Both the position numbers and the translations under genes were made by a program. This document shows, piece after piece, positions 1-64,000 of a DNA stretch of 64,000 nucleotides (positions are counted from its first letter, which is position 1; every line of letters begins with the position of its first letter). The stretch spans positions 992,001 through 1,056,000 of the forward strand of contig NZ_LUKE01000001.1 in the NCBI RefSeq assembly GCF_001592735.1, in the 5' to 3' direction. The notes below the pieces were generated by a model. The model was not told the DNA's origin. It saw nothing but the letters and a program-made list of their open reading frames with translations, and made no database searches. The DNA comes from Bdellovibrio bacteriovorus (lineage in GTDB: Bacteria; Bdellovibrionota; Bdellovibrionia; Bdellovibrionales; Bdellovibrionaceae).

Positions 1-305
1 AGCCCGGCTTTTTGCACGGCTTCGGCAAAATCCGCATTTTCAGATAAGAAACCAAACCCAGGATGAATCGCCTGCGCGCCCCCGGCCAAAGCGCCATCAA
101 TATTGGCTTTGATATTTAAATAACTTTCTGCGGTCGGTGCCGGACCAATGCAGATCGTTTTCGTCGCCATTCTAAATGCGCGAGAATTAATATCGGCTTC
201 GGAATGCAAAAGAACGGTTTCTAAACCCATTTCTTCACAAGCTTTGATGATTCGAACCGCGACTTCACCACGATTGGCGATGGCGATACGGGAAAACTTT
301 GCCAT
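1..305 (-). CDS. liuD: Methylcrotonoyl-CoA carboxylase alpha (biotin carboxylase) subunit, partial
   Basis: Only the N-terminal 101 or so codons are in the window; the rest lies beyond position 1. The protein starts MAKFSRIAIANRGEVAVRII, the ATP-grasp biotin carboxylase opening, and continues with the typical AIHPGFGFLSENADFA segment. In this context it should carboxylate biotin for 3-methylcrotonyl-CoA carboxylation in leucine breakdown. Its ATG overlaps the stop of the upstream hydratase gene (TAATG), so translation is probably coupled. The subunit assignment rests on the neighbouring beta subunit and hydratase. The fragment alone could equally be an acetyl- or propionyl-CoA carboxylase alpha chain. 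Confidence 0.88.
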   Translation of the reverse strand, partial: MAKFSRIAIANRGEVAVRIIKACEEMGLETVLLHSEADINSRAFRMATKTICIGPAPTAESYLNIKANIDGALAGGAQAIHPGFGFLSENADFAEAVQKAG

Positions 306-1084
306 TACGTTGATCTCCATGACGGCTCACGCTTTTCTAAAAACGCACGTAAACCTTCTTGTCCTTCAGGACTTGCACGACGTTCCGCTATAACTTTCGC
401 GGTCGCCTCTTTTTGCTGCTTCCAATTTAAAGATTCTAAATTATTTAATAACTTCTTAGTTTCACGAACGGCCTGAGGGCCGGCTTGCAGATATGGCTGC
501 AAAGTTTTTTGCAAAGCCGTGTGCCCTTCACCATGACCTACAACCTCTGTCACTAAGCCCGCTTGTTGTGCGATGTGCGGGTTAAAGACACTTGCTGACA
601 ACATCAGCGGGCGCACTTTGCCAGCATTCGCTTTACGCATAACAAACGCACTAATCACGGCCGGGGCAATGCCCAGTTTTACTTCGCTAAAACAAAACTG
701 CGTACCTTCTTCCGCGATCACTTCATCACAGGCGGCAATCAATCCCAAAGCTCCGCCAAAGGCGGCCCCATGAACCAAACCAATCACCGGCAATGTGCAG
801 TGAGCAATGGCTTCGAACATTTCAAAAAGCACGGTTGAGTCTTGCAGATTCTGTTCAAAAGAGAAATTCACCATCTCTTTCATCCAATTAAGATCCCCGC
901 CAGCACAGAAAGCTTTTCCTTCACCTTGCAAAACCACAGCGCGCAGATCTTGGCGCTTTTCGAGATCTAAGAAGGTTTTTATGATTTCACTGATCATCTC
1001 CGGGTTAAAAGCATTGCGCATTTCGGGGCGATGCAATTTAACGTAAGCGACATGATCCATTTCGGTAAGGATTAGAAATTTCAT
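305..1084 (-). CDS. liuC: Enoyl-CoA hydratase/isomerase, probable methylglutaconyl-CoA hydratase
   Basis: A 259-residue crotonase-fold enzyme, normal length for the family. The oxyanion-hole segments are visible: FCAGGDLNWM at about 59-68 and HGAAFGGALG at about 105-114. The segment FCFSEVKLGIAPAVIS follows, with the Glu and the 'G(I/L)APAVIS' wording seen in methylglutaconyl-CoA hydratases (LiuC/AtuE). It should hydrate 3-methylglutaconyl-CoA to HMG-CoA. The gene starts 2 bp after liuB ends and overlaps liuD, so it is the middle of a leucine-degradation operon. Substrate choice is inferred from context; the fold and activity class are certain. Confidence 0.9.
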   Translation of the reverse strand: MKFLILTEMDHVAYVKLHRPEMRNAFNPEMISEIIKTFLDLEKRQDLRAVVLQGEGKAFCAGGDLNWMKEMVNFSFEQNLQDSTVLFEMFEAIAHCTLPVIGLVHGAAFGGALGLIAACDEVIAEEGTQFCFSEVKLGIAPAVISAFVMRKANAGKVRPLMLSASVFNPHIAQQAGLVTEVVGHGEGHTALQKTLQPYLQAGPQAVRETKKLLNNLESLNWKQQKEATAKVIAERRASPEGQEGLRAFLEKREPSWRST

Positions 1085-1086
1085 AA

Positions 1087-2694
1087 TTACATCCTGAAAA
1101 CGCCTTGGGATTTTTCACCCCAAGATTTATTAAGGCTCGCCGCAATTCCCAACGCCAAGACACGACGAGTGTCCGCCGGGTCAATGATGCCATCATCCCA
1201 AAGGCGTGCTGATGAATAATAAGCTGAACTTTCTTTTTCGTATTTTTCTAAAGTCGGACGTTTAAACTCAGTTTGTTCTTCTGGCGACATTGTTTGTTTT
1301 TTTGCAGCCATCTGATCCATCTTAACGGTTAACAACACATTCGCGGCTTGTTCTCCGCCCATGACAGAGATTTTTGCATTCGGCCACATCCACATTTGAC
1401 GAGGCTGATACGCACGACCGCACATTCCGTAATTACCCGCCCCGTAAGAGCCACCAATCACGACAGTGAATTTCGGCACATGGGCATTCGAAACAGCCAT
1501 CACCATTTTGGCCCCGTGCTTAGCAATTCCTTCATTTTCGTATTTCTTACCAACCATGAAGCCCGTGATGTTTTGCAAAAAGATCAAAGGAACTTCACGC
1601 TGTTCACAGAGTTCAATAAAGTGCGCCGCTTTTTGCGCGCTCTCGCTGAAAAGAACTCCGTTGTTCGCGATGATTCCTACCGGCATCCCCCAAATATGGG
1701 CAAAGCCAGTCACTAAAGTATTTCCAAACAAAGGTTTAAACTCGTGCAAGCGTGAGCCATCCACAATCCGCGCGATCACTTCGCGCACATCAAATGGCAC
1801 GCGGCTGTCTTTAGGGATAATGCCGTAAAGTTCCTTGGCATCAAACAAAGGCTCTTCAATGGGCATCGTTTTTAACGTCACCGCTTTTTTGTGATTTAGA
1901 TGCGCCACTATCGAACGCGTGATTTCAATCGCATGCTCTTCATCTTCGGCCATATGATCGGTCACACCACTCACCGCACTGTGAACGTAAGCGCCACCCA
2001 GCTCTTGAGCATCGACAATTTCACCAGTTGCCGCACGCACCAGCGGCGGGCCCCCTAAAAAAATAGTTCCGTTATCTTTCACGATCACGGTTTCATCACT
2101 CATTGCCGGAACATAAGCTCCACCAGCGGTGCATGAACCCATCACCACGGCGATTTGCGGGATGTTGGCCGCCGACATACGAGCTTGGTTATAAAAGATT
2201 CTGCCGAAATGATCGCGATCTGGGAAAACTTCATCTTGCATAGGTAAAAACGCGCCACCTGAATCCACCAGGTAAATACAAGGCAGACCATTTTCAAAAG
2301 CAATCTCTTGCGCACGTAAATGCTTTTTTACGGTCAGGGGGAAGTATGTTCCGCCTTTAACAGTCGCGTCGTTAGCTACGATCATGCACTCTGTACCGTG
2401 GATGACGCCAATACCAGTCACAATCCCCGCTCCCGGAGCTTGATTGTCGTACATCTCCCACGCCGCCAAAGTTGACAGTTCTAAAAAAGCAGATCCTCCA
2501 TCAACCAAAGCTTCAATGCGCTCGCGTGCGGTCAACTTGCCACGTGATTTGTGTTTTTTAATTGAGTCTGCGCCGCCGCCTTGTTTTACCAGTTCGACTC
2601 TTTCACGCCACTGTTTTACGACGGCCATCATGGCATCCGCATTAGCACGAAAATCAGCAGAGTTTGTATCTAAGTGGCTATCTAAAATTTCCAT
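1087..2694 (-). CDS. liuB: Methylcrotonoyl-CoA carboxylase beta subunit (carboxyltransferase)
   Basis: A 535-residue acyl-CoA carboxyltransferase, the standard length for MCC beta. The N half has GAGIVTGIG and [21 protein letters not shown]. The central [16 protein letters not shown] (about 186-201) and [12 protein letters not shown] (about 214-225) are the wording of MCC beta rather than propionyl-CoA carboxylase beta. The C half has QNITGFMVG and [16 protein letters not shown], the acyl-CoA side oxyanion loop. It transfers CO2 from carboxybiotin to 3-methylcrotonyl-CoA. It lies directly upstream of liuC and liuD and 9 bp after the hotdog gene, all on the minus strand. Confidence 0.93.
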
Positions 2695-2703
2695 CTTTTA
2701 AGC

Positions 2704-3339
2704 CTAAGTTGTTTGCCCTGCGATTGCAGGAGTGTGTTTAAAATTTAAATTCAAATGAAAGTCCGCCACCGCTTGATCGTGATCATCAAAGATTTTGATT
2801 TCGGCTTCCGCCTTGGCTTCCCGATGAGCACGCAATGATGATAAAACCATTTCACGTGTTGTTTCGGAAAGTTCTAAGCGCACCCGCGCCTCTTCGGTTT
2901 GGGTTTTATAAAAAGAACTTTCGATGCGTGAAATACTCACTTCAAAATCGCCCATTGGGGCATGACGGCTCCATAAAAGTTTTGCCGCTTCAATCGCCGC
3001 CGTGGTCAACGCCCCTTCGTGCATACCGTTGGATTCATTCAAATTACGCGTCCGGGCCGGAATCACCATTTCGACTTGGGTGTCGGAAAGTCTGGAAACT
3101 CTTAAACCCATTCCCGCTGAAAAGGGACGGACGATATCCAGTGCGTAACTCAAAGCAGCATGAGAAACTTTCGGGGACACCTCTTCAAGCAAAGCGGCCA
3201 AGTCAGCCGCACTTAAACGGATGCCTCGATCTTCCAACTGAGTCTTCAAACCTTCTTTCGCGGTCTGAAGTTGCTGACGCAAGGATTGTTCAAGCTCAAT
3301 ACCCTTGGACATTAAAGTTGTCAGCCATTGTTGGTTCAT
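2704..3339 (-). CDS. Hotdog-fold (DUF4442/PaaI-like) thioesterase-type protein
   Basis: A 211-residue protein when started at the ATG at 3339, which has a GGAGG ribosome site 7 nt upstream. A GTG 15 nt further up lies before that site and is unlikely. The N-terminal 60 residues are helical and charged. The C half carries a hotdog-like core with NESNGMHEGALTTAAIEAAKLLW, where the helix follows the G-M-H/G-A-L turn of DUF4442 and PaaI proteins. These families hydrolyse or bind acyl-CoA, though DUF4442 members often lack a clear catalytic acid. It is the first gene of the liu operon and may clear CoA intermediates. The substrate is unknown. Confidence 0.6.
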   Translation of the reverse strand: MNQQWLTTLMSKGIELEQSLRQQLQTAKEGLKTQLEDRGIRLSAADLAALLEEVSPKVSHAALSYALDIVRPFSAGMGLRVSRLSDTQVEMVIPARTRNLNESNGMHEGALTTAAIEAAKLLWSRHAPMGDFEVSISRIESSFYKTQTEEARVRLELSETTREMVLSSLRAHREAKAEAEIKIFDDHDQAVADFHLNLNFKHTPAIAGQTT

Positions 3340-3447
3340 GAGATATCCTCCCACAGGATCTGTAACGGTTGAAAAATACTGAATATCATGCTGGTATGGA
3401 TGATGTCAGTTTTATCACACTGAGTAAATAGAGAGAGGACTCTACCG

Positions 3448-3945
3448 ATGAAGAAAATTATCAGCCTCGTGGTTTTTATCGTGGCTCTTGCTTGGACTTG
3501 GAACATCATTCACACGTCAGACGCTATCGGCTTTGAGACGCACTCCGGCATCCAAGAAAAATTGGCTGAACTTATCCAGAACACTCTCGCGACAAAAAAA
3601 CCAAACGCTAAAGAGCTTAGCATTACCCGTCTTTGGACAGAGTCTTTGGGCGAAAACAAAGTTCGCGCGGTTTTCTCTTACAAATTCATCGAACCATCCT
3701 CTGACGGCGGCGAGCTTGAGCAGGTGATCGAAGGCGAAGCGGTCTTACACCGTGAACCATCCGAAACAGCGGAAGTCGACAAATGGACTTTGCAATCTGT
3801 AAAAACAACGAACGACATGGTTGTCTTCACGGAAGGATCAACGATCACCCCGGGTGACGAACCCATGAGCCCAGAGGGAACTCCGGCGCCAGCGGCTTCT
3901 CCAACGGCGACTCCAAGTCCTTCTGCTTCTCCGGCTTCTCACTAA
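3448..3945 (+). CDS. Membrane-anchored or exported protein with Pro/Ala/Ser-rich tail
   Basis: 165 residues, family not recognised. The N terminus MKKIISLVVFIVALAWTWNI is one hydrophobic helix with no clear cleavage motif, so it may be a signal anchor. The middle (about 30-125) is an acidic alpha/beta-looking domain. The C-terminal 30 residues alternate P, A, S and T, a typical flexible periplasmic tail. The ATG follows AGAGAGGACTCTACCG, with a GAGG site 10-13 nt upstream. It ends 1 bp before the methyltransferase ATG at 3947, so the two are probably co-transcribed. Confidence 0.6.
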   Translation: MKKIISLVVFIVALAWTWNIIHTSDAIGFETHSGIQEKLAELIQNTLATKKPNAKELSITRLWTESLGENKVRAVFSYKFIEPSSDGGELEQVIEGEAVLHREPSETAEVDKWTLQSVKTTNDMVVFTEGSTITPGDEPMSPEGTPAPAASPTATPSPSASPASH

Positions 3946-3946
3946 T

Positions 3947-4981
3947 ATGCCGATTCCCAATCAATTTATCCAAATTGACGAAGAGGGTTTTCCTATAAGC
4001 CGCGAAGTGCGGATCACGGACCCTCTGGCGGGACAAGAAATACTGCAAAATTTAAAAGTTCATGAAGGTGGCACTTTTGTTTCCACCTTTGGTGAAGTAC
4101 CTGTCATCATCGAAGCTTTCGATGAACCTTATGTGGCCTTACAAGTAGATTTCAAAAATGGCGCATGGGAAATCCAATTGCCTTTTGGAGTTCATTATTC
4201 GTTTGAATTAGAATCTTTATCGTTGGACGAGTGGGATCGTTTTCACGGGTATGCTTCGAATAAAGTTCCTTTTGTGATGTCCCGCAAAGCTCAAGCGAGT
4301 TTCTTTAATATGCTTGAAGGTTTTGATGACGATTCTATTGAATTCCAAGGCAAGACTTACGAAATTCCACCCTATTGGCCGGAAAATAAAAACATCGAAA
4401 AAGCCGCGCATTGGACTCGAATCTATAAAGAAGAAGAAAATCCGGGTTGGAATTTAGGGGAACCTGCAGAAGCCCTTAAAGACATGCTTCCACGACTGAA
4501 ACCCGCGCGTTCACGAGTGCTAGTTTTAGGTTGCGGTGAAGGACACGATGCTGCGTTTTTTGCTCGCTCGGGGCACATCGTTACCGCCGTGGATTTTTCG
4601 CCGACCGCAATTGAAAGAGCTAAAAAACTTTATGGCGACCTTCCGGGATTAACCTTTGTTGAGGCCGACGTTTTCAATTTACCAAAAGACTACGACCAGT
4701 CCTTCGACATCGTTTTCGAACACACCTGTTATTGCGCGATCAATCCCGCCAAACGCAAAGACTTGGTCAAAGTCTGGAACCGAGTTTTAGTCAAAGGTGG
4801 CCACCTCATGGGAGTGTTCTTCGCATTCGAAAGAAGACAAGCCACCCCTTACGGCGGAACAGAGTGGGAATTACGCCAAAGACTCAAAAACTCTTACCAA
4901 CCGATCTTCTGGGGCCGCTGGCAAAAATCCGTCCCTCGCCGTCAAGGCCGCGAGTTCTTCGTCTATTCTTTAAAAACATAA
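3947..4981 (+). CDS. TPMT-like SAM methyltransferase with extra N-terminal domain
   Basis: 344 residues in two parts. Residues 1 to about 140 form a domain I do not recognise (IQIDEEGFPISREVRI, later an acidic beta-rich stretch). Residues from about 144 read as a thiopurine-S-methyltransferase-type class I methyltransferase: HWTRIYKEEENPGWNLG, motif I VLVLGCGEGHDAAFFA (191-206), acidic VDFS, FEHTCYCAI, and TPYGGTEWELRQRL near the end. Family members methylate sulfur, selenium, tellurium, halides or small metabolites; the substrate here is unknown. The spacing to the upstream gene is 1 bp. The N-terminal half could be a binding or regulatory module. Confidence 0.75.
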   Translation: MPIPNQFIQIDEEGFPISREVRITDPLAGQEILQNLKVHEGGTFVSTFGEVPVIIEAFDEPYVALQVDFKNGAWEIQLPFGVHYSFELESLSLDEWDRFHGYASNKVPFVMSRKAQASFFNMLEGFDDDSIEFQGKTYEIPPYWPENKNIEKAAHWTRIYKEEENPGWNLGEPAEALKDMLPRLKPARSRVLVLGCGEGHDAAFFARSGHIVTAVDFSPTAIERAKKLYGDLPGLTFVEADVFNLPKDYDQSFDIVFEHTCYCAINPAKRKDLVKVWNRVLVKGGHLMGVFFAFERRQATPYGGTEWELRQRLKNSYQPIFWGRWQKSVPRRQGREFFVYSLKT

Positions 4982-5029
4982 TAACAACCATAACCCCAAA
5001 CCCCGTGACAAAACCCACCCCCCGAACTA

Positions 5030-5151
5030 AAAAGGTGCCTGGCTCTTTTTTCGGACCGGGGCGCGTTATGGACGTCGTTCATAATGTTAAAAGTACAAGG
5101 ATGTCATGCATCTGATGCGCTGTAGCCAGAAAAAAGAGCCAGGCACCTTTT
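5030..5151. repeat. 122-bp REP/MITE-like element bounded by 22-bp perfect inverted repeats
   Basis: Arms at 5030-5051 and 5130-5151 are exact reverse complements over 22 bp; the core of the arm is GGTGCCTGGCTC flanked by A4 and T6. The 78-bp interior contains further small hairpins: TTATGGAC/GTTCATAA with one G-T pair, and GCATC/GATGC. The right arm ends next to the AGGAG ribosome site of the acetyltransferase gene at 5162. The form resembles palindromic intergenic repeats mobilised by REP-associated transposases or MITEs. Only one copy is in this window, so 'repeat' is an inference from structure. Confidence 0.6.
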
Positions 5152-5161
5152 AGGAGATTTT

Positions 5162-5689
5162 ATGCATATTGAGTTTACTCAGGCTGATGAGAGTCATGTG
5201 GATGCCTTGGTTGAATTGGTTAACTCTGCTTATCGTGGTGAGAGCTCTAAAGCCGGGTGGACCACGGAAGAACACCTTTTAGATGGTCAGCGCATTGATG
5301 CGGCTGGGATTCTTGAAATTCTTCATAAAGAAGATTCCGTTATTTTGATCGCCGAAGACGACGACACCGGTGATTTGCTTGGCTGCGTTCACCTCGAAAA
5401 ACACGACTCGAAATGTTACCTGGGGATGTTGACCGTGAATCCTGAGCTGCAAAGCAAAGGGATCGGGAAACTGCTTCTCTCTGAGTCCGAAGCCTTTGCC
5501 GAGTTCTGGGACTGCGGCAAGATCTATATGACCGTGATTTCCGTGCGCACTGAGCTTATCGCTTGGTATGCAAAACACGGATACAAAAACACCCAAGAGA
5601 AAAAACCTTTTCCTTACGGCGATGAACGCTTCGGAATGCCAAAGGTGCAAAATCTTGAATTCACCGTTTTAGAGAAAAAGCTGTCCTAA
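5162..5689 (+). CDS. GNAT-family N-acetyltransferase
   Basis: 175 residues, the usual size for a single GNAT domain. The acetyl-CoA binding motif A is clear: LTVNPELQSKGIGKLLLSES (about 91-110), with the Q-x-x-G-I-G pyrophosphate loop. Motif B follows (MTVISVRTELIAWYAKHGYK), where the Y-x-K-H-G-Y turn is typical. The acceptor substrate cannot be told. The ATG is preceded by AGGAG directly abutting the right arm of the inverted-repeat element at 5030-5151, so the leader of this mRNA contains that element or its edge. Confidence 0.85.
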   Translation: MHIEFTQADESHVDALVELVNSAYRGESSKAGWTTEEHLLDGQRIDAAGILEILHKEDSVILIAEDDDTGDLLGCVHLEKHDSKCYLGMLTVNPELQSKGIGKLLLSESEAFAEFWDCGKIYMTVISVRTELIAWYAKHGYKNTQEKKPFPYGDERFGMPKVQNLEFTVLEKKLS

Positions 5690-5968
5690 GGCAGGCTTTG
5701 GGTCGGTTTTGGAGCCAAACTTTTTGCCATGAAACACACGCAAAAATTTTAATTCTGTAAGAAACGCGGATCCAGTGTTGCAACACACAGTGATTCGCCA
5801 AGTCTTAACAAAACCCTGACTGGCGCACGCACAGCGGCTTCTGGGACGATCGAAGTTCTCGCCTAAAGAAGTTATCCACACGTTATTCATTTTACGAATA
5901 ACATCTTCCAATCTATGTATTAAAAAAAACCCGGATCTAAGAGCATATTCACTTCACTGGAGGTCAAC
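5690..5968. other. 279-bp intergenic region with two small palindromes
   Basis: No convincing gene here; an 80-codon minus frame across it lacks a ribosome site and any family resemblance. Two dyads are visible: GTGTTGCAACAC at 5775-5786 and GTTATTC-N7-GAATAAC at 5882-5902. The second lies about 67 bp upstream of the GTG start at 5969 and could be an operator. Nothing proves that either is functional. Confidence 0.35.
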
Positions 5969-6502
5969 GTGTTTTCAAAATTAATCCGCGCATCAGTTGT
6001 AGTTTTCACGATGACATCATCTATGGCCATCGCTGACCAAATGGGACCCGACGGCGATAAGTTTTACGAAGAGGCTGCTCATTTCGAAAATGCCTGCGCT
6101 AAACAGCCCTGCCAAGGCGAGTACTCTAAAAAAGTCGTTTACGATCAAGATCGTCGTATCAATGACATCACAACTAAAGAAAGAACCACTCTAAAATCCG
6201 TAGCCGTCGATCAAGCGCAAGTTTGGGGCGATACCATTTTAGAGGGCGATTACTACGCCACGGGCCGAACTCGCCTTGATCGAGTGACCGCTTTTTATAA
6301 ATCGGAAGTTCTTGTTGGATACAAAATCCAGTACTCAGAAAAAGCTTGGTACACCGGCGATTGCCAATTTAACGGCAAAAGAGATTCTTTAAAAGACTGC
6401 CAAGAAGGTCGTATCGTTGAGGGAAGCTATGTTTCTCCAGACAGCATGACCTATTTCAGTGACGAAGAACGTTACGCCGAGTTCAACTCGAGTTCTCTTT
6501 AG
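5969..6502 (+). CDS. Secreted hypothetical protein
   Basis: 177 residues, family not recognised. It starts at GTG, supported by GGAGG seven nt upstream and by an immediate signal peptide: positive FSKLIRAS, hydrophobic VVVFTMTSSM, and AIA as a cleavage site near residue 22. The mature protein is acidic and hydrophilic with four Cys, two near the N terminus (ACAKQPC) and two around residues 132 and 144, possibly disulfides in the periplasm. The ABC ATPase gene starts 14 bp later, so the two may share a transcript. Confidence 0.65.
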   Translation: MFSKLIRASVVVFTMTSSMAIADQMGPDGDKFYEEAAHFENACAKQPCQGEYSKKVVYDQDRRINDITTKERTTLKSVAVDQAQVWGDTILEGDYYATGRTRLDRVTAFYKSEVLVGYKIQYSEKAWYTGDCQFNGKRDSLKDCQEGRIVEGSYVSPDSMTYFSDEERYAEFNSSSL

Positions 6503-6516
6503 GACAAAACTAGTCT

Positions 6517-7356
6517 ATGATGATCGCCACTATGGCGATCGTAATTAAAACAGACAAGCTGACCCGCGTTTACAAAACCTACCAAAAGCCCGAGGGATTC
6601 ATGAATTCCATCAAAGGCTTTTGGAATCGCAAGTACGTCTCAAAGATCGCTTTAGATCAAACCACCCTAGAAATTGAATCTGGGCAAATCGTGGGCCTGG
6701 TCGGCGCTAACGGCGCAGGTAAAACCACTCTTTTAAAAATGCTTTCTGGCCTAGTAACCCCCACCGGTGGCGACGCCAACGTGCTGGGATATCGTCCCTG
6801 GGAAAGAAAAAATGAATTCCTAAGACAGATCAGCATTCTGTTAGGACAAAAAAATCAACTGTGGTGGGATATCTCTCCGGCGGATTCTTATGCCTTGCTC
6901 GCACGCATTTACGATTTAGACCCTGAATACGCTAAAAAACGCGTGGCCCACTTAGCAGAGATGCTTCGCTGCACGCACGTACTGCACACGCAATTACGCC
7001 GGTTAAGCTTGGGCGAAAGAATGAAGATGGAAATCATCGGCGCTCTTTTGCACGAACCCAAAGTGTTGTTCCTGGATGAGCCCACCATCGGACTTGATAT
7101 CGTTGCGCAACAAACCATTCGCGAATTCTTAGATGAATACGTCAAGGAAAAAGGGCCGACCGTGATTTTAACAAGTCACTATATGGACGATATTGCCAAG
7201 CTTGCCGATAAGTTACTTCTTATCAGCAAGGGGCATATCGTTTACCAAGGAACTGTTCCGGATTTCGTTGCGAAAGCCCAGTCCGAGAATTTGGAAAGTG
7301 AGGAAGTCGACTTTGAAGGAGTCATCCGCCGCTTCCTTGAGGACGAATCAAGATAA
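6517..7356 (+). CDS. ABC-2-type transporter ATP-binding protein, no permease alongside
   Basis: 279 residues. Walker A GANGAGKTT at about 63-71, Q-loop region LLGQKNQLWWD, a non-standard signature LSLGERMKME (163-172) in place of LSGGQ, Walker B VLFLDEPT (183-190) and the H-loop TSHYMDD. The LSLGER signature and the I-G-L-D-I-V-A-Q segment mark the NatA/daunorubicin-like ABC-2 exporter ATPases, which usually sit beside one or two permease genes. None is present: the next gene is on the other strand and overlaps the last 9 bp. Partner and cargo are unknown. A later ATG at 6532 is possible but lacks a ribosome site. Confidence 0.85.
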   Translation: MMIATMAIVIKTDKLTRVYKTYQKPEGFMNSIKGFWNRKYVSKIALDQTTLEIESGQIVGLVGANGAGKTTLLKMLSGLVTPTGGDANVLGYRPWERKNEFLRQISILLGQKNQLWWDISPADSYALLARIYDLDPEYAKKRVAHLAEMLRCTHVLHTQLRRLSLGERMKMEIIGALLHEPKVLFLDEPTIGLDIVAQQTIREFLDEYVKEKGPTVILTSHYMDDIAKLADKLLLISKGHIVYQGTVPDFVAKAQSENLESEEVDFEGVIRRFLEDESR

Positions 7357-8133
7357 CTGCTTTTTCCAGTACGCCGTGGCCTTGATCCAGGAGAGGTTGC
7401 CGCCTTTTATATTTTCTAAAATTTCTTTAATTTCTTTGACCATCTGGGATTCGCCGGAAACCCAAGCAAAATAATCCCCATAAGGAAATTTTGACTTTAT
7501 TACCATATCACGAAGCATGTTCGTGGAACCTGCCGCCTGACCATTGCGGTGAAGCCAGATCACTTCCATATCCGCCGAAGAAACGATCTCGCGCTCTTCG
7601 TCTTTTGAAGCGACCTCAATCATCACCAAGGCCTTCGCTCCCACAGGCAACTCTGTAAGACGGCGCATGAACGAGGGGATCGCCACCTCATCACCCACCA
7701 TCAAATACCAATCAAAATCATAAGGAACAATCATAGAGCCCCGCGGTCCACCGACACCTATTACGCTCCCCACTTGCGCATTTTTTGCCCACGTCGTCCC
7801 AGGGCCCTCTTCATGAAGAACGAACTCAAGATCTAATTCATTCGCCACGGGATCAAAACGCAAAGGAGTGTAATCACGCATGATCGCCCCTTGAGGAATC
7901 ACCGGTCCATCGGGACCTACCGAGGGCACCACCGGCTTATCCTCACCGGGCGCCGGAAAGAAAACCTTCACATGGTCATCCGCCGAAGCACTGACGAAAC
8001 CTTCAAGGTCTTCACCCGTTAAAGTGATCCGTTGCATGCGCGGGGAAACTTGAGTTATTTTTTTAACCGACAACATCCGAAATTTAAGCGGGTGCATGAC
8101 TCTTTGAATTTCACGTGTGGATTTTTCTATCAT
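7348..8133 (-). CDS. Siderophore-interacting protein (FAD/NAD(P)H ferric reductase family)
   Basis: 261 residues, the normal length. FAD-binding signature RDYTPLRF at about 86-93, then GVGGPRGSM, the NAD(P)H-domain opening GDEVAIPSFMRRL, WLHRNG, the W-V-S-G-E-S motif and the C-terminal KATAYWKK, all diagnostic of the ViuB/YqjH family. These cytoplasmic flavoproteins reduce ferric siderophores to release iron. The leader carries two inverted repeats (8142-8206), which may reflect iron control. Its 3' end overlaps that of the convergent ABC ATPase gene. Confidence 0.9.
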   Translation of the reverse strand: MIEKSTREIQRVMHPLKFRMLSVKKITQVSPRMQRITLTGEDLEGFVSASADDHVKVFFPAPGEDKPVVPSVGPDGPVIPQGAIMRDYTPLRFDPVANELDLEFVLHEEGPGTTWAKNAQVGSVIGVGGPRGSMIVPYDFDWYLMVGDEVAIPSFMRRLTELPVGAKALVMIEVASKDEEREIVSSADMEVIWLHRNGQAAGSTNMLRDMVIKSKFPYGDYFAWVSGESQMVKEIKEILENIKGGNLSWIKATAYWKKQLS

Positions 8134-8141
8134 AAGCCACC

Positions 8142-8206
8142 TTTACGAATTCAATTTTTAATCCTCATTCGTAAAAGAAGCAAATTTTTGAGATCTTATT
8201 CTCAAA
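8142..8206 (-). promoter_or_regulatory. Two inverted repeats upstream of the siderophore-interacting gene
   Basis: TTTACGAAT (8142-8150) and ATTCGTAAA (8167-8175) form a 9-bp stem immediately before the ribosome site. Further up, TTTGAGA-N6-TCTCAAA at 8187-8206 lies 53 bp ahead of the start. On the coding strand the second reads TTTGAGAATAAGATCTCAAA, an A/T-rich dyad loosely like a Fur box. Fur control would suit an iron-reductase gene, but this is inference only. Confidence 0.4.
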
Positions 8207-8267
8207 GCGCTTTTAAAACCCTCTCAAAATATTTTCATCAACGAATAAGAGGGACTCTTAAAGCTTA

Positions 8268-10310
8268 TTAGCGTTTTTCTAAGTCATCTTTAGCGCGGAC
8301 CAATGAGGAAGCCAAATTATTCAGAGCCCGAACCACATCGGGGCTCAACTCCATTCCCATCAACTTCACCTTGCCGGCAGCACCCGCAAAGAAGTTTTCA
8401 GTTTTGCTAGAGTCTTTCCAATCTTGCTCAAATTCTTTTTCAAAAGTTCCGATCGCCGCCACATCAAAGATCTGCGCACCAAACTCGCGAAAGCTTCCTT
8501 GTAAAGTATCCGGATTCAGATTTGACGACCCACCTAAAAGAACTTTGCCATCGACCGAGGTGATCTTACGATGATTTTCCTGATGGTATTCTTGCTTTCG
8601 GCCATTCGGAAAATGTGCTTCAATACCCAATGTTTTACGTGCTTTGATTTCTACACCGTGTTTAAGCATTTGCTCCATAAATAAGGTATTTGGCAATCCA
8701 CCCAATTTAAAATTTCCGTTATGATCGGCCAAAATCCAAACTTTTAAATCGGGCTTTTGCGCTTTTCTTTTCATCAGCGCATCATTGATATATTTATCAT
8801 AAATAAAGAGCTGCTCCATATAGATATGGCTTTGAGCATTCATGATCATATCCACCAAGATATTACGCGCATCTTTGATTTTTCCGTCAACATTGGCTTC
8901 GGCTAAACGCACCACTTGATCGCCCGCCGCCGGGAAACTTGTGCGCTTTAATTTAAACCATGAAAGAATTTGCGCGCGCTGCTTAAGATATTTTTCGTTC
9001 GAATAGCCTTTATTTTTATAATAGAACCATTTTCTTTCATTCGCATCCAAGGTCAGGGCCGCATCGACATCATCATAATATGACGCCTGCACCATGGCTG
9101 CCGCCGGGCCTTTAACATAAATGGCATTATCAAAATAATAACCACCACTATGATCCGTCCAATTTTTGGAGCCAAAATAAGCTTGGGGAGCATTTGATTC
9201 CGCGTCGACCACGATCACTTTGCTGTGATCAATTTTAGATTCGTAATAAGTTCCCCGCTTTTCTAAAGCGGGAAACGTCTTTTCGTTTTTTGGCACAAGA
9301 TTTGTGATACCAAAAGGAATTCCCGGAGGATGTCTTTGAATATTGGCCTGCAATAAATAGACAGATCCTTTCAACGCACTTTCGGTTTCAATACGTTTTT
9401 TGATGTAATCAAAAACCGGCATCATCTCTTCTTGCATGTTGTAATTGGTGGCAAAGTCGTGCAAGAGCAAAACTTTGAACTGCGGGTTGTTCTTTTTCTT
9501 TTCGATTGTTTGATCCAAAAGGAACTTGCTTAAAGTGCCTCCCATCGTTCCGCCAAAAAGAAAGATGTCGATAAAGACGGACTCTTTAGCTGAAATAATC
9601 ATGTCGCGAATCTTGGCAAACATCGGATCTTTAAAAGAGGGATGTCCTTCATCTTCCGCACTCAAAGGCATCTTCATATAAGGTTTAGTGAAATCTAATG
9701 AGCCCCCGGCAAAAATAACGCGCTCATTAAACCACTGGATTCTGTCCGGTGAAGTTTCATTGTGACTGATCAGTTCAACCACATTTCCGGGAATAAATCC
9801 GCCGGCCACCAAAGAATACTCTTCGAGATCGGGGAATTGTTTTTTCAGATCCGTCACTAATTCAGCACTTTGCAAAGTAAGATTTTTCTTACCCGCCCAA
9901 GAATTCATCAACTGCCGAGCCGCTTCTTGAGAAGACTTAGAAGTTTTCAGCGGATGATCGGCATAATCGCGCAGAATCTGCAAACGCGTTTGCAACCAGA
10001 ACTGTAAAACCTTCGCTTCATTGGTTGGATTTTTTTTCACAAACTTCCAATAAACCAAAGGGATCAGAATTTTTTCCGGCACCTTAGATTCATTGTCTCT
10101 GACGAACTTGCGCACTTTAGACTGCTCTGCCGCCGGCAAGGTTTTAACCGCTTCCAAAAGACTTTCCGCTCGACGGCTGGATTCTGCCCCAAACATCAGC
10201 TGATAGTTCTTTTTATAAAAATCCATTGCCGCCAGTCGTTCTTTTAAAGACACTTCCTGAGCAAAAGCCGATGTCGACACTAAAAGCAGAGAAACAAAAA
10301 TCTTTTTCAT
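8268..10310 (-). CDS. Exported phospholipase D-like (two-HKD) protein
   Basis: 680 residues with a signal peptide (MKKIFVSLLLVSTSAFA, cleavage after about residue 17). A helical N-terminal region of about 200 residues precedes two PLD catalytic repeats: HSKVIVVD at 362-369 with downstream GSKNW, and HRKITSVD at 580-587 with GGSSN. Both H-x-K-x4-D motifs are intact, so a phosphodiesterase or transphosphatidylase such as a cardiolipin synthase or phospholipase D is likely, acting in the periplasm or outside the cell. It is the last gene of a three-gene minus-strand operon and overlaps the preceding lipoprotein gene by 4 bp. Confidence 0.85.
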   Translation of the reverse strand: MKKIFVSLLLVSTSAFAQEVSLKERLAAMDFYKKNYQLMFGAESSRRAESLLEAVKTLPAAEQSKVRKFVRDNESKVPEKILIPLVYWKFVKKNPTNEAKVLQFWLQTRLQILRDYADHPLKTSKSSQEAARQLMNSWAGKKNLTLQSAELVTDLKKQFPDLEEYSLVAGGFIPGNVVELISHNETSPDRIQWFNERVIFAGGSLDFTKPYMKMPLSAEDEGHPSFKDPMFAKIRDMIISAKESVFIDIFLFGGTMGGTLSKFLLDQTIEKKKNNPQFKVLLLHDFATNYNMQEEMMPVFDYIKKRIETESALKGSVYLLQANIQRHPPGIPFGITNLVPKNEKTFPALEKRGTYYESKIDHSKVIVVDAESNAPQAYFGSKNWTDHSGGYYFDNAIYVKGPAAAMVQASYYDDVDAALTLDANERKWFYYKNKGYSNEKYLKQRAQILSWFKLKRTSFPAAGDQVVRLAEANVDGKIKDARNILVDMIMNAQSHIYMEQLFIYDKYINDALMKRKAQKPDLKVWILADHNGNFKLGGLPNTLFMEQMLKHGVEIKARKTLGIEAHFPNGRKQEYHQENHRKITSVDGKVLLGGSSNLNPDTLQGSFREFGAQIFDVAAIGTFEKEFEQDWKDSSKTENFFAGAAGKVKLMGMELSPDVVRALNNLASSLVRAKDDLEKR

Positions 10311-11467
10311 AGAAGATCTCCGGGAACGACTTCAGACAGTTTCAAAAACTTCTTCATTTGCGGTTCACATTTTTTTAAAAAATCATAGCGGGCGCGCGAA
10401 AGCGATGAGCTGGTATCACCCTTGATATCAATCGGCCCCATTTCGGACCCCGCAATGTCGATTTCTTTGTTCGCCACATTATAAGTGATTTTCTTAATAT
10501 AAAAACTGCCAACGCTAGAATTGGACTTATCCTGAACTGAATAATTTGTAGTGCGGATCGTTTTTCCAATGCCTTTATCGCCAAAAGCGGAAAGTTCGCG
10601 TCGCCCCTCGCCACTGGCCACGATATACCCCGGCGAGATCTCCACGGTTTCTTCCACCGGAATGAGATTTTTTAAATTAAAATTCTTATAAAGATCCACG
10701 GTGTAAAACTGCGGCACTCCGTCGCCTCGCGCTTGGGCGGTCACGGTGAATTTATCGCAAGCAAAACTTCCAAATTTTTGATTCACGCGATAATAACGGC
10801 GATAGCGCACAAACCCTTTTACGGCATTTTGTGAAGGGCGCCCAAAACCCGGTGTCGCATCTAAGATTTCCGCATAAAGACTGACCACCCCACCTATAAA
10901 ATCAGCATTCTTACCTTTCACCTCCACTAAGGAGGAGTTCTTATATAGAGAGTCTAGATAAGTTGCGGTTTCAAGCTCTGTCCATTTCGAGGAAATTCCG
11001 CCAACTTGATCTAAACGAACCAACTGATTGCTGTTCAATTCGTCGGCGAAAGAATCCTTCGAGTTCTTTTCGGGAAGTACGGTCAGATCCAACTGCAAAC
11101 CGGTGTTTGTAATTTTATAAAGACGCAAAGTTTTGACAAAATTATCGATCATCGCGCCTTTGATATTTCCCAAAGCGGCGCTCACCAGAGATTGATCTGT
11201 ATTTTCAGTCAAAGTTTTTTCTAAAGCTTCGCCCATGGCCTTTTTTGCAGTCTCTGAAAGATACTTGCGATCACCATTAGTATAAAAATCGACATAAAGT
11301 TTATGACGAAACTTTCCCGTCGGAGAATCTGAGCCGAATATTTCATTCACCGCCGCCGCCCCATCTTCGGTGAACGGAGAAGTGGCGCCAGCCGGAGTCC
11401 GCACTTCTTTATGAGTACACGAAAGAAGTGTGGCACTTGCTAAAACTGAAAATATATATTTCTTCAT
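10307..11467 (-). CDS. Lipoprotein of unknown function in PLD operon
   Basis: 386 residues from the ATG at 11467, chosen because AGGAC lies just upstream and MKKYIFSVLASATLLSC is a textbook lipoprotein signal (lipobox L-L-S-C). A start 51 nt earlier would bury the signal. The mature part is beta-rich with no family I recognise. It lies 7 bp after the papain-like lipoprotein gene, and its stop overlaps the start of the PLD gene (ATGA). The three products probably act together at the envelope. Confidence 0.7.
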   Translation of the reverse strand: MKKYIFSVLASATLLSCTHKEVRTPAGATSPFTEDGAAAVNEIFGSDSPTGKFRHKLYVDFYTNGDRKYLSETAKKAMGEALEKTLTENTDQSLVSAALGNIKGAMIDNFVKTLRLYKITNTGLQLDLTVLPEKNSKDSFADELNSNQLVRLDQVGGISSKWTELETATYLDSLYKNSSLVEVKGKNADFIGGVVSLYAEILDATPGFGRPSQNAVKGFVRYRRYYRVNQKFGSFACDKFTVTAQARGDGVPQFYTVDLYKNFNLKNLIPVEETVEISPGYIVASGEGRRELSAFGDKGIGKTIRTTNYSVQDKSNSSVGSFYIKKITYNVANKEIDIAGSEMGPIDIKGDTSSSLSRARYDFLKKCEPQMKKFLKLSEVVPGDLL

Positions 11468-11474
11468 GGCCGTC

Positions 11475-13058
11475 CTAAAGATTTTGAAACTTTGCAAATT
11501 CAGCGTAAGCCGCATCATCCGCCTTTAATAAAAGCGTCAAAGAGTGTGGCAGGTCTTTATAGATACGTTTTCCATCGTAATACATCATGACCGGCTCAAA
11601 GATACGGTTTGATCCCACAGCCATTTGGGCCACGTTATCGGGACTGATCGTATAACGGCGGACGGTTTCTGATAACGGCCACTTGATATCGCTAAAAACG
11701 ACGTAAGCGATTTCCGAACATACAATGCGTTCATGCGTATGAACGTCAAAATTGAAATCATATTCTTTTCCCACTTGCGCCGCAGCTTGCATGATGGCGT
11801 GACGACGATAGGCATCTGTCACCTCCGGACGCGTGTCCCTTAAAACCAAGAAGTCATCAATATTTAAAAAATGCTCTAAGGTATTTATCTGCACCCCGGG
11901 TCTTAAGGCCTCAACAATACGATGACCAGAGCGAACTTTATCTTGGATGGCTTTAGGCAACTGATCCCAGGCATGAATTTCTTTAAGCTGCTCTTCAGTA
12001 CCTAACCAAATTGCGACGTGACCATAATGGCCAGGAATCATTTTATCTGTCAGACGGAATGGCGTTTTTTCTAACAACACATCCAAAGGCTTAAGATCGC
12101 GAATCAAAGCTTCTTTTTCGGCGGTGTCCATATTGTAAAGGTATCCCTTACGAGTCTCTACCAGACCTACCAAGTTGCCGAATCCCATACTCACCCCATA
12201 CGTAACCACACGCGCGCCGCGCTTGCCACGTAAAGTCAGTCGGTTCCAAAGGTTGGCGATTGTGTCGTAAGCGCCGGAATTATTTTTTCCGTTACGAACG
12301 GCCAAATACCAAAGACTTGATTGAGTCATTTCGTAAAGACGGCTTTCTTCATCGCTCGTATTGATACCTTGAGAGCGGCGCCATGCCATCACCTGATCGA
12401 CAAAACGAATCGCCGCCGTCAACTGATCACGATAAGCGGGGTATGAATAGGAATCCGCAATTTCTTGCAAAGCACGGTATTGATCAGTGTCATAGTTTAA
12501 AACATAGCGAAGGGAGGCGTTTTCATTATAAGGCTGAATCGCAACCAGGTAATTATCCATTAAAAGCAAAGCCGCCGTCAGCCCCATTTGCATTTTGAAG
12601 AGACGTTTGGCTCCTTCGGCATCTGTCGGATCAATATAGTTTGCCGTGTAGGTGTAATAAGTCATCGCCGCCTTATCACCTTTGAATTCCGTTTTTGTTT
12701 CCGTTCCTTTGTAAGGATTTAAGACAGCCTGATTATTAAGTTCAAAACTTTTAGCTTCACGAATCGCGTACTCTAAAAGTTTTTTGCGGATTTCTAAATA
12801 GCGAGCGCCTACCTTACGAACGTATTCGCCTTCATCCCGAGTTAAAGAAACACTCTGTGGTCCATCTAATTTTTTTGCTTGGGCGAATTTAAGGGCCTCA
12901 GCACGAAAACTCAAGGCTTCCGAAATGAGATATTGAAACTGCTGATATTCGGGATCGACATATTTGACGGAGGCCGGGGTCCGCTGTGAAAATTTGAAGG
13001 TCGAACAAGCCCCAAGAAAAACACAAAGCACGCCCAATACAACGATGCTAAAACGCAT
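11475..13058 (-). CDS. Lipoprotein with YiiX/permuted NlpC-P60 papain-like domain
   Basis: 527 residues from ATG 13058; a TTG 15 nt earlier precedes the G-rich ribosome site and is unlikely. Lipoprotein signal MRFSIVVLGVLCVFLGAC (Cys18). A long helical region of about 300 residues follows. The C-terminal third reads as a permuted papain-like domain: PGHYGHVAIWLG with the catalytic His, HRIVEALRPGV with an acidic residue, and IVCSEIAYVVFSD with the candidate Cys, in the His-first order of YiiX/poxvirus-G6R proteins. Such enzymes act on amide or ester bonds of peptidoglycan, lipids or proteins. First gene of the operon leading to the PLD protein. Confidence 0.7.
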   Translation of the reverse strand: MRFSIVVLGVLCVFLGACSTFKFSQRTPASVKYVDPEYQQFQYLISEALSFRAEALKFAQAKKLDGPQSVSLTRDEGEYVRKVGARYLEIRKKLLEYAIREAKSFELNNQAVLNPYKGTETKTEFKGDKAAMTYYTYTANYIDPTDAEGAKRLFKMQMGLTAALLLMDNYLVAIQPYNENASLRYVLNYDTDQYRALQEIADSYSYPAYRDQLTAAIRFVDQVMAWRRSQGINTSDEESRLYEMTQSSLWYLAVRNGKNNSGAYDTIANLWNRLTLRGKRGARVVTYGVSMGFGNLVGLVETRKGYLYNMDTAEKEALIRDLKPLDVLLEKTPFRLTDKMIPGHYGHVAIWLGTEEQLKEIHAWDQLPKAIQDKVRSGHRIVEALRPGVQINTLEHFLNIDDFLVLRDTRPEVTDAYRRHAIMQAAAQVGKEYDFNFDVHTHERIVCSEIAYVVFSDIKWPLSETVRRYTISPDNVAQMAVGSNRIFEPVMMYYDGKRIYKDLPHSLTLLLKADDAAYAEFAKFQNL

Positions 13059-13162
13059 AGATTTCCCCCACAAACCTCAGTTTATGAAATGCAAGGAGGG
13101 GATGCGATGGATTTATCCCAATCTAGACTGGACTGGAAAAATCAATAAAGGAGGCGGGAAAC

Positions 13163-13543
13163 ACGGTTTTGCTGTAAGCCGGATTCTGTCCAAATTACCA
13201 GGTCCCATAATTGTCCCGATAACCTTAGATGATCATTCCTCTGGGAGTGGCATTACTGACACCCTCAAGCGATCTTACCCGGTGACTACGGGCTGGCCGC
13301 CCTACTAGTGTCACCCTATTTGATCTTGCTCCGCGCAGAGTTTGGCTGTTTTCACTCCAGCGACTCCTCTAGGGGCTCCCGTTCCCGCCCCCAGGATCAA
13401 AGTCCTGGACATTCTCTCTGTTCCACTGTTCCTAACATTACTGTCGAAGGGCGTTACCCTTTGCGCTGCCATATGGAGTCCGGACTTTCCTCCCAAATAT
13501 CAAGTATTTAGAAAATTATGAGGGCGATCATCCGCAAAACCGA
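13163..13543 (-). ncRNA. rnpB: RNase P RNA, bacterial type A
   Basis: On the minus strand the 5' part contains GGGAGGAAAGTCCGGACTCC and the 3' part ACAGAATCCGGCTTAC, the two universally conserved ends of the P4 core. P1 is identified by CGGTTTTGC (13534-13542) pairing with GCAAAACCG (13164-13172), nine perfect base pairs that set the ends to within a few nt. Length is about 380 nt, normal for type A. The RNA cleaves tRNA precursors with RnpA. No clear hairpin terminator is visible below 13163. Frames inside it are not genes. Confidence 0.95.
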
Positions 13544-13642
13544 AGGGCTTTTCTAACACCGTCCAGCATTTCACGCAAGAAGGTTTTCAATAAGCCCTTT
13601 TTATTTTAATTTCAAAGCACTGTTTACAAAGGAAATTGAACC

Positions 13643-14116
13643 ATGAAGATCGCTTTATCTCTACTCGCATTCGCTATGACTCTGGCCCTTACATCCCCCT
13701 CTGTGGCGGAAGAAGCTGCTCACGGCGGTGGCGGTCACCACGGCAACCTAAGCGAAACAATGAATGCCTTGTTTCCTCAGCCAAAATCAAATCCAGATAA
13801 ACGTGCGGTTCCGGCTAAACCAGAATTGGCTGGCCCAGCGAACTTCGCAAAAATCACAGGCGATAAAGTGACTTTGCAATGGAAAGCCGTTGAAGGTGCC
13901 GAAGAATACCACGTGCAACTAGCAACAGATCCAAACTTCAAATGGCTAGTGGCAAACGAATATCATGTTAAAGCAACTTCCTTTGATGCTGCCGGATTAG
14001 AAGCTGGAAAACACTATTACTGGAGAGTCTCAGCTGTAAAACCAAATAACTGGTCTACATTCCGTCGCAGTTATTTTGCCCAGGCCATGTTTGAAACCAC
14101 AGGACAGGCTCAATAG
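13643..14116 (+). CDS. Secreted protein with one fibronectin type III-like domain
   Basis: 157 residues. Signal peptide MKIALSLLAFAMTLALTSPSVA, cleaved near residue 22, then a His/Gly-rich stretch (HGGGGHHG) that might bind metal. From about residue 55 to the end: LAGPANFAKITGDKVTLQWK, EEYHVQLATDPNF and YYWRVSAV, the strand pattern of a FN3 domain, normally a binding module. The ATG has AAGGAAAT upstream. A strong hairpin terminator follows at 14141. It is divergent from rnpB, sharing a 99-bp upstream region. Confidence 0.75.
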   Translation: MKIALSLLAFAMTLALTSPSVAEEAAHGGGGHHGNLSETMNALFPQPKSNPDKRAVPAKPELAGPANFAKITGDKVTLQWKAVEGAEEYHVQLATDPNFKWLVANEYHVKATSFDAAGLEAGKHYYWRVSAVKPNNWSTFRRSYFAQAMFETTGQAQ

Positions 14117-14140
14117 TTTTAAAAATAAAGGCTAAAACAA

Positions 14141-14170
14141 AAAGACCGGTGGATCACCGGTCTTTTTTTA
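14141..14170. terminator. Bidirectional rho-independent terminator
   Basis: AAAGACCGGTG (14141-14151), loop GAT, CACCGGTCTTT (14155-14165), followed by T residues on both strands. It lies between the FN3 gene and the convergent Cys-rich gene. Confidence 0.9.
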
Positions 14171-14172
14171 TT

Positions 14173-14565
14173 TTACATTCTAGCATTACGTGATTTTTGT
14201 TCCGAGCGATTCACTCGCACCGTCATCCCCGCCATACCTCGGCAGCTTTCTGCCGAACGACGACAAGCCTCCGCACAGGTTTTAAAGACTTCATCTTCTT
14301 CAAAGCGCTCACACTCGATGGCGCAGGCATCACAAACCTCAAAACAAAGCTCACAGGCTTGCTGATGGAACTCTGAATCCATGCTCATCAATCGTACCGA
14401 TAAGTTGCATGTTTCTACGCAAGTTTGCAGCAACTGAATGTGCTTTCCGGAATAAGATGTTCCTTGCTCTTCCAAACAATAAGCTAAAGTTTCTAAACAC
14501 GCTCGCTGCGTGTTCATGCAATTTGCTATACATCGACTCATATCACTGTCTTGCATTTGATGCAT
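14173..14565 (-). CDS. Cys-rich four-helix bundle copper-storage-like protein (DUF326/Csp family)
   Basis: 130 residues, with 14 cysteines in helical C-x3-C and C-x2-C spacing: SRCIANCM, QTCVETC, ACELCFEVCDACAIEC and KTCAEACRRSAESC. This is the pattern of copper storage proteins, whose Cys line the core of a four-helix bundle and bind many Cu(I) ions. There is no signal peptide, which suggests a cytosolic Csp3-like protein. The ATG has GGGAGG seven nt upstream. Copper loading is family knowledge, not visible here; no copper exporter or CopY/CueR gene is adjacent. Confidence 0.85.
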   Translation of the reverse strand: MHQMQDSDMSRCIANCMNTQRACLETLAYCLEEQGTSYSGKHIQLLQTCVETCNLSVRLMSMDSEFHQQACELCFEVCDACAIECERFEEDEVFKTCAEACRRSAESCRGMAGMTVRVNRSEQKSRNARM

Positions 14566-14707
14566 AAGTACCTCCCAGATAGTGTCAGTGTGAACCTATT
14601 AAGAAAATTTGTGGACCCTTGTTGATAACAAGCATTATTGCAAAACTTTAATTCGAAATGGCGTTTGTAATTTTATTTAAGATCTTCAAACTGATCTAAT
14701 TTTGGTC

Positions 14708-16267
14708 ATGAGTATTTCTGCGTACGATGCCTTATTAAATTCAGCCGCCATCATAGAATTCGATGTGCAGGGACATATTCTGTGGGCAAACCAGAAATTC
14801 TTAAATCTCGTGGCTTACGAGCTTGATGAAATTGTGGGGCGACATCACTCGATGTTCATGCCGGAACATTCACAACAAGAACTTGATTACTTGGAGATGT
14901 GGACACTCCTGGGGCAAGGAAAGTCTCAAGCTGGAGAGTTTAAACGCGTAGACAAGAATCAAAACACCCTCTGGATTCAAGGCACTTACACGCCGATCAT
15001 GTCCCCGGCAGGTGGGGTTTCCAAAATTGTAAAACTTGCTTTAGACATCACCGAAAAGAAAAAACTTTCTGAGAATTTGGAAAAGAAGAATCGCGAGTTG
15101 TTAACAACCGCAGCAAAAGCCCGCGCGGCGACCTATGCGAAATCAGTTTTCTTAGCAAATATGAGTCACGAAATCCGCACGCCCTTAAACTCCATTATCG
15201 GCATCACGGACACCTTGGCAGAAACGCCGTTAAATAGTCAGCAGGTTTCATTTGTTGAAATTCTTCAGCGCGCCAATCACCAACTGATGACCATCATTAA
15301 TGACGTACTTGATCTATCAAAAGTCGAAGCCGGAGAGTTTCATTTAAAATCATCGGTCTTTAGCTTGAAAAGATTTTTAGAAGATATTATTTCCGTCTTG
15401 CACTTCCGCGCCAAAGAAAAAGGTTTAGATTTGCACGTGCAAGTTGAAACCGATGTCGGCCCTTATCTTTATGGCGATCCCGATCGTCTGCGCCAGGTAC
15501 TTATTAACCTTTTAAATAATGCAATTAAGTTTACTCATCAAGGCGGCATTTCCTTGCGCGTGACTTTGAATCACACTTCGCGCGCCGGGAACATCCTTTT
15601 CTGCATCGCGGATACCGGAATTGGTATTCAGAAAAATAAATTCAAAGATATCTTTTTACCCTTCACGCAAGCAGATCCGACGACCACGCGACGTTACGGC
15701 GGAACGGGTCTCGGCCTATCCATTACCAAAAACATCGTGGAGCTTATGGACGGGCAGATCTGGCTTGAAAGTGAACCGGGATCAGGCAGCGTTTTTTATT
15801 TCACCGCCACTCTGCCCACGGCCGATGAGCCCGTAAGTGTTTTAGAAAGCCCGTCTTTAAGTCCTCAAGAGCGTTCACAACTAAAAATTCTTATCGTCGA
15901 TGACGTTGACGACAATCGTAACCTTTTAGGAATTTATCTGCAGCACACCCAACATTTAGTTGAATACGCTGAAAGTGGCGAAGAAGCGTTACGAATGGTG
16001 CGGGAAACAGCCTATGACGTCATCTTTATGGATATCCAAATGCCTCGCATGGACGGCCATGAAGCCACCCGCTGCATTCGCCACCTAGAACAAACCGAGG
16101 GGCGCGCGCCTTCGCGTATTTATGCCTGTACCGCCAACGCCTTTGCCGAAGATATAGAAAAAAGTCTAGAAGCGGGATGCGATCTCCATCTGTCAAAGCC
16201 GGTTCGCAAGGACACCTTGCTAAGAGTCCTGTATTCTTCCCCCTCGGTGAATGAGGCTAGCCCTTAA
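14708..16267 (+). CDS. Hybrid histidine kinase (PAS-HisKA-HATPase-REC)
   Basis: 519 residues from ATG 14708 (a TTG two codons earlier is less likely). Order: PAS at about 5-120 with the CheY/PAC-type ending VKLALDITEKKK, coiled linker, H-box MSHEIRTPLNSIIG, N-box INLLNNAIKFT, G1 DTGIGIQ, G2 GGTGLGLSI, then a receiver with IVDDVDDNRNLL, MDIQMPRMDG (phospho-Asp) and LSKPV. No membrane segment, so it is a cytoplasmic sensor. No separate response regulator or HPt is adjacent, so its output partner is elsewhere. No Shine-Dalgarno is obvious. Confidence 0.92.
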   Translation: MSISAYDALLNSAAIIEFDVQGHILWANQKFLNLVAYELDEIVGRHHSMFMPEHSQQELDYLEMWTLLGQGKSQAGEFKRVDKNQNTLWIQGTYTPIMSPAGGVSKIVKLALDITEKKKLSENLEKKNRELLTTAAKARAATYAKSVFLANMSHEIRTPLNSIIGITDTLAETPLNSQQVSFVEILQRANHQLMTIINDVLDLSKVEAGEFHLKSSVFSLKRFLEDIISVLHFRAKEKGLDLHVQVETDVGPYLYGDPDRLRQVLINLLNNAIKFTHQGGISLRVTLNHTSRAGNILFCIADTGIGIQKNKFKDIFLPFTQADPTTTRRYGGTGLGLSITKNIVELMDGQIWLESEPGSGSVFYFTATLPTADEPVSVLESPSLSPQERSQLKILIVDDVDDNRNLLGIYLQHTQHLVEYAESGEEALRMVRETAYDVIFMDIQMPRMDGHEATRCIRHLEQTEGRAPSRIYACTANAFAEDIEKSLEAGCDLHLSKPVRKDTLLRVLYSSPSVNEASP

Positions 16268-16358
16268 ATTCGCTGTCTCAGTATGAGAATCGACGTAAGA
16301 CCTCGAAATCCTTGTAAACATTCTGCTTAGATTTCCGATAAATGCGTCGGAGAGTTTT

Positions 16359-17310
<952 letters not shown>

Positions 17311-17345
17311 CTAAAAGGTCCTTTCTTCAACAAAACGGAATACTT

Positions 17346-18266
17346 ATGATCAAAAACCGATTGGAAAAAAATCTTAAAAAACTTAAACCTTGGGCCACTC
17401 GTCATCAGATCGAAGCTTATCGCCTTTACGACCGCGACATTCCAGAGTTTCCATTTATCATTGACGTGTATAAAGACTATTTTTTGGTCCACGATAAAAG
17501 CGATTCTTTCCTAGACAAAGAAAAAAATCATCTTCCTTTGGTCTTAACGGCAATCAAAGACATCTTCGCCTGCGCAGATGACAAAATTATTCTAAAAAAG
17601 CGTGAACGCCAAGAAGGCTTAAAGCAATACGAAAAGTTAGATCAAAAATCCGACACCTTCATCGTGCGCGAAAGCCAAGCTGTTTTTAAAGTAAATATGT
17701 ACGACTATTTAGACACCGGACTTTTCCTCGATCATCGCCCCATGCGCCAAAAGGTATTTAAAACGGCCTCAGGCAAAAAGTTTTTAAATCTTTTTTGTTA
17801 TACGGGTTCAGTGAGTGTTTTTGCGGCCCTCGGTGGTGCGCGCACAACCAGCGTGGATATGTCGCAAACCTATTTATCCTGGGCCCAAGACAACTTTGCA
17901 TTAAATCAGATCGATCTGGGCGCACACAGCTTTGTTAACGCCAATGTCTTAGAGTGGTTGAAAGATGAGCGTTATAAAAACAAGTTTGATATCATTTTTT
18001 TAGATCCCCCGACGTTCTCAAATTCCAAAAAAATGGAGGACAGCTTTGAAGTTGAACGCGATCAAGATTTTCTCGTTGATAGCTGCATGATGATGTTGAA
18101 CCCGGGTGGAGTTCTTTATTTTTCTAATAACAAAAGAAAGTTTAAACTCTCTGCATCACTTCAAGAGAAATACTCTGTCGTCGATAAAACCGAAGAAAGT
18201 ATCCCACAAGACTTCCACGACAAAAAAATCCATAACTGTTTCGAAATCCGCGCGAAGATGTCATAG
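17346..18266 (+). CDS. Class I SAM methyltransferase, RlmK/RlmI-like (23S rRNA)
   Basis: 306 residues from ATG 17346; a TTG at 17307 with AGGGA upstream is an in-frame alternative adding 13 residues. The N-terminal part resembles the linker domain of RlmL C-terminal enzymes. The catalytic part has GLFLDHRPMRQ, motif I FLNLFCYTGSVSVFAALGGA, SVDMSQTYL, IIFLDPPTFSNSKKM with the D-P-P-T motif, and FSNNKRKFKL. These features mark RlmK/RlmI-type RNA methyltransferases acting on guanine N7 or cytosine C5 of 23S rRNA. There is no THUMP domain, so it looks like a stand-alone RlmK half. Confidence 0.82.
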   Translation: MIKNRLEKNLKKLKPWATRHQIEAYRLYDRDIPEFPFIIDVYKDYFLVHDKSDSFLDKEKNHLPLVLTAIKDIFACADDKIILKKRERQEGLKQYEKLDQKSDTFIVRESQAVFKVNMYDYLDTGLFLDHRPMRQKVFKTASGKKFLNLFCYTGSVSVFAALGGARTTSVDMSQTYLSWAQDNFALNQIDLGAHSFVNANVLEWLKDERYKNKFDIIFLDPPTFSNSKKMEDSFEVERDQDFLVDSCMMMLNPGGVLYFSNNKRKFKLSASLQEKYSVVDKTEESIPQDFHDKKIHNCFEIRAKMS

Positions 18267-18349
18267 TCTAGTTAAGAGGGACTTTTTACTTGTTTCCTTT
18301 CTTAAAAAGCCCTAGAAAAAAGCAAACACTTAAATTGCGGCCGTTTCTA

Positions 18350-18368
18350 TATAATGGTCGACAGGAGG
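18350..18368 (+). promoter_or_regulatory. -10 box and Shine-Dalgarno of the SpeD-SpeE gene
   Basis: TATAAT at 18350-18355 and AGGAGG at 18363-18368, eight nt before a TTG at 18377. The short distance implies an mRNA with a very short leader. No good -35 hexamer is visible. Together these sites fix the start at 18377 rather than at a TTG 87 nt upstream. Confidence 0.5.
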
Positions 18369-18376
18369 ATTGCGAA

Positions 18377-19669
18377 TTGAAAGCACTTGGACGTCATATA
18401 TTGGTTGAATTTAATAGCTGTAACTCAGAAATCCTAAACGATGTTTCAGCGATTGAAAAAGCGATGGTCGAAGCCGCCCAAACAGCCGGCGCCACAGTTA
18501 TCAACTCTACCTTTCATCACTTTTCCCCCTGGGGTGTCAGTGGTGTGGTGGTCATCCAAGAAAGTCATCTCGCGATCCATACGTGGCCTGAATATCGTTA
18601 CGCTTCTGTGGATCTTTTCACTTGCGGCGATTCGGTCGACCCTTGGGTTTCTTTTGAATTTTTAAAAAAAGCCTTCCAAGCCAACTACTCGGCTTTAGAA
18701 CTTAATCGCGGCTCGTTGTCCGTGATCGAAAAAACGGATTTCAAACCGAACACTATTCGTACCGAACCTTCTTTTGATCTTAAAAAAGGTTATCAAATTG
18801 ATCGCAATGTTTGGTTCACGGATAAAGACGAAAATCAGGCCTTATCTTTACGTTACACGGGCGATGTTTTATTTGACGAAAAGACACCTTACCAACGTGT
18901 TCGCGTTTTAGAGTCCTTTTCTCACGGCAAGTTTTTGGCCATCAATAATATGGTGATGTGTACTGAACGCGACGAAGCTCACTATCACGAAATGATGGTC
19001 CATCCGATCATGCAAAGCTTGGGTGATGCTAAAAATATTCTAGTCATCGGGGGCGGCGATGGGGGGACTATTCGCGAAATTTTCCGCTATGATCACGTCA
19101 ACAAGGTGACCATGGTTGAAATTGATGAAGCGGTCGTGCGCGCTTCTAAAGAACATTTGCCAAAAATCTCTGCCGCATTTTCTCATCCAAAATTGGAACT
19201 GATCATTGGCGATGGCATTCAGTTTGTTAAAGACGCTAAGCCTGGCGCTTACGATTTGATTATCGTGGATGGCTCGGACCCGATCGGCCCGGCAAAAGGT
19301 CTTTTCACAACAGAATTTTATGAAAATTGCAAAAAGGCCTTAAAAGACGGTGGGGCGGTGATCACGCAAGGTGAATCCCCGATGTTCCATGAAACTACTT
19401 TTGTAGAGTTAAATAAATGTCTAAAAGGTATTTTCGGTAAAGACCAGGTCCACACGATGATCTTTCACGCCACGACTTATCCGTCGGGGATGTGGAGCTT
19501 ACAAATCGGTGTCAAGGGGTCTCGCCATCCCGCCGTGGACTTTGATAAAAACAAGGCTCAGGCTTTTTCAAGTGCTAAAGGACTTCGCTATTACAACGAA
19601 GACCTGCATGCGGCAGCATTTGCTCTGCCGACATTTGTAAAGTCGATGCTTGCGGAAAATAAGAATTAA
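18377..19669 (+). CDS. speD-speE: Bifunctional S-adenosylmethionine decarboxylase / spermidine synthase fusion
   Basis: 430 residues from the TTG at 18377 (protein begins [12 protein letters not shown], the normal SpeD start). Residues 1 to about 120 are a class 1B Spe[20 protein letters not shown] with the E62-S63 self-cleavage site giving the pyruvoyl group, plus His68 (IHTWPE) and Cys83 (FTCGD). From about 140 on is a SpeE aminopropyltransferase: [45 protein letters not shown] and [12 protein letters not shown]. One chain could make decarboxylated SAM and transfer its aminopropyl group to putrescine. Such fusions are known in some bacteria. No speA/C gene is nearby. Confidence 0.93.
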
Positions 19670-20446
19670 TTAAAGCTCAAAGAAAGTTGTCGAAACCAGG
19701 TATTGGGTATTTCCGGTACCTGGTGAATAATAGATCCCGATGGAAGGGCGAGAGAACATTTCTTTAGGTCGGAATTGCGACCAGGCCACCCCGGCCCCTG
19801 AGTGCATTTGTTCATAAGGGGAAAGTCCCGCATCGCGGAGCCAACCATAAGCAAAAGTCAGCCACTCGCGGTCTTTCATTTGCCATTGAACGTCGACGCC
19901 CCATTCGGTCTTAGCTTCCATCGAACGCACGAATGTCAGGCCATTTGTGGAGTCCACATAACCCGTTACGCGGTTTAAAAATGGAGAGATTGTGAAGTCA
20001 GATCCCTCAGGATGATAGTTAAAACCAATTTGGGCCGAATTTAAAACTAGGTCCGGGCGTTCCACGATGACCCCGTCATCGTTTTTAACTTCCGAGCGGA
20101 AGCGAGTTTGGGTGGCTGATAAGGCGCCATCGATTTCTTCACTTTTATAGAAATTCAATTTACCCGTAAAGTTGCTGCTACCTGGAGCCGTGGTATAAAA
20201 CATCGGAACTACGCCGACTTCCAAACGAGGAAAAATGCCAACGCTTAAAGAGTTGGCTAAAAGATTCGCGTTGATATTAGCACCCGAGGTCCGCTGAAAA
20301 CCCACTTGCCATTGCGGCAAAGTGCGCGCTGTTGTACTGACCACCGGATTAAAGATAATCCGCCGAGGGGGAACGGGATCCCAGTCGCTCTGCGCAGCTG
20401 CAGAGAAACCCATAGTCATGATCATGAAAAATGATAACCAACGCAT
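19670..20446 (-). CDS. Exported beta-rich protein, probable outer-membrane barrel
   Basis: 258 residues with signal peptide MRWLSFFMIMTMGFSAAA (cut near residue 18). The mature chain alternates polar and hydrophobic residues with many aromatic belts (WQVGFQRTS, IGFNYHPEG, FAYGWLRDAG) and ends in an aromatic strand TTFFEL, which fits a 10-14-strand barrel. No family recognised. The stop codon directly abuts that of the convergent SpeD-SpeE gene with no spacer, so no terminator fits between them. Confidence 0.6.
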   Translation of the reverse strand: MRWLSFFMIMTMGFSAAAQSDWDPVPPRRIIFNPVVSTTARTLPQWQVGFQRTSGANINANLLANSLSVGIFPRLEVGVVPMFYTTAPGSSNFTGKLNFYKSEEIDGALSATQTRFRSEVKNDDGVIVERPDLVLNSAQIGFNYHPEGSDFTISPFLNRVTGYVDSTNGLTFVRSMEAKTEWGVDVQWQMKDREWLTFAYGWLRDAGLSPYEQMHSGAGVAWSQFRPKEMFSRPSIGIYYSPGTGNTQYLVSTTFFEL

Positions 20447-20593
20447 GCCCGGGGCATTTACAAGAAAAGTGCCAAGAAGAAGGCAAGTATCCGCAATTTA
20501 AAGGCTATTTCAGCCCTTTGCGACCTCACCCACCTTGCAATTCTTACTTGGGTATACAGCCCATTGACACCCCAAGGACCAAAAAAATCTGAA

Positions 20594-21127
20594 CTATTTT
20601 TTATTTTTCTTATCCTTAAAAAGTGGAAGATAGCGACCATAACCTTTGGCCTCCATCTCTTCTAAAGGAATGAATTTAAGAGCGGCCGAATTAATGCAAT
20701 AGCGTTTTCCGCCCTTATCTTTGGGACCATCGTCAAACAAATGCCCTAAGTGAGAATCAGCCCCTTTTGAACGAAGTTCGGTTCGTTCCACAGACAGTTC
20801 ACGATCGGGGCGTGTGGTCACCGCATTTTCATCAATAGCTTTGGTAAAGCTGGGCCACCCAGTACCAGAATCATATTTGTCTGTAGAGCTAAACAAAGGC
20901 TCGCCACTAACAATATCGACATAAATTCCGTCACGCTTATTGTTCCAATAAAGATTATCGAAAGGTTTTTCAGTCGCCGCTTGCTGAGTGCATTGATACT
21001 GCATGGGTGTCAGGGTTTTTTTAAGTTCCGCGTCTGAAGGTTTTTTATATTCTTTATTATCTTTAGCAAACGCCGTTCCTGAAAAAATCAGACTTAAAGC
21101 CAAAACCGAATTCATCATAAAAGACAT
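20594..21127 (-). CDS. msrB: Exported peptide methionine-(R)-S-oxide reductase
   Basis: 177 residues. Signal peptide [21 protein letters not shown], then a complete MsrB domain: [42 protein letters not shown] and [11 protein letters not shown] with the catalytic Cys. The four Cys that bind zinc in many MsrB proteins are absent, so this is the zinc-free form. The Cys in YQC may act as resolving Cys. It repairs oxidised methionine in periplasmic proteins. ATG with AAGGAG upstream. It lies 17 bp after the FMN-reductase-like gene and may share its transcript. Confidence 0.92.
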
Positions 21128-21144
21128 AACGACTCCTTAAAAAA

Positions 21145-21711
21145 TTAAAGCCAACGCCGACGAGGATTTTTCTTATCCACCGGCCAAACAGTCCAAGACG
21201 TTTTCAAATCACAAGCAATTAAAAAATTCTGCAGAACCAAGGACACGTCCCCTTTTTGCCAAAAATCGTCGGCAAAAGAAGACTTAGCTTTTAAAGCAAT
21301 ATCCGAAACCAAAGAATAAACCATCCCACTCATAGGGGGAATCAAAAAGCCAAAAGTAGAAAGCACCCCCTGCAGCCGAGAAAGTACACCCTTACCGCCC
21401 ACAGAATGCATCAAAACAAAAACCGAAACCGGTTTCCCCACTAGCCGAGACGACCCCTCAAGCGAAGTAATGTCTTCCAAGAAAGCCTGCAAAGGACTGC
21501 CCCAAGAATCCCAATAAGTCCCGGTAACAAAGATAAACCCATCAGCAGCTTCCATCTCTTTACGCAAAGAACCCGAAAAAGAAGTCTGAGCCAAATGCAC
21601 AACCCGACAAGAGGCCTGACCTTTAAGCGATTTCTCAACCAACTTAACCCAAGCCCCACAATTACCAACCCCACCAGAAGGACTCCCATTAAAAATCAAA
21701 ACCTTACGCAC
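21145..21711 (-). CDS. NADPH-dependent FMN reductase / flavodoxin-fold protein
   Basis: 188 residues from the GTG at 21711, with a G-rich ribosome site just upstream; a TTG 21 nt earlier is less likely. It opens RKVLIFNGSPSGGVGNCGAW, the flavodoxin-fold FMN phosphate loop. FIFVTGTYWDSWGSPLQAFLED follows, the isoalloxazine-binding and dimer region of the NADPH:FMN reductase family. The coding strand is unusually rich in G and T at codon third positions compared with its neighbours. It could be a quinone or azo reductase, but the substrate is unknown. Confidence 0.72.
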   Translation of the reverse strand: MRKVLIFNGSPSGGVGNCGAWVKLVEKSLKGQASCRVVHLAQTSFSGSLRKEMEAADGFIFVTGTYWDSWGSPLQAFLEDITSLEGSSRLVGKPVSVFVLMHSVGGKGVLSRLQGVLSTFGFLIPPMSGMVYSLVSDIALKAKSSFADDFWQKGDVSLVLQNFLIACDLKTSWTVWPVDKKNPRRRWL

Positions 21712-21846
21712 AAAAAAACCCCCACCAACCAATCATCCCAAAACCCGACAAAAAAACAACGCGAAACAAAAAAAGCACAAAGCCCCCTCCAACGCGCTCT
21801 AGTTTTAGCGAACGAAGAAAGACACATCGATCCTAGCAATGATTTA

Positions 21847-21982
21847 TTTTAGAGAGGGGCTGGATTTCCATTTCGCAGGAGGCTTCGCCGGCGCATGGAT
21901 GCGCGAACCGCCCGAACGGGCGGCGGCGACAGAGGCACGATGCCGACCTCCGGAGAAGTGGGAAGCCAGCCCGTCTCTAAAA
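21847..21982. repeat. 136-bp long-stem, multi-hairpin palindromic element
   Basis: Outer arms 21847-21863 and 21966-21982 match at 16 of 17 positions; pairing continues inward to about 36 pairs with few mismatches (21847-21882 with 21947-21982). The interior folds into a branched core: TCGCCG/CGGCGA encloses two hairpins, GCGCAT-GG-ATGCGC and CCGCCCG-AA-CGGGCGG, and a separate GGCA-CGA-TGCC hairpin follows. It is GC-rich amid AT-rich DNA, with no coding frame. It lies between the FMN reductase gene (minus) and the BON gene terminator. It could be a mobile palindromic repeat or a structured RNA; I match it to no known family. Confidence 0.65.
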
Positions 21983-22021
21983 CAAATCCAGTGTTATGAA
22001 AACCGATAAGAACTATCTACG

Positions 22022-22058
22022 AGAGAAAAAAAGAGGACGCCTTGGAGAAAGGCGTCCT
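22022..22058 (-). terminator. Rho-independent terminator of the BON-domain gene
   Basis: AGGACGCC (22034-22041) and GGCGTCCT (22051-22058) form an 8-bp stem. On the minus strand it is followed by a seven-T tract. It lies 31 bp beyond the stop of the BON gene. Confidence 0.85.
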
Positions 22059-22089
22059 GACGTATGGAGGGATGGGAATAGGACCTTCA

Positions 22090-22608
22090 TCACGAATTTT
22101 CACCGTTCATCAAGAGACCTCCTTCTTCTTCATAAAGTGGTGCTCGACGAGGCGGATATTTGATTTCAATGAAATTCAAAACATCTCGCACTCCCGAGAG
22201 CTCCCACGCAGAGGCCACGGCCATGGCTTTAAGTCGTGGTCGGAAGACTTCACCTTCCAATTTGACAATACCATCAGCGACATCGACCTCAATATGTTCA
22301 CCACCAATTTTAATAATTTCGTCTATTTGTTCCTTTAATATTTTTAAAATCTCTTCATCTGAGCGGTAATAATCACCGGGTACCACGATGCGATCTTCAA
22401 TGCTCCAGACACCTTCGGTTTCAGAAAGAACTTCTAAAGCCGCATTTTTTTTATAAGAAGTGTCCACAAAGCCACTGACGATAATGACACCATTACGGAC
22501 CACGATATTAAGGTCAGCCGTACTGACACGTTTATCCCATTTGATGCGATCTCGCAAAATCCGCGAAAGCTCGCCATCTGAATGATTTTTCATTTGAAGA
22601 GAGTTCAT
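22090..22608 (-). CDS. BON-domain protein (two BON repeats)
   Basis: 172 residues from ATG 22608, chosen for GAAGGAG eight nt upstream; an upstream GTG overlaps that site. Two BON modules are visible: LSRILRDRIKWDKRV...VVRNGVIIVSGFVDT (about 12-80) and EILKILKEQIDEI...VADGIVKLEGEVF (about 85-150). BON domains bind phospholipid surfaces or osmolyte-related partners. There is no export signal, so it is probably cytoplasmic. It is 28 bp downstream of hpf, so both may be expressed in the same stress or stationary-phase transcript. Confidence 0.85.
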   Translation of the reverse strand: MNSLQMKNHSDGELSRILRDRIKWDKRVSTADLNIVVRNGVIIVSGFVDTSYKKNAALEVLSETEGVWSIEDRIVVPGDYYRSDEEILKILKEQIDEIIKIGGEHIEVDVADGIVKLEGEVFRPRLKAMAVASAWELSGVRDVLNFIEIKYPPRRAPLYEEEGGLLMNGENS

Positions 22609-22636
22609 AATATGCTCCTTCACAATCCTTCTATTT

Positions 22637-23026
22637 CTAGAACGTATTCAACCACTCAAAATCAGTAAGTTGAGCATCGGTTTCTAAAGCGCGGTCGCGG
22701 CGGCGATGTTGTTGTTTTAAAGATGACTGTTTACTTAAGATCACCTTTAAAGCCCCCGTACATTTAGCGACACAAGTTCTGAAGTTAGGATCTGATTTCT
22801 GCACTTTAAGCGGATTTTTCATCCAGCTTGTTTTGACCAGGATCTCACACATATAGTTCGGTCTGCGTGCATTAGTTCGATGGCGATCCGTTTCCACGCG
22901 AACTGTTACATGGGCATCACTATCGTATCTAAGGAAATCGCTTAAGATCTTCTCAACTCTTTCCATCAAATAATTTTCAAGGTTTTCAGTTCTAGTGATG
23001 TCTCTGTAGTAGATGTCTGTTTGCAT
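22637..23026 (-). CDS. hpf: Ribosome hibernation promoting factor (short HPF/RaiA family)
   Basis: 129 residues from ATG 23026, preceded by GAGGAGGT; an ATG 18 nt further up is less likely. MQTDIYYRDITRTENLENYL, then VEKILSDFLRYDSDAHVTVRVETDRH, shows the S30AE beta-alpha-beta-beta-beta-alpha pattern. The C-terminal tail is basic and Gln-rich (KQQHRRRDRALE). These proteins sit in the decoding site of idle 70S ribosomes and protect or dimerise them. There is no long C-terminal dimerisation domain, so it is the short form. Confidence 0.82.
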   Translation of the reverse strand: MQTDIYYRDITRTENLENYLMERVEKILSDFLRYDSDAHVTVRVETDRHRTNARRPNYMCEILVKTSWMKNPLKVQKSDPNFRTCVAKCTGALKVILSKQSSLKQQHRRRDRALETDAQLTDFEWLNTF

Positions 23027-23229
23027 ATCTACCTCCTCGTACACACATTATCGCCGGGTTGAACATATCTGATAAATATATAATATCGATGACATACTTA
23101 GGATAAAGTTATATATTAAAACAGACCTTAAATTGATTTCATTGGAAGTTCGATAGGTTAGCGACTCAAAGCTAACGACCAGTTCCAAAAAGGAGCTGAA
23201 AAACGCATGTCACACGGGGGTCCAGATTT
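23027..23229. promoter_or_regulatory. Divergent regulatory region between hpf and the LysR gene
   Basis: 203 bp, AT-rich near the middle (ATATATAATATCG). Toward the LysR side are GGTTAGC/GCTAAC at about 23157-23177 and CAGTTCC-N5-GGAGCTG at about 23181-23200. A possible 19-codon upstream frame starts at ATG 23207 (GGAG 11 nt before) and runs across the LysR start in another frame. A -10-like GATAAT on the minus strand near 23047 may serve hpf. All of this is weak. Confidence 0.35.
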
Positions 23230-24156
23230 ATGTTCAATTACAACCACTTATATTACTTTTATGTAACATCCAAGCTTGGTGGCGTAAGTAACGCCGCTCA
23301 ATACCTGCATATTAGTCAGCCCTCGCTCAGCTCACAACTTAAAGTGCTAGAATCCACGATAGGACAAAAGCTATTTGAAAAAAAAGGACGTCGACTGCAA
23401 CTGACTTCGGATGGTGAAACTGCTTTTGCGTACGCAAAAAAGATGTTTGATGTCGCCAACGAATTTGCTGAGTCCATCAAATCACCCACTGACAAACAAA
23501 GCCAACGCATCCGCATTGGTGTCACTGATCAAGTCGAGCGTCCTTTCATCGCGGATCTTTTAAGTCCCTTGATTCGCGATCAAAAAAAGGGGATCGAAAA
23601 AACTTTCTTCGTTAGCTCGGCGCCGTCTGAAATATTAGTCAACCAACTGCGCAGCGAAGAGATCGACCTTGTATTGACCAACAAACCCATTTACGCCGAC
23701 GACGTGGAAGAACTTGCCTCCGCCAGCCTGCCCGTGAACCTGTTGGTTTCTTCTAAGAACCTAAAAGAATTTAAAATCCGTCTTTCACGAAACACCTCGG
23801 CGGCAGAATTTATTCGCTTAGCTCCGTGGGGGATGATCATCCCTTCCTATAAAATGAAATTGCGCCACGAAACAGATCTCTTCATGCAAGAAATCAAGTC
23901 GCGCAAAAAAGCCGTCTTTGAATCCGACATCATGTCGGTGGTGGGCCGCGCGATCGTGGACGGTGCAGGCATCGGATTTTTGCCGGTCGCTTACGTGTAT
24001 GATGAAATCCGCGATGGCATCTTAACCACTCTTGGACCAAAAACCGGGTACTGGAAACATAATTTGTATTTGCTAGGAAGAAAAAACGCTGCTCATGACG
24101 ACACCATTGATGAAGTAAAAAACTCGGTGAAGCGCTTAGAAAAGCTTGTGAAGTAA
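23230..24156 (+). CDS. LysR-family transcriptional regulator, NhaR-like
   Basis: 308 residues. The N-terminal winged HTH reads MFNYNHLYYFYVTSKLGGVSNAAQYLHISQPSLSSQLKVLE, split by the typical helix pattern; the N-Y-N-H-L-Y-Y-F opening is the wording of NhaR-type LysR proteins. A linker helix follows and then a periplasmic-binding-protein-like effector domain (about 90-300). NhaR homologues answer Na+/H+ and envelope stress. It is divergent from hpf and 85 bp ahead of the MerR-Lon fusion. No nhaA is in the window, so the target is unknown. Confidence 0.87.
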   Translation: MFNYNHLYYFYVTSKLGGVSNAAQYLHISQPSLSSQLKVLESTIGQKLFEKKGRRLQLTSDGETAFAYAKKMFDVANEFAESIKSPTDKQSQRIRIGVTDQVERPFIADLLSPLIRDQKKGIEKTFFVSSAPSEILVNQLRSEEIDLVLTNKPIYADDVEELASASLPVNLLVSSKNLKEFKIRLSRNTSAAEFIRLAPWGMIIPSYKMKLRHETDLFMQEIKSRKKAVFESDIMSVVGRAIVDGAGIGFLPVAYVYDEIRDGILTTLGPKTGYWKHNLYLLGRKNAAHDDTIDEVKNSVKRLEKLVK

Positions 24157-24188
24157 ACTGACATCTGGTCCAGTAAGACATATTTTTT

Positions 24189-24209
24189 TTGACCTTTACG
24201 TTAGGTCAA
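24189..24209. promoter_or_regulatory. Inverted repeat TTGACCT-N7-AGGTCAA, probable operator of the MerR-Lon fusion
   Basis: Perfect 7-bp arms with a 7-bp spacer, ending 31 bp before the ATG at 24241. TTGACC could double as a -35 element, so a regulator bound here would sit across the promoter spacer, as MerR proteins do. Arm and spacer lengths equal those of the HAIR operator bound by the MerR-family heat-shock repressor HspR (CTTGAGT-N7-ACTCAAG); the arm sequences differ. Autoregulation is an inference. Confidence 0.6.
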
Positions 24210-24240
24210 TCTTTTACCTTTTTAAAAAATGAGGTGAAAA

Positions 24241-25326
24241 ATGGCAGAATGGCACACTATTGGACAATTTTCTAAAAAAGCAGATGTCTCTGCTCGCACG
24301 CTGCGAGTTTATGAAGAGATGGGGTTAATCCGCTCTCACTCGCGGGGCCAAAACGGGTATCGCTACTTCGAAGAGGGGCAGCTTGAGGTCTTAGAACGTA
24401 TTAAGTCTTTCAAAGGCTTTGGCTTCACGCTTAAGGAGATTCGCGCGTTACTTATTGCTGATATCGGCATGAACTCCGATAAGCTAGTAAGCTTTCTTAA
24501 CGGACGAATGGCGTCTCTCAACGAGCTTGAAACCGAAATCAGGGAACAGCGCCAAAGAATTCAGAATGCTCTGAGTATCTTAAAAGGAAAAGACCAGGCT
24601 CTTAAAGAGAATGAAAAGCTTGCGATCATGAAGCATTTTGAAGAATCCATTCCCATGATCACGGTTCGCGATTTTATATTATTCCCCGGCTCCTACATGG
24701 CTATTTTCGTGGGCCGAGAATTTACAAAAGCCGCAGTCAAGAAATCTCAGGCCGATTACAACGGAAAAATCGTGGTCCTAAGTCAAAAGGCTTTCGAAAT
24801 GAACGAGAAACCTGCCGTCGGAGAATTTTTTGACGTTGGAACCGTCAGCAAAATTATAGAGGCCAAAGATCTTCCGGACGGCACCATGAAATTGGTCGTC
24901 CACGCCGAAGAACGCTGTCATGTTGTGGACGTTTTAGAAAATGAACGCATAAGTTTGGCCAGATATTCTAAGCTTGAGCCTTTTTCTTATATTATTCCCG
25001 AAGAATCACGCAGCGAAATTCTTGAACAGATACAAAACCATATGATCGAAGGGAAAAAAAAGATTCGCCTTTTAGCGGATCTTCACAAGGTCAACAACGG
25101 CTATTCATTCTTGATGAGAGCCGCGGAAGCTATTTCTGTTTCCAAGCATACAAAAAACTCGACCTATAAAAAGACTTTCACCCCCGGGCTTTTCACGGTG
25201 GATGCCTATTCAGATGAAGATACTTCCGCGATTAATATGGATTTGCTAAGAACCCAAGAAATTTTGGCAGAGACCGACGGGTCTCAAAGCGCGCAGAAGC
25301 TCTTAGAGCTTCTGCGACAAAACTAA
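24241..25326 (+). CDS. MerR-type regulator fused to a Lon N-terminal (substrate-binding) domain
   Basis: 361 residues. Residues 4-72 are a MerR winged helix: WHTIGQFSKKADVSARTLRV, YEEMGLI, NGYRYF and IKSFKGFGFTLKEI. Residues about 77-120 form a coiled-coil helix. From about 137 the chain reads as the Lon N-terminal region: ITVRDFILFPG, FVGRE (156-160), KIVVLSQK, FFDVGTVSKIIEAKDLPDG and MKLVVHAEERCHVVDV. A helical part ends QEILAETD...AQKLLELL, like the end of the Lon N region just before its AAA+ domain. No Walker motif or Ser-Lys dyad follows; the protein stops. Likely a DNA-binding sensor of unfolded or Lon-type substrates. Its stop overlaps that of the M28 peptidase gene. Confidence 0.85.
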   Translation: MAEWHTIGQFSKKADVSARTLRVYEEMGLIRSHSRGQNGYRYFEEGQLEVLERIKSFKGFGFTLKEIRALLIADIGMNSDKLVSFLNGRMASLNELETEIREQRQRIQNALSILKGKDQALKENEKLAIMKHFEESIPMITVRDFILFPGSYMAIFVGREFTKAAVKKSQADYNGKIVVLSQKAFEMNEKPAVGEFFDVGTVSKIIEAKDLPDGTMKLVVHAEERCHVVDVLENERISLARYSKLEPFSYIIPEESRSEILEQIQNHMIEGKKKIRLLADLHKVNNGYSFLMRAAEAISVSKHTKNSTYKKTFTPGLFTVDAYSDEDTSAINMDLLRTQEILAETDGSQSAQKLLELLRQN

Positions 25327-26561
25327 TAAGGCTGACGAGCCGTGCTGTTGCCAAGATCCATCGCCATAACAAGCGCGATCTTAGTATAGAGCATCGAATG
25401 CTTAAAGTTTGATTCTGGAGAAACAACATCTTTCGCGGAATGGATATTTTTATTGCTTCCGCGGAAGGTGGCTTCAAACGGCATAAGTGCCGGATAGCCT
25501 TGACGATTCCAAGAAGCATGGTCGCTGCAACCATAACCGCACTTATCATCGACGATTTTCGCTTTTAGATAAGTGTCGTTCATCGCTTTTAAGTAATCTC
25601 TTAACCACGCACTAGTGAAATCATTCATGCTGCCAATAACGAATTCACCAGATCCTGGGAACAAGGTCATATCTAACTGAAGAACCGCAATCACATCCGC
25701 GTTGGCTGCTTTATAGCTCTTCGCAATTTCAGCTGAGCCCAAAAGACCGTTTTCTTCAGCCGCGTACCAGAAGATATCAATGGTACGTTGTGGTTGAGGT
25801 TGCGCGAGCAATATACGTAAAGCCTCAATCAAGTTCGCCGATCCCGAGGCATTGTCATCCGCACCCGGCGCGGTCTTACCGCCACCCCAGCTTTGGTTAA
25901 TAGAATCTAAGTGGCCCCCGAGAACAATGATTTCGTTAGGACGATCTTTACCAACCAAACGCACGTGCAAAGTGTTTTGCTTAGTTGATTTGTGCGGGAT
26001 TTCTTCGATCTGATACGGAATAGATCCCCCCGCCAACATAGCTTCTAAGCGCGTTTTCATTTCCGTCACATGGTAATTGGGCTGAGCACTTGTCGCTGTA
26101 CGATTTGGGAAGGCCGAAAGCCATTGCACGTAACTGCGCAAGTTTTCTTCACTCACTTCATTAAGGGCCGTTTGAATTTTCGGCTCTGCCATCAACGCCA
26201 ATGCACGGAAAGGGGCTCTGGAGTAAAGCTCTTCCTTGGCTTTCATATCGGCCATTGACGTAAGCATATGATCAAAACCTAAGCTCATAAGCCCCATGTC
26301 CTGACTCAGGTCTTCAAAACCACCGCATTTTCCAACTTTATGGGCACGCTCTTGAAGACGTTGTTGCATAACAGGGGTGATCACCGCATAGCCCACCTCG
26401 ACATATTCATCCTTGGCTAGGACCGGAATGTTCAAGGCGCGCAGGTCGTTGAGGTCCGCAAGCACGGGTTTTGTGTCAAAAGTCTCTAATGCGTGGACGT
26501 GGGCCTGGCCCAAATTCGCATAAGATGCGATGAGTAAAGCAGCCATCATGGCTTTTTTCAT
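25323..26561 (-). CDS. Secreted M28-family zinc aminopeptidase
   Basis: 412 residues. Signal peptide MKKAMMAALLIASYANLGQA. A pro-region of about 140 residues precedes the M28 catalytic domain, where all metal ligands are visible: GGHLDSI (His, Asp), GADDNASG (Asp), AEENGLLGS (catalytic Glu and Glu ligand), QLDM (Asp) and NIHSAKD (His). DDKCGYGCSDHASW probably holds a disulfide. It is of the leucyl-aminopeptidase type and would degrade peptides in the periplasm or outside, which suits a predator. It is convergent with the MerR-Lon gene, sharing the CTAA stop. Confidence 0.92.
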   Translation of the reverse strand: MKKAMMAALLIASYANLGQAHVHALETFDTKPVLADLNDLRALNIPVLAKDEYVEVGYAVITPVMQQRLQERAHKVGKCGGFEDLSQDMGLMSLGFDHMLTSMADMKAKEELYSRAPFRALALMAEPKIQTALNEVSEENLRSYVQWLSAFPNRTATSAQPNYHVTEMKTRLEAMLAGGSIPYQIEEIPHKSTKQNTLHVRLVGKDRPNEIIVLGGHLDSINQSWGGGKTAPGADDNASGSANLIEALRILLAQPQPQRTIDIFWYAAEENGLLGSAEIAKSYKAANADVIAVLQLDMTLFPGSGEFVIGSMNDFTSAWLRDYLKAMNDTYLKAKIVDDKCGYGCSDHASWNRQGYPALMPFEATFRGSNKNIHSAKDVVSPESNFKHSMLYTKIALVMAMDLGNSTARQPY

Positions 26562-26669
26562 ATTCAGTCCTTTGAAAAAAAGATAAGTCCACGATTAGCT
26601 TAGTAAAATTGTCCGCAAAATGGCAAAGACATTTAGCTTATTTAATGAACATAGTTTAGGATGCGCGCC

Positions 26670-28229
26670 ATGCAAAAAGACCTCTTCCTGGTGACATTGA
26701 ATTCGTCCTACCCTCATAGCTCCTTCGGGCTGCGTTATCTTATGGCGAACTTAGGGGAATTTCAAAACCGGGCGGAGATTTTAGAGTTCACAATTCAGAA
26801 AGATCCCCGCGATATCACCGAAGCCTTATTGCGCCTAAAGCCAAAAATCCTGGGCTTTGGCGTGTACATCTGGAACGCCCAAGAAACTTTAGAAGTCGTT
26901 TCTCTGATTAAACGCATCAGTCCCGACACCATCGTGGTCCTGGGGGGCCCCGAAGTCAGTCATGAGAGTGAATCCCAACGCATTTGTCAGATCGCGGATT
27001 TCACCATCAAAGGCGAGGCGGATTTCTTATTTTATGAATTCTGCAAAGATTATTTCGTTGAAGGAAAATTGCCTGACAGAAAAATCATCGCCGGGGCTTT
27101 GCCCGAGATCACCAAAATCAAAAGTCCTTATAGCCTTTACAGCGACGAAGATATTTTAAATCGCGTGGTCTATGTCGAAGTCTCTCGCGGCTGTCCGTAT
27201 CGCTGCGAATACTGTTTGTCATCACTGGATAAATCCGTGCGCAGCTTTGACTTAGATCTTTTCTTAAACGACATGCAAATGCTTTTAGATAAGGGCTTAC
27301 GCCAATTTAAGTTTATCGATCGCACATTTAACTTAAGCCCCACAACGTGCACGCGCATTTTGCAATTCTTCTTAGACCGCATTGATCTGGGATTATTTCT
27401 GCACTTTGAAATGGTTCCGGATCGTTTACCCCATGAAATCCGCGAACTGGTTAAAAAGTTTCCTCCCGGAGCTTTGCAATTTGAAATCGGTATTCAAACT
27501 TGGAACACCGAGGTCGCTAAACTTGTCAGCCGCCGCAATGATCTGGAAAAAGTAAAAGACAACTTCCGCTTCTTAGCTCAAGAAACTGGCGTGCATACCC
27601 ATGCCGATCTTATTGCTGGCTTACCAGGAGAGGACTTAGAAAGCTTCGGTAAAGGCTTTGACACCCTTTCCGCACTAAGACCTAACGAAATCCAAGTCGG
27701 TATTTTAAAACGCCTTAAAGGCGCCCCCATCGCCAGACATGATAAAGAATGGCAGATGGTTTACTCTGAACACCCGCCGTTTCAAATCTTGCGCACCAAA
27801 AATATGGACTTCGAAACTTTGCAAGTGATGAACCGCTTTGCGAAGTACTGGGACCTTTACGCGAACAGCGGATCGTTTAAAAACTTTGTCGAGGCTATCA
27901 GAACCAAAGCCAGCCAACGCGAAGATCAGTCTTTCTTTTGGGAATTTTTTGAACTGAATGACTTTTTGTCAAAACGCTATTCCCAGTCTTACGGGATTTC
28001 GCAAACAAGTTTGTTTGAAAGTGCTTATATTTATCTCAAAGAACATATGAATTATAGCGACGAGGACGCCAAGGCTTTGATTTTAAAAGATTGGTCGGTC
28101 ACTGGGAAAACAGATTTTCCAAAATTCTTTAAAGAAATCGTAAAATCTGAAACCCCAACTACTCCCAGATCCGCTATTCCCAAACGCCAGCAACGCCACC
28201 TAGCCGGTAAGCAAGAAGTTATAAACTAA
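26670..28229 (+). CDS. B12-binding-domain radical SAM protein
   Basis: 519 residues from ATG 26670, which has AGGA eight nt upstream; ATG 26661 overlaps that site. The N-terminal 150 residues form a B12-binding Rossmann domain (LGFGVYIWNAQE, VVLGGPEVSHE). The radical SAM core follows with SRGCPYRCEYCLSS, the C-x3-C-x2-C cluster site, then FIDRTFN and IGIQTWN. A C-terminal DUF4080-like region ends in a basic tail. Such enzymes use cobalamin and SAM for methylations or rearrangements; the substrate is unknown. Its stop overlaps the stop of the convergent methyltransferase gene. Confidence 0.85.
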   Translation: MQKDLFLVTLNSSYPHSSFGLRYLMANLGEFQNRAEILEFTIQKDPRDITEALLRLKPKILGFGVYIWNAQETLEVVSLIKRISPDTIVVLGGPEVSHESESQRICQIADFTIKGEADFLFYEFCKDYFVEGKLPDRKIIAGALPEITKIKSPYSLYSDEDILNRVVYVEVSRGCPYRCEYCLSSLDKSVRSFDLDLFLNDMQMLLDKGLRQFKFIDRTFNLSPTTCTRILQFFLDRIDLGLFLHFEMVPDRLPHEIRELVKKFPPGALQFEIGIQTWNTEVAKLVSRRNDLEKVKDNFRFLAQETGVHTHADLIAGLPGEDLESFGKGFDTLSALRPNEIQVGILKRLKGAPIARHDKEWQMVYSEHPPFQILRTKNMDFETLQVMNRFAKYWDLYANSGSFKNFVEAIRTKASQREDQSFFWEFFELNDFLSKRYSQSYGISQTSLFESAYIYLKEHMNYSDEDAKALILKDWSVTGKTDFPKFFKEIVKSETPTTPRSAIPKRQQRHLAGKQEVIN

Positions 28230-28969
28230 TAAAATCTTCTTTTCTGCGCAAAGCCCACGTACCCCAGCCACGGGGTACGGCAAAAATGGAAATGAAAATC
28301 CTCATTCACAGATCCTTCATAAATTAATTTAAAAAATGATCTTTGCAACAACACCGGACTCACCCCGCGCATTTGCACGGGCTCTAATCCCGCACGACGA
28401 AGCTGGCGAGCCAAAACTTGCGGCTTTTTAAATCTTCCAAACTCATGATACCCCGCCGGGGTATTTTTAATAAACCACTCTTGCCCTTTGACCGCGACCA
28501 ACCACGCCCCCAAGGTGCGATTAAAGTTATTAAAAAGAAAAATCCCCCCGGGTCTTAAAACGCGGGTGGCTTCTTTTAAAGCCTCCGCACAGTCGTCTAA
28601 GTGACAAAGAACATCTAAGGCCGTCACCACATCAAAACTTTGATTGGCAAAAGGAAGCTGATCAATTTCGCCCAAACGATACTGAACACTTTGCGTTTTA
28701 TCGCGCATTTTTGCGATCCCTAAAACCTCGGGATCATGATCAAGACCGGTCACCATATGACCTGTTTTTGCAAGCTCATTGGCAACTCCGCCATAACCAC
28801 AGCCGAGATCTAAGATATGAGCGCGGTAACCAATGTGGCGGCGAATTTTCTCTAAGGCCCACGGTAACTCCAACCTTTGTTGCGCGCGGATCATGGCGTC
28901 CCAACCTGGCAAACTTGCGTCGTCAGCCACATTCAGCGAGATTTCAAGTTCGCTTCTTAATAAGCCCAT
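28226..28969 (-). CDS. UbiG-like SAM-dependent methyltransferase
   Basis: 247 residues. Class I SAM fold: motif I ILDLGCGYGGVANELAKTG, acidic LDHDPEV, DQLPFANQSFDVVTALDVLCH, RVLRPGGIFLFNNFN. The C-terminal section WFIKNTPAGYHEFGRFKKP resembles the UbiG O-methyltransferase segment after motif III, which points to a quinone-like or phenolic substrate. No ubiquinone or menaquinone genes are adjacent, so the assignment is by similarity only. It shares the CTAA stop with the radical-SAM gene. Confidence 0.75.
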   Translation of the reverse strand: MGLLRSELEISLNVADDASLPGWDAMIRAQQRLELPWALEKIRRHIGYRAHILDLGCGYGGVANELAKTGHMVTGLDHDPEVLGIAKMRDKTQSVQYRLGEIDQLPFANQSFDVVTALDVLCHLDDCAEALKEATRVLRPGGIFLFNNFNRTLGAWLVAVKGQEWFIKNTPAGYHEFGRFKKPQVLARQLRRAGLEPVQMRGVSPVLLQRSFFKLIYEGSVNEDFHFHFCRTPWLGYVGFAQKRRFY

Positions 28970-29104
28970 AGCACCTCAAGAATTTAGATATTCCTGCATT
29001 CAAATTACCAAAGGGCTTTGCAAATCCGCGAGCAAGCAAAAGTCCAGTGATAAGAATCAAAAATAGAGCTAGCCCTTGAACTAATTTTGGGTAAGCTGTT
29101 AAGT

Positions 29105-29479
29105 ATGGGTTTTTATTTTGAAGTGGCCTTAAGAGTTCTACTTGGTTTTCAGCTCGTTTTTTGGGGCCTGAATGGATTTTTTCATTGGGTGAAGATCCCG
29201 CCTTCGGGCCCAGTCATTGATGGGTTCGTCATGGCTTGTAACCAAACTAAATTCATCATGCCCACAGTTAAATTACTGGAAATTATCTTGGGCTTTTTTC
29301 TGATTATCGGATTTGTGGTGCCCGCAAGTCTTTTGGGCCTTGCACCCGTCGTATTTGTGATTACGGGCCTACATCTTTTTCACAACTCTAAACCCTGGGC
29401 CGTGCTTCTTCCTTTTTGTGGCCCTTACGCCATCTTGCTTATTATTCACAGCCTGACGTGGCTTAGATTATTTCATTAG
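29105..29479 (+). CDS. Small four-helix membrane protein, DoxX-like
   Basis: 124 residues from ATG 29105 (an in-frame TTG 18 nt earlier has no better ribosome site). Four hydrophobic helices are visible: ALRVLLGFQLVFWGLNGFF, VKLLEIILGFFLIIGFVVPA, LLGLAPVVFVITGLHLF and WAVLLPFCGPYAILLIIHS. The overall form is DoxX-like. Members are inner-membrane proteins of mostly unknown function, some linked to oxidative stress. Its last 12 bp overlap the convergent TM2 gene. Confidence 0.6.
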   Translation: MGFYFEVALRVLLGFQLVFWGLNGFFHWVKIPPSGPVIDGFVMACNQTKFIMPTVKLLEIILGFFLIIGFVVPASLLGLAPVVFVITGLHLFHNSKPWAVLLPFCGPYAILLIIHSLTWLRLFH

Positions 29480-29872
29480 TTTATTCGAACGATTCGCGGC
29501 AGAGATTTGTTCGTTTAACGTCCAATAGTCATACAGAATTCCAAACAAAAACAAACCACCAGTTAAAAGCCAAATAATACCTGACACCCATTTACCTAAA
29601 TAAAAACGGTGAATACCAAATACGCCTAAGAAGGCCAGCAAAACCCAAGTGATGTTATAACTGTTGTCGCCACTTTTATAGCGGCGATCGGCAGCATCAT
29701 CCATTCCCGGAATTAAAAAAAGATCAATCAACCAGCCAATTCCCAACAAGCCAACGGTAAAAAACCAAATGGTGCCCGTGATGGGCTTCCCATAATAAAA
29801 GCGATGCGCGCCCATGAATCCAAAAATCCACAAGACATAGCCAATAAATAATGAGTGTGTTGAATTTTTCAA
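29468..29872 (-). CDS. TM2-domain membrane protein (two TM2 modules)
   Basis: 134 residues with two copies of the TM2 pattern. The first is IGYVLWIFGFMGAHRFYYGK followed by GLLGIGWLIDLF. The second is VLLAFLGVFGIHRFYLGKW followed by GGLFLFGILYDYWT. Each has G-x-H-R-F-Y between two short helices. TM2 proteins are small membrane proteins without an agreed function. Its ATG overlaps the stop of the epimerase gene (ATGA), so translation is coupled. Confidence 0.9.
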   Translation of the reverse strand: MKNSTHSLFIGYVLWIFGFMGAHRFYYGKPITGTIWFFTVGLLGIGWLIDLFLIPGMDDAADRRYKSGDNSYNITWVLLAFLGVFGIHRFYLGKWVSGIIWLLTGGLFLFGILYDYWTLNEQISAANRSNKLMK

Positions 29873-31275
29873 GGATGTCTTTCCTTTTCTAAATTAGGCG
29901 GGCGTTGATATTGAACCTCGCCGTTCTTGTTTAAAAAGGCCCCAAACATCTTCATCACGTAAAGATGAAATAAAGCTTGAGTCCATCGATATAAATACCA
30001 TGGCATGCGCGGCTGAAAATCATGAATAGCGGCAATGATCGCATCCCCGCCCAAGATCTCTCGGAATTCTAAACGACCGCGCACAGTCTTTTTTGAAAGC
30101 AGTCCTCCGCGCACATAAAAAAGCTGGCGATCCGATTTACTACGCTCTGGTGAGTACTCTAATACCAACAATCTTGTGTAAGGCCAACGCCAACAAAAAT
30201 AAATCCAACGCCCCGTCACTTCGACTTTTAATAATCCCGGATTGGCCTTAGGCAGATAAACCAAATAAGCCAAGGCCGCTTGCTCGGCAGTGATACCTTT
30301 GGGAGCTTCCATTCTTTGCACGGAACGAACCACGTGGCGGCCCCGAGGAGATGGCTGAAATGCCAAGGGACGAGTTTTAATTTGGTAATTACCCAAGGCT
30401 TCATCTAAGGCTTGATCCACCGTTTTATACTGATGCCCCGGGATTCTTAAAAGTTTTTCGGGTCTGAGTGGCAATGAAGTTCTTAACCCCTGAATCAAGG
30501 GCCGCACGAGTTCTCGAGGTGCTCCGGTGACCATGCACACCCACAAGGTTGAAAGTTTAGGGGTTACAAACGGGATCGTTAAAATAGAGCGCTTTAAGTG
30601 CAATTTTGCCGCGATCTTTTTCATGAGCTCTACGTAAGTAACACTTTGTTCAGTTCCGATTTCATAAACTTGATCAAAAGTTTCTTCGCGACCCACGCAG
30701 TAATCAATAGCGGCCACCGCATCAGAAAGCGCAATCGGATGGCTATGAGAGTAAGTCCACGTGGGGCAAATCATAAAGGGCAAACGCTCTACCAGCCTTG
30801 CCATAATATGAAACGAAGAACCTTCAGGACCCAGAATCAAAGCCGCACGTAAAATCGTCGACGGCACTTTGCTTTTACGAAAAACCTGTTCGACTTCCCA
30901 ACGACTGCGCAAGTGTTTTGATTCTTGGGATTTATCTTCAGGACGCATACCACCTAAAAATATGATTTGCTTGATACCGCAAGCTTCAGCCGCGCGTACA
31001 AAGTTATCAGCCACGATCAGATCAAAGTCGTCAAAAGTTCCTTGGGTCAGATGCGCCGACGGTCGCATCGAATGGACCAAATAAATCGCCACATCACAAC
31101 CCGCCAAACCTTTTTCGGCATCAAGCATGCTAAAAAGGTCACAATCCCGCCACTGGATATGGTTCGTATCTGCTTTTTTGGCGCGACTAAGCCCAATGAT
31201 TTCGTGATTTTTTTCTAATTCTTTAACAAGATTTTTTCCGACAAAACCACTAGCTCCAGCAATGGCAATTTTCAC
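29869..31275 (-). CDS. NAD(P)-binding epimerase-type protein with DUF2867 C-terminal domain
   Basis: 468 residues from the GTG at 31275, supported by GGAGG six nt upstream; the 10 codons before it lack any such site. The N-terminal half is an atypical SDR/NmrA-like Rossmann domain: KIAIAGASGFVGKNLVKELE, YLVHSMRPSAH and FLGGMRPE. The C-terminal 150 residues (about 320-460, GRWIYFCWRWPYTRLLVLEY) match the DUF2867 domain often fused to this fold. Substrate unknown; related proteins act on lipids or quinones. Operon with the TM2 gene. Confidence 0.78.
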   Translation of the reverse strand: MKIAIAGASGFVGKNLVKELEKNHEIIGLSRAKKADTNHIQWRDCDLFSMLDAEKGLAGCDVAIYLVHSMRPSAHLTQGTFDDFDLIVADNFVRAAEACGIKQIIFLGGMRPEDKSQESKHLRSRWEVEQVFRKSKVPSTILRAALILGPEGSSFHIMARLVERLPFMICPTWTYSHSHPIALSDAVAAIDYCVGREETFDQVYEIGTEQSVTYVELMKKIAAKLHLKRSILTIPFVTPKLSTLWVCMVTGAPRELVRPLIQGLRTSLPLRPEKLLRIPGHQYKTVDQALDEALGNYQIKTRPLAFQPSPRGRHVVRSVQRMEAPKGITAEQAALAYLVYLPKANPGLLKVEVTGRWIYFCWRWPYTRLLVLEYSPERSKSDRQLFYVRGGLLSKKTVRGRLEFREILGGDAIIAAIHDFQPRMPWYLYRWTQALFHLYVMKMFGAFLNKNGEVQYQRPPNLEKERHP

Positions 31276-31362
31276 TTCAGGCCTCCACGTACTTAAGCCT
31301 AACACAAGGACGTCAAGTGTCTAAAAAGAAGTGATAAAAAACAAAATTATTTAAAACCCTTC

Positions 31363-31434
31363 ACCTTGACAAAAAAAATCTAAGACTCAAGGCAAGGCCG
31401 GCCTGTGTTTTTCTACGTCGGCGGGACCTTGACA
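31363..31434 (+). promoter_or_regulatory. Repeated ACCTTGACA boxes upstream of hsp20
   Basis: ACCTTGACA occurs at 31363-31371 and 31426-31434, 63 bp apart. The first copy also forms CCTTGA-N17-TCAAGG (31364-31392). CTTGA is the heat-shock sigma -35 core and TTGACA the housekeeping -35, so two promoters are possible. No clear -10 box is visible for either. The hsp20 start is 57 bp after the second copy. Confidence 0.4.
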
Positions 31435-31491
31435 TTAAAAACGGCGATAACATGTTTGAGATATAGGAACCAAACCGTAAAGGAGGTTATT

Positions 31492-32016
31492 ATGAGACTC
31501 ATTAATTCTAATTGGCCCACGCGCCGAAGTAATTCTGTAGACCTATTTGATGAAATGGAGCGCATGTTTGCAGACTTCCAAAATTCTTGGGATCAACAAC
31601 CGGCGCAACGAAGCTTTACACCCGCAGTGGATGTGAGCGAATCCGCAGAACACTATCTGATGACGGTGGATCTGCCAGGATTTAAAAAAGACGATATTAA
31701 AATTGAAATGAATGACAACGTTCTGACCATCTCTGGAGAACGTCGCCGCGAAACTACAGTTGATGAAGAAAAGAAAACGCATCGTTTCGAAAGATCTTAT
31801 GGATCCTTCACGCGAAGCTTCTCTCTTCCCACAACGGTGTCGGGTGATAAAATCGAAGCCAACTATGAAGATGGTGTGCTAAGCCTTTATCTACCTAAAA
31901 CACCTGTAGCCAAAGCGCGCACAATCCAGATCGAATCTAAAAATGGGGGCTTCTTCGACAAGTTGCTTGGCAACAAAAAAGACGTCGAAGTCAAATCGAA
32001 CACCTCTTCTCACTAA
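31492..32016 (+). CDS. Small heat-shock protein, Hsp20/alpha-crystallin family
   Basis: 174 residues from ATG 31492, eight nt after AAGGAGGT; an in-frame start 87 nt earlier lies in the promoter region. N-terminal arm NSVDLFDEMERMFADF, then a full alpha-crystallin domain (about 45-145): PAVDVSESAEHYLMTVDLPG, KKDDIKIEMNDNVLTISGER, ERSYGSFTRSFSLP, and ANYEDGVLSLYLPK with the G-V-L motif. The tail has TIQIES, an I-x-I motif. It binds unfolding proteins without ATP. A strong terminator follows at 32040. Confidence 0.95.
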   Translation: MRLINSNWPTRRSNSVDLFDEMERMFADFQNSWDQQPAQRSFTPAVDVSESAEHYLMTVDLPGFKKDDIKIEMNDNVLTISGERRRETTVDEEKKTHRFERSYGSFTRSFSLPTTVSGDKIEANYEDGVLSLYLPKTPVAKARTIQIESKNGGFFDKLLGNKKDVEVKSNTSSH

Positions 32017-32039
32017 TCACTGCAACGCCAGTGTCCTTT

Positions 32040-32080
32040 GGAGGATCTGTCCCCCCGGCAGATCCTCCTTCTTTTTTTCT
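32040..32080 (+). terminator. Rho-independent terminator of hsp20
   Basis: GGAGGATCTG (32040-32049) pairs with CAGATCCTCC (32059-32068), followed by a T-rich run. It lies 24 bp after the hsp20 stop. Confidence 0.92.
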
Positions 32081-32145
32081 TACGCCATTGCAAGATGACT
32101 TTTTCTCCCCATAAAGCAATAATTATTGAATCAAAGGAAATGCTT

Positions 32146-32685
32146 ATGTCCGCGCAAAGAGTCCTTAGCTTCTGGTTCAACGAAACAAATCCCGAAAACT
32201 GGTTTAAAAAAGACCTGAAATTTGACGATCAGGTGAAGGCTCTTTTTTTGGGAACTTACAATGAAGTCGTCGCGGGTAATACCGCTTCTTGGCGTAAAAC
32301 CGCCCAAGGACGATTGGCCGAAATCATCGTGCTTGATCAATTTCCTCGCAATATGTTTCGCGATACGCCTCAAGCATTTGCGTCAGATGAAATCGCTTTA
32401 AATTTAGCTCGTGAAGCCGTGCGCCTAGGTGAGGATGAAATGCTCAATCCCACGGAAAAAGCATTTTTATATATGCCCTATATGCACAGCGAATCTAAAA
32501 AGATGCATCAGGAGGCTTTGCGCCTTTATTCCCAAAAAGGGTTGGAAGAAAATTTGAAGTTTGAAATCCTGCACAAAAATATTATCGATCGTTTTGGTCG
32601 CTATCCGCATCGCAACAAAATCTTGGGCAGAAAATCCACCCCGGACGAATTAGAATTTCTAAAACAACCCGGATCATCGTTTTGA
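32146..32685 (+). CDS. DUF924 family protein
   Basis: 179 residues from ATG 32146 with AAAGGAA upstream; an in-frame ATG two codons earlier is too close to that site. DUF924 signatures are clear: RVLSFWFNETNPENWFKKD, GRLAEIIVLDQFPRNMFRDT, EKAFLYMPYMHSE, and IDRFGRYPHRNKILGR near the end. The fold is TPR-like and the function is unsettled. It starts 66 bp after the hsp20 terminator hairpin and ends 50 bp before the Gre-like gene. Confidence 0.9.
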   Translation: MSAQRVLSFWFNETNPENWFKKDLKFDDQVKALFLGTYNEVVAGNTASWRKTAQGRLAEIIVLDQFPRNMFRDTPQAFASDEIALNLAREAVRLGEDEMLNPTEKAFLYMPYMHSESKKMHQEALRLYSQKGLEENLKFEILHKNIIDRFGRYPHRNKILGRKSTPDELEFLKQPGSSF

Positions 32686-32734
32686 TTGATTTCCCATAGA
32701 CCTCGGCCATACTAGGCCAAAGAGGTTTATTAGC

Positions 32735-33214
32735 TTGGATAAAAAGAAACTCGTCGAAACAATCATCGCTCAATTAAATGCCGACATGGCTGTAGCCAAA
32801 GCTGCGGCCCTTGCCACTTATGAAGCGGCCACGCACGAGGAAAGTAAGCCTGAAAATGAATATGATACGCGGGGGCTCGAGGCCTCCTACCTAGCGGGTG
32901 CCCAAGCCAAACGCATTGCTGAAATCGAAGAGCTTTTGGTGATCTGCAAGCATCTCAATTTAAAAGATTTTGGGCCGGACGACAAAATCAACGTCACCGC
33001 CGTGGTTGAACTTGAACTTAATGGCAAACATAATTTCTATTTTATTATGCCTAAAGGGGGCGGTGTTTCGGTTTCTTTTGAAGGAAAAACGGTTCAGATC
33101 ATCACGGCTAACACGCCCGTGGGTGAAGCCTTGCAAGACTTAAAGCAAGGAGACGTCGCCGTGGTTGAAAATGGCGCGCAAGTTCGTGAATACGAAATCG
33201 TGAACGTTTGGTAA
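32735..33214 (+). CDS. GreA/GreB-like transcription factor family protein
   Basis: 159 residues starting at TTG, with AGAGG nine nt upstream and no earlier or better start. N-terminal helical part (about 1-75) with an amphipathic segment like the Gre coiled coil. The C-terminal part (about 85-158) resembles the GreAB-C FKBP-like domain: AVVELELNGKHNFYFIMP, ITANTPVGEALQDLKQGD and REYEIVNVW. The acidic D/E pair at the coiled-coil tip of true GreA is not evident, so it may be a Gre-like secondary-channel binder. The asparaginase-like gene starts 17 bp downstream. Confidence 0.72.
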   Translation: MDKKKLVETIIAQLNADMAVAKAAALATYEAATHEESKPENEYDTRGLEASYLAGAQAKRIAEIEELLVICKHLNLKDFGPDDKINVTAVVELELNGKHNFYFIMPKGGGVSVSFEGKTVQIITANTPVGEALQDLKQGDVAVVENGAQVREYEIVNVW

Positions 33215-33230
33215 GAGGATTTAAACTCAC

Positions 33231-33749
33231 ATGAACAAAAATCAACAAGACGTCGTCATTATCACCACCGGCGGAACCATTGAAAAAACTTATAACGAGT
33301 TTGATGGCTCTTTAGAAAATCGCGGCACCAGCATAAAAAACCGCATTCTTTCTAAAATGCGCCTGCCCTATACCAACATCTCAGTCCACCCGATCATGAG
33401 CAAAGATTCTTTATACATGAACGACGAGGATCGCGTGATGATTTCAAAAACTGTGCAAGAAGAGATGAAACGCCAACACCCGATCGTGGTTTTGCACGGA
33501 ACCGACACCATGCACCTATCGGCCGAGTATTGTTTTAAAACGATCTCCCATCCTTCAACCGCCGTGGTTTTCACCGGCGCTATGATTCCCATGGGATTTG
33601 ATGACAGCGATGCCACTCAAAATGTCACAGAAGCCTTGCTAGCCGCAAAGCTTCTGAAACCCGGATTTTATATTTCATTTCATAATCAGATTTTCGAAGT
33701 GCCTCATGTTCGGAAGAACAAAGAAAAAGGCACTTTCGAAAGTTTTTAG
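33231..33749 (+). CDS. Short single-domain asparaginase-like protein
   Basis: 172 residues, about half of a normal asparaginase. Only the N-terminal domain is present: VVIITTGGTIEKTYN with the nucleophile-bearing T-G-G-T-I motif, and VVLHGTDTMHLSAEY with H-G-T-D-T. The C-terminal domain that completes the active site in the dimer of full-length enzymes is missing, and no remnant follows, since the next gene is convergent and overlaps the TTAG stop. Short one-domain members exist in other bacteria, so this need not be a broken gene. Activity is uncertain. Good AGAGG site upstream. Confidence 0.8.
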   Translation: MNKNQQDVVIITTGGTIEKTYNEFDGSLENRGTSIKNRILSKMRLPYTNISVHPIMSKDSLYMNDEDRVMISKTVQEEMKRQHPIVVLHGTDTMHLSAEYCFKTISHPSTAVVFTGAMIPMGFDDSDATQNVTEALLAAKLLKPGFYISFHNQIFEVPHVRKNKEKGTFESF

Positions 33750-35035
33750 AACCAAGCTTCGAATTGGTAACCGAAATTGGTGCCGGCATTTTTATTAGCA
33801 AACACGGATGTAGCGGGCGCCATATTTGATTTGTTTGAATCCGACCACATCGAATGCGCTAGGTAAGCGCGCATCACCGGGCGGCCCCAGATAGACTTGC
33901 TGAAAGAAATCTGTGGCGCAATTGAAACACGACTTAGATCACGATCGCCGATGTACTCGGTGCCAGTCTTTTCTGATTCTGAATTAATACGCGAAAAGCC
34001 GCCCTCAAAAACCAACTGGAAGCGATCTGAAATTTCATAGATCGGACGAACGCCGACCTCATACCAATTCGTTTTACTATCGGCATCTTTACCGTTGTCT
34101 GAAGTATTCGCTGCGGCACTGAGAATCACTGCCCATTTGTTACTGATGTCATGGTGATAATCTTCCACCACGCGCGCCGTCCACGCTCGATTTTGGCTGG
34201 TGTCGTTTTCTGGAACACGCACGCTGCCATAAATATTAAGACCACTCATCGCGCCTTGACCGTACATCAAGGTGAAGTTGTTAAAGCCCGTTCCGACTTT
34301 TCCGCTGAGACGCGCGGATAAAGAATAACCGTTCGTTGGAACATACACGGTGGTGCCTTCCGTGCTCCCTTCCGCAAACGCATACACTCCCCAGAAATTA
34401 AGTTGTTGGTTTTCAGAAACTGGAATTTCTTTCCAGCGAAGGTCCAAGGCTTGTAATACTGGCGCACCCGTTGAAGTTTCCACGTAATCCCCAGAGGCCG
34501 TGACCTTATCATCAGACTGAATCAAATGCGCGATCGCAAGTTTGCCCGTGCCGATAGGGATCTGATCCCAACCTGCACCCACGCCACTCATGTCTGCGTA
34601 ATAATACCAATCAAAGATATACACATCCACATCACGGTAAAAGCGTTTGCCAACCCAGAATTCCCCAGGGACTTCACTGAATCCACCCGCACTTACGAAG
34701 GCTTCAAGCTGCGCAATATTGCGATTTGCCGCAGGCTCCCATTGTCGGGTTCCCTTACCTTGCATGACCAAACGAGTGTTGGTTTTGAAATATACGGGAT
34801 CCGCAACATCGGGCTTTTTATGATGGAACACCATGGCAATCTCAGAGTAGAAATCGCACTCATTCCCTAAACGTAGGAAATTAGCGGGAATTCCCGAGTT
34901 GTAAAAACATTGCTGTTTTCCACCCTCAAAATTCACCCCTGTTCCACCCCGCAGATATCCCGTGAAATCCGCTTCTAAAGCAAAACTTGTCGAAGCAAAC
35001 CAACTTATAATTAGGATTCCCATAATTCTTTTCAT
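33746..35035 (-). CDS. lamB: Maltoporin-type outer-membrane channel
   Basis: 429 residues from ATG 35035, with AAGGGGA just upstream; earlier in-frame starts have no ribosome site. Signal peptide MKRIMGILIISWFASTSFA. The mature part begins DFTGYLRGGTGVNFEGGKQQ, the LamB opening, and has FWVGKRFYRDVDVYIFDWYY and GVGAGWDQIPIG, typical greasy-slide and barrel segments. It ends FEAWF with the C-terminal Phe for BAM insertion. It carries maltodextrins across the outer membrane. It is divergent from pulA by 79 bp and shares a TTAG stop with the asparaginase gene. Confidence 0.93.
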   Translation of the reverse strand: MKRIMGILIISWFASTSFALEADFTGYLRGGTGVNFEGGKQQCFYNSGIPANFLRLGNECDFYSEIAMVFHHKKPDVADPVYFKTNTRLVMQGKGTRQWEPAANRNIAQLEAFVSAGGFSEVPGEFWVGKRFYRDVDVYIFDWYYYADMSGVGAGWDQIPIGTGKLAIAHLIQSDDKVTASGDYVETSTGAPVLQALDLRWKEIPVSENQQLNFWGVYAFAEGSTEGTTVYVPTNGYSLSARLSGKVGTGFNNFTLMYGQGAMSGLNIYGSVRVPENDTSQNRAWTARVVEDYHHDISNKWAVILSAAANTSDNGKDADSKTNWYEVGVRPIYEISDRFQLVFEGGFSRINSESEKTGTEYIGDRDLSRVSIAPQISFSKSIWGRPVMRAYLAHSMWSDSNKSNMAPATSVFANKNAGTNFGYQFEAWF

Positions 35036-35070
35036 TCTGTCCCCTTGAAAAACCGAAGGCTTACCCATAA

Positions 35071-35095
35071 AGTCTGCGCCTGACAAGAACAGACT
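35071..35095. promoter_or_regulatory. Inverted repeat in the lamB/pulA divergent control region
   Basis: AGTCTG at 35071-35076 and CAGACT at 35090-35095, 13 bp apart, near the middle of the 79-bp space between lamB and pulA. A shared operator here could switch both transcripts. No local regulator gene is present. The arms are short, so chance is possible. Confidence 0.35.
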
Positions 35096-35114
35096 GTAAC
35101 GGGGGGCCGCAGTT

Positions 35115-37769
35115 TTGAGTAAATTCTTCTGGATTATTGCTTACTTAGTGCTTCAGTTTGGCTCTTACGCGGTGGCTGCCGACGTCCGTGCGCATTGGAA
35201 TAATTCATCACAGATTTTACTTAAACTTCCAGCTGGTTTTTACGCCAGCGCCAACACGCAATTTTTTTTAGATGATGCTTCCTCTCTACTTTTAGACGCC
35301 TCGCCTATTCAACTACCACTCATTAAAATTGAATCTGGATTTGCATTCCTCAGCACGGCCCATTTATCACTTTCGCAAGTAGATGAATTGATCCGTCGTC
35401 CCCTGCAAGTCAAGATTTCCAATAACAGTCGCAATGTTGTCGACGTGACCCAGATTCATTTTTCCGGTCTTTTAGACGAACTTTATTTTTATGACGCCAA
35501 TGATTTAGGGGCTCGTTGTTTTGGCGCTGCATGCACTGTGAAATTATGGGCCCCGACGGCACAAAATGTTCGTCTTTATGTTTTCAGACGCAGCGACGAT
35601 CCGATCAACACGGCCATGGTTCTTCCGCTCACTCGCGGAGCCCAAGGAACATGGAGCACTTCTTTGGCTGGCGCCTTAGAGGGCTCTTATTATCTGTACG
35701 AAGTGACCGTGTATTCACCGCACACCCAGAAAATTGAAACCACATTTGTCACGGACCCTTACAGTTTTAGCTTGTCGCTTAACGGCGCAAGGTCGCAGCT
35801 GGTGAACTTAAACTCTAAAAATACCACACCGGCGCTTTGGAATTCTTTGCGTAAACCACCATTGAATTCAATTAAAGAATCGGTGGTGTACGAAATGCAC
35901 ATACGTGACTTCAGTGCGACGGATAGCACCGTGCCGACATCCAAGCGCGGGACTTACTTGGCATTCACCGAAACTCAATCTGCGGGCATGAAGCATTTGC
36001 AAAGCCTGGCCGAAGCGGGTCTCACGCACTTACATCTTTTGCCGATCAATGATTTTGGCAGCGTGAATGAAAATAAAAAAGAGTGGGAAACCTTTCTGGG
36101 CCCTTCCACAAACTTGCAAGAACCTCAAAGCATCATTGGCGGACTTCGCGAAAAAGATCCGTTTAACTGGGGTTATGATCCGGTTCATTACTTCACTCCG
36201 GAAGGAAGCTATGCCGTTTCCGGTGAGGGTGAGTCACGCATCCGCGAAGTGCGCGAGATGGTTCAAGCCGTCAACAAAATGGGCCTGCGTATTGTTCAGG
36301 ACGTAGTATTAAATCACACTTATCAAAGCGGCCTAGAAAATCTTTCGGTCTTTGATAAAATTGTGCCGCTTTATTATTACCGTCTTGATGATAACGGTAT
36401 TGCGCACAAATCCTCATGCTGCTGGGATACGGCCAGTGAAAATCGCATGATGGAAAAACTGATGATCGATAATGTTCTGCATTGGGCTAAAGTATATAAA
36501 TTTGATGGTTTCCGTTTCGATTTGATGTCTTTTCACTCTCGCCAAACCATGGATAAGATTTATAAAGCCGTACACGCTTTAGATATCAACAAAGACGGTG
36601 TCGATGGGTCTAAGATCCTGCTTTACGGCGAGGGCTGGAGTTTCGGATCCCTTCACGAAAAAAGCCCCCAAGACGCGATGACCATCACGAACTCTTACGG
36701 CTCGCAATATGGATTTTTTAATGATCGTTTGCGTGATGCGGTTCGCGGTGGAACGACATCATCGGCCGAAAAATCAGATCAAGGTTTTGCCACAGGCCTG
36801 TTCTTTGACTTTAACCATGAGCCTGCAAATCGCGGAACCCCCGGTGATCTAAATATTCAACGCGATCGGTTGCTCCATTACGGGGACGTGATCAAAGCAG
36901 GACTTGCCGGCAACCTGCGTGATTTTTATTTCCGCGAACACTTGGGAAATACTATTCGCGCCGGGGATCTGCGCTTCCGCGGCACTCCCGTGGCCTTTGC
37001 TTCTCAAGCCATTGAAACCGTGAACTATGTCTCCGCCCACGATGGTTACGGACTCTGGGATGCCATCCAGGCGAAAGCTCCTTTTTATTCTTATGGTCGC
37101 AGTCCCTCATTAGCCTCCGTGGAAGAACGCTTGCGCATGCATCAATTGGCTCTTTCTATACCTCTTTTAGGACAAGGGATTCCGTTCGTGGAAAGTGGGA
37201 CAGAGCTTTTACGTTCTAAAAATGGCGATCAAGACAGTTATGATTCCGGCGATTTTTTTAATCGCATTGATTGGACCGGCAAAACCAATTATTGGGGCGA
37301 GGGTCTGCCTCCAGCCTGGAAAAACATCAATGATTGGTCTTTCTGGGAGCCACGCTTAAAAGAACAGGCTTTAAAGGTAACGCCCGCACAGATTTCGCGC
37401 ATGGATAAATATTTCCGCGCCCTTTTACGTCTTCGTCAAAGCAGTGACCTTTTTAAAATGAATTCCCTTTCGGAAATTTCTCAGCACCTGCACTTCATTG
37501 ATAATGATCGTCAGGCCGAACCGGGACTGATTGCGATGCACCTGCAAGACACTTCTGAAGAGCTTTTAATAATTTTTAATGCGTCTCGCGAAGCCCGTTA
37601 TTTTCAACATGATCTGCTTCACCAACCTTGGCGCTTGCACCCTTATTTTGATTCGTCTATTGATGCGGCCTTAGCTCAAGTGGTGTTAATGCCGACCCAA
37701 AACAGCGTGCAAATTCCGGGACGAACCACACTGGTTCTTCACCTTAATAGCTCACAACGGATTCGATAA
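35115..37769 (+). CDS. pulA: Exported type I pullulanase (CBM48-GH13)
   Basis: 884 residues from a TTG with GGGGGG nine nt upstream. Signal peptide ending SYAVAA near residue 22. N-terminal beta domains (about 25-130), CBM48-like region (CTVKLWAPTAQNVRLYVF), then the GH13 barrel. The pullulanase motif is present as FNWGYDP (usually YNWGYDP). Catalytic residues: nucleophile Asp in GFRFDLMS, acid/base Glu in LYGEGWSF, stabilising Asp in VSAHDG. It cleaves alpha-1,6 branches of glycogen or pullulan in the periplasm or outside. First gene of a six-gene operon; the next gene starts at its stop (TAATG). Confidence 0.93.
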   Translation: MSKFFWIIAYLVLQFGSYAVAADVRAHWNNSSQILLKLPAGFYASANTQFFLDDASSLLLDASPIQLPLIKIESGFAFLSTAHLSLSQVDELIRRPLQVKISNNSRNVVDVTQIHFSGLLDELYFYDANDLGARCFGAACTVKLWAPTAQNVRLYVFRRSDDPINTAMVLPLTRGAQGTWSTSLAGALEGSYYLYEVTVYSPHTQKIETTFVTDPYSFSLSLNGARSQLVNLNSKNTTPALWNSLRKPPLNSIKESVVYEMHIRDFSATDSTVPTSKRGTYLAFTETQSAGMKHLQSLAEAGLTHLHLLPINDFGSVNENKKEWETFLGPSTNLQEPQSIIGGLREKDPFNWGYDPVHYFTPEGSYAVSGEGESRIREVREMVQAVNKMGLRIVQDVVLNHTYQSGLENLSVFDKIVPLYYYRLDDNGIAHKSSCCWDTASENRMMEKLMIDNVLHWAKVYKFDGFRFDLMSFHSRQTMDKIYKAVHALDINKDGVDGSKILLYGEGWSFGSLHEKSPQDAMTITNSYGSQYGFFNDRLRDAVRGGTTSSAEKSDQGFATGLFFDFNHEPANRGTPGDLNIQRDRLLHYGDVIKAGLAGNLRDFYFREHLGNTIRAGDLRFRGTPVAFASQAIETVNYVSAHDGYGLWDAIQAKAPFYSYGRSPSLASVEERLRMHQLALSIPLLGQGIPFVESGTELLRSKNGDQDSYDSGDFFNRIDWTGKTNYWGEGLPPAWKNINDWSFWEPRLKEQALKVTPAQISRMDKYFRALLRLRQSSDLFKMNSLSEISQHLHFIDNDRQAEPGLIAMHLQDTSEELLIIFNASREARYFQHDLLHQPWRLHPYFDSSIDAALAQVVLMPTQNSVQIPGRTTLVLHLNSSQRIR

Positions 37770-39991
37770 TGAAAATACTGACGATGAAAACTGTGAAGAG
37801 TCTTTTGTTATTTATTATTCTTTGCACCGGCTTCGTATCTGAAGCGGCTCCTATGCGTTTACAGCTTTGGCATCAAATGATATACGGCCATCGCGTGGTT
37901 CTTTCAGAGGCCCTTCGTAATTTTGAAAAAGAAAACCCTGACCTTGTCGTTCAAGAAACTTATCGTGAAACCGAAGAACTTCGCTCTAGCTATCAGGCCG
38001 CGGCCATGGGTGGCAGTGGCCCGGAACTGATTTATGGCCCTAGCGATCAGATTGGTCCTTTTGCATCAATGAAGATCATCCGCCCTTGGGATGAAGTTTT
38101 AGAAAAAGAATTTTTTGGCCAATTTGATCCCCTAGCGACTCCGAAATACCAAGACGTGCATTATATGATTGGTGGCTCGGTCGGAAATAACTTAATGCTT
38201 TTGTATAATAAAAAGCTTTTAAAAAATCCGCCCAAGACCACGGACGAACTGATCGCTATCGGTAAGCAAATGACTCAAGATACGGATGGTGACGGCAAAA
38301 TCGATCGGTACGGTTTAGTATTTAATTATACAGAGCCCTTTTTCTTTGCCCCGTTCATTCCCGCCTTCGGCGCGCCGTTTATGACCGAAGATGGCAAGCC
38401 TCAGCTGAATACGCCGGCTTTGCAAAAAACTTTCGAATTCATCCTAGAGCTGCGCGATAAGCATAAAATCATCCCTAAAGAATGTGATTATGAAACGGCG
38501 AATGCTTTATTTAAACAAGATAAAGCCGCGATGCTGATCAACGGCGACTGGTCTTGGGGTGATTATAAAGGTGCGGGTATGGATTTCGGGATCGCCCGCA
38601 TCCCCCTGGTTTCATCCACGCAAAAATGGCCTCAACCTCTGGTAGGAACCGCCGGATATTCATTAAACGTGAATATCCAAGATCCCGAACGCTTAGCCGC
38701 CACGATCAAGTTGTTAAAATATTTAACCTCTCCGCAAGTTCAAAAACTTTTCACAGAGCGTGTGGGTGTTTTACCTTCGAATTTAGCGTTAAGAGATGAT
38801 CCTGCCGTTAAAAACAATGCTTTGTTACAAGTGTCTTCCTATATTATGGAAGTCGGTACACCCATGCCCGTGGTCCCTGAAGTTCGCGGCGTTTGGGACA
38901 GTTTACGCGTGCAATATCAAAAAGTTCTCGCAGGGTCACTGACTCCAGCCGAAGGCACACGCGAAGCTCAGGTCATGGCCGAAGCGCAAATCCGTGACAT
39001 GAATGAAGTCATTCAACCCGATGCCTCTGCCTTTGTTATTCAGGGCTTGGCCTTGATTTTATTTTTATGGGTTTTATGGGTCTCACGCACGTCGCTGGTT
39101 AATTTTATCAAAGGCCTGCAAGGACCTCAGCGTTTTGTGTACTTTATGATGTTGCCCGCGTTCATTGGTATTTTTGCCGTCATCATTTATCCGTTCTTTT
39201 ATAATATTGCGATTTCGTTTTCGAACTTCAACCTCCTGACTTTCCAAAGCTGGCAGATCGTTGGGTTTCAGCACTACATCACCGCAATTACCGACCCACG
39301 CTTCTGGTCCCTGTTTGTAAAAACAATTATTTGGACCGTGGTGAATGTGTTTTTCCATGTGACCATCGGGATTTTCTTGGCCGTCATCATCAATCAAGTG
39401 ATGCCTGCAAAAGGATTCTGGCGCACGCTTTTCATTATTCCTTGGGCTGTTCCCCAATACATCACCGCCCTGACTTGGCGGGGGATGTTCAATCAAGAAT
39501 ACGGGCCCATCAATCAATTCTTGCAGCAGTTCTTGCATCTTTCACCGGTGCAGTGGTTAAGCCAACCCTTCACGGCATTTACCGCCTGTATTATCACGAA
39601 CGTATGGCTAGGGTTCCCCTTTATGATGATCGTGGCATTAGGTGGATTGCAGGCGATTCCTCATTCACTGTATGAAGCCGCCTACTTAGATAAAGCCAAT
39701 GCTTGGCAAAGATTCCGTCATATTACTTTGCCATTATTGATGCCCGTGATGATTCCGGCAGCTTTGCTGGGATGTATCTGGACATTTAATAACTTAAATA
39801 TCGTATGGCTGGTCAGTAACGCCGGCGAACCGGGTGATCAAACGCATATCTTGGTCAGCTATGTTTATAAAGCGGCCTTTAACTTATATCGCTATGGTTA
39901 TGCGGCGGCCGTATCCGTTATCATCTTTTTGATCCTGGTCGCGTTTAGTATCAGTTCTTTAGTTGCTCAATACAGAAAGGAGACTCGCTAA
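37769..39991 (+). CDS. Fused maltodextrin-binding protein and MalF-type permease
   Basis: 740 residues. Signal sequence near residues 6-26 (SLLLFIILCTGFVSEAA), then a family 1 solute-binding domain (about 27-410): LWHQMIYGHRVVLSEAL, YGPSDQIGPFA, LLYNKKLLKNPPKTTDELI and MLINGDWSW. A membrane helix (about 422-437, ALILFLWVLWVS) links to a MalF-like permease with further helices. The ATPase-contact motif is present as LYEAAYLDKANAWQRFRHITLPLL. The reading frame is unbroken across the join, so the binding protein is covalently tethered to the channel. It pairs with the MalG-type gene that overlaps its stop. Confidence 0.9.
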   Translation: MKILTMKTVKSLLLFIILCTGFVSEAAPMRLQLWHQMIYGHRVVLSEALRNFEKENPDLVVQETYRETEELRSSYQAAAMGGSGPELIYGPSDQIGPFASMKIIRPWDEVLEKEFFGQFDPLATPKYQDVHYMIGGSVGNNLMLLYNKKLLKNPPKTTDELIAIGKQMTQDTDGDGKIDRYGLVFNYTEPFFFAPFIPAFGAPFMTEDGKPQLNTPALQKTFEFILELRDKHKIIPKECDYETANALFKQDKAAMLINGDWSWGDYKGAGMDFGIARIPLVSSTQKWPQPLVGTAGYSLNVNIQDPERLAATIKLLKYLTSPQVQKLFTERVGVLPSNLALRDDPAVKNNALLQVSSYIMEVGTPMPVVPEVRGVWDSLRVQYQKVLAGSLTPAEGTREAQVMAEAQIRDMNEVIQPDASAFVIQGLALILFLWVLWVSRTSLVNFIKGLQGPQRFVYFMMLPAFIGIFAVIIYPFFYNIAISFSNFNLLTFQSWQIVGFQHYITAITDPRFWSLFVKTIIWTVVNVFFHVTIGIFLAVIINQVMPAKGFWRTLFIIPWAVPQYITALTWRGMFNQEYGPINQFLQQFLHLSPVQWLSQPFTAFTACIITNVWLGFPFMMIVALGGLQAIPHSLYEAAYLDKANAWQRFRHITLPLLMPVMIPAALLGCIWTFNNLNIVWLVSNAGEPGDQTHILVSYVYKAAFNLYRYGYAAAVSVIIFLILVAFSISSLVAQYRKETR

Positions 39992-40809
39992 TGATTAAAA
40001 AATTTCTAGCTTGGGTCAGCGTCCTGCTGTTTGCGGTCTTTTCAATTTACCCAATTCTTTATGTGCTTTCGGTTTCATTGCGTGGGGATAACGCCTTTCA
40101 ATCGCAATCTTTAGAAATCATCAGCTCCACATCAACAGTTAAAAACTTTGTCGACCTTTTCGTGAATACAGAGTTTTTATTATGGCTTAGAAACTCAGTG
40201 ATTGTTTCCGCGGCAACGACCTTACTGGGTGTCACTTTAGCCTCGACCAGTGCTTATGCCTTATCACGATACCGCTTCCGCGGCCGTAATCTGATGCTGT
40301 TTTCGCTTTTAGCGACCCAGATGTTTCCTGCGACGATGTTGATTCTGCCATTTTATATTATTCTTTCAAAAATGCATTTGATCGACAGCTTCGTGGGGCT
40401 TTTCATTATCTATTCGGCATCGGCATTGCCATTCTGTGTGTGGCAAATGAAGGCTTATTACGACACCGTTCCTAAAGAGCTTGAAGAAGCAGGCCTGCTT
40501 GATGGCTGTTCACGTTGGCAGACGTTTTATAAAATCATTCTGCCCATTTCTTCACCAGCCTTAGTGATCACCGCTTTATTTAGTTTTATGGCTAGCTGGA
40601 GTGAATACATTATTGCCGCGATCGTTTTACAAGATCCGCAGCTTTACACATTGCCTTTGGGATTAAGATCCTTCCAAGCAAGTCTGGCAACCCAATGGGG
40701 GCTTTATGCGGCCGGCGCATTGATCGTCAGCGTTCCGGTTTTAGTTTTATTTATTAGCATCTCTCGATACCTAGTCTCTGGTTTGACTATGGGAAGCGTG
40801 AAGGGATAG
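39991..40809 (+). CDS. MalG-type sugar ABC permease
   Basis: 272 residues with six predicted membrane helices, starting WVSVLLFAVFSIYPILYVLS. The EAA loop that contacts the ATPase is EEAGLLDGCSRWQTFYKIIL. MalG family features include LYVLSVSLRG at the N terminus and SRYLVSGLTMGSVKG at the very end, the typical MalG tail. It forms the heterodimeric channel with the preceding fusion protein. ATG overlaps the stop of the fusion gene (TAATG). Confidence 0.93.
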   Translation: MIKKFLAWVSVLLFAVFSIYPILYVLSVSLRGDNAFQSQSLEIISSTSTVKNFVDLFVNTEFLLWLRNSVIVSAATTLLGVTLASTSAYALSRYRFRGRNLMLFSLLATQMFPATMLILPFYIILSKMHLIDSFVGLFIIYSASALPFCVWQMKAYYDTVPKELEEAGLLDGCSRWQTFYKIILPISSPALVITALFSFMASWSEYIIAAIVLQDPQLYTLPLGLRSFQASLATQWGLYAAGALIVSVPVLVLFISISRYLVSGLTMGSVKG

Positions 40810-40811
40810 TC

Positions 40812-41855
40812 ATGGCAAAGATTCAAATTGAAAACTGCACCAAATCTTTTGGAGAACTACAAATTCTAAAAGGCATTAACTTAGAAATTGCCAGCGGCGA
40901 ATTCTTAGTTCTTGTCGGTCCTTCGGGTTGTGGTAAATCAACACTCCTACGAACCCTGGCGGGCTTAGAAACGTTAGACGGCGGCGACCTCAAAGTCGAA
41001 GGCAAATCAATTGCGCACCTCGAACCCCAAGATCGTGACATGGCGATGGTGTTTCAGAATTATGCTCTGTACCCTCACATGAACGTCGCGGAAAACATGG
41101 GTTTTGCTTTAAAGCTGCAAAAAAAATCTAAATCTGAAATCGATAAGAGTGTGAATGAAATCGCTGATCTTTTACAGATTTCCCACCTTCTAGATCGCAA
41201 GCCTAAAGAGCTTTCCGGCGGACAACGTCAACGCGTGGCTTTGGGGCGTGCACTAGCAAGACAGACTAAGATCATTCTTTTTGACGAACCTCTTTCAAAT
41301 CTTGATGCTCACTTACGCGGTCAAATGCGTGTTGAAATCAAGCGCCTGCATCAGCGTCTAAAATCGACGATGATCTATGTGACTCATGATCAGATGGAAG
41401 CCACCACTATGGGTGATCGTATCGCGGTTTTAAAAGAAGGCCGCATTGAACAAATCGGTACTCCGTCAGAAATTTATCACCAACCTAAGAATTTATTTAT
41501 CGCGAGCTTCATCGGTTCACCGGAAATGAACTTCATTGAAGGCGACTTAGTAAAGCGCCTCCCGTGGCCTGAGGCCCAAAAGGGTGAAAATGTTTTAGGG
41601 GTTCGCCCGGAGTCCTTTAAGATCTCTCAGGGTCCATTGGAGCCAAACGAATTTGAACTGGGAAGCTATCACATTGAGCTCTCTGAAAACCTGGGTGGCC
41701 AACAGATGCTTCATGGCTCGTTAGAGGGACAAAGTGTGCGCATTTTGGTGGATTCTACTTATAATTTTTCCAAGGATGAAAAGGTCAAACTGAAGATCGA
41801 CCTGACAAAGTCTCATCTCTTTGATAAGTCTTCCGGACTAAATAAGCGAATCTAA
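40812..41855 (+). CDS. MsmK/UgpC/MalK-type sugar ABC transporter ATPase
   Basis: 347 residues. Walker A GPSGCGKST, Q-loop VFQNYALYPHM, signature LSGGQRQRVALGRALA, Walker B ILFDEPLSNLD, H-loop YVTHDQMEATTMGDR. The C-terminal 110 residues hold the TOBE/regulatory fold (VLGVRPESF). The member fits the CUT1 ATPases that energise maltodextrin importers. It starts 2 bp after malG, so it belongs to this transporter. The C-terminal domain might bind a regulator such as EIIA-Glc in other species, but no such partner is visible here. Confidence 0.94.
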   Translation: MAKIQIENCTKSFGELQILKGINLEIASGEFLVLVGPSGCGKSTLLRTLAGLETLDGGDLKVEGKSIAHLEPQDRDMAMVFQNYALYPHMNVAENMGFALKLQKKSKSEIDKSVNEIADLLQISHLLDRKPKELSGGQRQRVALGRALARQTKIILFDEPLSNLDAHLRGQMRVEIKRLHQRLKSTMIYVTHDQMEATTMGDRIAVLKEGRIEQIGTPSEIYHQPKNLFIASFIGSPEMNFIEGDLVKRLPWPEAQKGENVLGVRPESFKISQGPLEPNEFELGSYHIELSENLGGQQMLHGSLEGQSVRILVDSTYNFSKDEKVKLKIDLTKSHLFDKSSGLNKRI

Positions 41856-41864
41856 GGGGCCTTC

Positions 41865-43313
41865 ATGTCGATCAAGAATCTATCTCGTTTATTGGCGTTG
41901 ATGACATTAACATGGGGCTTGGTGGCCGGTGCCACTCCCCCACGCACGGTCTTTGTTCAGCTTTTTGAATGGCCATGGCAAGACATCGCCAAAGAATGCG
42001 AAGCCTATTTAGGTCCTGCCGGTTTTTCTGCCGTGCAAATCTCTCCGCCTCATGAACATCTATTCTGGAAAACGACTCCTTGGTGGGATCGCTATCAAGT
42101 TGTCAGCTACAAGATTATTTCCCGCGCGGGCAATGAAGCTGAATTCACCGACATGGTTCAGCGCTGTCAAAAAGCCGGCGTTGATATCTATGCCGACGTG
42201 GTGATCAATCATATGACCGGCATGCGCGATGGCGAAGGCTTTGGGGGAACTAAGTTTACTCATTACGATTATCCAGGCCTTTATTCTTACAATGATTTCC
42301 ATCACTGTGGGCGCAACGGGAATGACGATATCGTAAATTACCGTGATCGCTATGAAGTTCAAAACTGTGAGCTGGTGGATCTTGCTGATTTAGCAACTGA
42401 GTCGGATTATGTGCGCACGCAGATTGCTAAATACATGGATCACTTGCTTGATCTAGGTGTTAAAGGCTTTCGTGTTGATGCCGCGAAACACATCCCTGCT
42501 GACGACTTAGCCGCTATTTATCGCAAACTAAAAAAATCTCCGTACATTTACCACGAAATCATCTTTGATCCGGGTGGACCGATTCAGTATTCTGAGTACA
42601 CTCCATACGGAGATGTTTTTGCCTACGATTACACGCAAGTGTTAGCAGAAGGCTTTCGTAACAAACATCCCAATGCTTTAAAAAGTATCGCTTATAATTT
42701 TCCGGCTTCAGATAAATCTATCGTGTCCGTCACAAATCACGATTTAGAACGCCACGGGGACGCCAACATTCTTAGCTTTAACGGCGCTGAACAACGTCTT
42801 TACCGTTTGGCCCAAGTCTTTATGCTGGCGTGGCCATTTGGATATCCACAAGTTTATTCCGGCTATCGTTTTGATAACTTTGATCAAGGCCCGCCGGTGG
42901 ATTCGACTTATAAAACGTTGCCAATTTTAGATGCTAACATGAACTGCCAGGGCCCTTGGACTTGTGAACATCGCGCCCCAGAAATCGCCCCAATGGTGGA
43001 ATTCCGCAATCGCACCGATAAGTCATTTACTTACAACAGCTGGTGGACCAATGGTTCTGACCAAATCGCTTTTGGTCGCGGAACAACCGGCTTTGTGGTT
43101 ATTAACTATTCTAGCAATGATTTAACTAAAGAGTTCAACACGGCCCTCACCGGTGGGGAATACTGCAATATCTTAAGCAAAGGTTTTAACTTGCAAAGCA
43201 AATCTTGCGTAAATCCCATCAAAGTCGATAAAAACGGCCGCTTTACAACAACCATCCCCGCGATGGCTCCGCTAGTTTTATTAAAAAATTCAAATTCCCT
43301 ACAAAGAAAATAG
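41865..43313 (+). CDS. Secreted alpha-amylase (GH13)
   Basis: 482 residues. Signal peptide MSIKNLSRLLALMTLTWGLVAGA. GH13 conserved regions in order: DVVINH, GFRVDAAKH with the nucleophile Asp, YHEIIFD with the acid/base Glu, and VTNHDLERH with the third Asp. QISPPHEHLF and WWDRYQVVSYKI match animal and streptomycete-type amylases (GH13_32-like). Six or more Cys suggest disulfides. It hydrolyses alpha-1,4 glucan outside the inner membrane, feeding the LamB/ABC uptake route. It has an AGGGG site and lies 9 bp after the ATPase gene. Confidence 0.94.
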   Translation: MSIKNLSRLLALMTLTWGLVAGATPPRTVFVQLFEWPWQDIAKECEAYLGPAGFSAVQISPPHEHLFWKTTPWWDRYQVVSYKIISRAGNEAEFTDMVQRCQKAGVDIYADVVINHMTGMRDGEGFGGTKFTHYDYPGLYSYNDFHHCGRNGNDDIVNYRDRYEVQNCELVDLADLATESDYVRTQIAKYMDHLLDLGVKGFRVDAAKHIPADDLAAIYRKLKKSPYIYHEIIFDPGGPIQYSEYTPYGDVFAYDYTQVLAEGFRNKHPNALKSIAYNFPASDKSIVSVTNHDLERHGDANILSFNGAEQRLYRLAQVFMLAWPFGYPQVYSGYRFDNFDQGPPVDSTYKTLPILDANMNCQGPWTCEHRAPEIAPMVEFRNRTDKSFTYNSWWTNGSDQIAFGRGTTGFVVINYSSNDLTKEFNTALTGGEYCNILSKGFNLQSKSCVNPIKVDKNGRFTTTIPAMAPLVLLKNSNSLQRK

Positions 43314-43315
43314 AA

Positions 43316-44278
43316 ATGAAGAAAACATACACAATCGGATTAGATCTTGGTGGAACCAAATTAGCAGCGGCCTTGCTTGATAACCACGGTAAGATGCTCG
43401 ACTTCATCAAAGTTCCCGTGGAAATGCGCCGTGAGAAATCAGCTAGCGAAACTCAAAAGCGCATCATCGATTTAATGGCAGATATCTGCTTAGATTTTAA
43501 AAATCGCTTTCCTAAAGAAACATCCTCAAAATGCTTTTTAGGTGTGGGCTTAGCCAGTGCCGGGCCTTTAAATGCCGAAGAAGGAAAACTTGTCCATCCC
43601 ATGAATTACCCGGGTTGGAAAATCGTACCCATCCGAGATTTAGTAAAGAAAGAAATTTACAAACGCGGTTTTAAAGCGCCTGTTTATTTTCAACATGATG
43701 GCACAGCCATGGCTTTGGCGGAAGGCTGGGTTGGCGGCGGAAAAGGCATGAGCTCTTTTGCCGTTGTCACCATCGGCACCGGCGTGGGATCCGGGGTTAT
43801 CTTTAACGACTTTCCCGCACAAAGCCGCGGCATGGGATCTGAACATGGTCACATCGTGGTGGATTTTAAAAAGCTTCAAGAACATCCCGACAAGCTTCAC
43901 CACTGCACGGTTGAAGGTATTGCTTCAGGAACCGGACTTTTAAGACGCGCCAAAGAAATGGGCTTTCAAGGCAAGTCCGTTGAGGAATTGGTTGAGGACA
44001 CGGATCCAAAATATCAGATTTTATTTAAAGAGATGAGCTGGGCCCTGGCATGTCTTTGTTATGATTTATCTATCGGATATAATTTAGAGCAGATCTTTTT
44101 AAGTGGTGGCTTGATCAAAATTCGCCATTTGTATTTGAAAGATCTCAAAGCGCACTATAAAAATTTGATTCGTCAGATGAACCCCTCTTTTGAATGCAAA
44201 ATCGAAATCGCAAAGACTAAAAACCATGCCGGAGTCGTCGGCGCTGGTTATTTGCCTTACTTGGCTTTAAAAAAGTAA
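43316..44278 (+). CDS. ROK-family sugar kinase, probable glucokinase
   Basis: 320 residues. Phosphate loop GLDLGGTKLAAALLD near the N terminus, catalytic region PVYFQHDGTAMALAEGWVGG with the Asp of H-D, TIGTGVGSGVIF, and GSEHGHIVVDF. The CXCGXXGC zinc motif that ROK proteins usually carry just after that is replaced by a Cys-poor stretch (LHHCTVEGIASGTGL), so it lacks the structural zinc. It would phosphorylate glucose released from maltodextrin. Last gene of the operon, 2 bp after the amylase gene. Confidence 0.87.
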   Translation: MKKTYTIGLDLGGTKLAAALLDNHGKMLDFIKVPVEMRREKSASETQKRIIDLMADICLDFKNRFPKETSSKCFLGVGLASAGPLNAEEGKLVHPMNYPGWKIVPIRDLVKKEIYKRGFKAPVYFQHDGTAMALAEGWVGGGKGMSSFAVVTIGTGVGSGVIFNDFPAQSRGMGSEHGHIVVDFKKLQEHPDKLHHCTVEGIASGTGLLRRAKEMGFQGKSVEELVEDTDPKYQILFKEMSWALACLCYDLSIGYNLEQIFLSGGLIKIRHLYLKDLKAHYKNLIRQMNPSFECKIEIAKTKNHAGVVGAGYLPYLALKK

Positions 44279-44285
44279 TCTCGCC

Positions 44286-44335
44286 AAAAAAAAAGAGGTT
44301 TGCTAAAGATCTTTCGATACTTTCAGCAAACCTCT
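44286..44335 (-). terminator. Rho-independent terminator of the CsbD gene
   Basis: AGAGGTTTGCT (44294-44304) and AGCAAACCTCT (44325-44335) form an 11-bp stem. On the minus strand it is followed by a nine-T tract. The plus-strand side has no T tract, so it serves the minus gene best; the hairpin may still end glucan-operon transcripts. Confidence 0.85.
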
Positions 44336-44381
44336 CAACAAGCAAAGAGACTTTTCTCTTAAAACTTTATTAAAAAACTAA

Positions 44382-44684
44382 TTAGTGACGAGCCTTTTCA
44401 TTAGACTGTTCTAATTTGTCTTTAGCTTTCTCAACTAGGTTGGCAGCTTTTTCTTTAAGAGTTTCTGTCTTTTCAGATGCTTCATAAGCAAATCTAGATG
44501 ACATATCACTTAGTTTGCGATCCGCATCGTCTTTTGCAATACCATAACGTTCTTGCACAAGACCTGAAATAGACTTCATGTCGCCTTTTGCTTTTTCGAT
44601 TTCATCACCAGTAATTTTACCCCAGGTTTTTTGAATCTCACCTTTAAGTTGATCCCATTTACCTTGTGCTACATCTTTATTCAT
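44382..44684 (-). CDS. CsbD-family stress protein
   Basis: 100 residues from ATG 44684, preceded by GAGGAGGT; nine codons further up lack a site. MNKDVAQGKWDQLKGEIQKT and WGKITGDEIEKAKGD are the CsbD motif (about 4-55). A charged helical extension with repeated KxxA/EKA pattern follows to the end. CsbD proteins are small hydrophilic general-stress proteins of unknown mechanism. Neighbours are also small stress-type genes. Confidence 0.88.
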   Translation of the reverse strand: MNKDVAQGKWDQLKGEIQKTWGKITGDEIEKAKGDMKSISGLVQERYGIAKDDADRKLSDMSSRFAYEASEKTETLKEKAANLVEKAKDKLEQSNEKARH

Positions 44685-44962
44685 AAAAACCTCCTCTATT
44701 AGGTTATTCAATAACGTACCAACCTCTATTAAGCATCAATGGTGCCAACCCATAACGACAGTATATGTACGGTAAAAACGCCCTCCGCTTAATTACTGTT
44801 AGGCAACATGACTCAATTGCCCCAAGCCTGTTCCAAATTGCCCCGCGACATTTAACGATGGGGATCCAATCTGCTCTATATTTGATCTAGTCCCATAAAT
44901 CCCTCTGGCACCGTCGTTGCTTTGGTGGCTGGTGTGATCAGATGAATTGAAAGGGGTTCACT
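44685..44962. other. 278-bp divergent control region, CsbD and DUF1328 genes
   Basis: No gene seen. Near the CsbD side is the small dyad GTTATT-C-AATAAC at 44703-44715. Otherwise only scattered AT-rich stretches are visible; I cannot identify promoters with confidence. Confidence 0.3.
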
Positions 44963-45142
44963 ATGTTACGTGCAGCTATTGCGTTCTTTATTATCGGACT
45001 TGTTGCCATGATCTTTGGTGCTACTGGTTTTGCCGGGGTTTCAATGGAAATCGGAAGACTGTTATTGTTTGTCTTCTTGTTCTTGGCGTTGGTCAGCTTC
45101 GTTGTCAGCCTTATTTCAGGCCGCGGCGGAAAAGTTCCCTAA
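44963..45142 (+). CDS. DUF1328/UPF0391 small membrane protein
   Basis: 59 residues, two membrane helices: MLRAAIAFFIIGLVAMIFG and GRLLLFVFLFLALVSFVVSL, joined by ATGFAGVSMEI, then SGRGGKVP. Size and both helices match the YtjA/UPF0391 family, often found among envelope-stress or biofilm-related genes. AAAGGGG lies eight nt before the ATG. A terminator follows 21 bp after its stop. Confidence 0.88.
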   Translation: MLRAAIAFFIIGLVAMIFGATGFAGVSMEIGRLLLFVFLFLALVSFVVSLISGRGGKVP

Positions 45143-45163
45143 CTAGTAATTAGTTATCTGGTA

Positions 45164-45212
45164 GAGAGCGGGCCTAGCTCTCATGTTGTTTATGGCCCGC
45201 TCTCGCTTTTTA
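45164..45212 (+). terminator. Rho-independent terminator after the DUF1328 gene
   Basis: GAGAGCGGGCC (45164-45174) pairs with GGCCCGCTCTC (45194-45204), followed by GCTTTTTATTTT. It sits only 22 bp before the next GTG start, so the barrel gene must be transcribed from a read-through or from a promoter inside this interval. Confidence 0.88.
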
Positions 45213-45234
45213 TTTTGATAAGAAAGGATTTCTT

Positions 45235-45837
45235 GTGAAAATCTTAAAAACTCTCCCCACATTATTATTGGTATCTTTATTGGCCACAACTTCTCAGGCC
45301 GCTGGCTTATTCGTTGAACCCTTAGTGACTTACGAAGGCTCCAGTAAAACCGAAATTGATTGGCCAACTCCGTGGCAAAATTCTTCTGGCTCGGTCGAGG
45401 GCTTAGGTATTGGGGCGCGTTTAGGTATGCATGCTGGCGACATCTTGTTGTTAGCGGCAGACGTGCGCTATTCAAAACCGCAATTCAAAGACTCTTCCAA
45501 CAATATCGACACCGCTTCAAACCAATACAATTATGGTTTGATGGTCGGAGCCCAAACACCGTTCTTAGGAATTCGCGTATTCGGTACTTATATTCTGGGT
45601 GGTGAATTAAATCCAGATGAAGACAACAGTGTTGATGCGAAGTTCACAGAAGGAACTGGTTATCGCGTAGGGGCCGGTGTTCACTTTGCGTTTGTCAGCG
45701 TAAATCTTGAATACCAAGACATGAAATATAATAAGACGACACTTGAAAGCGTGGGTCCATTTGCGGGACCAGATCTTGATTATGATCTGACCAACAAATC
45801 CTACATCTTAAGTGTGGGCTTCCCATTTGAATTTTAA
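45235..45837 (+). CDS. Outer-membrane beta-barrel protein, small
   Basis: 200 residues from a GTG with AAAGGA upstream. Signal peptide MKILKTLPTLLLVSLLATTSQAA. The mature chain is about 175 residues with alternating polar and hydrophobic strands (VEGLGIGARLGMHAG, LLLAADVRYSKP, YGLMVGAQTP) and ends VGFPFEF with the C-terminal Phe. It reads as an eight-strand OmpX/OmpA-like barrel. Function unknown. Confidence 0.7.
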   Translation: MKILKTLPTLLLVSLLATTSQAAGLFVEPLVTYEGSSKTEIDWPTPWQNSSGSVEGLGIGARLGMHAGDILLLAADVRYSKPQFKDSSNNIDTASNQYNYGLMVGAQTPFLGIRVFGTYILGGELNPDEDNSVDAKFTEGTGYRVGAGVHFAFVSVNLEYQDMKYNKTTLESVGPFAGPDLDYDLTNKSYILSVGFPFEF

Positions 45838-45876
45838 TTAAAAATATAACGAACCAACCAAAAAAGGGGTACTAAG

Positions 45877-46137
45877 ATGAAAAAAATCGTTATCGCACTA
45901 GCACTTTTCGGTTTCCTTGGCGCAGCGGCTCACGCAGAAGAAACTATGGGTGAAAAAGCCGGCGCAACGGCACACGACGCTAAACGCGCCGTTAAAAAAG
46001 GTGTCAACCGCACTAAAGAAGCTTTCTGCGCAGAAGGTGATGCAAAATGTCTTAAAGACAAAGCAGCTAACCGCGTAGAAGAAGGTGTTGATTACACTAA
46101 AGACAAAGCTAAAGAAGTAAAAAACAAAGTAGACTAA
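45877..46137 (+). CDS. Small secreted lysine-rich protein
   Basis: 86 residues. Signal peptide MKKIVIALALFGFLGAAAHA. Mature part has heptad-like KD/KA repeats (TAHDAKRAVKKGVNRTKEAF, DYTKDKAKEVKNKVD) and one Cys pair (CAEGDAKC). It resembles small late-embryogenesis-like or CsbD-like stress proteins but I cannot name a family. AAAAGGGGT site upstream. A terminator follows. Confidence 0.65.
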   Translation: MKKIVIALALFGFLGAAAHAEETMGEKAGATAHDAKRAVKKGVNRTKEAFCAEGDAKCLKDKAANRVEEGVDYTKDKAKEVKNKVD

Positions 46138-46163
46138 TTTAGCTCTACTCTACACATCTCCAT

Positions 46164-46206
46164 AAAAGGGAGGAGGCCACGGATTGGGTCTCCTCCCTTT
46201 TTCTTT
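46164..46206 (+). terminator. Rho-independent terminator
   Basis: AAAAGGGAGGAG (46164-46175) pairs with CTCCTCCC plus following T residues (46190-46202). It lies 27 bp after the small secreted protein gene. Confidence 0.9.
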
Positions 46207-46230
46207 TGTGTTCTAACAGCTCCGGTGCTT

Positions 46231-46257
46231 AAATACCTCTCACCGCTGGAGGTATTT
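46231..46257 (+). promoter_or_regulatory. Hairpin enclosing the ribosome site of the DUF1993 gene
   Basis: AAATACCTC (46231-46239) and GAGGTATTT (46249-46257) are perfect complements with a 9-nt loop. The GGAGG ribosome site (46248-46252) lies in the right arm, three nt before the ATG spacer. A second pairing, CTCC-GGTG upstream with CACC-(GCT)-GGAG, would also cover it. It could act as a thermometer-like or protein-controlled switch. Confidence 0.5.
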
Positions 46258-46260
46258 TAA

Positions 46261-46767
46261 ATGACTTATGAAATGACCAACGTTCAATGCATTAATATCC
46301 TAACAAATCTTTTAGGCTTCCTGGATAAAGCTGCGGCCTATGCCGATCACAAAAAATTTGATTTTGAAGTTCTTATGCAATCACGTTTAGCACCGGATCA
46401 ATTCCCTTTAGCTCGTCAAATTCAGATCGCTTGCGACACCGCAAAATTAGGTGCTTTCCGATTAACGGGCAAAGAAGCTCCTTCACACGCGGACACTGAA
46501 AAAACCTTGCCTGAAATTCGTCAACGCATCGAAAGCACTGTGAACTATCTGAAAACTCTTTCCGCAAAAGACTATGAAGGTTTTGCTTCTCGCAAAATCA
46601 CTCAGCCCCGCTGGGAAGGTAAATACTTAATGGGTGACGATTACATGATTCATCACTTGATCCCCAATTTCTATTTTCACATCACCACGGCTTACGCGAT
46701 CCTTCGCCATAACGGTGTTGACCTGGGCAAAGGTGACTTCTTAGGTACTTTACCTTTCAAAAAGTAA
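46261..46767 (+). CDS. DUF1993 family protein
   Basis: 168 residues. DUF1993 features: LTNLLGFLDKAAAYADHKKFDFEVLMQSRLAPDQFPLARQIQIA split across two helices, then GKYLMGDDYMIHHLIPNFYFHITTAYAILRHNG near the end. The fold is DinB-like, all-helical, with His residues at positions that could hold a metal; no activity is established for the family. It is cytoplasmic and monocistronic. GGAGG site eight nt before ATG, buried in a hairpin. Confidence 0.9.
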   Translation: MTYEMTNVQCINILTNLLGFLDKAAAYADHKKFDFEVLMQSRLAPDQFPLARQIQIACDTAKLGAFRLTGKEAPSHADTEKTLPEIRQRIESTVNYLKTLSAKDYEGFASRKITQPRWEGKYLMGDDYMIHHLIPNFYFHITTAYAILRHNGVDLGKGDFLGTLPFKK

Positions 46768-46881
46768 ATCTTCGTGCGCCAAAGCCGATCTTCGTCCAAT
46801 GAGGATCGGCATTATTAATTTACTCAGGTTTTACAAGCGTATCATCAAAGATCAGGAACACTTAAACACACGAGGTGTAAA

Positions 46882-47541
46882 ATGAGATCTTTGAGACAAT
46901 GCAAAGCGATCGCGATAGGCCTCTTTTTTATTGGGGCCTCTTTTTCAGCCAAAGCCCAAGAGGGCGAACTTTTTTATATCGATGATGAAAACATTCCGAA
47001 CATCATTGAAGAACTAAATCCATTTGATCCAAATATCGAAGAAAAACTAAAAGAATTAGACCGAATTTATGAAGAAGAAACCGGTTTGTCCTCACACTTA
47101 CCTGATTACGGTGGAGTTGAAGAACTTTTCGGCATGGCCGGATGTTATCGCGCCAGCTGTCCTGTTTGGCTTCGTATCAATCGCGGCACGCAAAGCTTCA
47201 CCTTGTATGTTTACGGAAACATTCAACGCACAGGCCTTGTTTCGACCGGTCTTCCAGGGTACGGAACACCGGCATTTGACAAACATCCCGACGGACGTAT
47301 TTACGATCGCTATACTTCGACTAAATATCCCGGTGGAGATTACATGGGCCTAGGCAACATGCCCTATGCCGTCTTTATCAGCGGGGGATTTGCAGTTCAT
47401 GGGACCCCCCAAGGGAATTGGTCTAAACTGGGGAAACGCGCCTCTCATGGTTGCATACGCATGCACCCGGACAACGGATTTGTCTTTAATCGTTTGACCC
47501 GCCAATACGGAATCAGAAATGTTTGGATCACGGTTGAGTGA
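46882..47541 (+). CDS. Exported L,D-transpeptidase (YkuD domain)
   Basis: 219 residues. Signal peptide ending SFSAKA near residue 25, acidic linker, then a YkuD domain from about 92: WLRINRGTQSFTLYVYGN, FAVHGTPQGNWSKLGKRASH with the conserved His173, and SHGCIRM (188-194) with catalytic Cys191 and Arg193. Such enzymes make 3-3 peptidoglycan cross-links or attach lipoproteins; in predatory bacteria several modify prey or self walls. Which wall it acts on is not visible. Confidence 0.9.
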   Translation: MRSLRQCKAIAIGLFFIGASFSAKAQEGELFYIDDENIPNIIEELNPFDPNIEEKLKELDRIYEEETGLSSHLPDYGGVEELFGMAGCYRASCPVWLRINRGTQSFTLYVYGNIQRTGLVSTGLPGYGTPAFDKHPDGRIYDRYTSTKYPGGDYMGLGNMPYAVFISGGFAVHGTPQGNWSKLGKRASHGCIRMHPDNGFVFNRLTRQYGIRNVWITVE

Positions 47542-47612
47542 CAGGGGGATGTAACTATACACGACAATTGTCCTCAAAACCCGAGTCTATTGCGATATAC
47601 TTTATACACCTT

Positions 47613-47711
47613 CGCAGTTTTCTCTAAAAAGATTTCGGTGAGGTTAGATGTTAAGGGAGCCCCTTCATGGATGAAGGGGTTTTCTAAACTAGAATAACTG
47701 CGAAAACTGCG
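47613..47711 (+). promoter_or_regulatory. Structured leader (attenuator or riboswitch-like) upstream of ovoA
   Basis: A closing stem CGCAGTTTTC (47613-47622) with GAAAACTGCG (47702-47711) spans about 99 nt. Inside is a strong hairpin CCCCTTCAT-GG-ATGAAGGGG (47660-47679) directly followed by TTTTCT, which looks like an intrinsic terminator. A small TTCTA/TAGAA stem follows. TATACT/TATACA near 47595-47605 could be the -10 box. The start at 47727 has no obvious Shine-Dalgarno. No match to a riboswitch I know. Confidence 0.5.
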
Positions 47712-47726
47712 CTAATATGCGCCTCT

Positions 47727-49898
47727 ATGCATGCACTTCCTCAACTTCAGTTTAAAAATATTACCCGTGAAGATGTTCTTAAATATTTTGATAATGGTTG
47801 GAACCTGACGGAAATACTTTTTTCCGCCTTAAATGATTCAGAAGCTTACACGCGCGCGCCTATCCATGGTTTGCGCCATCCTTTAATATTTTATTACGGT
47901 CACCCGGCAGTGCTTTACGTGAATAAACTGCGAGTGGCAGGATTTCTAAAAGAACCCGTGGATGCTTATTTAGAAAATATCCTTGAAGTCGGCGTTGATG
48001 AGATGTCCTGGGATGACATGTCCAAAAACGAAATGAGCTGGCCGCCTGTGGCGGAGGTTCGGGCTTATCGCCAAAAAGTTTATGGCATCGTTAAAGATCT
48101 TATTTTAAATGATTCAAGACTAGATCCCAAAACTTCAAGCTTTTTACCGGACACTCCCGCCTGGGCGCTGGTTATGGGCTTTGAGCATGAACGCATTCAT
48201 TTAGAAACCTCCTCGGTATTGATGCGCGAACTTCCCTTAAAACATCTTCATAAGCCCGCAGGTTGGCCGGAAACTTTAAAATCCTCCTCTGCTTCGAATG
48301 CCAGTTCTTCGGCAAGGCTTGTAAAGGTTTCTGGCGCCACGGTGAAAGTCGGAAAACCTTTTTCGTTTCCAAGTTTTGGCTGGGACAACGAATACGGTCA
48401 GCGCCATTTAAGTGTTGATGAGTTTGAAGTCAGTAACGCGCTTATAACCAATCAAGAATTTTTGCAGTTCGTAAATGAAGGTGGTTATCGCGAAGAGCGC
48501 TTTTGGAGCAAAGAAGGTTGGCAGTGGCGTGGATTCCGCAACACTAAGCATCCCACCTTCTGGGTTCCTGAAGGTCCCGGAGGATTGCATCAATATAAAT
48601 TGCGCACCACTTTCGAAGTTATCGATTTTCAATCCGATTGGCCGGCGATTGTAAATTTCCATGAAGCCAAAGCATATTGCCAGTGGCTAACAGAAAAAAC
48701 AAAGAGCTCCCTGCCCTTTCGCCTGATTAGCGAAGCTGAACATCATCGCTTGCGAGCCGTGACCGGCACTTCAACGTCTGCAGATTGGAATTTGAATTTA
48801 CGTTTCGGCACCGAAATTTCCGCATTTCATTTTTCGGCCAATGGTATTTATGACCTTTTTGGCAATGCTTGGCAGTGGTGCGAAGACGAATTTAATCCTT
48901 TAGAAGGTTTTAAAGTGCATCCGTATTATGAAGACTTCAGCTCTCCGTGTTTTGATGGACGCCATCAAATGATCATGGGTGGTTCTTTTATTAGCACTGG
49001 GGATGAAGCCGAGCCTTATGCGCGTTTTCATTTCAGACCGCACTTTTTTCAACATGCAGGCTTTCGGGTGGCTCGATCCACCAAACCTGATGCTAAAGAT
49101 TCTGCCGTGCGCTTAAGTCGCAAAGCGCAGTCCCACTATGAAAGTGAAGAGCTGTTATCGCAATACTTGATGCTGCACTTTTCCGCCGCTGATGAAAATA
49201 TCAAAATCGCTCCCGAGCTTAAACACGCTTTACGCTTCCCAGAGCGTTGTGCGGAAAAAGTGATCGAGTTTGCTAAAAAAAGAAATGTCCCGATGAAATC
49301 AGCCTTGGATATTGGCTGCGCTGTCGGCGGATCCAGCTTCGCCCTCAGTACGGATTTTGAAAAAGTCGTGGGTATTGATCTAAGCGCCTCTTTTATTCGC
49401 AATGCCCAGACCATGCAAAAGCAAGGTCGTATGCCGTATCGCCGTAAAGACCAAGGGGATCTTTACACTTCGATGGAGGCCTTAAGGCCAGCTTCATCTA
49501 AGTGCGAAAGAATTGAGTTCCGGGAAGGTGATGCGGGAAACTTGGATCCTGACCTAAAAAACTTTGATGCGATTTTAATGGCCAATTTGCTTTGCCGATT
49601 GCCCGACCCGAAAGCCGCGCTTCTTCGTTTAGTTCAAGATTCTGTTTTAGCACCCGGGGGTCTGTTGGTTTTAGTTTCCCCGTATTCTTGGTTAGAACAA
49701 TACACCCAGTTTGCCGCCTGGCTTGGGGGTAAAGAAGTTCAAGGTCAGAAGCTGACCAGCGATCAAGATATTCGCAATCTGTTAAGCACGCAGTTTGATT
49801 TCATAGCGGAAGAAAACATGCCTTTGGTAATTCGAGAGCACGAAAGGAAATATCAGTATATCGTTTCGCATTTAATGGTGTGGCAAAGAAGGTCTTAA
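47727..49898 (+). CDS. ovoA: OvoA: 5-histidylcysteine sulfoxide synthase / 4-mercaptohistidine N1-methyltransferase
   Basis: 723 residues, full length for OvoA. N-terminal DinB-like domain with the iron site FEHERIHLETSSV (His154, His158, Glu160; H-x3-H-x-E). A sulfatase-modifying-factor/FGE-like domain spans about 210-460 (LRTTFEVIDF, GNAWQWCEDEFNP, GGSFISTGDEAEPYARFHF, GFRVARS). The C-terminal class I methyltransferase has SALDIGCAVGGSSFAL, VVGIDLSASFI and LLVLVSPYSW. The enzyme joins cysteine and histidine and methylates the product on the way to ovothiol, a redox thiol. It is monocistronic behind a structured leader. Confidence 0.95.
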   Translation: MHALPQLQFKNITREDVLKYFDNGWNLTEILFSALNDSEAYTRAPIHGLRHPLIFYYGHPAVLYVNKLRVAGFLKEPVDAYLENILEVGVDEMSWDDMSKNEMSWPPVAEVRAYRQKVYGIVKDLILNDSRLDPKTSSFLPDTPAWALVMGFEHERIHLETSSVLMRELPLKHLHKPAGWPETLKSSSASNASSSARLVKVSGATVKVGKPFSFPSFGWDNEYGQRHLSVDEFEVSNALITNQEFLQFVNEGGYREERFWSKEGWQWRGFRNTKHPTFWVPEGPGGLHQYKLRTTFEVIDFQSDWPAIVNFHEAKAYCQWLTEKTKSSLPFRLISEAEHHRLRAVTGTSTSADWNLNLRFGTEISAFHFSANGIYDLFGNAWQWCEDEFNPLEGFKVHPYYEDFSSPCFDGRHQMIMGGSFISTGDEAEPYARFHFRPHFFQHAGFRVARSTKPDAKDSAVRLSRKAQSHYESEELLSQYLMLHFSAADENIKIAPELKHALRFPERCAEKVIEFAKKRNVPMKSALDIGCAVGGSSFALSTDFEKVVGIDLSASFIRNAQTMQKQGRMPYRRKDQGDLYTSMEALRPASSKCERIEFREGDAGNLDPDLKNFDAILMANLLCRLPDPKAALLRLVQDSVLAPGGLLVLVSPYSWLEQYTQFAAWLGGKEVQGQKLTSDQDIRNLLSTQFDFIAEENMPLVIREHERKYQYIVSHLMVWQRRS

Positions 49899-49952
49899 AT
49901 TTCTTACCTCCGCGTAACTTGATTTATAACACCGCCACGCTACTCTGTCTGA

Positions 49953-50468
49953 ATGACGGAAGAAGCAAAATCCGAAAATCCTAAGTCCATGGAATTCACG
50001 TTAGCGTTTTCGTTAACGGCTTTGGTCTTATATGTCCCGGCGAATCTGTATCCTTTCATGACAATTGAGCTTTACGGCAATCGCAATAGCTCAACTATCT
50101 GGAGCGGAATTGTTTCTTTGACCGAGTCCGGATCTTGGGCTGTTGCGCTTGTCGTATTTTTAGCAAGCTTGATCATTCCTCTGTTAAAGCTGTTAGCTTT
50201 GTTTTATCTCGCTTTCACCGCGAAAAGCGGTCGACACCACGGATTTAAATTAAAACTCTACCAAGTCGTTGAAGCCATCGGCCGCTGGTCGATGCTTGAT
50301 ATCTTTTTACTGGCCGTTTTGGTTTCCATCGTAAAGTTAGCACCCTGGGCTCACGTAGAGCCCGAGTTTGGCTCTTTGATGTTTTTACTTGTCGTTATCT
50401 TTACAATGCTGGCGTCTGCCTATTTCGATCCTGACCTTATCGTGAAGGAAGATAAAAATGAAAATTGA
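49953..50468 (+). CDS. pqiA: PqiA-type inner-membrane protein (single-repeat form)
   Basis: 171 residues with four helices, half the length of E. coli PqiA, so it carries a single PqiA domain. Typical segments: VLYVPANLYPFMTI, LTESGSWAVALVVFLASLIIPLLKL, VVEAIGRWSMLDIF and LDIFLLAVLVSIVKL. It probably anchors the MCE protein encoded by the overlapping downstream gene to the inner membrane. PqiABC-type systems move lipids between envelope membranes. The 11-bp overlap with pqiB means coupled translation. Confidence 0.9.
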   Translation: MTEEAKSENPKSMEFTLAFSLTALVLYVPANLYPFMTIELYGNRNSSTIWSGIVSLTESGSWAVALVVFLASLIIPLLKLLALFYLAFTAKSGRHHGFKLKLYQVVEAIGRWSMLDIFLLAVLVSIVKLAPWAHVEPEFGSLMFLLVVIFTMLASAYFDPDLIVKEDKNEN

Positions 50469-51318
50469 ACGTGAAATTTCTAACGTTAAATCCAGCTGGT
50501 ATGTTTGGCTTTTTCCTTTATTCGCGATCATCATATGTGGCTGGCTTTTATACCAACACATGGCCGAACAAGGGCCTAAGATTAAAATCTTTTTTGAAGA
50601 TGGCGCCAACCTACAGCCAGAAAAAACCCGCATTCGTTATCGCGGGGTCAGCATTGGTTTGGTAAAAAAAGTTGAAATCTCTCCGGATGGAAAAAGGGTT
50701 GTGGCTCATGCCATGCTTGAAAAATCAGCAGAACATTTTGCCGTCAAAGGATCGAAGTTCTGGATTGTTTCCCCGAAGGTCAGCTTTCAGGGCGTAACAG
50801 GTTTAGAAACTTTAATTGAGGGAAATTATATCGCCGCCCAACCCGGCAAAGAAGATTCTGCCCAGGAATACGAATTTGATGGCAAAGTCGATCTTGAATC
50901 CGATGATCCGCTTGAAGACACCGTCGCCTATAACCTTGAAGCCACGAATGTCGAATCCATCACCGTGGGGGATTCAGTGACATTTAGAGGGTTAAAGATC
51001 GGCAGCGTAAGTCGCGTGACTTTATCTAAGACCTCGCAAACCATCCTGGTTCGAATCAATATCGAAAATAAATATATTAAAGTTATTCGCACCAACACCG
51101 TGTTCTGGCGAAAAATGGCGGTGAAAGCAGATCTTGGATTATTTAAGTCCGAAGTTAAAATCAGTTCTTTAGATACACTTCTACGTGGAGGGATTGACCT
51201 CTTCACACCCGATACGGCGGGGGAAATCGCCAAAGCGGGAACGCGCTTTGCTCTTAGCGACGCTCCCCCTAAGGGCTGGGAAAAATGGAACCCCAAGCTC
51301 GAGTTTCCAGAAAAATAA
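50458..51318 (+). CDS. pqiB: PqiB/MCE-domain lipid-transport protein
   Basis: 286 residues. One N-terminal helix (SWYVWLFPLFAIIICGWLLY) then two MCE domains: first about 40-130 (IKIFFEDGANLQPEKTRIRY with VSIGLVKKVE), second about 155-245 (ITVGDSVTFRGLKIGSVSRV). E. coli PqiB has three such repeats, so this is a shorter tube or ring. It should form a hexameric channel for phospholipids with the PqiA partner. No PqiC lipoprotein gene is next to it. Confidence 0.92.
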   Translation: MKIEREISNVKSSWYVWLFPLFAIIICGWLLYQHMAEQGPKIKIFFEDGANLQPEKTRIRYRGVSIGLVKKVEISPDGKRVVAHAMLEKSAEHFAVKGSKFWIVSPKVSFQGVTGLETLIEGNYIAAQPGKEDSAQEYEFDGKVDLESDDPLEDTVAYNLEATNVESITVGDSVTFRGLKIGSVSRVTLSKTSQTILVRINIENKYIKVIRTNTVFWRKMAVKADLGLFKSEVKISSLDTLLRGGIDLFTPDTAGEIAKAGTRFALSDAPPKGWEKWNPKLEFPEK

Positions 51319-51326
51319 AGCTTAGC

Positions 51327-51521
51327 TTACGGAGATTCTACCGGTGCTTCTTGGGCCGGGTTGTCGGTCTTATATGGATTCAGGGAATTACTTCCGCCCC
51401 CGACGATCAGCACCAATGCTAAAACCGCTACAACGGCAACTCCAATACACACATACAAAATACGTGCTACTTTCTTTTCAGCTTTGGGACTGTGGCCAGT
51501 GGTAGTATCGATGATTGACAT
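51327..51521 (-). CDS. Small single-pass membrane protein
   Basis: 64 residues: a short polar N terminus, one helix (VARILYVCIGVAVVAVLALVL) and a Pro/Glu-rich tail. GAGGAGG lies seven nt before the ATG, a strong ribosome site that supports a real gene. No family recognised. It is convergent with pqiB, 8 bp apart. Confidence 0.65.
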   Translation of the reverse strand: MSIIDTTTGHSPKAEKKVARILYVCIGVAVVAVLALVLIVGGGSNSLNPYKTDNPAQEAPVESP

Positions 51522-51687
51522 AAAGTCCTCCTCTTAAGATACGAAGCAAGATTAATGCCTCGTTCTAAAATCCAATCCATTTCAATTGAAGACTTCCGTC
51601 GGGGCATTATGACCCGTGTCTATCAATCTTGTAGAATCTGTGGACGGAACTGATATCGTAAGCCTTCCGTTAACGGAGGAGATTAAA

Positions 51688-52242
51688 ATGGCAAAAAACG
51701 TGTATGACTTTGCTGTCACACAAATGGGTGGAAAGAAAACAACTCTGGCTGATTACAAAGGCCAAGTGATGTTGTTGGTAAATACAGCTTCTAAATGCGG
51801 ACTGACTCCTCAATATGAAGGTTTAGAAGAGCTTTACAAAGAATATAAAAGCCAAGGCCTACAAGTTCTAGGATTCCCGGCGAATGAATTTTTAGCGCAA
51901 GAACCCGGTTCTAATTCTGAAATTCAAGAGTTCTGTAAAATGAAATTCGGCATTGATTTCCCCATGTTTGAAAAAGTCGTGGTTAAGGGCGAAGGTCAAC
52001 ATCCTCTTTTTAATTTCTTAACAACCACGCGTCCTGAAACCACCATGAAACCGGGTGGAAGCCTCATGGAAAAACTTAAAGCCGGTGGATTGTTAACAGG
52101 GAAACCTGAAGACATTAAATGGAATTTTGAAAAATTTCTTATTAATCGCAAAGGTGAACTTGTGGGACGCTTTTCTCCGGAAATCGCGCCTCAAGATCCA
52201 ATTTTGGTCGATGCTATTAAAAAAGAACTCGCCAGCAATTAA
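51688..52242 (+). CDS. Glutathione peroxidase-family (thiol peroxidase-like) protein
   Basis: 184 residues from ATG 51688, with GGAGGAG upstream; 24 codons further up are not needed. Peroxidatic Cys in NTASKCGLTPQY, then LQVLGFPANEFLAQEPGSN and KWNFEKFLINRKGELVGRF with the Trp and Asn. The usual F-P-C-N-Q-F is F-P-A-N-E-F, so the common resolving Cys and the catalytic Gln are replaced. It is a single-Cys or alternative-Cys thioredoxin-fold peroxidase, probably cytoplasmic. The ribosome site lies in a small CCTTCCG/CGGAGG hairpin. Confidence 0.85.
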   Translation: MAKNVYDFAVTQMGGKKTTLADYKGQVMLLVNTASKCGLTPQYEGLEELYKEYKSQGLQVLGFPANEFLAQEPGSNSEIQEFCKMKFGIDFPMFEKVVVKGEGQHPLFNFLTTTRPETTMKPGGSLMEKLKAGGLLTGKPEDIKWNFEKFLINRKGELVGRFSPEIAPQDPILVDAIKKELASN

Positions 52243-52244
52243 GC

Positions 52245-52610
52245 TTACTCTTGGCCGCGCATCATATAAAGGATCGCGGCCTGAAGATCCTTCTCTTTAC
52301 ATTCTGTGCACAGACCTTTCGCGGGCATCGCGCCTTTTCCTATATTCGCACTTTGCGCTAAAGCTTTGAGCGTTTTCATGGACGCTAATCTTGCCGACCA
52401 ATCGGCTTTATCGCCAAACTTGGGAGAGGCGACCATGATATTGCTAGCGGCATGACAGGCAATACAATATTTCTGATAGTGAGCCTGACCTTGTTTAAAT
52501 ATATTTTCTTCTTGCTGACCTAAAAGTGTTTCTATTAAAGCGTTTGCGGGCTTTTCTGGACCCGCAAACGATACTGCTAAAAATAGAACTAAGAAATACG
52601 GCACGATCAT
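52245..52610 (-). CDS. Exported c-type cytochrome (one heme)
   Basis: 121 residues from ATG 52610, whose ATGA overlaps the amidohydrolase stop; a longer frame would add 12 codons before the signal. Signal peptide MIVPYFLVLFLAVSFA. Heme site KYCIACH (C-x2-C-H). Further, AMPAKGLCTECKEKDLQAAILYM has the axial Met and a Cys pair as in cytochrome c5/c555 types. A periplasmic electron carrier. It is translationally coupled to the upstream amidohydrolase gene. Confidence 0.85.
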   Translation of the reverse strand: MIVPYFLVLFLAVSFAGPEKPANALIETLLGQQEENIFKQGQAHYQKYCIACHAASNIMVASPKFGDKADWSARLASMKTLKALAQSANIGKGAMPAKGLCTECKEKDLQAAILYMMRGQE

Positions 52611-54385
52611 AATTGATAACCACCAAAATAATTCACTGGCGACCAACTTGGAAGCGCTTTTATGAACTGTTCTTGCGGAGCCAAACTTTTAAATTCCGCA
52701 TCACCATGACGGACTTTTCCCGCACGCACTGTTAAGACGGAATAAATATTTTTGATTTTTTCTTCAGGCACCGTGAAATAGTCGACATTTAAGATCGCAA
52801 AGTCTGCGACCTTACCTGGCTGAATATCCCCTTTTACTTGCTCTTCTTTTGAAAACCACGCCGCCCCTTGAGTCAAAGCATACAATGCTTTTTCGCGCGA
52901 TAAGATATTTTCAGAACTTAGGTGTTTTAAGCCACCCACAGTTTTACCTGAAGTCATCCAGTAAAGCGCAATCCAAGGATTGTAACTAGAAACACGTGTC
53001 GCATCCGTACCTGATCCCAAAGGAATGCCCAGTTCTAAGATCCGACCGATGGGCGGCGCATTTTGGGCTTTTTTAGCGCCATAGCGCCCAACAAAATCTT
53101 CGCCTTGAAAGGCCATGCGATCTTGAATAGATATGCCGCCGCCTAACTTTTTAATTCTTTGCAGATTTTTTTCGCCGATGGTTTCCGCATGATCAATGAT
53201 GAAACGCTCAGGGAAAGGACCGCCCTCTTTTTTAAGTTCTTCCACCACACTTAAAACACGTTCGATAGATTCATCATAGGTGGCATGAATACGGAAGATC
53301 CAATTGCTTTTAAATAGCAAAGCTAAAATCGGCTTCAACTCGGCTTCCATATTCGCGGGCAAATCCGGACGAGGCTCTAAGAAGTTTTCAAAGTCCGCAG
53401 CCGCCGTGGTCAGATTTTCTCCTCCGCCCACAAGATGATACGGCACGATGTGAGAAAGTTCATGCTGCGTATGGGGCGAAATCATCTTTGTCCAGCGTTT
53501 AAAGTCCTCAAGCTCTTTACCTGGCGTGGGAGCAAACAAAAAGAAAGGCAAATTCACTGCCAATTGGTCCTGGTCATTAAGATCCTTTGCCACACGGTGA
53601 TCTTCTGGGAAATAAAACCCACCACCGCCGGCATCGATCACCGTGGTTAAACCAAAGCGGCTGAGCTCTTGAAAATAAAGGCGTGTTGAGTTTTTTTCTT
53701 CTTCCAAGCTTGCAAGCTTAGGAGCGGTCACTAAAGTTTTATATAAAATAAAGGCATTTGGTTTTGCTAATAGCATTCCAGTTGGTTTGCCGTTTTTGTC
53801 TAACTGCACTTCCCCACCCGGGAATTTAGTGTCTTTGTTATAGCCTAACTTTTTAACGGCAGCCTGATTTAAAAACCCACGTGAATAAAGATACATGACA
53901 AATAAAGGACGATCGGGAGAGGCATCATTAAGTTCTTTAAGTGTCGGGAATCTTTTTTCAGCAAATTGATAAGGCGACCATCCACCCACGACGCGAACCC
54001 ACTGATCTGCAGGTGTTCTTTGGGCTTGTTCACGGATCATCTGTAAGCCTTGCTTTAAGGACTTTACACCGTCCCAACGGAGCTCCAGTGTATAATTTAA
54101 ACCGGCGCGAATTGGGTGCGCATGCGTATCGATAAGACCTGGAATGATTGTTTTTCCTTGGGCATCGATGATACGGGTTTTTTCGCCTTGCCATTTTGTG
54201 GTTTCATTTTCGTCGCCCACGGCAACGAACTTTCCGTCTTTCACGGCAAAAGAATTTTTCATGCCTGAAGTGTGAGTGAAAACCTTGGCATTTTTAACGA
54301 TAAGATCCGCTTTTTCTGAATTTGATTTCATTAGCGGCGTACATGCGGTCATAAGCAGAGCTGAAAGGGCGATGATTGTTTTCAT
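52607..54385 (-). CDS. YtcJ-type amidohydrolase lipoprotein
   Basis: 592 residues. Lipoprotein signal MKTIIALSALLMTAC (lipobox L-M-T-A-C). The composite amidohydrolase domain follows: ADLIVKNAKVFTHTSG, IIPGLIDTHAHP with the H-x-H metal site, VIDAGGGGF, FRIHATYDESIERV and FIIDHAETIGEKNL with later His, and GSGTDATRVSSYNPW with the Asp. Family members hydrolyse amides or formamides in varied pathways; the substrate here is unknown. It would face the periplasm. The cytochrome gene is coupled downstream. Confidence 0.85.
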   Translation of the reverse strand: MKTIIALSALLMTACTPLMKSNSEKADLIVKNAKVFTHTSGMKNSFAVKDGKFVAVGDENETTKWQGEKTRIIDAQGKTIIPGLIDTHAHPIRAGLNYTLELRWDGVKSLKQGLQMIREQAQRTPADQWVRVVGGWSPYQFAEKRFPTLKELNDASPDRPLFVMYLYSRGFLNQAAVKKLGYNKDTKFPGGEVQLDKNGKPTGMLLAKPNAFILYKTLVTAPKLASLEEEKNSTRLYFQELSRFGLTTVIDAGGGGFYFPEDHRVAKDLNDQDQLAVNLPFFLFAPTPGKELEDFKRWTKMISPHTQHELSHIVPYHLVGGGENLTTAAADFENFLEPRPDLPANMEAELKPILALLFKSNWIFRIHATYDESIERVLSVVEELKKEGGPFPERFIIDHAETIGEKNLQRIKKLGGGISIQDRMAFQGEDFVGRYGAKKAQNAPPIGRILELGIPLGSGTDATRVSSYNPWIALYWMTSGKTVGGLKHLSSENILSREKALYALTQGAAWFSKEEQVKGDIQPGKVADFAILNVDYFTVPEEKIKNIYSVLTVRAGKVRHGDAEFKSLAPQEQFIKALPSWSPVNYFGGYQL

Positions 54386-54409
54386 GGTGTCTTCCGTCAG
54401 ATTTTAAAA

Positions 54410-54444
54410 ATAAAAAGGACCACCGAAGCGGCCCCTTTTTTTGA
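54410..54444 (-). terminator. Terminator of the isochorismatase-like gene
   Basis: On the minus strand an imperfect hairpin GGGGCCG...GGTCC is flanked by A7 and T5 runs (54414-54444). It separates the isochorismatase gene from the amidohydrolase gene. Confidence 0.55.
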
Positions 54445-54451
54445 TTTCTAT

Positions 54452-55153
54452 TTATTTGCCTTCTTTAGCGTTAAACATTTCAGTGGCATAGATAGCGCCT
54501 AAACCGTAAGCTCCACCGTGTTCTTTAGCGATTCCAATCACCGCATTGTAAGTAGCACCACGAGCCCAGTCACGTTGTAGTTCTAAAAGATATTGCAACC
54601 AAGTGATCGGACGAACGCCGGCTTGAATCATACGTTGCATCGACATGTCATGAGCTTCCGTTGTTACACCACCAGAGGCATCAGACACCACATAAACTTC
54701 ATATCCGTCGGCAATGGCTGATAAAGCAGGTCCTACGATACAAACCTCTGTCCAAAGACCGGCAAAAACAATTTTCTTTTTACCGTATGATTTTACGACC
54801 TTTACGACGTTATCGTCTTCCCAGGTATTCATAGTTGTACGATCAATCGGTTTTTGATCAGGGAATACCGCTTGGATTTCAGGAAAGATTGGGCCAGAGA
54901 AAGATTTTGCCGCCACAGTTGTAAGGATTGTTGGTACTTTAAAGACTTTAGCTGACTTTGCTAGAGCGACGGTGTTATTGCGAAGAGTTGCCACATCAAT
55001 AGACTTAGTAGCAAAAGCCATCTGTGGTTGGTGGTCGATAAGTACAAGGGTGTGGTTAGAAGGTGTTAAAAGTTGCGGTGCTGGTTTTGCGGCATAAACG
55101 CTAGTTGAAACCAAAACTGTCATCAATGTTGTCATAAGGCCTGTGAATTTCAT
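54452..55153 (-). CDS. Exported isochorismatase-fold cysteine hydrolase
   Basis: 233 residues from ATG 55153, six nt after GGGGAGGA; upstream codons precede that site. Signal peptide MKFTGLMTTLMTVLVSTSVYA. Isochorismatase domain with LVLIDHQPQM (catalytic Asp), the Lys region around KVPTILTTVAAKSF and AGLWTEVCIVGPALSAI (catalytic Cys), so an active nicotinamidase/YcaC-type amidase is likely. An export signal is unusual for this family. It is divergent from a LysR gene that may control it. Confidence 0.85.
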   Translation of the reverse strand: MKFTGLMTTLMTVLVSTSVYAAKPAPQLLTPSNHTLVLIDHQPQMAFATKSIDVATLRNNTVALAKSAKVFKVPTILTTVAAKSFSGPIFPEIQAVFPDQKPIDRTTMNTWEDDNVVKVVKSYGKKKIVFAGLWTEVCIVGPALSAIADGYEVYVVSDASGGVTTEAHDMSMQRMIQAGVRPITWLQYLLELQRDWARGATYNAVIGIAKEHGGAYGLGAIYATEMFNAKEGK

Positions 55154-55309
55154 AAATCCTCCCCGGATGTTTTTTTTCCAGCTTTGCTGGTGGTTATTGT
55201 TTCCCGTTGTCGGGTACAAAATGAATATCGACTGGTTTTTCTTGAAAAAAAATTAATATGTTTATATATTCTTGATAGTTTAAATTTATAATTAGAAGGG
55301 CCCCCTCCT

Positions 55310-56227
55310 ATGACAATCGACCAGCTCTTGACCCTTGAAATGATCGTGCAAAAAGGCAGTTTTAAGGCCGCTTCGGAGCATCTTTACAAGACCCAGCCCT
55401 CTTTAAGCGTCGCGATTAAGAAGCTTGAAGAAGAATTTGGCGTGACCTTATTTAATCGTGATGAATATCGTCCTACTTTGACGGAACAAGGGAAGACCTT
55501 CTATCGCTGGTCGCAAAACTGCTTAAAAACTTTCCGTGAACTTGAGGTCATCGGCAAAGAACTTGGTACGCAAGCCGTGGAACCAAAACTTGAAATCGTA
55601 TTGGATCCACTGGTAAGCCCCGATATTGTTCAACAAGTCTTTAATCTGCCTGATTCAATTCCCGGTTTCACCGAATTTACTTTCCGATCAGAAACCATGG
55701 GCATGGGAATGCAAGCCTTGTTAGATGGAACTGCTGACTTTGCCGTATCCCCAAAAGTTCGCGACGATGATAATATCGAAAGCATTCCTTTTGAAAAAAT
55801 CAAAATGGTGCCCGTGATTTCTCGTAAGCTTTATAAGTCAGAAAAGATTGATCCTCAATGGCTGAAAACCCATCGCCAGATAGTGGTTCCTAATAAAGAC
55901 GGCACCAAGTCAGACTCTAAGATGCTGTTAGAAGGTCCAAAGTGTTTTGTCGCAGACCACACGATGAAGAAAGAATTTATCTTAGGTGGTTTTGGTTGGG
56001 GACGTTTAGCTACTCACGAAATCGCCGCGGAACTGCGCAAAGGAAGTCTTATTGAAATCGACCACGAAGCCGTGCCTTCGTTTGTTCTAAAATTGCATGT
56101 CATGCGCAGTAAATTAAAACCTCTCGGGCCGGTGGCGCGTGCGATCTGGAGCAACTTTTTAGCGTGCGCGCCTGCGATGCCTGAAAACTTAAAGACAACT
56201 AAAAAGAAAACCAGAAAGAAATCTTAG
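55310..56227 (+). CDS. LysR-family transcriptional regulator
   Basis: 305 residues. The N-terminal HTH shows MTIDQLLTLEMIVQKGSFKA, then ASEHLYKTQPSLSVAIKKLE, EEFGVTLFNRD; effector domain about 90-290. The C-terminal tail is basic (TTKKKTRKKS). It is divergent from the isochorismatase-like gene with a 156-bp AT-rich shared region, the typical LysR arrangement, so that gene is its likely target. The stop overlaps that of the convergent SleB-like gene (TTAG). Confidence 0.9.
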   Translation: MTIDQLLTLEMIVQKGSFKAASEHLYKTQPSLSVAIKKLEEEFGVTLFNRDEYRPTLTEQGKTFYRWSQNCLKTFRELEVIGKELGTQAVEPKLEIVLDPLVSPDIVQQVFNLPDSIPGFTEFTFRSETMGMGMQALLDGTADFAVSPKVRDDDNIESIPFEKIKMVPVISRKLYKSEKIDPQWLKTHRQIVVPNKDGTKSDSKMLLEGPKCFVADHTMKKEFILGGFGWGRLATHEIAAELRKGSLIEIDHEAVPSFVLKLHVMRSKLKPLGPVARAIWSNFLACAPAMPENLKTTKKKTRKKS

Positions 56228-57753
56228 TTTCCGGCGATCGGCAATAGAGCTTGTTCAAAGAAGGGATGGAAGATCCCGTAATCAGGGTGACTTGCGGCTA
56301 ACTTCTTTTCTTTCCATAACTGGATACAACGAGACATTGGAAGTTTTTTTCCACCAATAGAGCCGTTCGGAACTTCTTTATAATCTTTCTTTGAAAGCTG
56401 CATATTGGAGGTGTAATAAAGCGCGGTTAAGTCCTTCGTTTTTTTACGGAAGGTTTCCCCTTGCAAGACCGCTTTGCTTGCAATACGAACGGCGTCTTTC
56501 CAGATCTGCTGCTCTTCAGCTCCTGGCAAGCTTCCCTTCCAGAAAGGTTTATCAGCGCTGCTGGGTGGGCACATCGCCATTCGGCGCGCCGGATCTTCAC
56601 GGTTCCATACGGAAAACTGATAAGACTTAAACGCGGCATTCGTGATGTCATTGCGATAATCAAGGTTTGATTCGTCCCCGTCAGAGGCAATAAAGCGAGA
56701 ACCCAAATTCGTTTGGTTTTTAAAATCCACCCGATTTAAGATCACTTTGGCGACGGTTTCTGGGTATTGTTTGCCTTTTTTAAAACAAGAAGCCATTTCG
56801 CCGTAAAGAGTTCTCGCCAAAACATCAATGGCCACCCAATCAGCACGAGTGGCATGAACGATTTGGATTGAACCATCTTCCATTTTTCGCTCTTTATACA
56901 TCACCGCTAATTTTTTTGTCGCCACACTTTCGACGATGCGATCATGATATTTACCATCCATATTTTTGTGACAATCGCCCACGTTTTTCATGATCAGCTC
57001 AAGCTGTTGCTCTGAACCCACATCCGCACTGGCCGCGGCGACGTCAAGCAATTCTTGCTCTTGGTCCTTCGGCTTATTGGCCTCACAGTTAGGATCACCC
57101 TCATCCATACTGCTGTAAAAATCACTCACGCGACTTGTTTCTTCGGCATTAATCCAACGGCCTTCTTTGTTTTTATAATAGTTGCGCCATTTAAGTTTGC
57201 TTTCACCTTCAGAAGTCAAAGCTAAGACAGCTTCATCGACTTCAATATCTTCGCCGGGATTAATGGGCTTGCAGCTCTCATTGATCAAACAAGTGATATG
57301 ATCATCATCACCCGGGGTCGCGGTGGCAATGCTATCCCCCTCCCCCGTTTTCTTAATTTTTCGAGCGTTCTGGGCAGCGACGAAAATTTTTGAATTCTCT
57401 GGGTTTCCGGGATCGTGATCTAAGGATTGTGGATCTAAGGCAAATTCAATATCTTTGCCCTTTTGGTCTTTTCCTTTGATGATGAACCACTTTTTTCCGT
57501 CCTTCATGGTTCGCATTTCTTTTAATGTGGCAAAGTCCCCAGGATAAAGTGAGGTGATCTCTTCACCCGCGTTGCCATTTTTATCGACCGCATAAACAGG
57601 AACCGTGCGCTCAAGCTTTGGCTCAATAAAAACAAGCTGTGACTTGGTCTTGGCAGCAAAAACCTGCCCACCAGAAATCAACCCAAAACTAAGAAGTAAA
57701 ATTAGGAAATATCCGAAGCTTTTCACGTACTTCTTTTCGGAAGCCGAAGTCAC
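56224..57753 (-). CDS. Exported protein with SleB-like cell wall hydrolase domain
   Basis: 509 residues. N-terminal signal or anchor helix (FGYFLILLLSFGLISGGQVFA). Residues about 45-120 look like an SH3-type wall-binding domain. A helical middle follows. The C-terminal part (about 310-440) has LARTLYGEMASCF with the Glu of the SleB/Hydrolase_2 family, VAKVILNRVDF, and YQFSVWN. SleB enzymes cleave peptidoglycan glycan strands. For a predatory organism this could act on self or prey wall. The domain assignment is by motif only. Confidence 0.72.
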   Translation of the reverse strand: MTSASEKKYVKSFGYFLILLLSFGLISGGQVFAAKTKSQLVFIEPKLERTVPVYAVDKNGNAGEEITSLYPGDFATLKEMRTMKDGKKWFIIKGKDQKGKDIEFALDPQSLDHDPGNPENSKIFVAAQNARKIKKTGEGDSIATATPGDDDHITCLINESCKPINPGEDIEVDEAVLALTSEGESKLKWRNYYKNKEGRWINAEETSRVSDFYSSMDEGDPNCEANKPKDQEQELLDVAAASADVGSEQQLELIMKNVGDCHKNMDGKYHDRIVESVATKKLAVMYKERKMEDGSIQIVHATRADWVAIDVLARTLYGEMASCFKKGKQYPETVAKVILNRVDFKNQTNLGSRFIASDGDESNLDYRNDITNAAFKSYQFSVWNREDPARRMAMCPPSSADKPFWKGSLPGAEEQQIWKDAVRIASKAVLQGETFRKKTKDLTALYYTSNMQLSKKDYKEVPNGSIGGKKLPMSRCIQLWKEKKLAASHPDYGIFHPFFEQALLPIAGN

Positions 57754-57790
57754 GACAACAAGTCTAGCTTTGTCCTTTTTGCCCTAGAAA

Positions 57791-58687
57791 CTAGACCAAA
57801 GCAGAAAGGATGCGCGCAGCTCTCGCCTCAAATAAGGGAACTTTGCCTGTTCCTTCATAGGTCCATGCCATCGAAAGCATCATCATACAAAAAGCCCCGG
57901 CCCTCATACGATAGGGATCAAAGGACATCTCTTCGGCCAAAATTTCGGTGCGACGTCGTAAGATAGATTCTAAGTTTTCCGCCGAAGGAAGTACGTCCAA
58001 AGGGTTGTACATAAATGGCGAGATCTCAAAAACCGGATCACCGATATATCCATGCGGATCAATCACTTTCCAAGAGTTACCACAAGACAGAATATTATCG
58101 TGATGAAGATCTCCATGCAAAACCACGTCGCTCGAAGACTTATGGGTAAGATCGGTATACAGAGATTCTGCTTTTTCAACTAAGTCCTTATCATAATGGC
58201 CGTGAAGTAAAGATATATGCTTCATCTCCGACAAATGCGGAAACTCGTCTGATTTATAGGGGGTAGATTGTAGGGCTTTAACCATATCGCACACAATCCG
58301 TGTGGCTTTTTCATCTTCATTATTTTGAACCAGCGTCTTTAATGTAAAACCGGGTTCTATCTTTTCCATCAAAAAAACACCCTCTGCCGAGGCGTCGGCA
58401 AATATTTTGGGGGTCACTTTAGAAAAACCATTCAGCCAATGGGTTTCTTTGGTGATTATTCCCGCATCAGGGTTCATTTTTAAAATGGCGGTGCGGTTTT
58501 GGTATTCGACTTCGGCAACAAAGCCATAGCTTAGATTTTTTACCGGCGAAATAAAACGAAAATCCCAACGTCTTTCAAATTCACTCATCAAGCCGGGCAG
58601 TTGATCGAGCCACTTCAGACCATTTTCTTTATGTACTTCAAAAATGCGGTCTTTGAATTCCGTCGGAAAATAAAAAAGGGACTTCAT
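57791..58687 (-). CDS. Aminoglycoside 6-phosphotransferase-like kinase
   Basis: 298 residues. Lobe features: FVAEVEYQNRTAILKMN with the ATP Lys, catalytic VVLHGDLHHDNIL (H-G-D-x-H-x2-N), and VIDPHGYIGDPVFEI with the D-P of the APH(6)/hydroxyurea phosphotransferase family. Members phosphorylate streptomycin-like drugs or unknown small molecules; chromosomal ones are not proof of resistance. The ATG lies inside a 28-bp palindrome (58674-58701) that also looks like a terminator of the upstream barrel gene. Confidence 0.82.
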   Translation of the reverse strand: MKSLFYFPTEFKDRIFEVHKENGLKWLDQLPGLMSEFERRWDFRFISPVKNLSYGFVAEVEYQNRTAILKMNPDAGIITKETHWLNGFSKVTPKIFADASAEGVFLMEKIEPGFTLKTLVQNNEDEKATRIVCDMVKALQSTPYKSDEFPHLSEMKHISLLHGHYDKDLVEKAESLYTDLTHKSSSDVVLHGDLHHDNILSCGNSWKVIDPHGYIGDPVFEISPFMYNPLDVLPSAENLESILRRRTEILAEEMSFDPYRMRAGAFCMMMLSMAWTYEGTGKVPLFEARAARILSALV

Positions 58688-58701
58688 ATGAAGTCCCTTT
58701 T
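58674..58701 (-). terminator. 28-bp perfect palindrome: terminator overlapping the APH start codon
   Basis: AAAAGGGACTTCAT (58674-58687) and its exact reverse complement ATGAAGTCCCTTTT (58688-58701). On the minus strand the right-hand T tract runs TTTTTTATTTT and encodes the first Phe-Tyr-Phe codons of the APH-like protein. The apparent ribosome site AGGGA and the ATG are both inside the stem. Confidence 0.75.
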
Positions 58702-58724
58702 ACTAGCTATTAGCCATGAATCAA

Positions 58725-59447
58725 CTATTGGAACGTAGTTGCAATGCTGATAGTAGCCGCTTTGTCGTTCAATTTATTACCCAATAAATCTTCATCGCGG
58801 TCTGTCGCAGTGTAAGCCGCTTCCGCCACCGTAGTGCCCATTGTGTAAGAAAGACCCGCTTTATAGTCTACATAGTTCTTGAAACCAACTTTGGCATCAT
58901 CACCGAATGTCGTGCTACCAACAGCAAGAACAAAACCCAATTTTTCATCAACCGGTTGACGCATGCTCAAACGAACATAAGTGTCCGAAGATTTTGTCCC
59001 AAAATAGTTGTCCATGTAAGAACCATCAAGACGGAATTGCTTCCAAGCAAAAGACAATTGATAGTCCGTGCTGTTGTTGCTTGAGTTTTTTACATAAAGG
59101 TAACCCGTTACTGCTGCAATAACTTTGAAATCTTCAGTGATCGCGTAAGTGTAAGAAACGGTCGGATCAAATTCATTATCACGTTCAACCACCACAGATG
59201 TCGGTGTTGAAAGATCAAAGTTTGTCGTGTCAGAACCACCAACAAACATGCTTAAACCCAAGCCAGAGCTGTGAGCATAGTCAAAAGAACCTTGAATTAC
59301 CGGCGCCCCTTTTGCTGCTTCTAAACCCAATGACGAGAACGACAATCCCCGCCAGATATAGTTAGACGCCGCAGTGACCGTCGCGCTTGTTTGTGCATAA
59401 ACATTAGTTGAAACCATCAACAACGTTGCTACTAAAAACTTTTTCAC
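58725..59447 (-). CDS. TorF/Gcw_chp-family outer-membrane protein
   Basis: 240 residues. Signal peptide MKKFLVATLLMVSTNVYA. The mature chain opens ATVTAASNYIWRGLSFS, the signature of the bacterial outer-membrane family TIGR02001/Gcw_chp, then aromatic beta strands to a C-terminal IATTFQ. Members are barrels of unknown role, in several bacteria linked to nutrient or oxygen conditions. It is followed by the palindromic terminator that holds the start of the APH gene. Confidence 0.85.
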   Translation of the reverse strand: MKKFLVATLLMVSTNVYAQTSATVTAASNYIWRGLSFSSLGLEAAKGAPVIQGSFDYAHSSGLGLSMFVGGSDTTNFDLSTPTSVVVERDNEFDPTVSYTYAITEDFKVIAAVTGYLYVKNSSNNSTDYQLSFAWKQFRLDGSYMDNYFGTKSSDTYVRLSMRQPVDEKLGFVLAVGSTTFGDDAKVGFKNYVDYKAGLSYTMGTTVAEAAYTATDRDEDLLGNKLNDKAATISIATTFQ

Positions 59448-59480
59448 TTTAATTTTCCTTTGTTTGCCGGCTTCTAAAAA

Positions 59481-61334
59481 CTAAGAAACCGTTTGAATAT
59501 CATTATTATTATTTTCTTTTTCCCCGTGAACAACAACATTGAGATCCGTCACGACCTCTTTCATCACCTTAGCTTGTGAGTTGATCTCATCCACCGTTCC
59601 AGAAATTTCTTCTGAAGAGGCGGCGTTAGATTGCACGGATTGATCTAACTGATTCATCGCCTGGCTGATTTGTTGGATCCCAACAGATTGCTCTTCACTC
59701 GCCGCTGAGATTTCTTTATTTAAGTCTGACACCTTACGAACAGACTCCACGATCTTTTTTAGAACTTCTCCGGAGTCATTGGCTTTAGCTGTCCCTTGCT
59801 CAATTTTTTCGACCGACTCGCGAATAAGAACGGCAATATCTTTAGCCGCGGAGGCTGATCTTTGCGCTAATGAACGAACCGCTTCCGCCACGACCGCAAA
59901 ACCTTTACCTTGCTCTCCCGCCCGGGCCGCCTCCACCGCGGCATTAAGGGCCAATAGATTGGTTTGGAAAGCGATATCGTCAATCACGTTGATGATTTCT
60001 TCAATTTGTTTTGAAGACTGCGAAATACCTCTCATCGATTCTAGCAAGTGATGCATTTCGGCTTCGCCTTGAGAGGCTTGTTCAGAAGAGTTTGAAGATA
60101 GCAATGCCGCTTGACGAGCATTTTCTGTATTCATCTTTACCATCGAGGTCATTTCTTCTAGCGATGCCACGGTCTCTTCTAAAGAAGCCGCGGATTGACT
60201 TGATGCTTGGGAAAGATTTTGCCCTGCCACTGATAACTGCTGAATAGATTCCGTAACCAGGTCCGTTGAAGTTCCAAGGCGGTTTGCCAAAGAGGTGATT
60301 CCATTTGAGATCAAGCGTGCCACAATCGTGACGACTAAAATCATGATCACCACGCCAATCAAAGAAATAATGACTTGAGTCCAAACCGCCGCCTTCGCCT
60401 CCGCCAAAACAGTGTCTGTTGGAGTTCTCACAACAAGAGACCACTCTTCTTCCGTGTGTCCTGCTGAAAATGGTAAGATCGCATAAAGATATTCTTTACC
60501 GTCCGCGGGATCAACACCGGTGATAACGAGCTCTGTTCCTTTGGCAATCGCGTCTTTAAACTTCTCGTTTTCAAAAGGAAAGACCGCGGGCTTCGTAATT
60601 AAAGCGTCGTCGGGATGAGAAACAAAATTTCCGGCGTGGGTAATAAGATATGCTTCCGATGTTTCATACGGTTTGATCTTCGCCACTTGCTCTTGAACCG
60701 CCTTTAGTGCAAAGTCGACACCCGCAACACCAACCGCCTTATCATTAATAATGATAGGCACCGCTGCGGAGCTCATCAAGGTGTTCACTCCTGCTACCGG
60801 ATAAATGTAGGGCTCAATCAAAGCTTCTTTTTTACGATTCAAAGGAACTAGGTAATAATCTCCTTCACCCGGATTGGCATAACCGATCAATGGCCCAAGG
60901 ATGGCTTTCCCCTTGTCCCAACTTGCATAGGGAACAAATCGTCCGGTCTTATCGCTATCGGGAGAATTTTTATATTGTTCGTCTTTACCATCCCAGGCAT
61001 TCGGCTCCCAGCCTGTCCACACGCCGATCAAATTATTGTTGTCTTTTAAAAGCTGCAGCAGAACTTCATTCTCGTCTTCACGCGAGGTGTGATTTCTGGA
61101 TTTATGATTTTTAAGAAACTGACCAAGAACTCGGGCCACGTCTAAAGCCTGATCAAGCTGACCGCGAATTTCTTGTCCTGCAAGTTTAGCCATGGACACG
61201 GTTCTTTCGTTTGCGATCTCTTTTGCATCGGCCCAATCACTTCGGGCCGTGACAATGGTCATCACTGCCATCACGACAACCGTGATCGCCAATATGGGAG
61301 CCAACATGCGAATCTGCAACGAGAACTTTTTCAT
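59481..61334 (-). CDS. Methyl-accepting chemotaxis protein with dCache sensor
   Basis: 617 residues. N-terminal helix (about 10-30), periplasmic dCache_1 sensor (about 35-320: [28 protein letters not shown]), a second helix at about 325-348 ([22 protein letters not shown]), then a cytoplasmic signalling domain with the hairpin tip [20 protein letters not shown] and [20 protein letters not shown]. It would sense a small molecule outside and act through CheA/CheW. The tail does not show a clear CheR-binding pentapeptide. ATG with AAGGACC upstream. Confidence 0.95.
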
Positions 61335-61535
61335 TTATTATGGTCCTTAACTTTCTTATTTGGTTTGCGTATTAAATGATGGCACATACAAAAACGCTTT
61401 GACAACCGAACGCGCAAATCTAGTCAAGGTCGAGTAAACAGTTTGTAGTTCTGATTTCTCCACTGACAGTAACGATAAATAAAATCAAACCTAGGTTGAA
61501 GACAATATTGAAGAAGAACGTCGTAAGGGTTTTTT

Positions 61536-61652
61536 ATGCGATACAGTTTAGAAGAAACAGTGGCAGAACAGGAGTTTATCTATTTAGATAAAGTGCATTG
61601 TCCTATTTTTATTCATCACACGGACTATGAGCTAATAGAAATCATTCGTTGA
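61536..61652 (+). CDS. Small protein, 38 residues, uncertain
   Basis: A short frame (MRYSLEETVAEQEFIYLDK...) with AAGGG six nt before its ATG in an otherwise empty 344-bp space between the chemoreceptor and the metallo-hydrolase gene. No signal peptide or family seen. The rest of the space (61335-61535) holds only the chemoreceptor promoter region. Confidence 0.3.
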   Translation: MRYSLEETVAEQEFIYLDKVHCPIFIHHTDYELIEIIR

Positions 61653-61678
61653 TTTAGGATTTCTGAGTGTTCCTCTTT

Positions 61679-62716
61679 TTATTTTGAATTTTTCGCCGGC
61701 ATAAAATGGGTTTCGCCAACATTGGGTGCGACAAATCTTGTAGCATCAACCTGCATTTTTTTAATCGCCTCTGCCAAGGCCTTTACGGGCTCATCGATTC
61801 CTTCATCGGTGAGCGGAAAGGTGCCAAAGTGCGTACCTAAAGTGAACTTAGATTCTAAATCTAGGTGCGCCTGAACCGCTTCTTCCGGATTCATGTGCTG
61901 TTCTTTCATAAACCATCTTGGCTCGTAAGCACCAATAGGTAAAATAGCGACATCCATTGGACCCAACTTTCCTTTAATATCTTTAAACAGGGCCCCATAT
62001 CCAGTGTCGCCAGCAAAATAGATCTGCCTTTGATCAGCAGCTTTCACCACGAAACCTCCCCACAGGGCCTTGTTCGTATCAAACATGGTTCGTCGCGACC
62101 AATGCTGAGCGGGCACTAACGTTACCGAATTTTTTTCCGGCAACTCCGCTGTCTGCCACCAGTCCATTTCGATAACTTTTTTTGCGCCCATTTCCTTAAT
62201 CAAACGTTCATTTCCCAACGGAACGACAAAAGTCGGATCAAACTTTTTAGCAAGTTCACGAATGCTTTCTTCATCCATATGGTCATAGTGATTATGACTG
62301 ATTAGAACCACATCAATTTTTGGCAAATCCTTTAACTCAATTCCCGGGCGACGTACGCGCTTGGGACCAATCCATGTAAAGGGACTGACTCTTTCTGAAA
62401 AAACAGGATCCGTGATAATATTGACCCCTTTTAACTGAATCAAGTGAGTGGCGTGATTAATAAAAGTAGTAGAAATTTCGCCCTCTTTTAATTGATTGGC
62501 CACTTCGGGTTTCGAGGTATTTTCTAATGTCGCCGGCCAAGGCGTCACCGTGCTTGTCATTTTCCATTTTAAAACTTGCAACATACTTTTGTTGCCAGAC
62601 ATGCCCGGATTATGAAACTTTTCCCCATCGAAATGATCTGATTTTTGATAAGCCATCGAAGAACACCCACTTAATAAAGACACCAAGGTTAATCCAGAGA
62701 CAATCCGCAAAATCAT
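61679..62716 (-). CDS. Metallo-beta-lactamase-fold lipoprotein, NAPE-PLD/UlaG-like
   Basis: 345 residues. Lipoprotein signal MILRIVSGLTLVSLLSGC (lipobox L-S-G-C). Metal ligands: ISHNHYDHMDEES (H-x-H-x-D-H), AQHWSRR, YFAGDTGYG (Asp) and LGTHFGTFPL (His). INHATHLIQLKGVNIITDPV and HMNPEEAVQAHLDL match the NAPE-PLD-like subgroup that acts on phospholipid-type phosphodiesters. It would face the periplasm. The substrate is inferred from similarity only. Confidence 0.88.
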   Translation of the reverse strand: MILRIVSGLTLVSLLSGCSSMAYQKSDHFDGEKFHNPGMSGNKSMLQVLKWKMTSTVTPWPATLENTSKPEVANQLKEGEISTTFINHATHLIQLKGVNIITDPVFSERVSPFTWIGPKRVRRPGIELKDLPKIDVVLISHNHYDHMDEESIRELAKKFDPTFVVPLGNERLIKEMGAKKVIEMDWWQTAELPEKNSVTLVPAQHWSRRTMFDTNKALWGGFVVKAADQRQIYFAGDTGYGALFKDIKGKLGPMDVAILPIGAYEPRWFMKEQHMNPEEAVQAHLDLESKFTLGTHFGTFPLTDEGIDEPVKALAEAIKKMQVDATRFVAPNVGETHFMPAKNSK

Positions 62717-62860
62717 ATATCTTCCTTCAAATAGTCCCCTCTACGATACCTCCATTTAAGGCCGCAAACTATATAGATTTAATATATAAAGATCATGAAT
62801 TAATAATAATTTTATTTAACCCCGAAGTCCCCGATACTTAAGCTATCAAGGAGGCCCTTA

Positions 62861-63673
62861 ATGACGGCCAAACTACAGATACCTCGCAGATCTTTTATTA
62901 TCGGAGCGGCCACAACGACCGCCGGACTGCTAGGAGCGGGAGCTGCTTCCGCACTGTTAGGAAAGGAGAAAACTATGTTCACGATCAGAAAATCTAACGA
63001 AAGAGGCTTAGCCGAACATGGCTGGTTGAAATCAAAACATACGTTTTCATTTGCAGAGTATTACGATCCCGCTCACATGGGTTTTGGTCCCTTGCGCGTG
63101 ATCAATGAAGACCGTATCGCGGGAGGCACAGGTTTTGGAACTCACCCACATAACGATATGGAGATCATTTCTTATGTAATTTCGGGAGGTCTTAAACACA
63201 AAGACTCTATGGGTAATGAAACCATTATTAAACCCGGAGAGGTCCAAAGAATGAGTGCCGGCACCGGCATTCGTCACTCGGAATACAATGAAAAGGAAAA
63301 TGAAGAGACTCACTTTTTCCAAATTTGGATTATGCCCGAGCGTCGCGGAATCACTCCCAGCTATGGACAAAAATCTTTTGAGAAAGAGTTAAACTCGCAA
63401 AAACTGGTGCACGTAATTTCTAAAGATGGACGAAATGGATCTATCTCGATGAACCAAGATGCCAACGTTTATATTTCGCGCTTAAATGCCGGCGAAAGCT
63501 TTAGCTTCGAATTGCCTGAATACCGACGCCTTTGGGTGCAATTAATCAAAGGTTCTGTGGAAGTAAACGGGCAAAAACTTGAAGCGGGAGATGCCGCTTC
63601 CGCGGTGGACATCACGGCGGCTGATTTTAAATCAAGTGCCGACAGCGAAATGATTCTTTTTGATTTGCCATAA
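62861..63673 (+). CDS. Pirin-family bicupin protein with Tat signal; probable second internal start
   Basis: 270 residues from ATG 62861 (AAGGAGG upstream). Residues 5-35 are a Tat-type signal: QIPRRSFIIGAATTTAGLLG, with the R-R motif and Ala-rich end. From Met39 the chain is an ordinary pirin: RGLAEHGWLKSKHTFSFAEY, FGTHPHNDMEIISYVISGG and MSAGTGIRHSEYN, with the His/His/His/Glu iron ligands. The ATG of Met39 (62975) has AAAGGAG seven nt upstream, so a cytosolic form may also be made. Pirins are YhaK/YhhW-like quercetinase or redox sensors. Terminator follows at 63685. Confidence 0.88.
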   Translation: MTAKLQIPRRSFIIGAATTTAGLLGAGAASALLGKEKTMFTIRKSNERGLAEHGWLKSKHTFSFAEYYDPAHMGFGPLRVINEDRIAGGTGFGTHPHNDMEIISYVISGGLKHKDSMGNETIIKPGEVQRMSAGTGIRHSEYNEKENEETHFFQIWIMPERRGITPSYGQKSFEKELNSQKLVHVISKDGRNGSISMNQDANVYISRLNAGESFSFELPEYRRLWVQLIKGSVEVNGQKLEAGDAASAVDITAADFKSSADSEMILFDLP

Positions 63674-63684
63674 CCCTTCCCCAA

Positions 63685-63720
63685 AAAATCCCGGTCGGAA
63701 CTCTGACCGGGATTTTTATA
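63685..63720. terminator. Bidirectional rho-independent terminator
   Basis: AAAATCCCGGTC (63685-63696) pairs with GACCGGGATTTT (63705-63716), with A and T tracts on the two sides. It lies between the convergent pirin and SDR genes. Confidence 0.92.
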
Positions 63721-63721
63721 T

Positions 63722-64000
63722 TTAAAGCGCTTGGCCATTAGAAGCGTGAGCCCCACCATCCACCGGCAAATTAACACCGGTAATGAAATGGGCATCCTCA
63801 CTTGCCAACAAATAAACGGCACTAGCAATATCCTCAGGCATTCCGTAACGCCCCATCGGAATACGGTCCACCATATCTTTAACCAGCTCTTTATCCTTAA
63901 ACATATCCGCCGTTAAATCAGTCTTCGTAAACGTGGGGCAAATTGCATTCACGCGAACACCCTCTTTACCGTGATCAATGGCCATCGCCCGGGTTAAATT
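63722..64000 (-). CDS. Short-chain dehydrogenase/reductase, C-terminal part (gene runs beyond the window)
   Basis: The visible C-terminal 92 residues read NLTRAMAIDHGKEGVRVNAI, then CPTFTKTDLTADMF, MGRYGMPEDIASAVYLLASE and FITGVNLPVDGG, the standard tail of classical SDR enzymes (about 250 residues). The N-terminal Rossmann part with the cofactor motif and the Tyr-x3-Lys active site lies beyond position 64000. Substrate unknown. Confidence 0.9.
   Translation of the reverse strand, partial: NLTRAMAIDHGKEGVRVNAICPTFTKTDLTADMFKDKELVKDMVDRIPMGRYGMPEDIASAVYLLASEDAHFITGVNLPVDGGAHASNGQAL

Follow-up and report, generated by a model that had tools for sequence, protein, structure and literature searches.

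The imperfect inverted repeat at positions 21841-21988 of the window (the whole stretch of 64,000 nt of Bdellovibrio bacteriovorus DNA that was analysed) belongs, as judged from sequence, to a family of Bdellovibrio extragenic palindromes that is old and dispersed. Tentatively, and with somewhat less than an even chance of being right, the family is read here as REP/BIME-like palindromes of a new design located at gene ends, with a putative function at these sites. What is claimed for the window copy itself extends to its family membership and its placement. Few regulatory elements have been described for the predator Bdellovibrio, which would gain a testable, genome-wide gene-end module.

The window element and its family

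The two arms of the window element are 42 nt each and 83% complementary, with 64 nt between them (Table 1). In the minimum-energy fold the outer stem comprises ~30 pairs with small interruptions, and the GC-rich 64-nt tip is branched, carrying four small helices above the outer stem, of which P3 encloses P4 and P5. The fold energy was -83.9 kcal/mol, compared to a mean of -51.0 (sd 3.9) for shuffled sequences (z -8.4; 0 of 200 shuffles as low); the reverse strand of the element also folds (-73.1, z -6.9). A first-pass annotation, made from the letters alone, had placed the element at 21847-21982, limits that are right to within 6 nt, and had described a 36-bp stem; the stem does span that length, but its ~30 pairs are interrupted. 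The four mini-hairpins named there are all present in the minimum-energy fold (P4, P5, P3 and P6), pairing far beyond chance is borne out by the shuffles, and the element is non-coding as had been stated, lying between two minus-strand ORFs.

Table 1. Features of the window element and its surroundings (window coordinates)
Feature	Position	Strand	Basis
5' arm of long outer stem (copy-specific sequence)	21841..21882	+	inverted repeat and fold
3' arm of long outer stem	21947..21988	+	inverted repeat
Foot motif CAAATCC	21983-21989	+	also present in other copies
Helix P3, 5' side TCGCCG, pairs with 21924-21929	21885..21890	+	fold; covarying helix 2
Helix P3, 3' side CGGCGA	21924..21929	+	fold and covariation
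Hairpin P4 (GCGCAT/ATGCGC), loop TGGA in window copy	21891..21904	+	fold and alignment
Hairpin P5 (CCGCCC/GGGCGG), covaries between copies	21908..21923	+	fold; covarying helix 4
Hairpin P6 (GGCA/TGCC)	21934..21944	+	fold; helix 5 in covariation test
Match to family model R1, 82.1 bits	21861..21976	+	covariance-model scan of window
Intrinsic terminator-like hairpin and T run of minus-strand BON gene	22026..22058	-	sequence
BON-domain protein gene, 3' end facing element	22090..22623	-	ORF; Pfam PF04972
NADPH-dependent FMN reductase gene, 5' end facing element	21145..21732	-	ORF; Pfam PF03358

Known RNA patterns had been excluded by eye, and the Rfam scan agrees: no family reached threshold at the element, the only match in the window being the class A RNase P RNA (13159-13543, minus strand), and a permissive threshold returned nothing relevant at the element. 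A known Rfam RNA family was accordingly rejected, as the window element fell below all thresholds and the HD100 loci matched only c-di-GMP-I and SRP, outside the element.

Searched by blastn, the window element matched other sequences in its tip and not in its stem. Besides three more places in the same genome, matches came from 17 of the 39 relatives searched (own genome counted), all belonging to the one genus Bdellovibrio. A covariance model, R1, was built from 52 copies. Within the window it gave one strong match (next best 13.7 bits); it found 10 copies in the window's genome, and of the first relatives 22 of the 24 Bdellovibrio genomes and none of the 15 others were positive. Across the order, 28 of 140 genomes were positive, made up of the same 22, four of the taxonomic family and two from outside it with a single weak match each; presence in other genera is patchy. 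R1 matches in 16 genomes amounted to 293 copies. Pattern matches outside the Bdellovibrio set (47 stretches in genome_contigs, 23 in viral_contigs) were mostly spurious: five matches, in four Bdellovibrio loci, were real by R1 (74.9-98.5 bits), and the rest scored <=27.6.

Folded copies measure about 150-200 nt. Those listed have a common plan, in which a long, near-complementary outer stem of copy-specific sequence carries a branched tip that is conserved; many of them also have a foot of the GATTTG...CAAATCC type. No sequence of the outer stem is common to the copies, and its pairing is kept. Some copies (L044, L166, L167, L172) have an extra hairpin within the tip.

Scored against the R1 structure, 14 of the 20 tip pairs had changes on both sides and 96.3% of 1034 cells paired. 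Cells changed on both sides numbered 114, compared to a shuffled mean of 25.9, and four of five measures were unmatched in 500 shuffles. Relatedness of the copies inflates such counts, and a slid-structure control was therefore relied on as well; it yielded at most 54% paired and at most 21 both-side-changed cells. The conserved branched tip is, we infer, likely the recognition part of the element, either for a protein or as the fold itself. GGA in hairpin loops recalls CsrA sites; this reading of the GGA in the P4 and P6 loops was rejected, about 3 of 10 P4 loops in the alignment being ACGA. The first-pass annotation had proposed a search for copies and for covariation. Many dispersed copies were found in the same genome and in relatives, the tip does show compensatory changes, and copies are also kept at orthologous sites.

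Placement at gene ends and transcription

Genes were called by ORF and codon score (not from annotation) at 84 loci with 106 copies, orthologs included, and ORFs overlapping a copy were set aside. The 106 copies were taken from 107 matches, one repeat of the same G049 copy being omitted and another G049 copy being counted twice. For eight of them no 3'-side gene was called, leaving 98 to be scored. The 3'-side gene (model strand) points its stop codon at the element in 75 of these 98 copies and its start codon in 23; when each cluster of related loci was given a single vote, stop-facing clusters prevailed by 36 to 9 with 8 ties (p 6.6e-5). Where both neighbours were called (80 copies), the genes were convergent in 41 cases, same-direction in 36 and divergent in 3, which is the extragenic setting, between converging or same-direction genes, that characterises REP/BIME elements.

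The stop codon lies <=61 nt from the model end in 51 copies, in which the hairpin starts almost at once. A further 20 copies lie 63-260 nt from the stop, 18 of them with a terminator-like hairpin in between, and four stop-facing copies are further off than 260 nt. For comparison, 32 transcription-unit ends of the window were put to a similar test, and 9 of them had a terminator-like hairpin within 110 nt. From the stop-facing bias and the intervening terminators it follows that the reverse-strand element mostly comes after a stop codon or a terminator. Past the 51 stop-adjacent copies, terminator-like hairpins were found on the gene strand in 11 of 51 and on the opposite strand in 10 (shuffled, 2.8), and the folds listed lacked a general U tract past the hairpin. 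The window copy belongs to the second group, following a terminator and not a stop codon directly: it begins ~37 nt beyond the terminator-like hairpin of the BON gene and, because that intrinsic terminator is intact, is unneeded for termination of this gene. One start-facing copy lies upstream of a gene that, read from its start, is presumably pilM.

Twenty neighbour proteins with the stop codon facing a copy were chosen by hand for a Pfam scan. They comprised BON, FtsW/RodA, semialdehyde dehydrogenase, HrpB helicase, ABC ATPase, DUF3458, Yip1, DUF429, PPPase, MmgE/PrpD, Hsp33, two phospholipase D-like proteins, glutamate synthase, GroEL, sigma-54 and four without match. These twenty are varied and mostly housekeeping, with no common pathway among them.

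Neighbour pairs within 2 kb were found 22 times and were divergent in the model sense in all 22, with 167-615 nt between model ends; orientation was mixed for copies 2-50 kb apart (293 copies, 16 genomes). Some close pairs are orthologous to one another. A divergent arrangement is expected if each of two converging genes has one copy, and both partners were stop-facing in 9 of the 21 pair loci examined. Converging genes thus explain the divergent pairs only partly, in less than half of cases, and the remainder leaves room for an original paired unit. No gene or sequence common to paired copies was noticed among the folds listed.

Transcription, the remaining check proposed in the first-pass annotation, could be followed in published data at one locus. 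Genome G006 was taken to be B. bacteriovorus HD100, and the c-di-GMP riboswitch of merRNA in G006 falls inside its published coordinates. APsRNA6, an attack-phase transcript of HD100 with a FliA promoter (Table 2, PMC3627812), spans a family copy in reverse orientation within its 3' part and ends inside a second, degenerate copy, which indicates reverse-strand transcription at this locus; the other seven RNAs of the same table overlap none of the 13 HD100 copies. As APsRNA6 passes the first, co-directional copy, that copy is not a strong or efficient terminator there. An open frame of 92 aa that has no Pfam match lies within APsRNA6 (L264:1114-1392), which may therefore be an mRNA. Another HD100 copy (L268:1543-1816) is on the same strand as the small SRP RNA gene and ~58 nt upstream of it.

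Orthologous sites and evolution of the stem

The window locus is occupied in G000, G001, G018 and G009, and in G006, G008, G015 and G011 the gap is short and without the element. Of 19 G018 loci tested, 18 have an orthologous copy in G001. Orthologous copies are also retained at sites with flanks of only about 70% identity. At the nineteenth locus (L258:2145-2876; right flank in L249) G001 has a TIGR04255 gene at the place of the G018 element, and the foot alone is kept. Occupied and empty sites were compared for target duplication and are too diverged for the element ends to be placed. The site 3' of rpoN was compared in 25 species, three of which carry the family element and four a terminator-like hairpin (G000, G004, G007, G011). 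Six species have other long repeats there with a common tip (GTCCTCGCTC ... GGAACTCG; L287, L288, L292, L296, L300 and L302), a type seen at no other gene among the loci examined; G013, G015 and G017 have a third repeat type, and the remaining species nothing nameable.

Stems of G018 and G001 were compared in 19 orthologous element pairs, drawn from 17 of 18 orthologous locus pairs, the 3' flanks being 88-100% identical except at one short locus. Stem columns over the 19 pairs were unchanged in 587 cases, changed on both arms in 126, on one arm in 43 and otherwise in 20. Joint changes were uneven, eight pairs having 10-21 each and the others few or none. Indels were mirrored between the arms (L041/L026), and the pair L184/L196 looks as an intermediate should, its differences being confined to the 5' arm in ten columns and to the 3' arm in three. 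Similar stems in non-orthologous copies were limited to one clear pairing among 41 copies of two close species, so that new stems are mostly not copied from other family members; on the same result, the near-identical recent copies expected of a MITE are lacking among these 41.

If an RNA stem were under selection, G.U pairs should be tolerated in it. Mismatches in 89 non-redundant trimmed stems (2826 positions) were G.U in 76 cases and A.C in 76, and control terminator-like hairpins from the same sequences had 20 G.U and 7 A.C (Fisher p 0.02). Two other counts were discarded: the first (134 G.U, 246 A.C) was contaminated by the inner loop, and the second (57 G.U, 101 A.C, p 0.0006), which taken alone would favour the reverse strand as RNA, was due to a constant A.C at the foot motif. 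The equal counts speak against an RNA stem as the target of selection, and with no G.U excess the pairing is probably kept at the DNA level, most simply by template switching. Template switching is reported to homogenise the arms of inverted repeats and to produce multi-base compensatory changes (PMC8794818, PMC8604942). The eight loci with wholesale change could instead be alleles imported by recombination. Compensatory change is usually taken as proof of a functional RNA helix; in this family the arms change jointly in orthologous copies of close species without the G.U excess expected from RNA selection, and the family is thus a natural, many-times-replicated test of hairpin maintenance by template switching.

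Known systems and competing explanations

REP/BIME elements are dispersed extragenic palindromes, situated mostly between converging or same-direction genes and rarely between diverging ones, which have been proposed to act at transcription ends, on mRNA stability and on supercoiling; REPs measure 20-40 bp and have family-conserved stems and a terminal tag (PMC3733652). The Bdellovibrio family is like them in placement, dispersal and palindromic nature, and differs in its stem of ~40 bp and free sequence, its conserved, branched tip and the lack of G.U enrichment. Membership in REP/BIME itself was rejected on size, tag, transposase link and stem conservation. Of 106 copies, 69 have a recognisable foot, and the CGTC tag stands there in 16 of these; it was dropped as a defining feature. 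A link to RAYT/Y1 transposases was likewise rejected: Y1 is absent from three genomes (G008, G013 and G016) that carry 11, 18 and 6 copies, and a single one of 20 Y1 loci has an R1 match, at a distance of about 1.8 kb.

REPINs are also extragenic hairpins of inverted units (PMC3116915), but their ends are conserved and the middle varies, whereas here the middle is conserved, the arms vary and there is no Y1-locus link. ERIC, bcr1 and other stem-loop repeats are likewise intergenic hairpins of roughly 100-200 nt (PMC2267715); those families were found by sequence clustering, in contrast to the Bdellovibrio family, most of whose stem has no common sequence, and the accessible text of that survey makes no mention of Bdellovibrio. 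Intrinsic terminators resemble the family where the hairpin comes directly after the stop codon, and in other species take its place after rpoN; the family hairpin, however, is far longer, has a conserved branched tip, shows no general U tract among the folds listed and often follows a real terminator. The T-shaped terminal hairpins of the AAV type also consist of a long stem closed by small side hairpins, a likeness of drawing only. No description of the family was found in the accessible parts of the open-licence Bdellovibrio literature on repeats, palindromes, hairpins and terminators, and the accessible texts of PMC3539863, PMC2267715, PMC12306157 and PMC3733652 do not describe the element.

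If the family is REP/BIME-like, as tentatively preferred here, it may work like BIME with a different design. On the reverse strand a long hairpin would form right after a stop codon or an intrinsic terminator, where it would terminate or protect the transcript and curb read-through from one converging gene into the other; alternatively, the element would serve at the DNA level, as a block or a topology site where the transcription unit ends. The stem would need only to be long and paired, its sequence being free, and, with the help of selection, the arms would be kept complementary by template switching, in which one arm is copied onto its partner as the DNA replicates. The species without an element at orthologous sites count against this explanation, as do the 23 start-facing copies, the position of the window copy past an intact terminator, the close pairs for which converging genes do not account, the lack of a general U tract among the folds listed, the passage of APsRNA6 through its first copy and the equal mismatch counts. 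A bolder version, which we think doubtful, is that the heritable part consists of the branched tip with a paired flanking stem whose sequence is repeatedly rewritten at the DNA level, on both arms at once, so that a genome-wide gene-end marker would be inherited as a shape.

The first-pass annotation had offered a mobile palindrome or a structured RNA; the data bear out the dispersed palindromic repeat, and lend no support to recent movement or to a stand-alone RNA gene or riboswitch. A non-autonomous mobile element (MITE/REP-like), inserting beside stop codons and terminators by means of a putative transposase, perhaps originally as a unit of two inverted hairpins and owing its placement to target choice and tolerance, is somewhat improbable. 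It would suit the many dispersed copies, the patchy presence at the window locus and in other genera, the differing long inverted repeats at the one rpoN site across species, and the close pairs, all divergent and explained by converging genes at only 9 of 21 loci. Recent jumps should nevertheless be near-identical, and the single similar non-orthologous stem pairing, the orthologous retention at 18 of 19 loci and the Y1 results all speak against it. Arms without function, regenerated as a palindrome by replication template switching around a conserved protein-binding tip, would account for the joint arm change, indels included, and for the lack of a G.U excess. We consider this unlikely; the retention of orthologous copies at sites with flanks of only ~70% identity and the stop-facing bias suggest that the element as a whole is under selection.

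That the element is an independent structured RNA gene or riboswitch, transcribed from a promoter of its own, is very unlikely. The conserved, covarying fold and the one copy within an HD100 transcript with a FliA promoter would fit it, but there is no Rfam match and no G.U excess in the stem, the scanned neighbouring genes have no common pathway, and APsRNA6 also holds the 92-aa frame, the copy lying in its 3' part. Chance formation of a GC-rich palindrome, with practically no probability left to it, is refuted by the z of -8.4 and by homologous copies that covary.

Elsewhere in the window, a second long inverted repeat without R1 match (5027-5154; 30-nt arms of the GGTGCCTGGCTC type, 68 nt between them) lies just upstream of a GNAT-family gene (5162-5689).

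Follow-up and report, generated by a model that had tools for sequence, protein, structure and literature searches.

In bacteria, unfolded protein is mostly sensed indirectly, by way of chaperones or proteases to which a regulator is bound. Long promoter spacers of 19–20 bp are typical where MerR proteins exert control through distortion of the DNA. For BmrR, promoter distortion is reported in one study (PMC7722741). The N-domains of Lon proteases bind unfolded proteins, aggregates and degrons via two hydrophobic patches on the N-lobe (PMC8087443). Our literature search, outside which most subscription papers lie, found no paper on a MerR protein fused to pieces of Lon, MurD or DnaE; the author of an earlier note on this DNA likewise knew of no description of a MerR–Lon architecture. 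The merRNA of PMC3627812 was set aside as an unrelated riboswitch RNA.

Here we describe a gene that joins a MerR DNA-binding half to a Lon N-domain (LonN) within a 64,000-nucleotide stretch of Bdellovibrio bacteriovorus DNA, the whole of which is called the window below. The features of the locus are as follows.

24189-24209, no strand: perfect inverted repeat TTGACCT-TTACGTT-AGGTCAA (7-N7-7), the probable operator, overlapping the -35 element
24189-24220, plus strand: MerR-type promoter, with the -35 element TTGACC at 24189-24194 and a spacer of 19 or 20 bp
24214-24219 (TTACCT) or 24215-24220 (TACCTT), plus strand: -10 element of the fusion-gene promoter, one position off the norm of its subfamily
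24231-24236, plus strand: Shine-Dalgarno-like GAGGTG immediately 5' of the ATG of the fusion gene, read off the sequence
24241-25326, plus strand: MerR-LonN fusion gene, a single gene of 361 aa (open reading frame with translation, and Pfam)
24250-24459, plus strand: MerR winged helix, residues ~4-73 (PF13411 match; structural match to SoxR-DNA)
24475-24633, plus strand: predicted coiled-coil dimerisation helix, residues 79-131 (a helix in the model, ending in the conserved linker of the subfamily)
24649-25323, plus strand: Lon N-domain (PF02190 match; Z-score to 9jwa_D; model confidence)

The open reading frame runs for 361 codons from an ATG with no internal stops, exactly within the bounds given by the earlier note, and the MerR domain and complete Lon N-domain proposed there both score far above the curated Pfam cut-offs. 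The MerR half is matched by MerR_1 (PF13411, residues 6-71, E 1.9e-15, 57.2 bits versus a cut-off of 21.6) and by MerR (PF00376, residues 6-43, E 1e-13, 51.3 bits versus 28.2), while LON_substr_bdg (PF02190) covers residues 137-359 over profile positions 2-199 of 200 (E 3.2e-24, 86.4 bits versus 28.7). A phmmer search of the PDB gave separate hits to Lon N-domains (3ljc, E 3.3e-14) and to MerR proteins. Within the Lon N-domain, the N-lobe comprises residues 137-245 and the helices of the C-lobe residues 254-360. Pfam found no AAA+ or protease domain in the protein, which ends at residue 361. The fusion protein is a member of the MerR family by every testable feature, and it is not a Lon protease. 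It had been thought to stop just where the AAA+ domain would begin, but its C-terminus corresponds roughly to Lon residue 199-203, the end of the globular N-domain, and the 239-residue chain of the E. coli N-domain structure 3ljc extends beyond that point.

The predicted fold of the fusion reached a pLDDT of 85.1 with an alignment of 30 Lon N-domains from viral contigs and three MerR domains, a mostly Lon alignment that partly steers the C-terminal half of the fold, whereas prediction from the single sequence reached only 41.6; the sequence evidence is independent of this steering. Model residues 133-361 superpose on residues 3-199 of 9jwa_D with a Z-score of 24.3 and an rmsd of 2.0 Å over 194 of 199 residues, as had been anticipated for residues 137-361. 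Residues 3-113 match DNA-bound MtaN (Z 13.2) and residues 3-73 match SoxR-DNA (Z 13.0), and residues 79-131 form one predicted helix in the dimerisation position after the winged helix. The helical lobe of the Lon N-domain carries an insert of about 30 residues (~304-331), modelled with low confidence. A search of viral structures with the model returned no significant match, and most of its hits were weak ones to MerR-type helix-turn-helix domains.

The LPDGT and FVGRE signature stretches of Lon are kept in the fusion. Mapped on E. coli Lon, eight of the ten positions of the two substrate-binding patches (hpI and hpII) are still hydrophobic (V142, I146, L147, I155, V219, L211, P212 and M216). 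The two altered positions, in E. coli numbering, are P28 at the centre of patch I, which is A154 in the fusion, and L81 in patch II, which is K209. In Meiothermus Lon, the change P22A together with M85A weakens binding (PMC8087443), and P22 occupies the position of A154. Substrate binding by the Lon N-domain of the fusion may therefore be retained in a weaker or altered form.

Residues 1-145 alone match many proteins at 36–47% identity, and the C-terminal parts of these proteins are not Lon. The MerR half is 41–47% identical to MurD-type paralogues of the genus up to residue ~145 and no further. Profile A2, made from the MerR half, was run on 141 genomes of the order and found 18 MurD-type genes, 15 DnaE-type genes and one LonN-type gene, as well as a further type of 223-232 aa with a helical-looking C-terminus. 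The linker ER-x2-(I/V)M is found in most members, with the effector swap falling right after it; across MurD-, DnaE- and LonN-type members M130 is invariant and position 126 nearly so. The fusion belongs to this subfamily, as its MerR half matches profile A2 and it shares both the conserved linker and the common dyad promoter. In a tree of MerR halves, the LonN type has no resolved position among the MurD-type members. Genes of the 223-232 aa type (L118 2667-3365, L119 514-1185) also lie behind the dyad, and one 131-aa gene of the subfamily (L048 1465-1860, genome G174) ends after the coiled coil and keeps the promoter and the DNA-binding half. Two further paralogues are found in the genome of the window.

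C1:1374367-1375400 (L039; L073 6368-7400): MerR-MurD gene, 328 aa, with the same dyad promoter
C5:80776-82368 (L038; L074 6777-8369): MerR-DnaE gene, 511 aa, with the same dyad promoter

MurD-type proteins are 324-366 aa (about 340 aa) long. Their C-terminal domain gave no significant sequence match in Pfam or the PDB and was identified via the Mur ligases of the genome itself: of these six, only MurD was matched (BLAST 4e-7 to 2e-20), and the profile match (E 1.6e-24) spans MurD residues 114-316, which is the central domain only. As read from alignments, the ATP loop GTNGKTT is degenerate in this type, with GxxGLEKTA in several members. A MerR-MurD orthologue lies ~12–13 kb from the record start, near gyrA, in several complete congeneric chromosomes. 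Located away from the other Mur ligase genes in the genome of the window is a second MurD-like ligase gene (454 aa; C1:1415139-1415618, L087), in which the P-loop reads GSVGKST instead of GTNGKTT. The DnaE type, of about 500-550 aa, consists after the linker of the palm/finger region of polymerase III alpha (PF17657, E 3e-13; PF07733, E 1.1e-5), without the PHP and C-terminal domains. The first of the catalytic Asp residues in PDFDIDF is lost, and a recognisable KFDFLGL motif is absent. More than once, then, the Bdellovibrionales MerR subfamily has recruited non-catalytic parts of housekeeping enzymes (MurD, polymerase III alpha and Lon) as effector domains, always at one fixed junction.

All three paralogues of the window's genome share one promoter type, with the dyad over the -35 element and a spacer of 19–20 bp. 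In 30 aligned promoters of the subfamily, a set that includes a few short or more distant MerR genes, the -35 element is TTGACC, the dyad TTGACCTT-N5-AAGGTCAA spans positions 1-21 and the spacer is 19 bp. The -10 element of these promoters has A at position 27 in 28 of 30 and T at position 31 in 27 of 30, counts that are slightly conservative because of these genes and because two promoters were aligned one unit out. The repeat at 24189-24209, earlier named for a binding test, was confirmed as a perfect MerR-type repeat, and it is the only 14/14 match to the dyad in the whole genome. Three sites match at 13 of 14 positions. One of them closely precedes the MurD-type paralogue and another the DnaE-type paralogue, whereas the third, at C1:229611, lies within a gene and was rejected as an additional target. 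Three of the four genomic sites with at most one mismatch therefore sit ~25–55 bp before the three paralogues (LonN, MurD and DnaE types), where 0.7 such sites would be expected by chance in the whole genome. As a shuffle control, a perfect 7-bp inverted repeat appeared in 175 of 2000 shuffles of the region upstream of the fusion gene. The dyad is convincing because of the paralogue sites and its conservation across species, not because of the perfect repeat alone; across Bdellovibrionales it is present upstream of MurD-type genes and of one DnaE-type clade. A DnaE-type clade without the common dyad has the sequence CTGCCC-TTGGGGC(A/G)G, possibly a second class of operator, upstream of MerR-DnaE genes at loci L025, L029, L115, L116 and L122. 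The same sequence stands before a 139-aa MerR gene (L043) in the genome of the window.

Because near-perfect dyads occur almost only before the paralogues, self-control is likely, and the fusion protein likely regulates its own gene. A genome search with the full promoter pattern (at most two mismatches) gave 25 and 24 matches on the two strands versus 17 and 25 in a reversed control, with no excess beyond the paralogues. Upstream of the genome's three lon genes, the promoter regions contain no near-match to the dyad (at most two mismatches). Within the window, the dyad-like sites at 34256-34276 and 38723-38743 (12/14) were discarded as targets; both are inside genes and look like chance.

Besides the fusion, the 3.93 Mb genome of the window encodes three Lon proteases and a single protein that consists of a Lon N-domain alone. 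This stand-alone protein (238 aa; C3:44670-45260, L005) is 17% identical to the domain of the fusion. The MerR-LonN fusion was found in one of 369 genomes of the phylum, with no full-length relative in this set, which includes 24 genomes of the same genus; the question raised earlier, whether the fusion is conserved in Bdellovibrionota, is thus answered in the negative. Plasmids and phages yielded halves only, and the sole match in a scan of genome contigs was a MerR half from Cohnella. The fusion gene lies downstream of a LysR gene (plus strand) and is directly followed by a convergent M28 peptidase gene (minus strand). In congeners, the order BON, HPF, LysR is kept, and wherever the flank is long enough the M28 peptidase gene follows LysR in nearly all of them, usually directly; none has a MerR-LonN gene in that interval. 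Since the LysR and M28 genes are adjacent in most relatives, the fusion gene is an insert specific to its lineage, and the genes around it say nothing about its function. Synteny therefore rules out the hpf, BON and Hsp20 genes, which the earlier note had offered as context, and leaves them incidental; the likely Hsp20 gene, at 31405, is 6 kb from the fusion gene. In a small tree, the LonN half groups with Lon1 of the phylum (support 90/99) on a very long branch (10), and it is 26% identical to the Lon1 of its own genome. Its derivation from Lon1 is likely but not secure. Architecture, subfamily, common promoter anatomy and insertion history are all established from sequence.

We propose, with middling confidence, that the fusion protein is a one-component MerR transcription factor in which a Lon N-domain has taken the place of the effector-binding domain and senses unfolded protein. 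This is supported by the domain scores, the fold model, the common dyad promoter and the eight of ten patch positions that remain hydrophobic. The idea of a one-component regulator with a Lon-type substrate-binding domain as its input had been raised before, and the architecture, the fold and the MerR-type operator lend it support. The MerR half would dimerise via its coiled coil and bind the dyad over the -35 element of its own promoter, and the long spacer suggests that this promoter would be controlled by DNA distortion, like those of other MerR proteins. The input most likely comes through the Lon N-domain, which would bind hydrophobic segments exposed on proteins that are unfolded or carry a degron. 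With ligand bound, it would change the dimer and so alter transcription of the fusion's own gene, possibly also that of further targets. From the parts described above we infer the binding by a dimer, the autoregulation, the ligand and the direction of the response. Against a sensor stand Ala154 in place of Pro in patch I, Lys209 in patch II, the occurrence of the fusion in one genome only and the strong divergence of its Lon N-domain. No second target turned up, which would be unusual in a regulator of stress responses and also counts against it.

The failure to find other targets makes an autoregulated decoy or adaptor the chief rival. In this account, the MerR half would serve only to limit expression of its own gene, while the Lon N-domain would be the output and would bind Lon or its substrates, which it might spare, deliver or titrate; the MurD and DnaE relatives would likewise be dead partners of the enzymes they derive from. 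Convincing operator sites in the genome are confined to those that precede the paralogues themselves, and the catalytic motifs of the MurD and DnaE relatives are lost, both as this account would have it. However, MerR proteins normally work via a ligand-binding C-terminal domain, and Lon N-domains in the hexamer tumble independently with no fixed interface (PMC8087443), and we regard a decoy or adaptor as unlikely. It is rather improbable that drift has given the Lon-type domain a different ligand, such as a small molecule or a specific peptide, in an otherwise ordinary ligand-responsive MerR regulator. The divergence from Lon1, the two lost patch positions and the insert in the helical lobe are all consistent with drift, as is the presence of Lon-like domains of cereblon among the structural matches (Z 13–15). 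Yet the domain retains LPDGT, FVGRE and the greater part of its hydrophobic patch, and the drug pocket of cereblon is in its other domain, not the Lon-like one; that drug-pocket domain is absent from the fusion.

It is very improbable that the gene is a lineage-specific fusion that has no settled function, or in effect a heat-shock repressor of the HspR kind. The gene is indeed a singleton among the 369 phylum genomes, at a place where its relatives carry no gene, but it keeps an open frame of 361 codons with a matched promoter, operator and ribosome site, and both of its halves match the genome in composition (GC 0.449 and 0.438 versus 0.448). The earlier analogy with HspR is not supported: the protein reaches 23.5 bits with the NCBIfam HspR model (NF047375), whose cut-off is 105, and the three lon promoters have no near-match to the dyad (at most two mismatches).

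Returning to the sensing of unfolded protein by the Lon N-domain, a transcription factor with the substrate-binding domain of a protease could sense damage directly. The subfamily matters more than the MerR-LonN singleton: at one junction, a single DNA-binding module has picked up non-catalytic fragments from three essential enzymes that are unrelated to each other, and its operator was kept throughout. It offers a natural series for studying how new one-component sensors arise and what MurD and polymerase fragments can sense. We suggest, tentatively and as a somewhat doubtful generalisation, that a class of pseudo-enzyme MerR proteins has evolved in Bdellovibrionales, each of which reads the state of one essential machine with a dead piece of it: Lon for protein quality control, MurD for peptidoglycan synthesis and polymerase III for replication. 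If this is true, such regulators could signal, in predators that alternate between a non-growing attack phase and growth in prey, whether the growth machinery is loaded with substrate.

Among known systems, BmrR, Mta, TipAL, CarH and EcmrR resemble the fusion in their winged helix and coiled coil, in a dyad within a spacer of 19–20 bp, and in an unrelated C-terminal effector domain borrowed from elsewhere; in the fusion this effector is a Lon N-domain. The centre of its dyad, at position 11 from the -35 element, is nearer to that element than in classic MerR promoters. Compared with LonA of E. coli, B. subtilis and Meiothermus, the N-domain of the fusion is full length, with both lobes, the signatures and most of the patches, whereas the AAA+ and Ser-Lys protease domains are missing, the protein ends at about Lon residue 200, and Pro to Ala and Leu to Lys changes have occurred in the patches. 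Stand-alone Lon N-domain proteins (7cay, 1zbo and L005 of the same genome) also have no protease, but only the fusion has a DNA-binding domain. HspR shares the MerR winged helix and a proposed link to protein quality control; unlike the fusion, it has no Lon domain and uses another operator, and, given the model score above, the fusion protein is not HspR. The sister MerR-MurD and MerR-DnaE proteins have the same MerR half, linker, dyad and spacing and differ in the effector.
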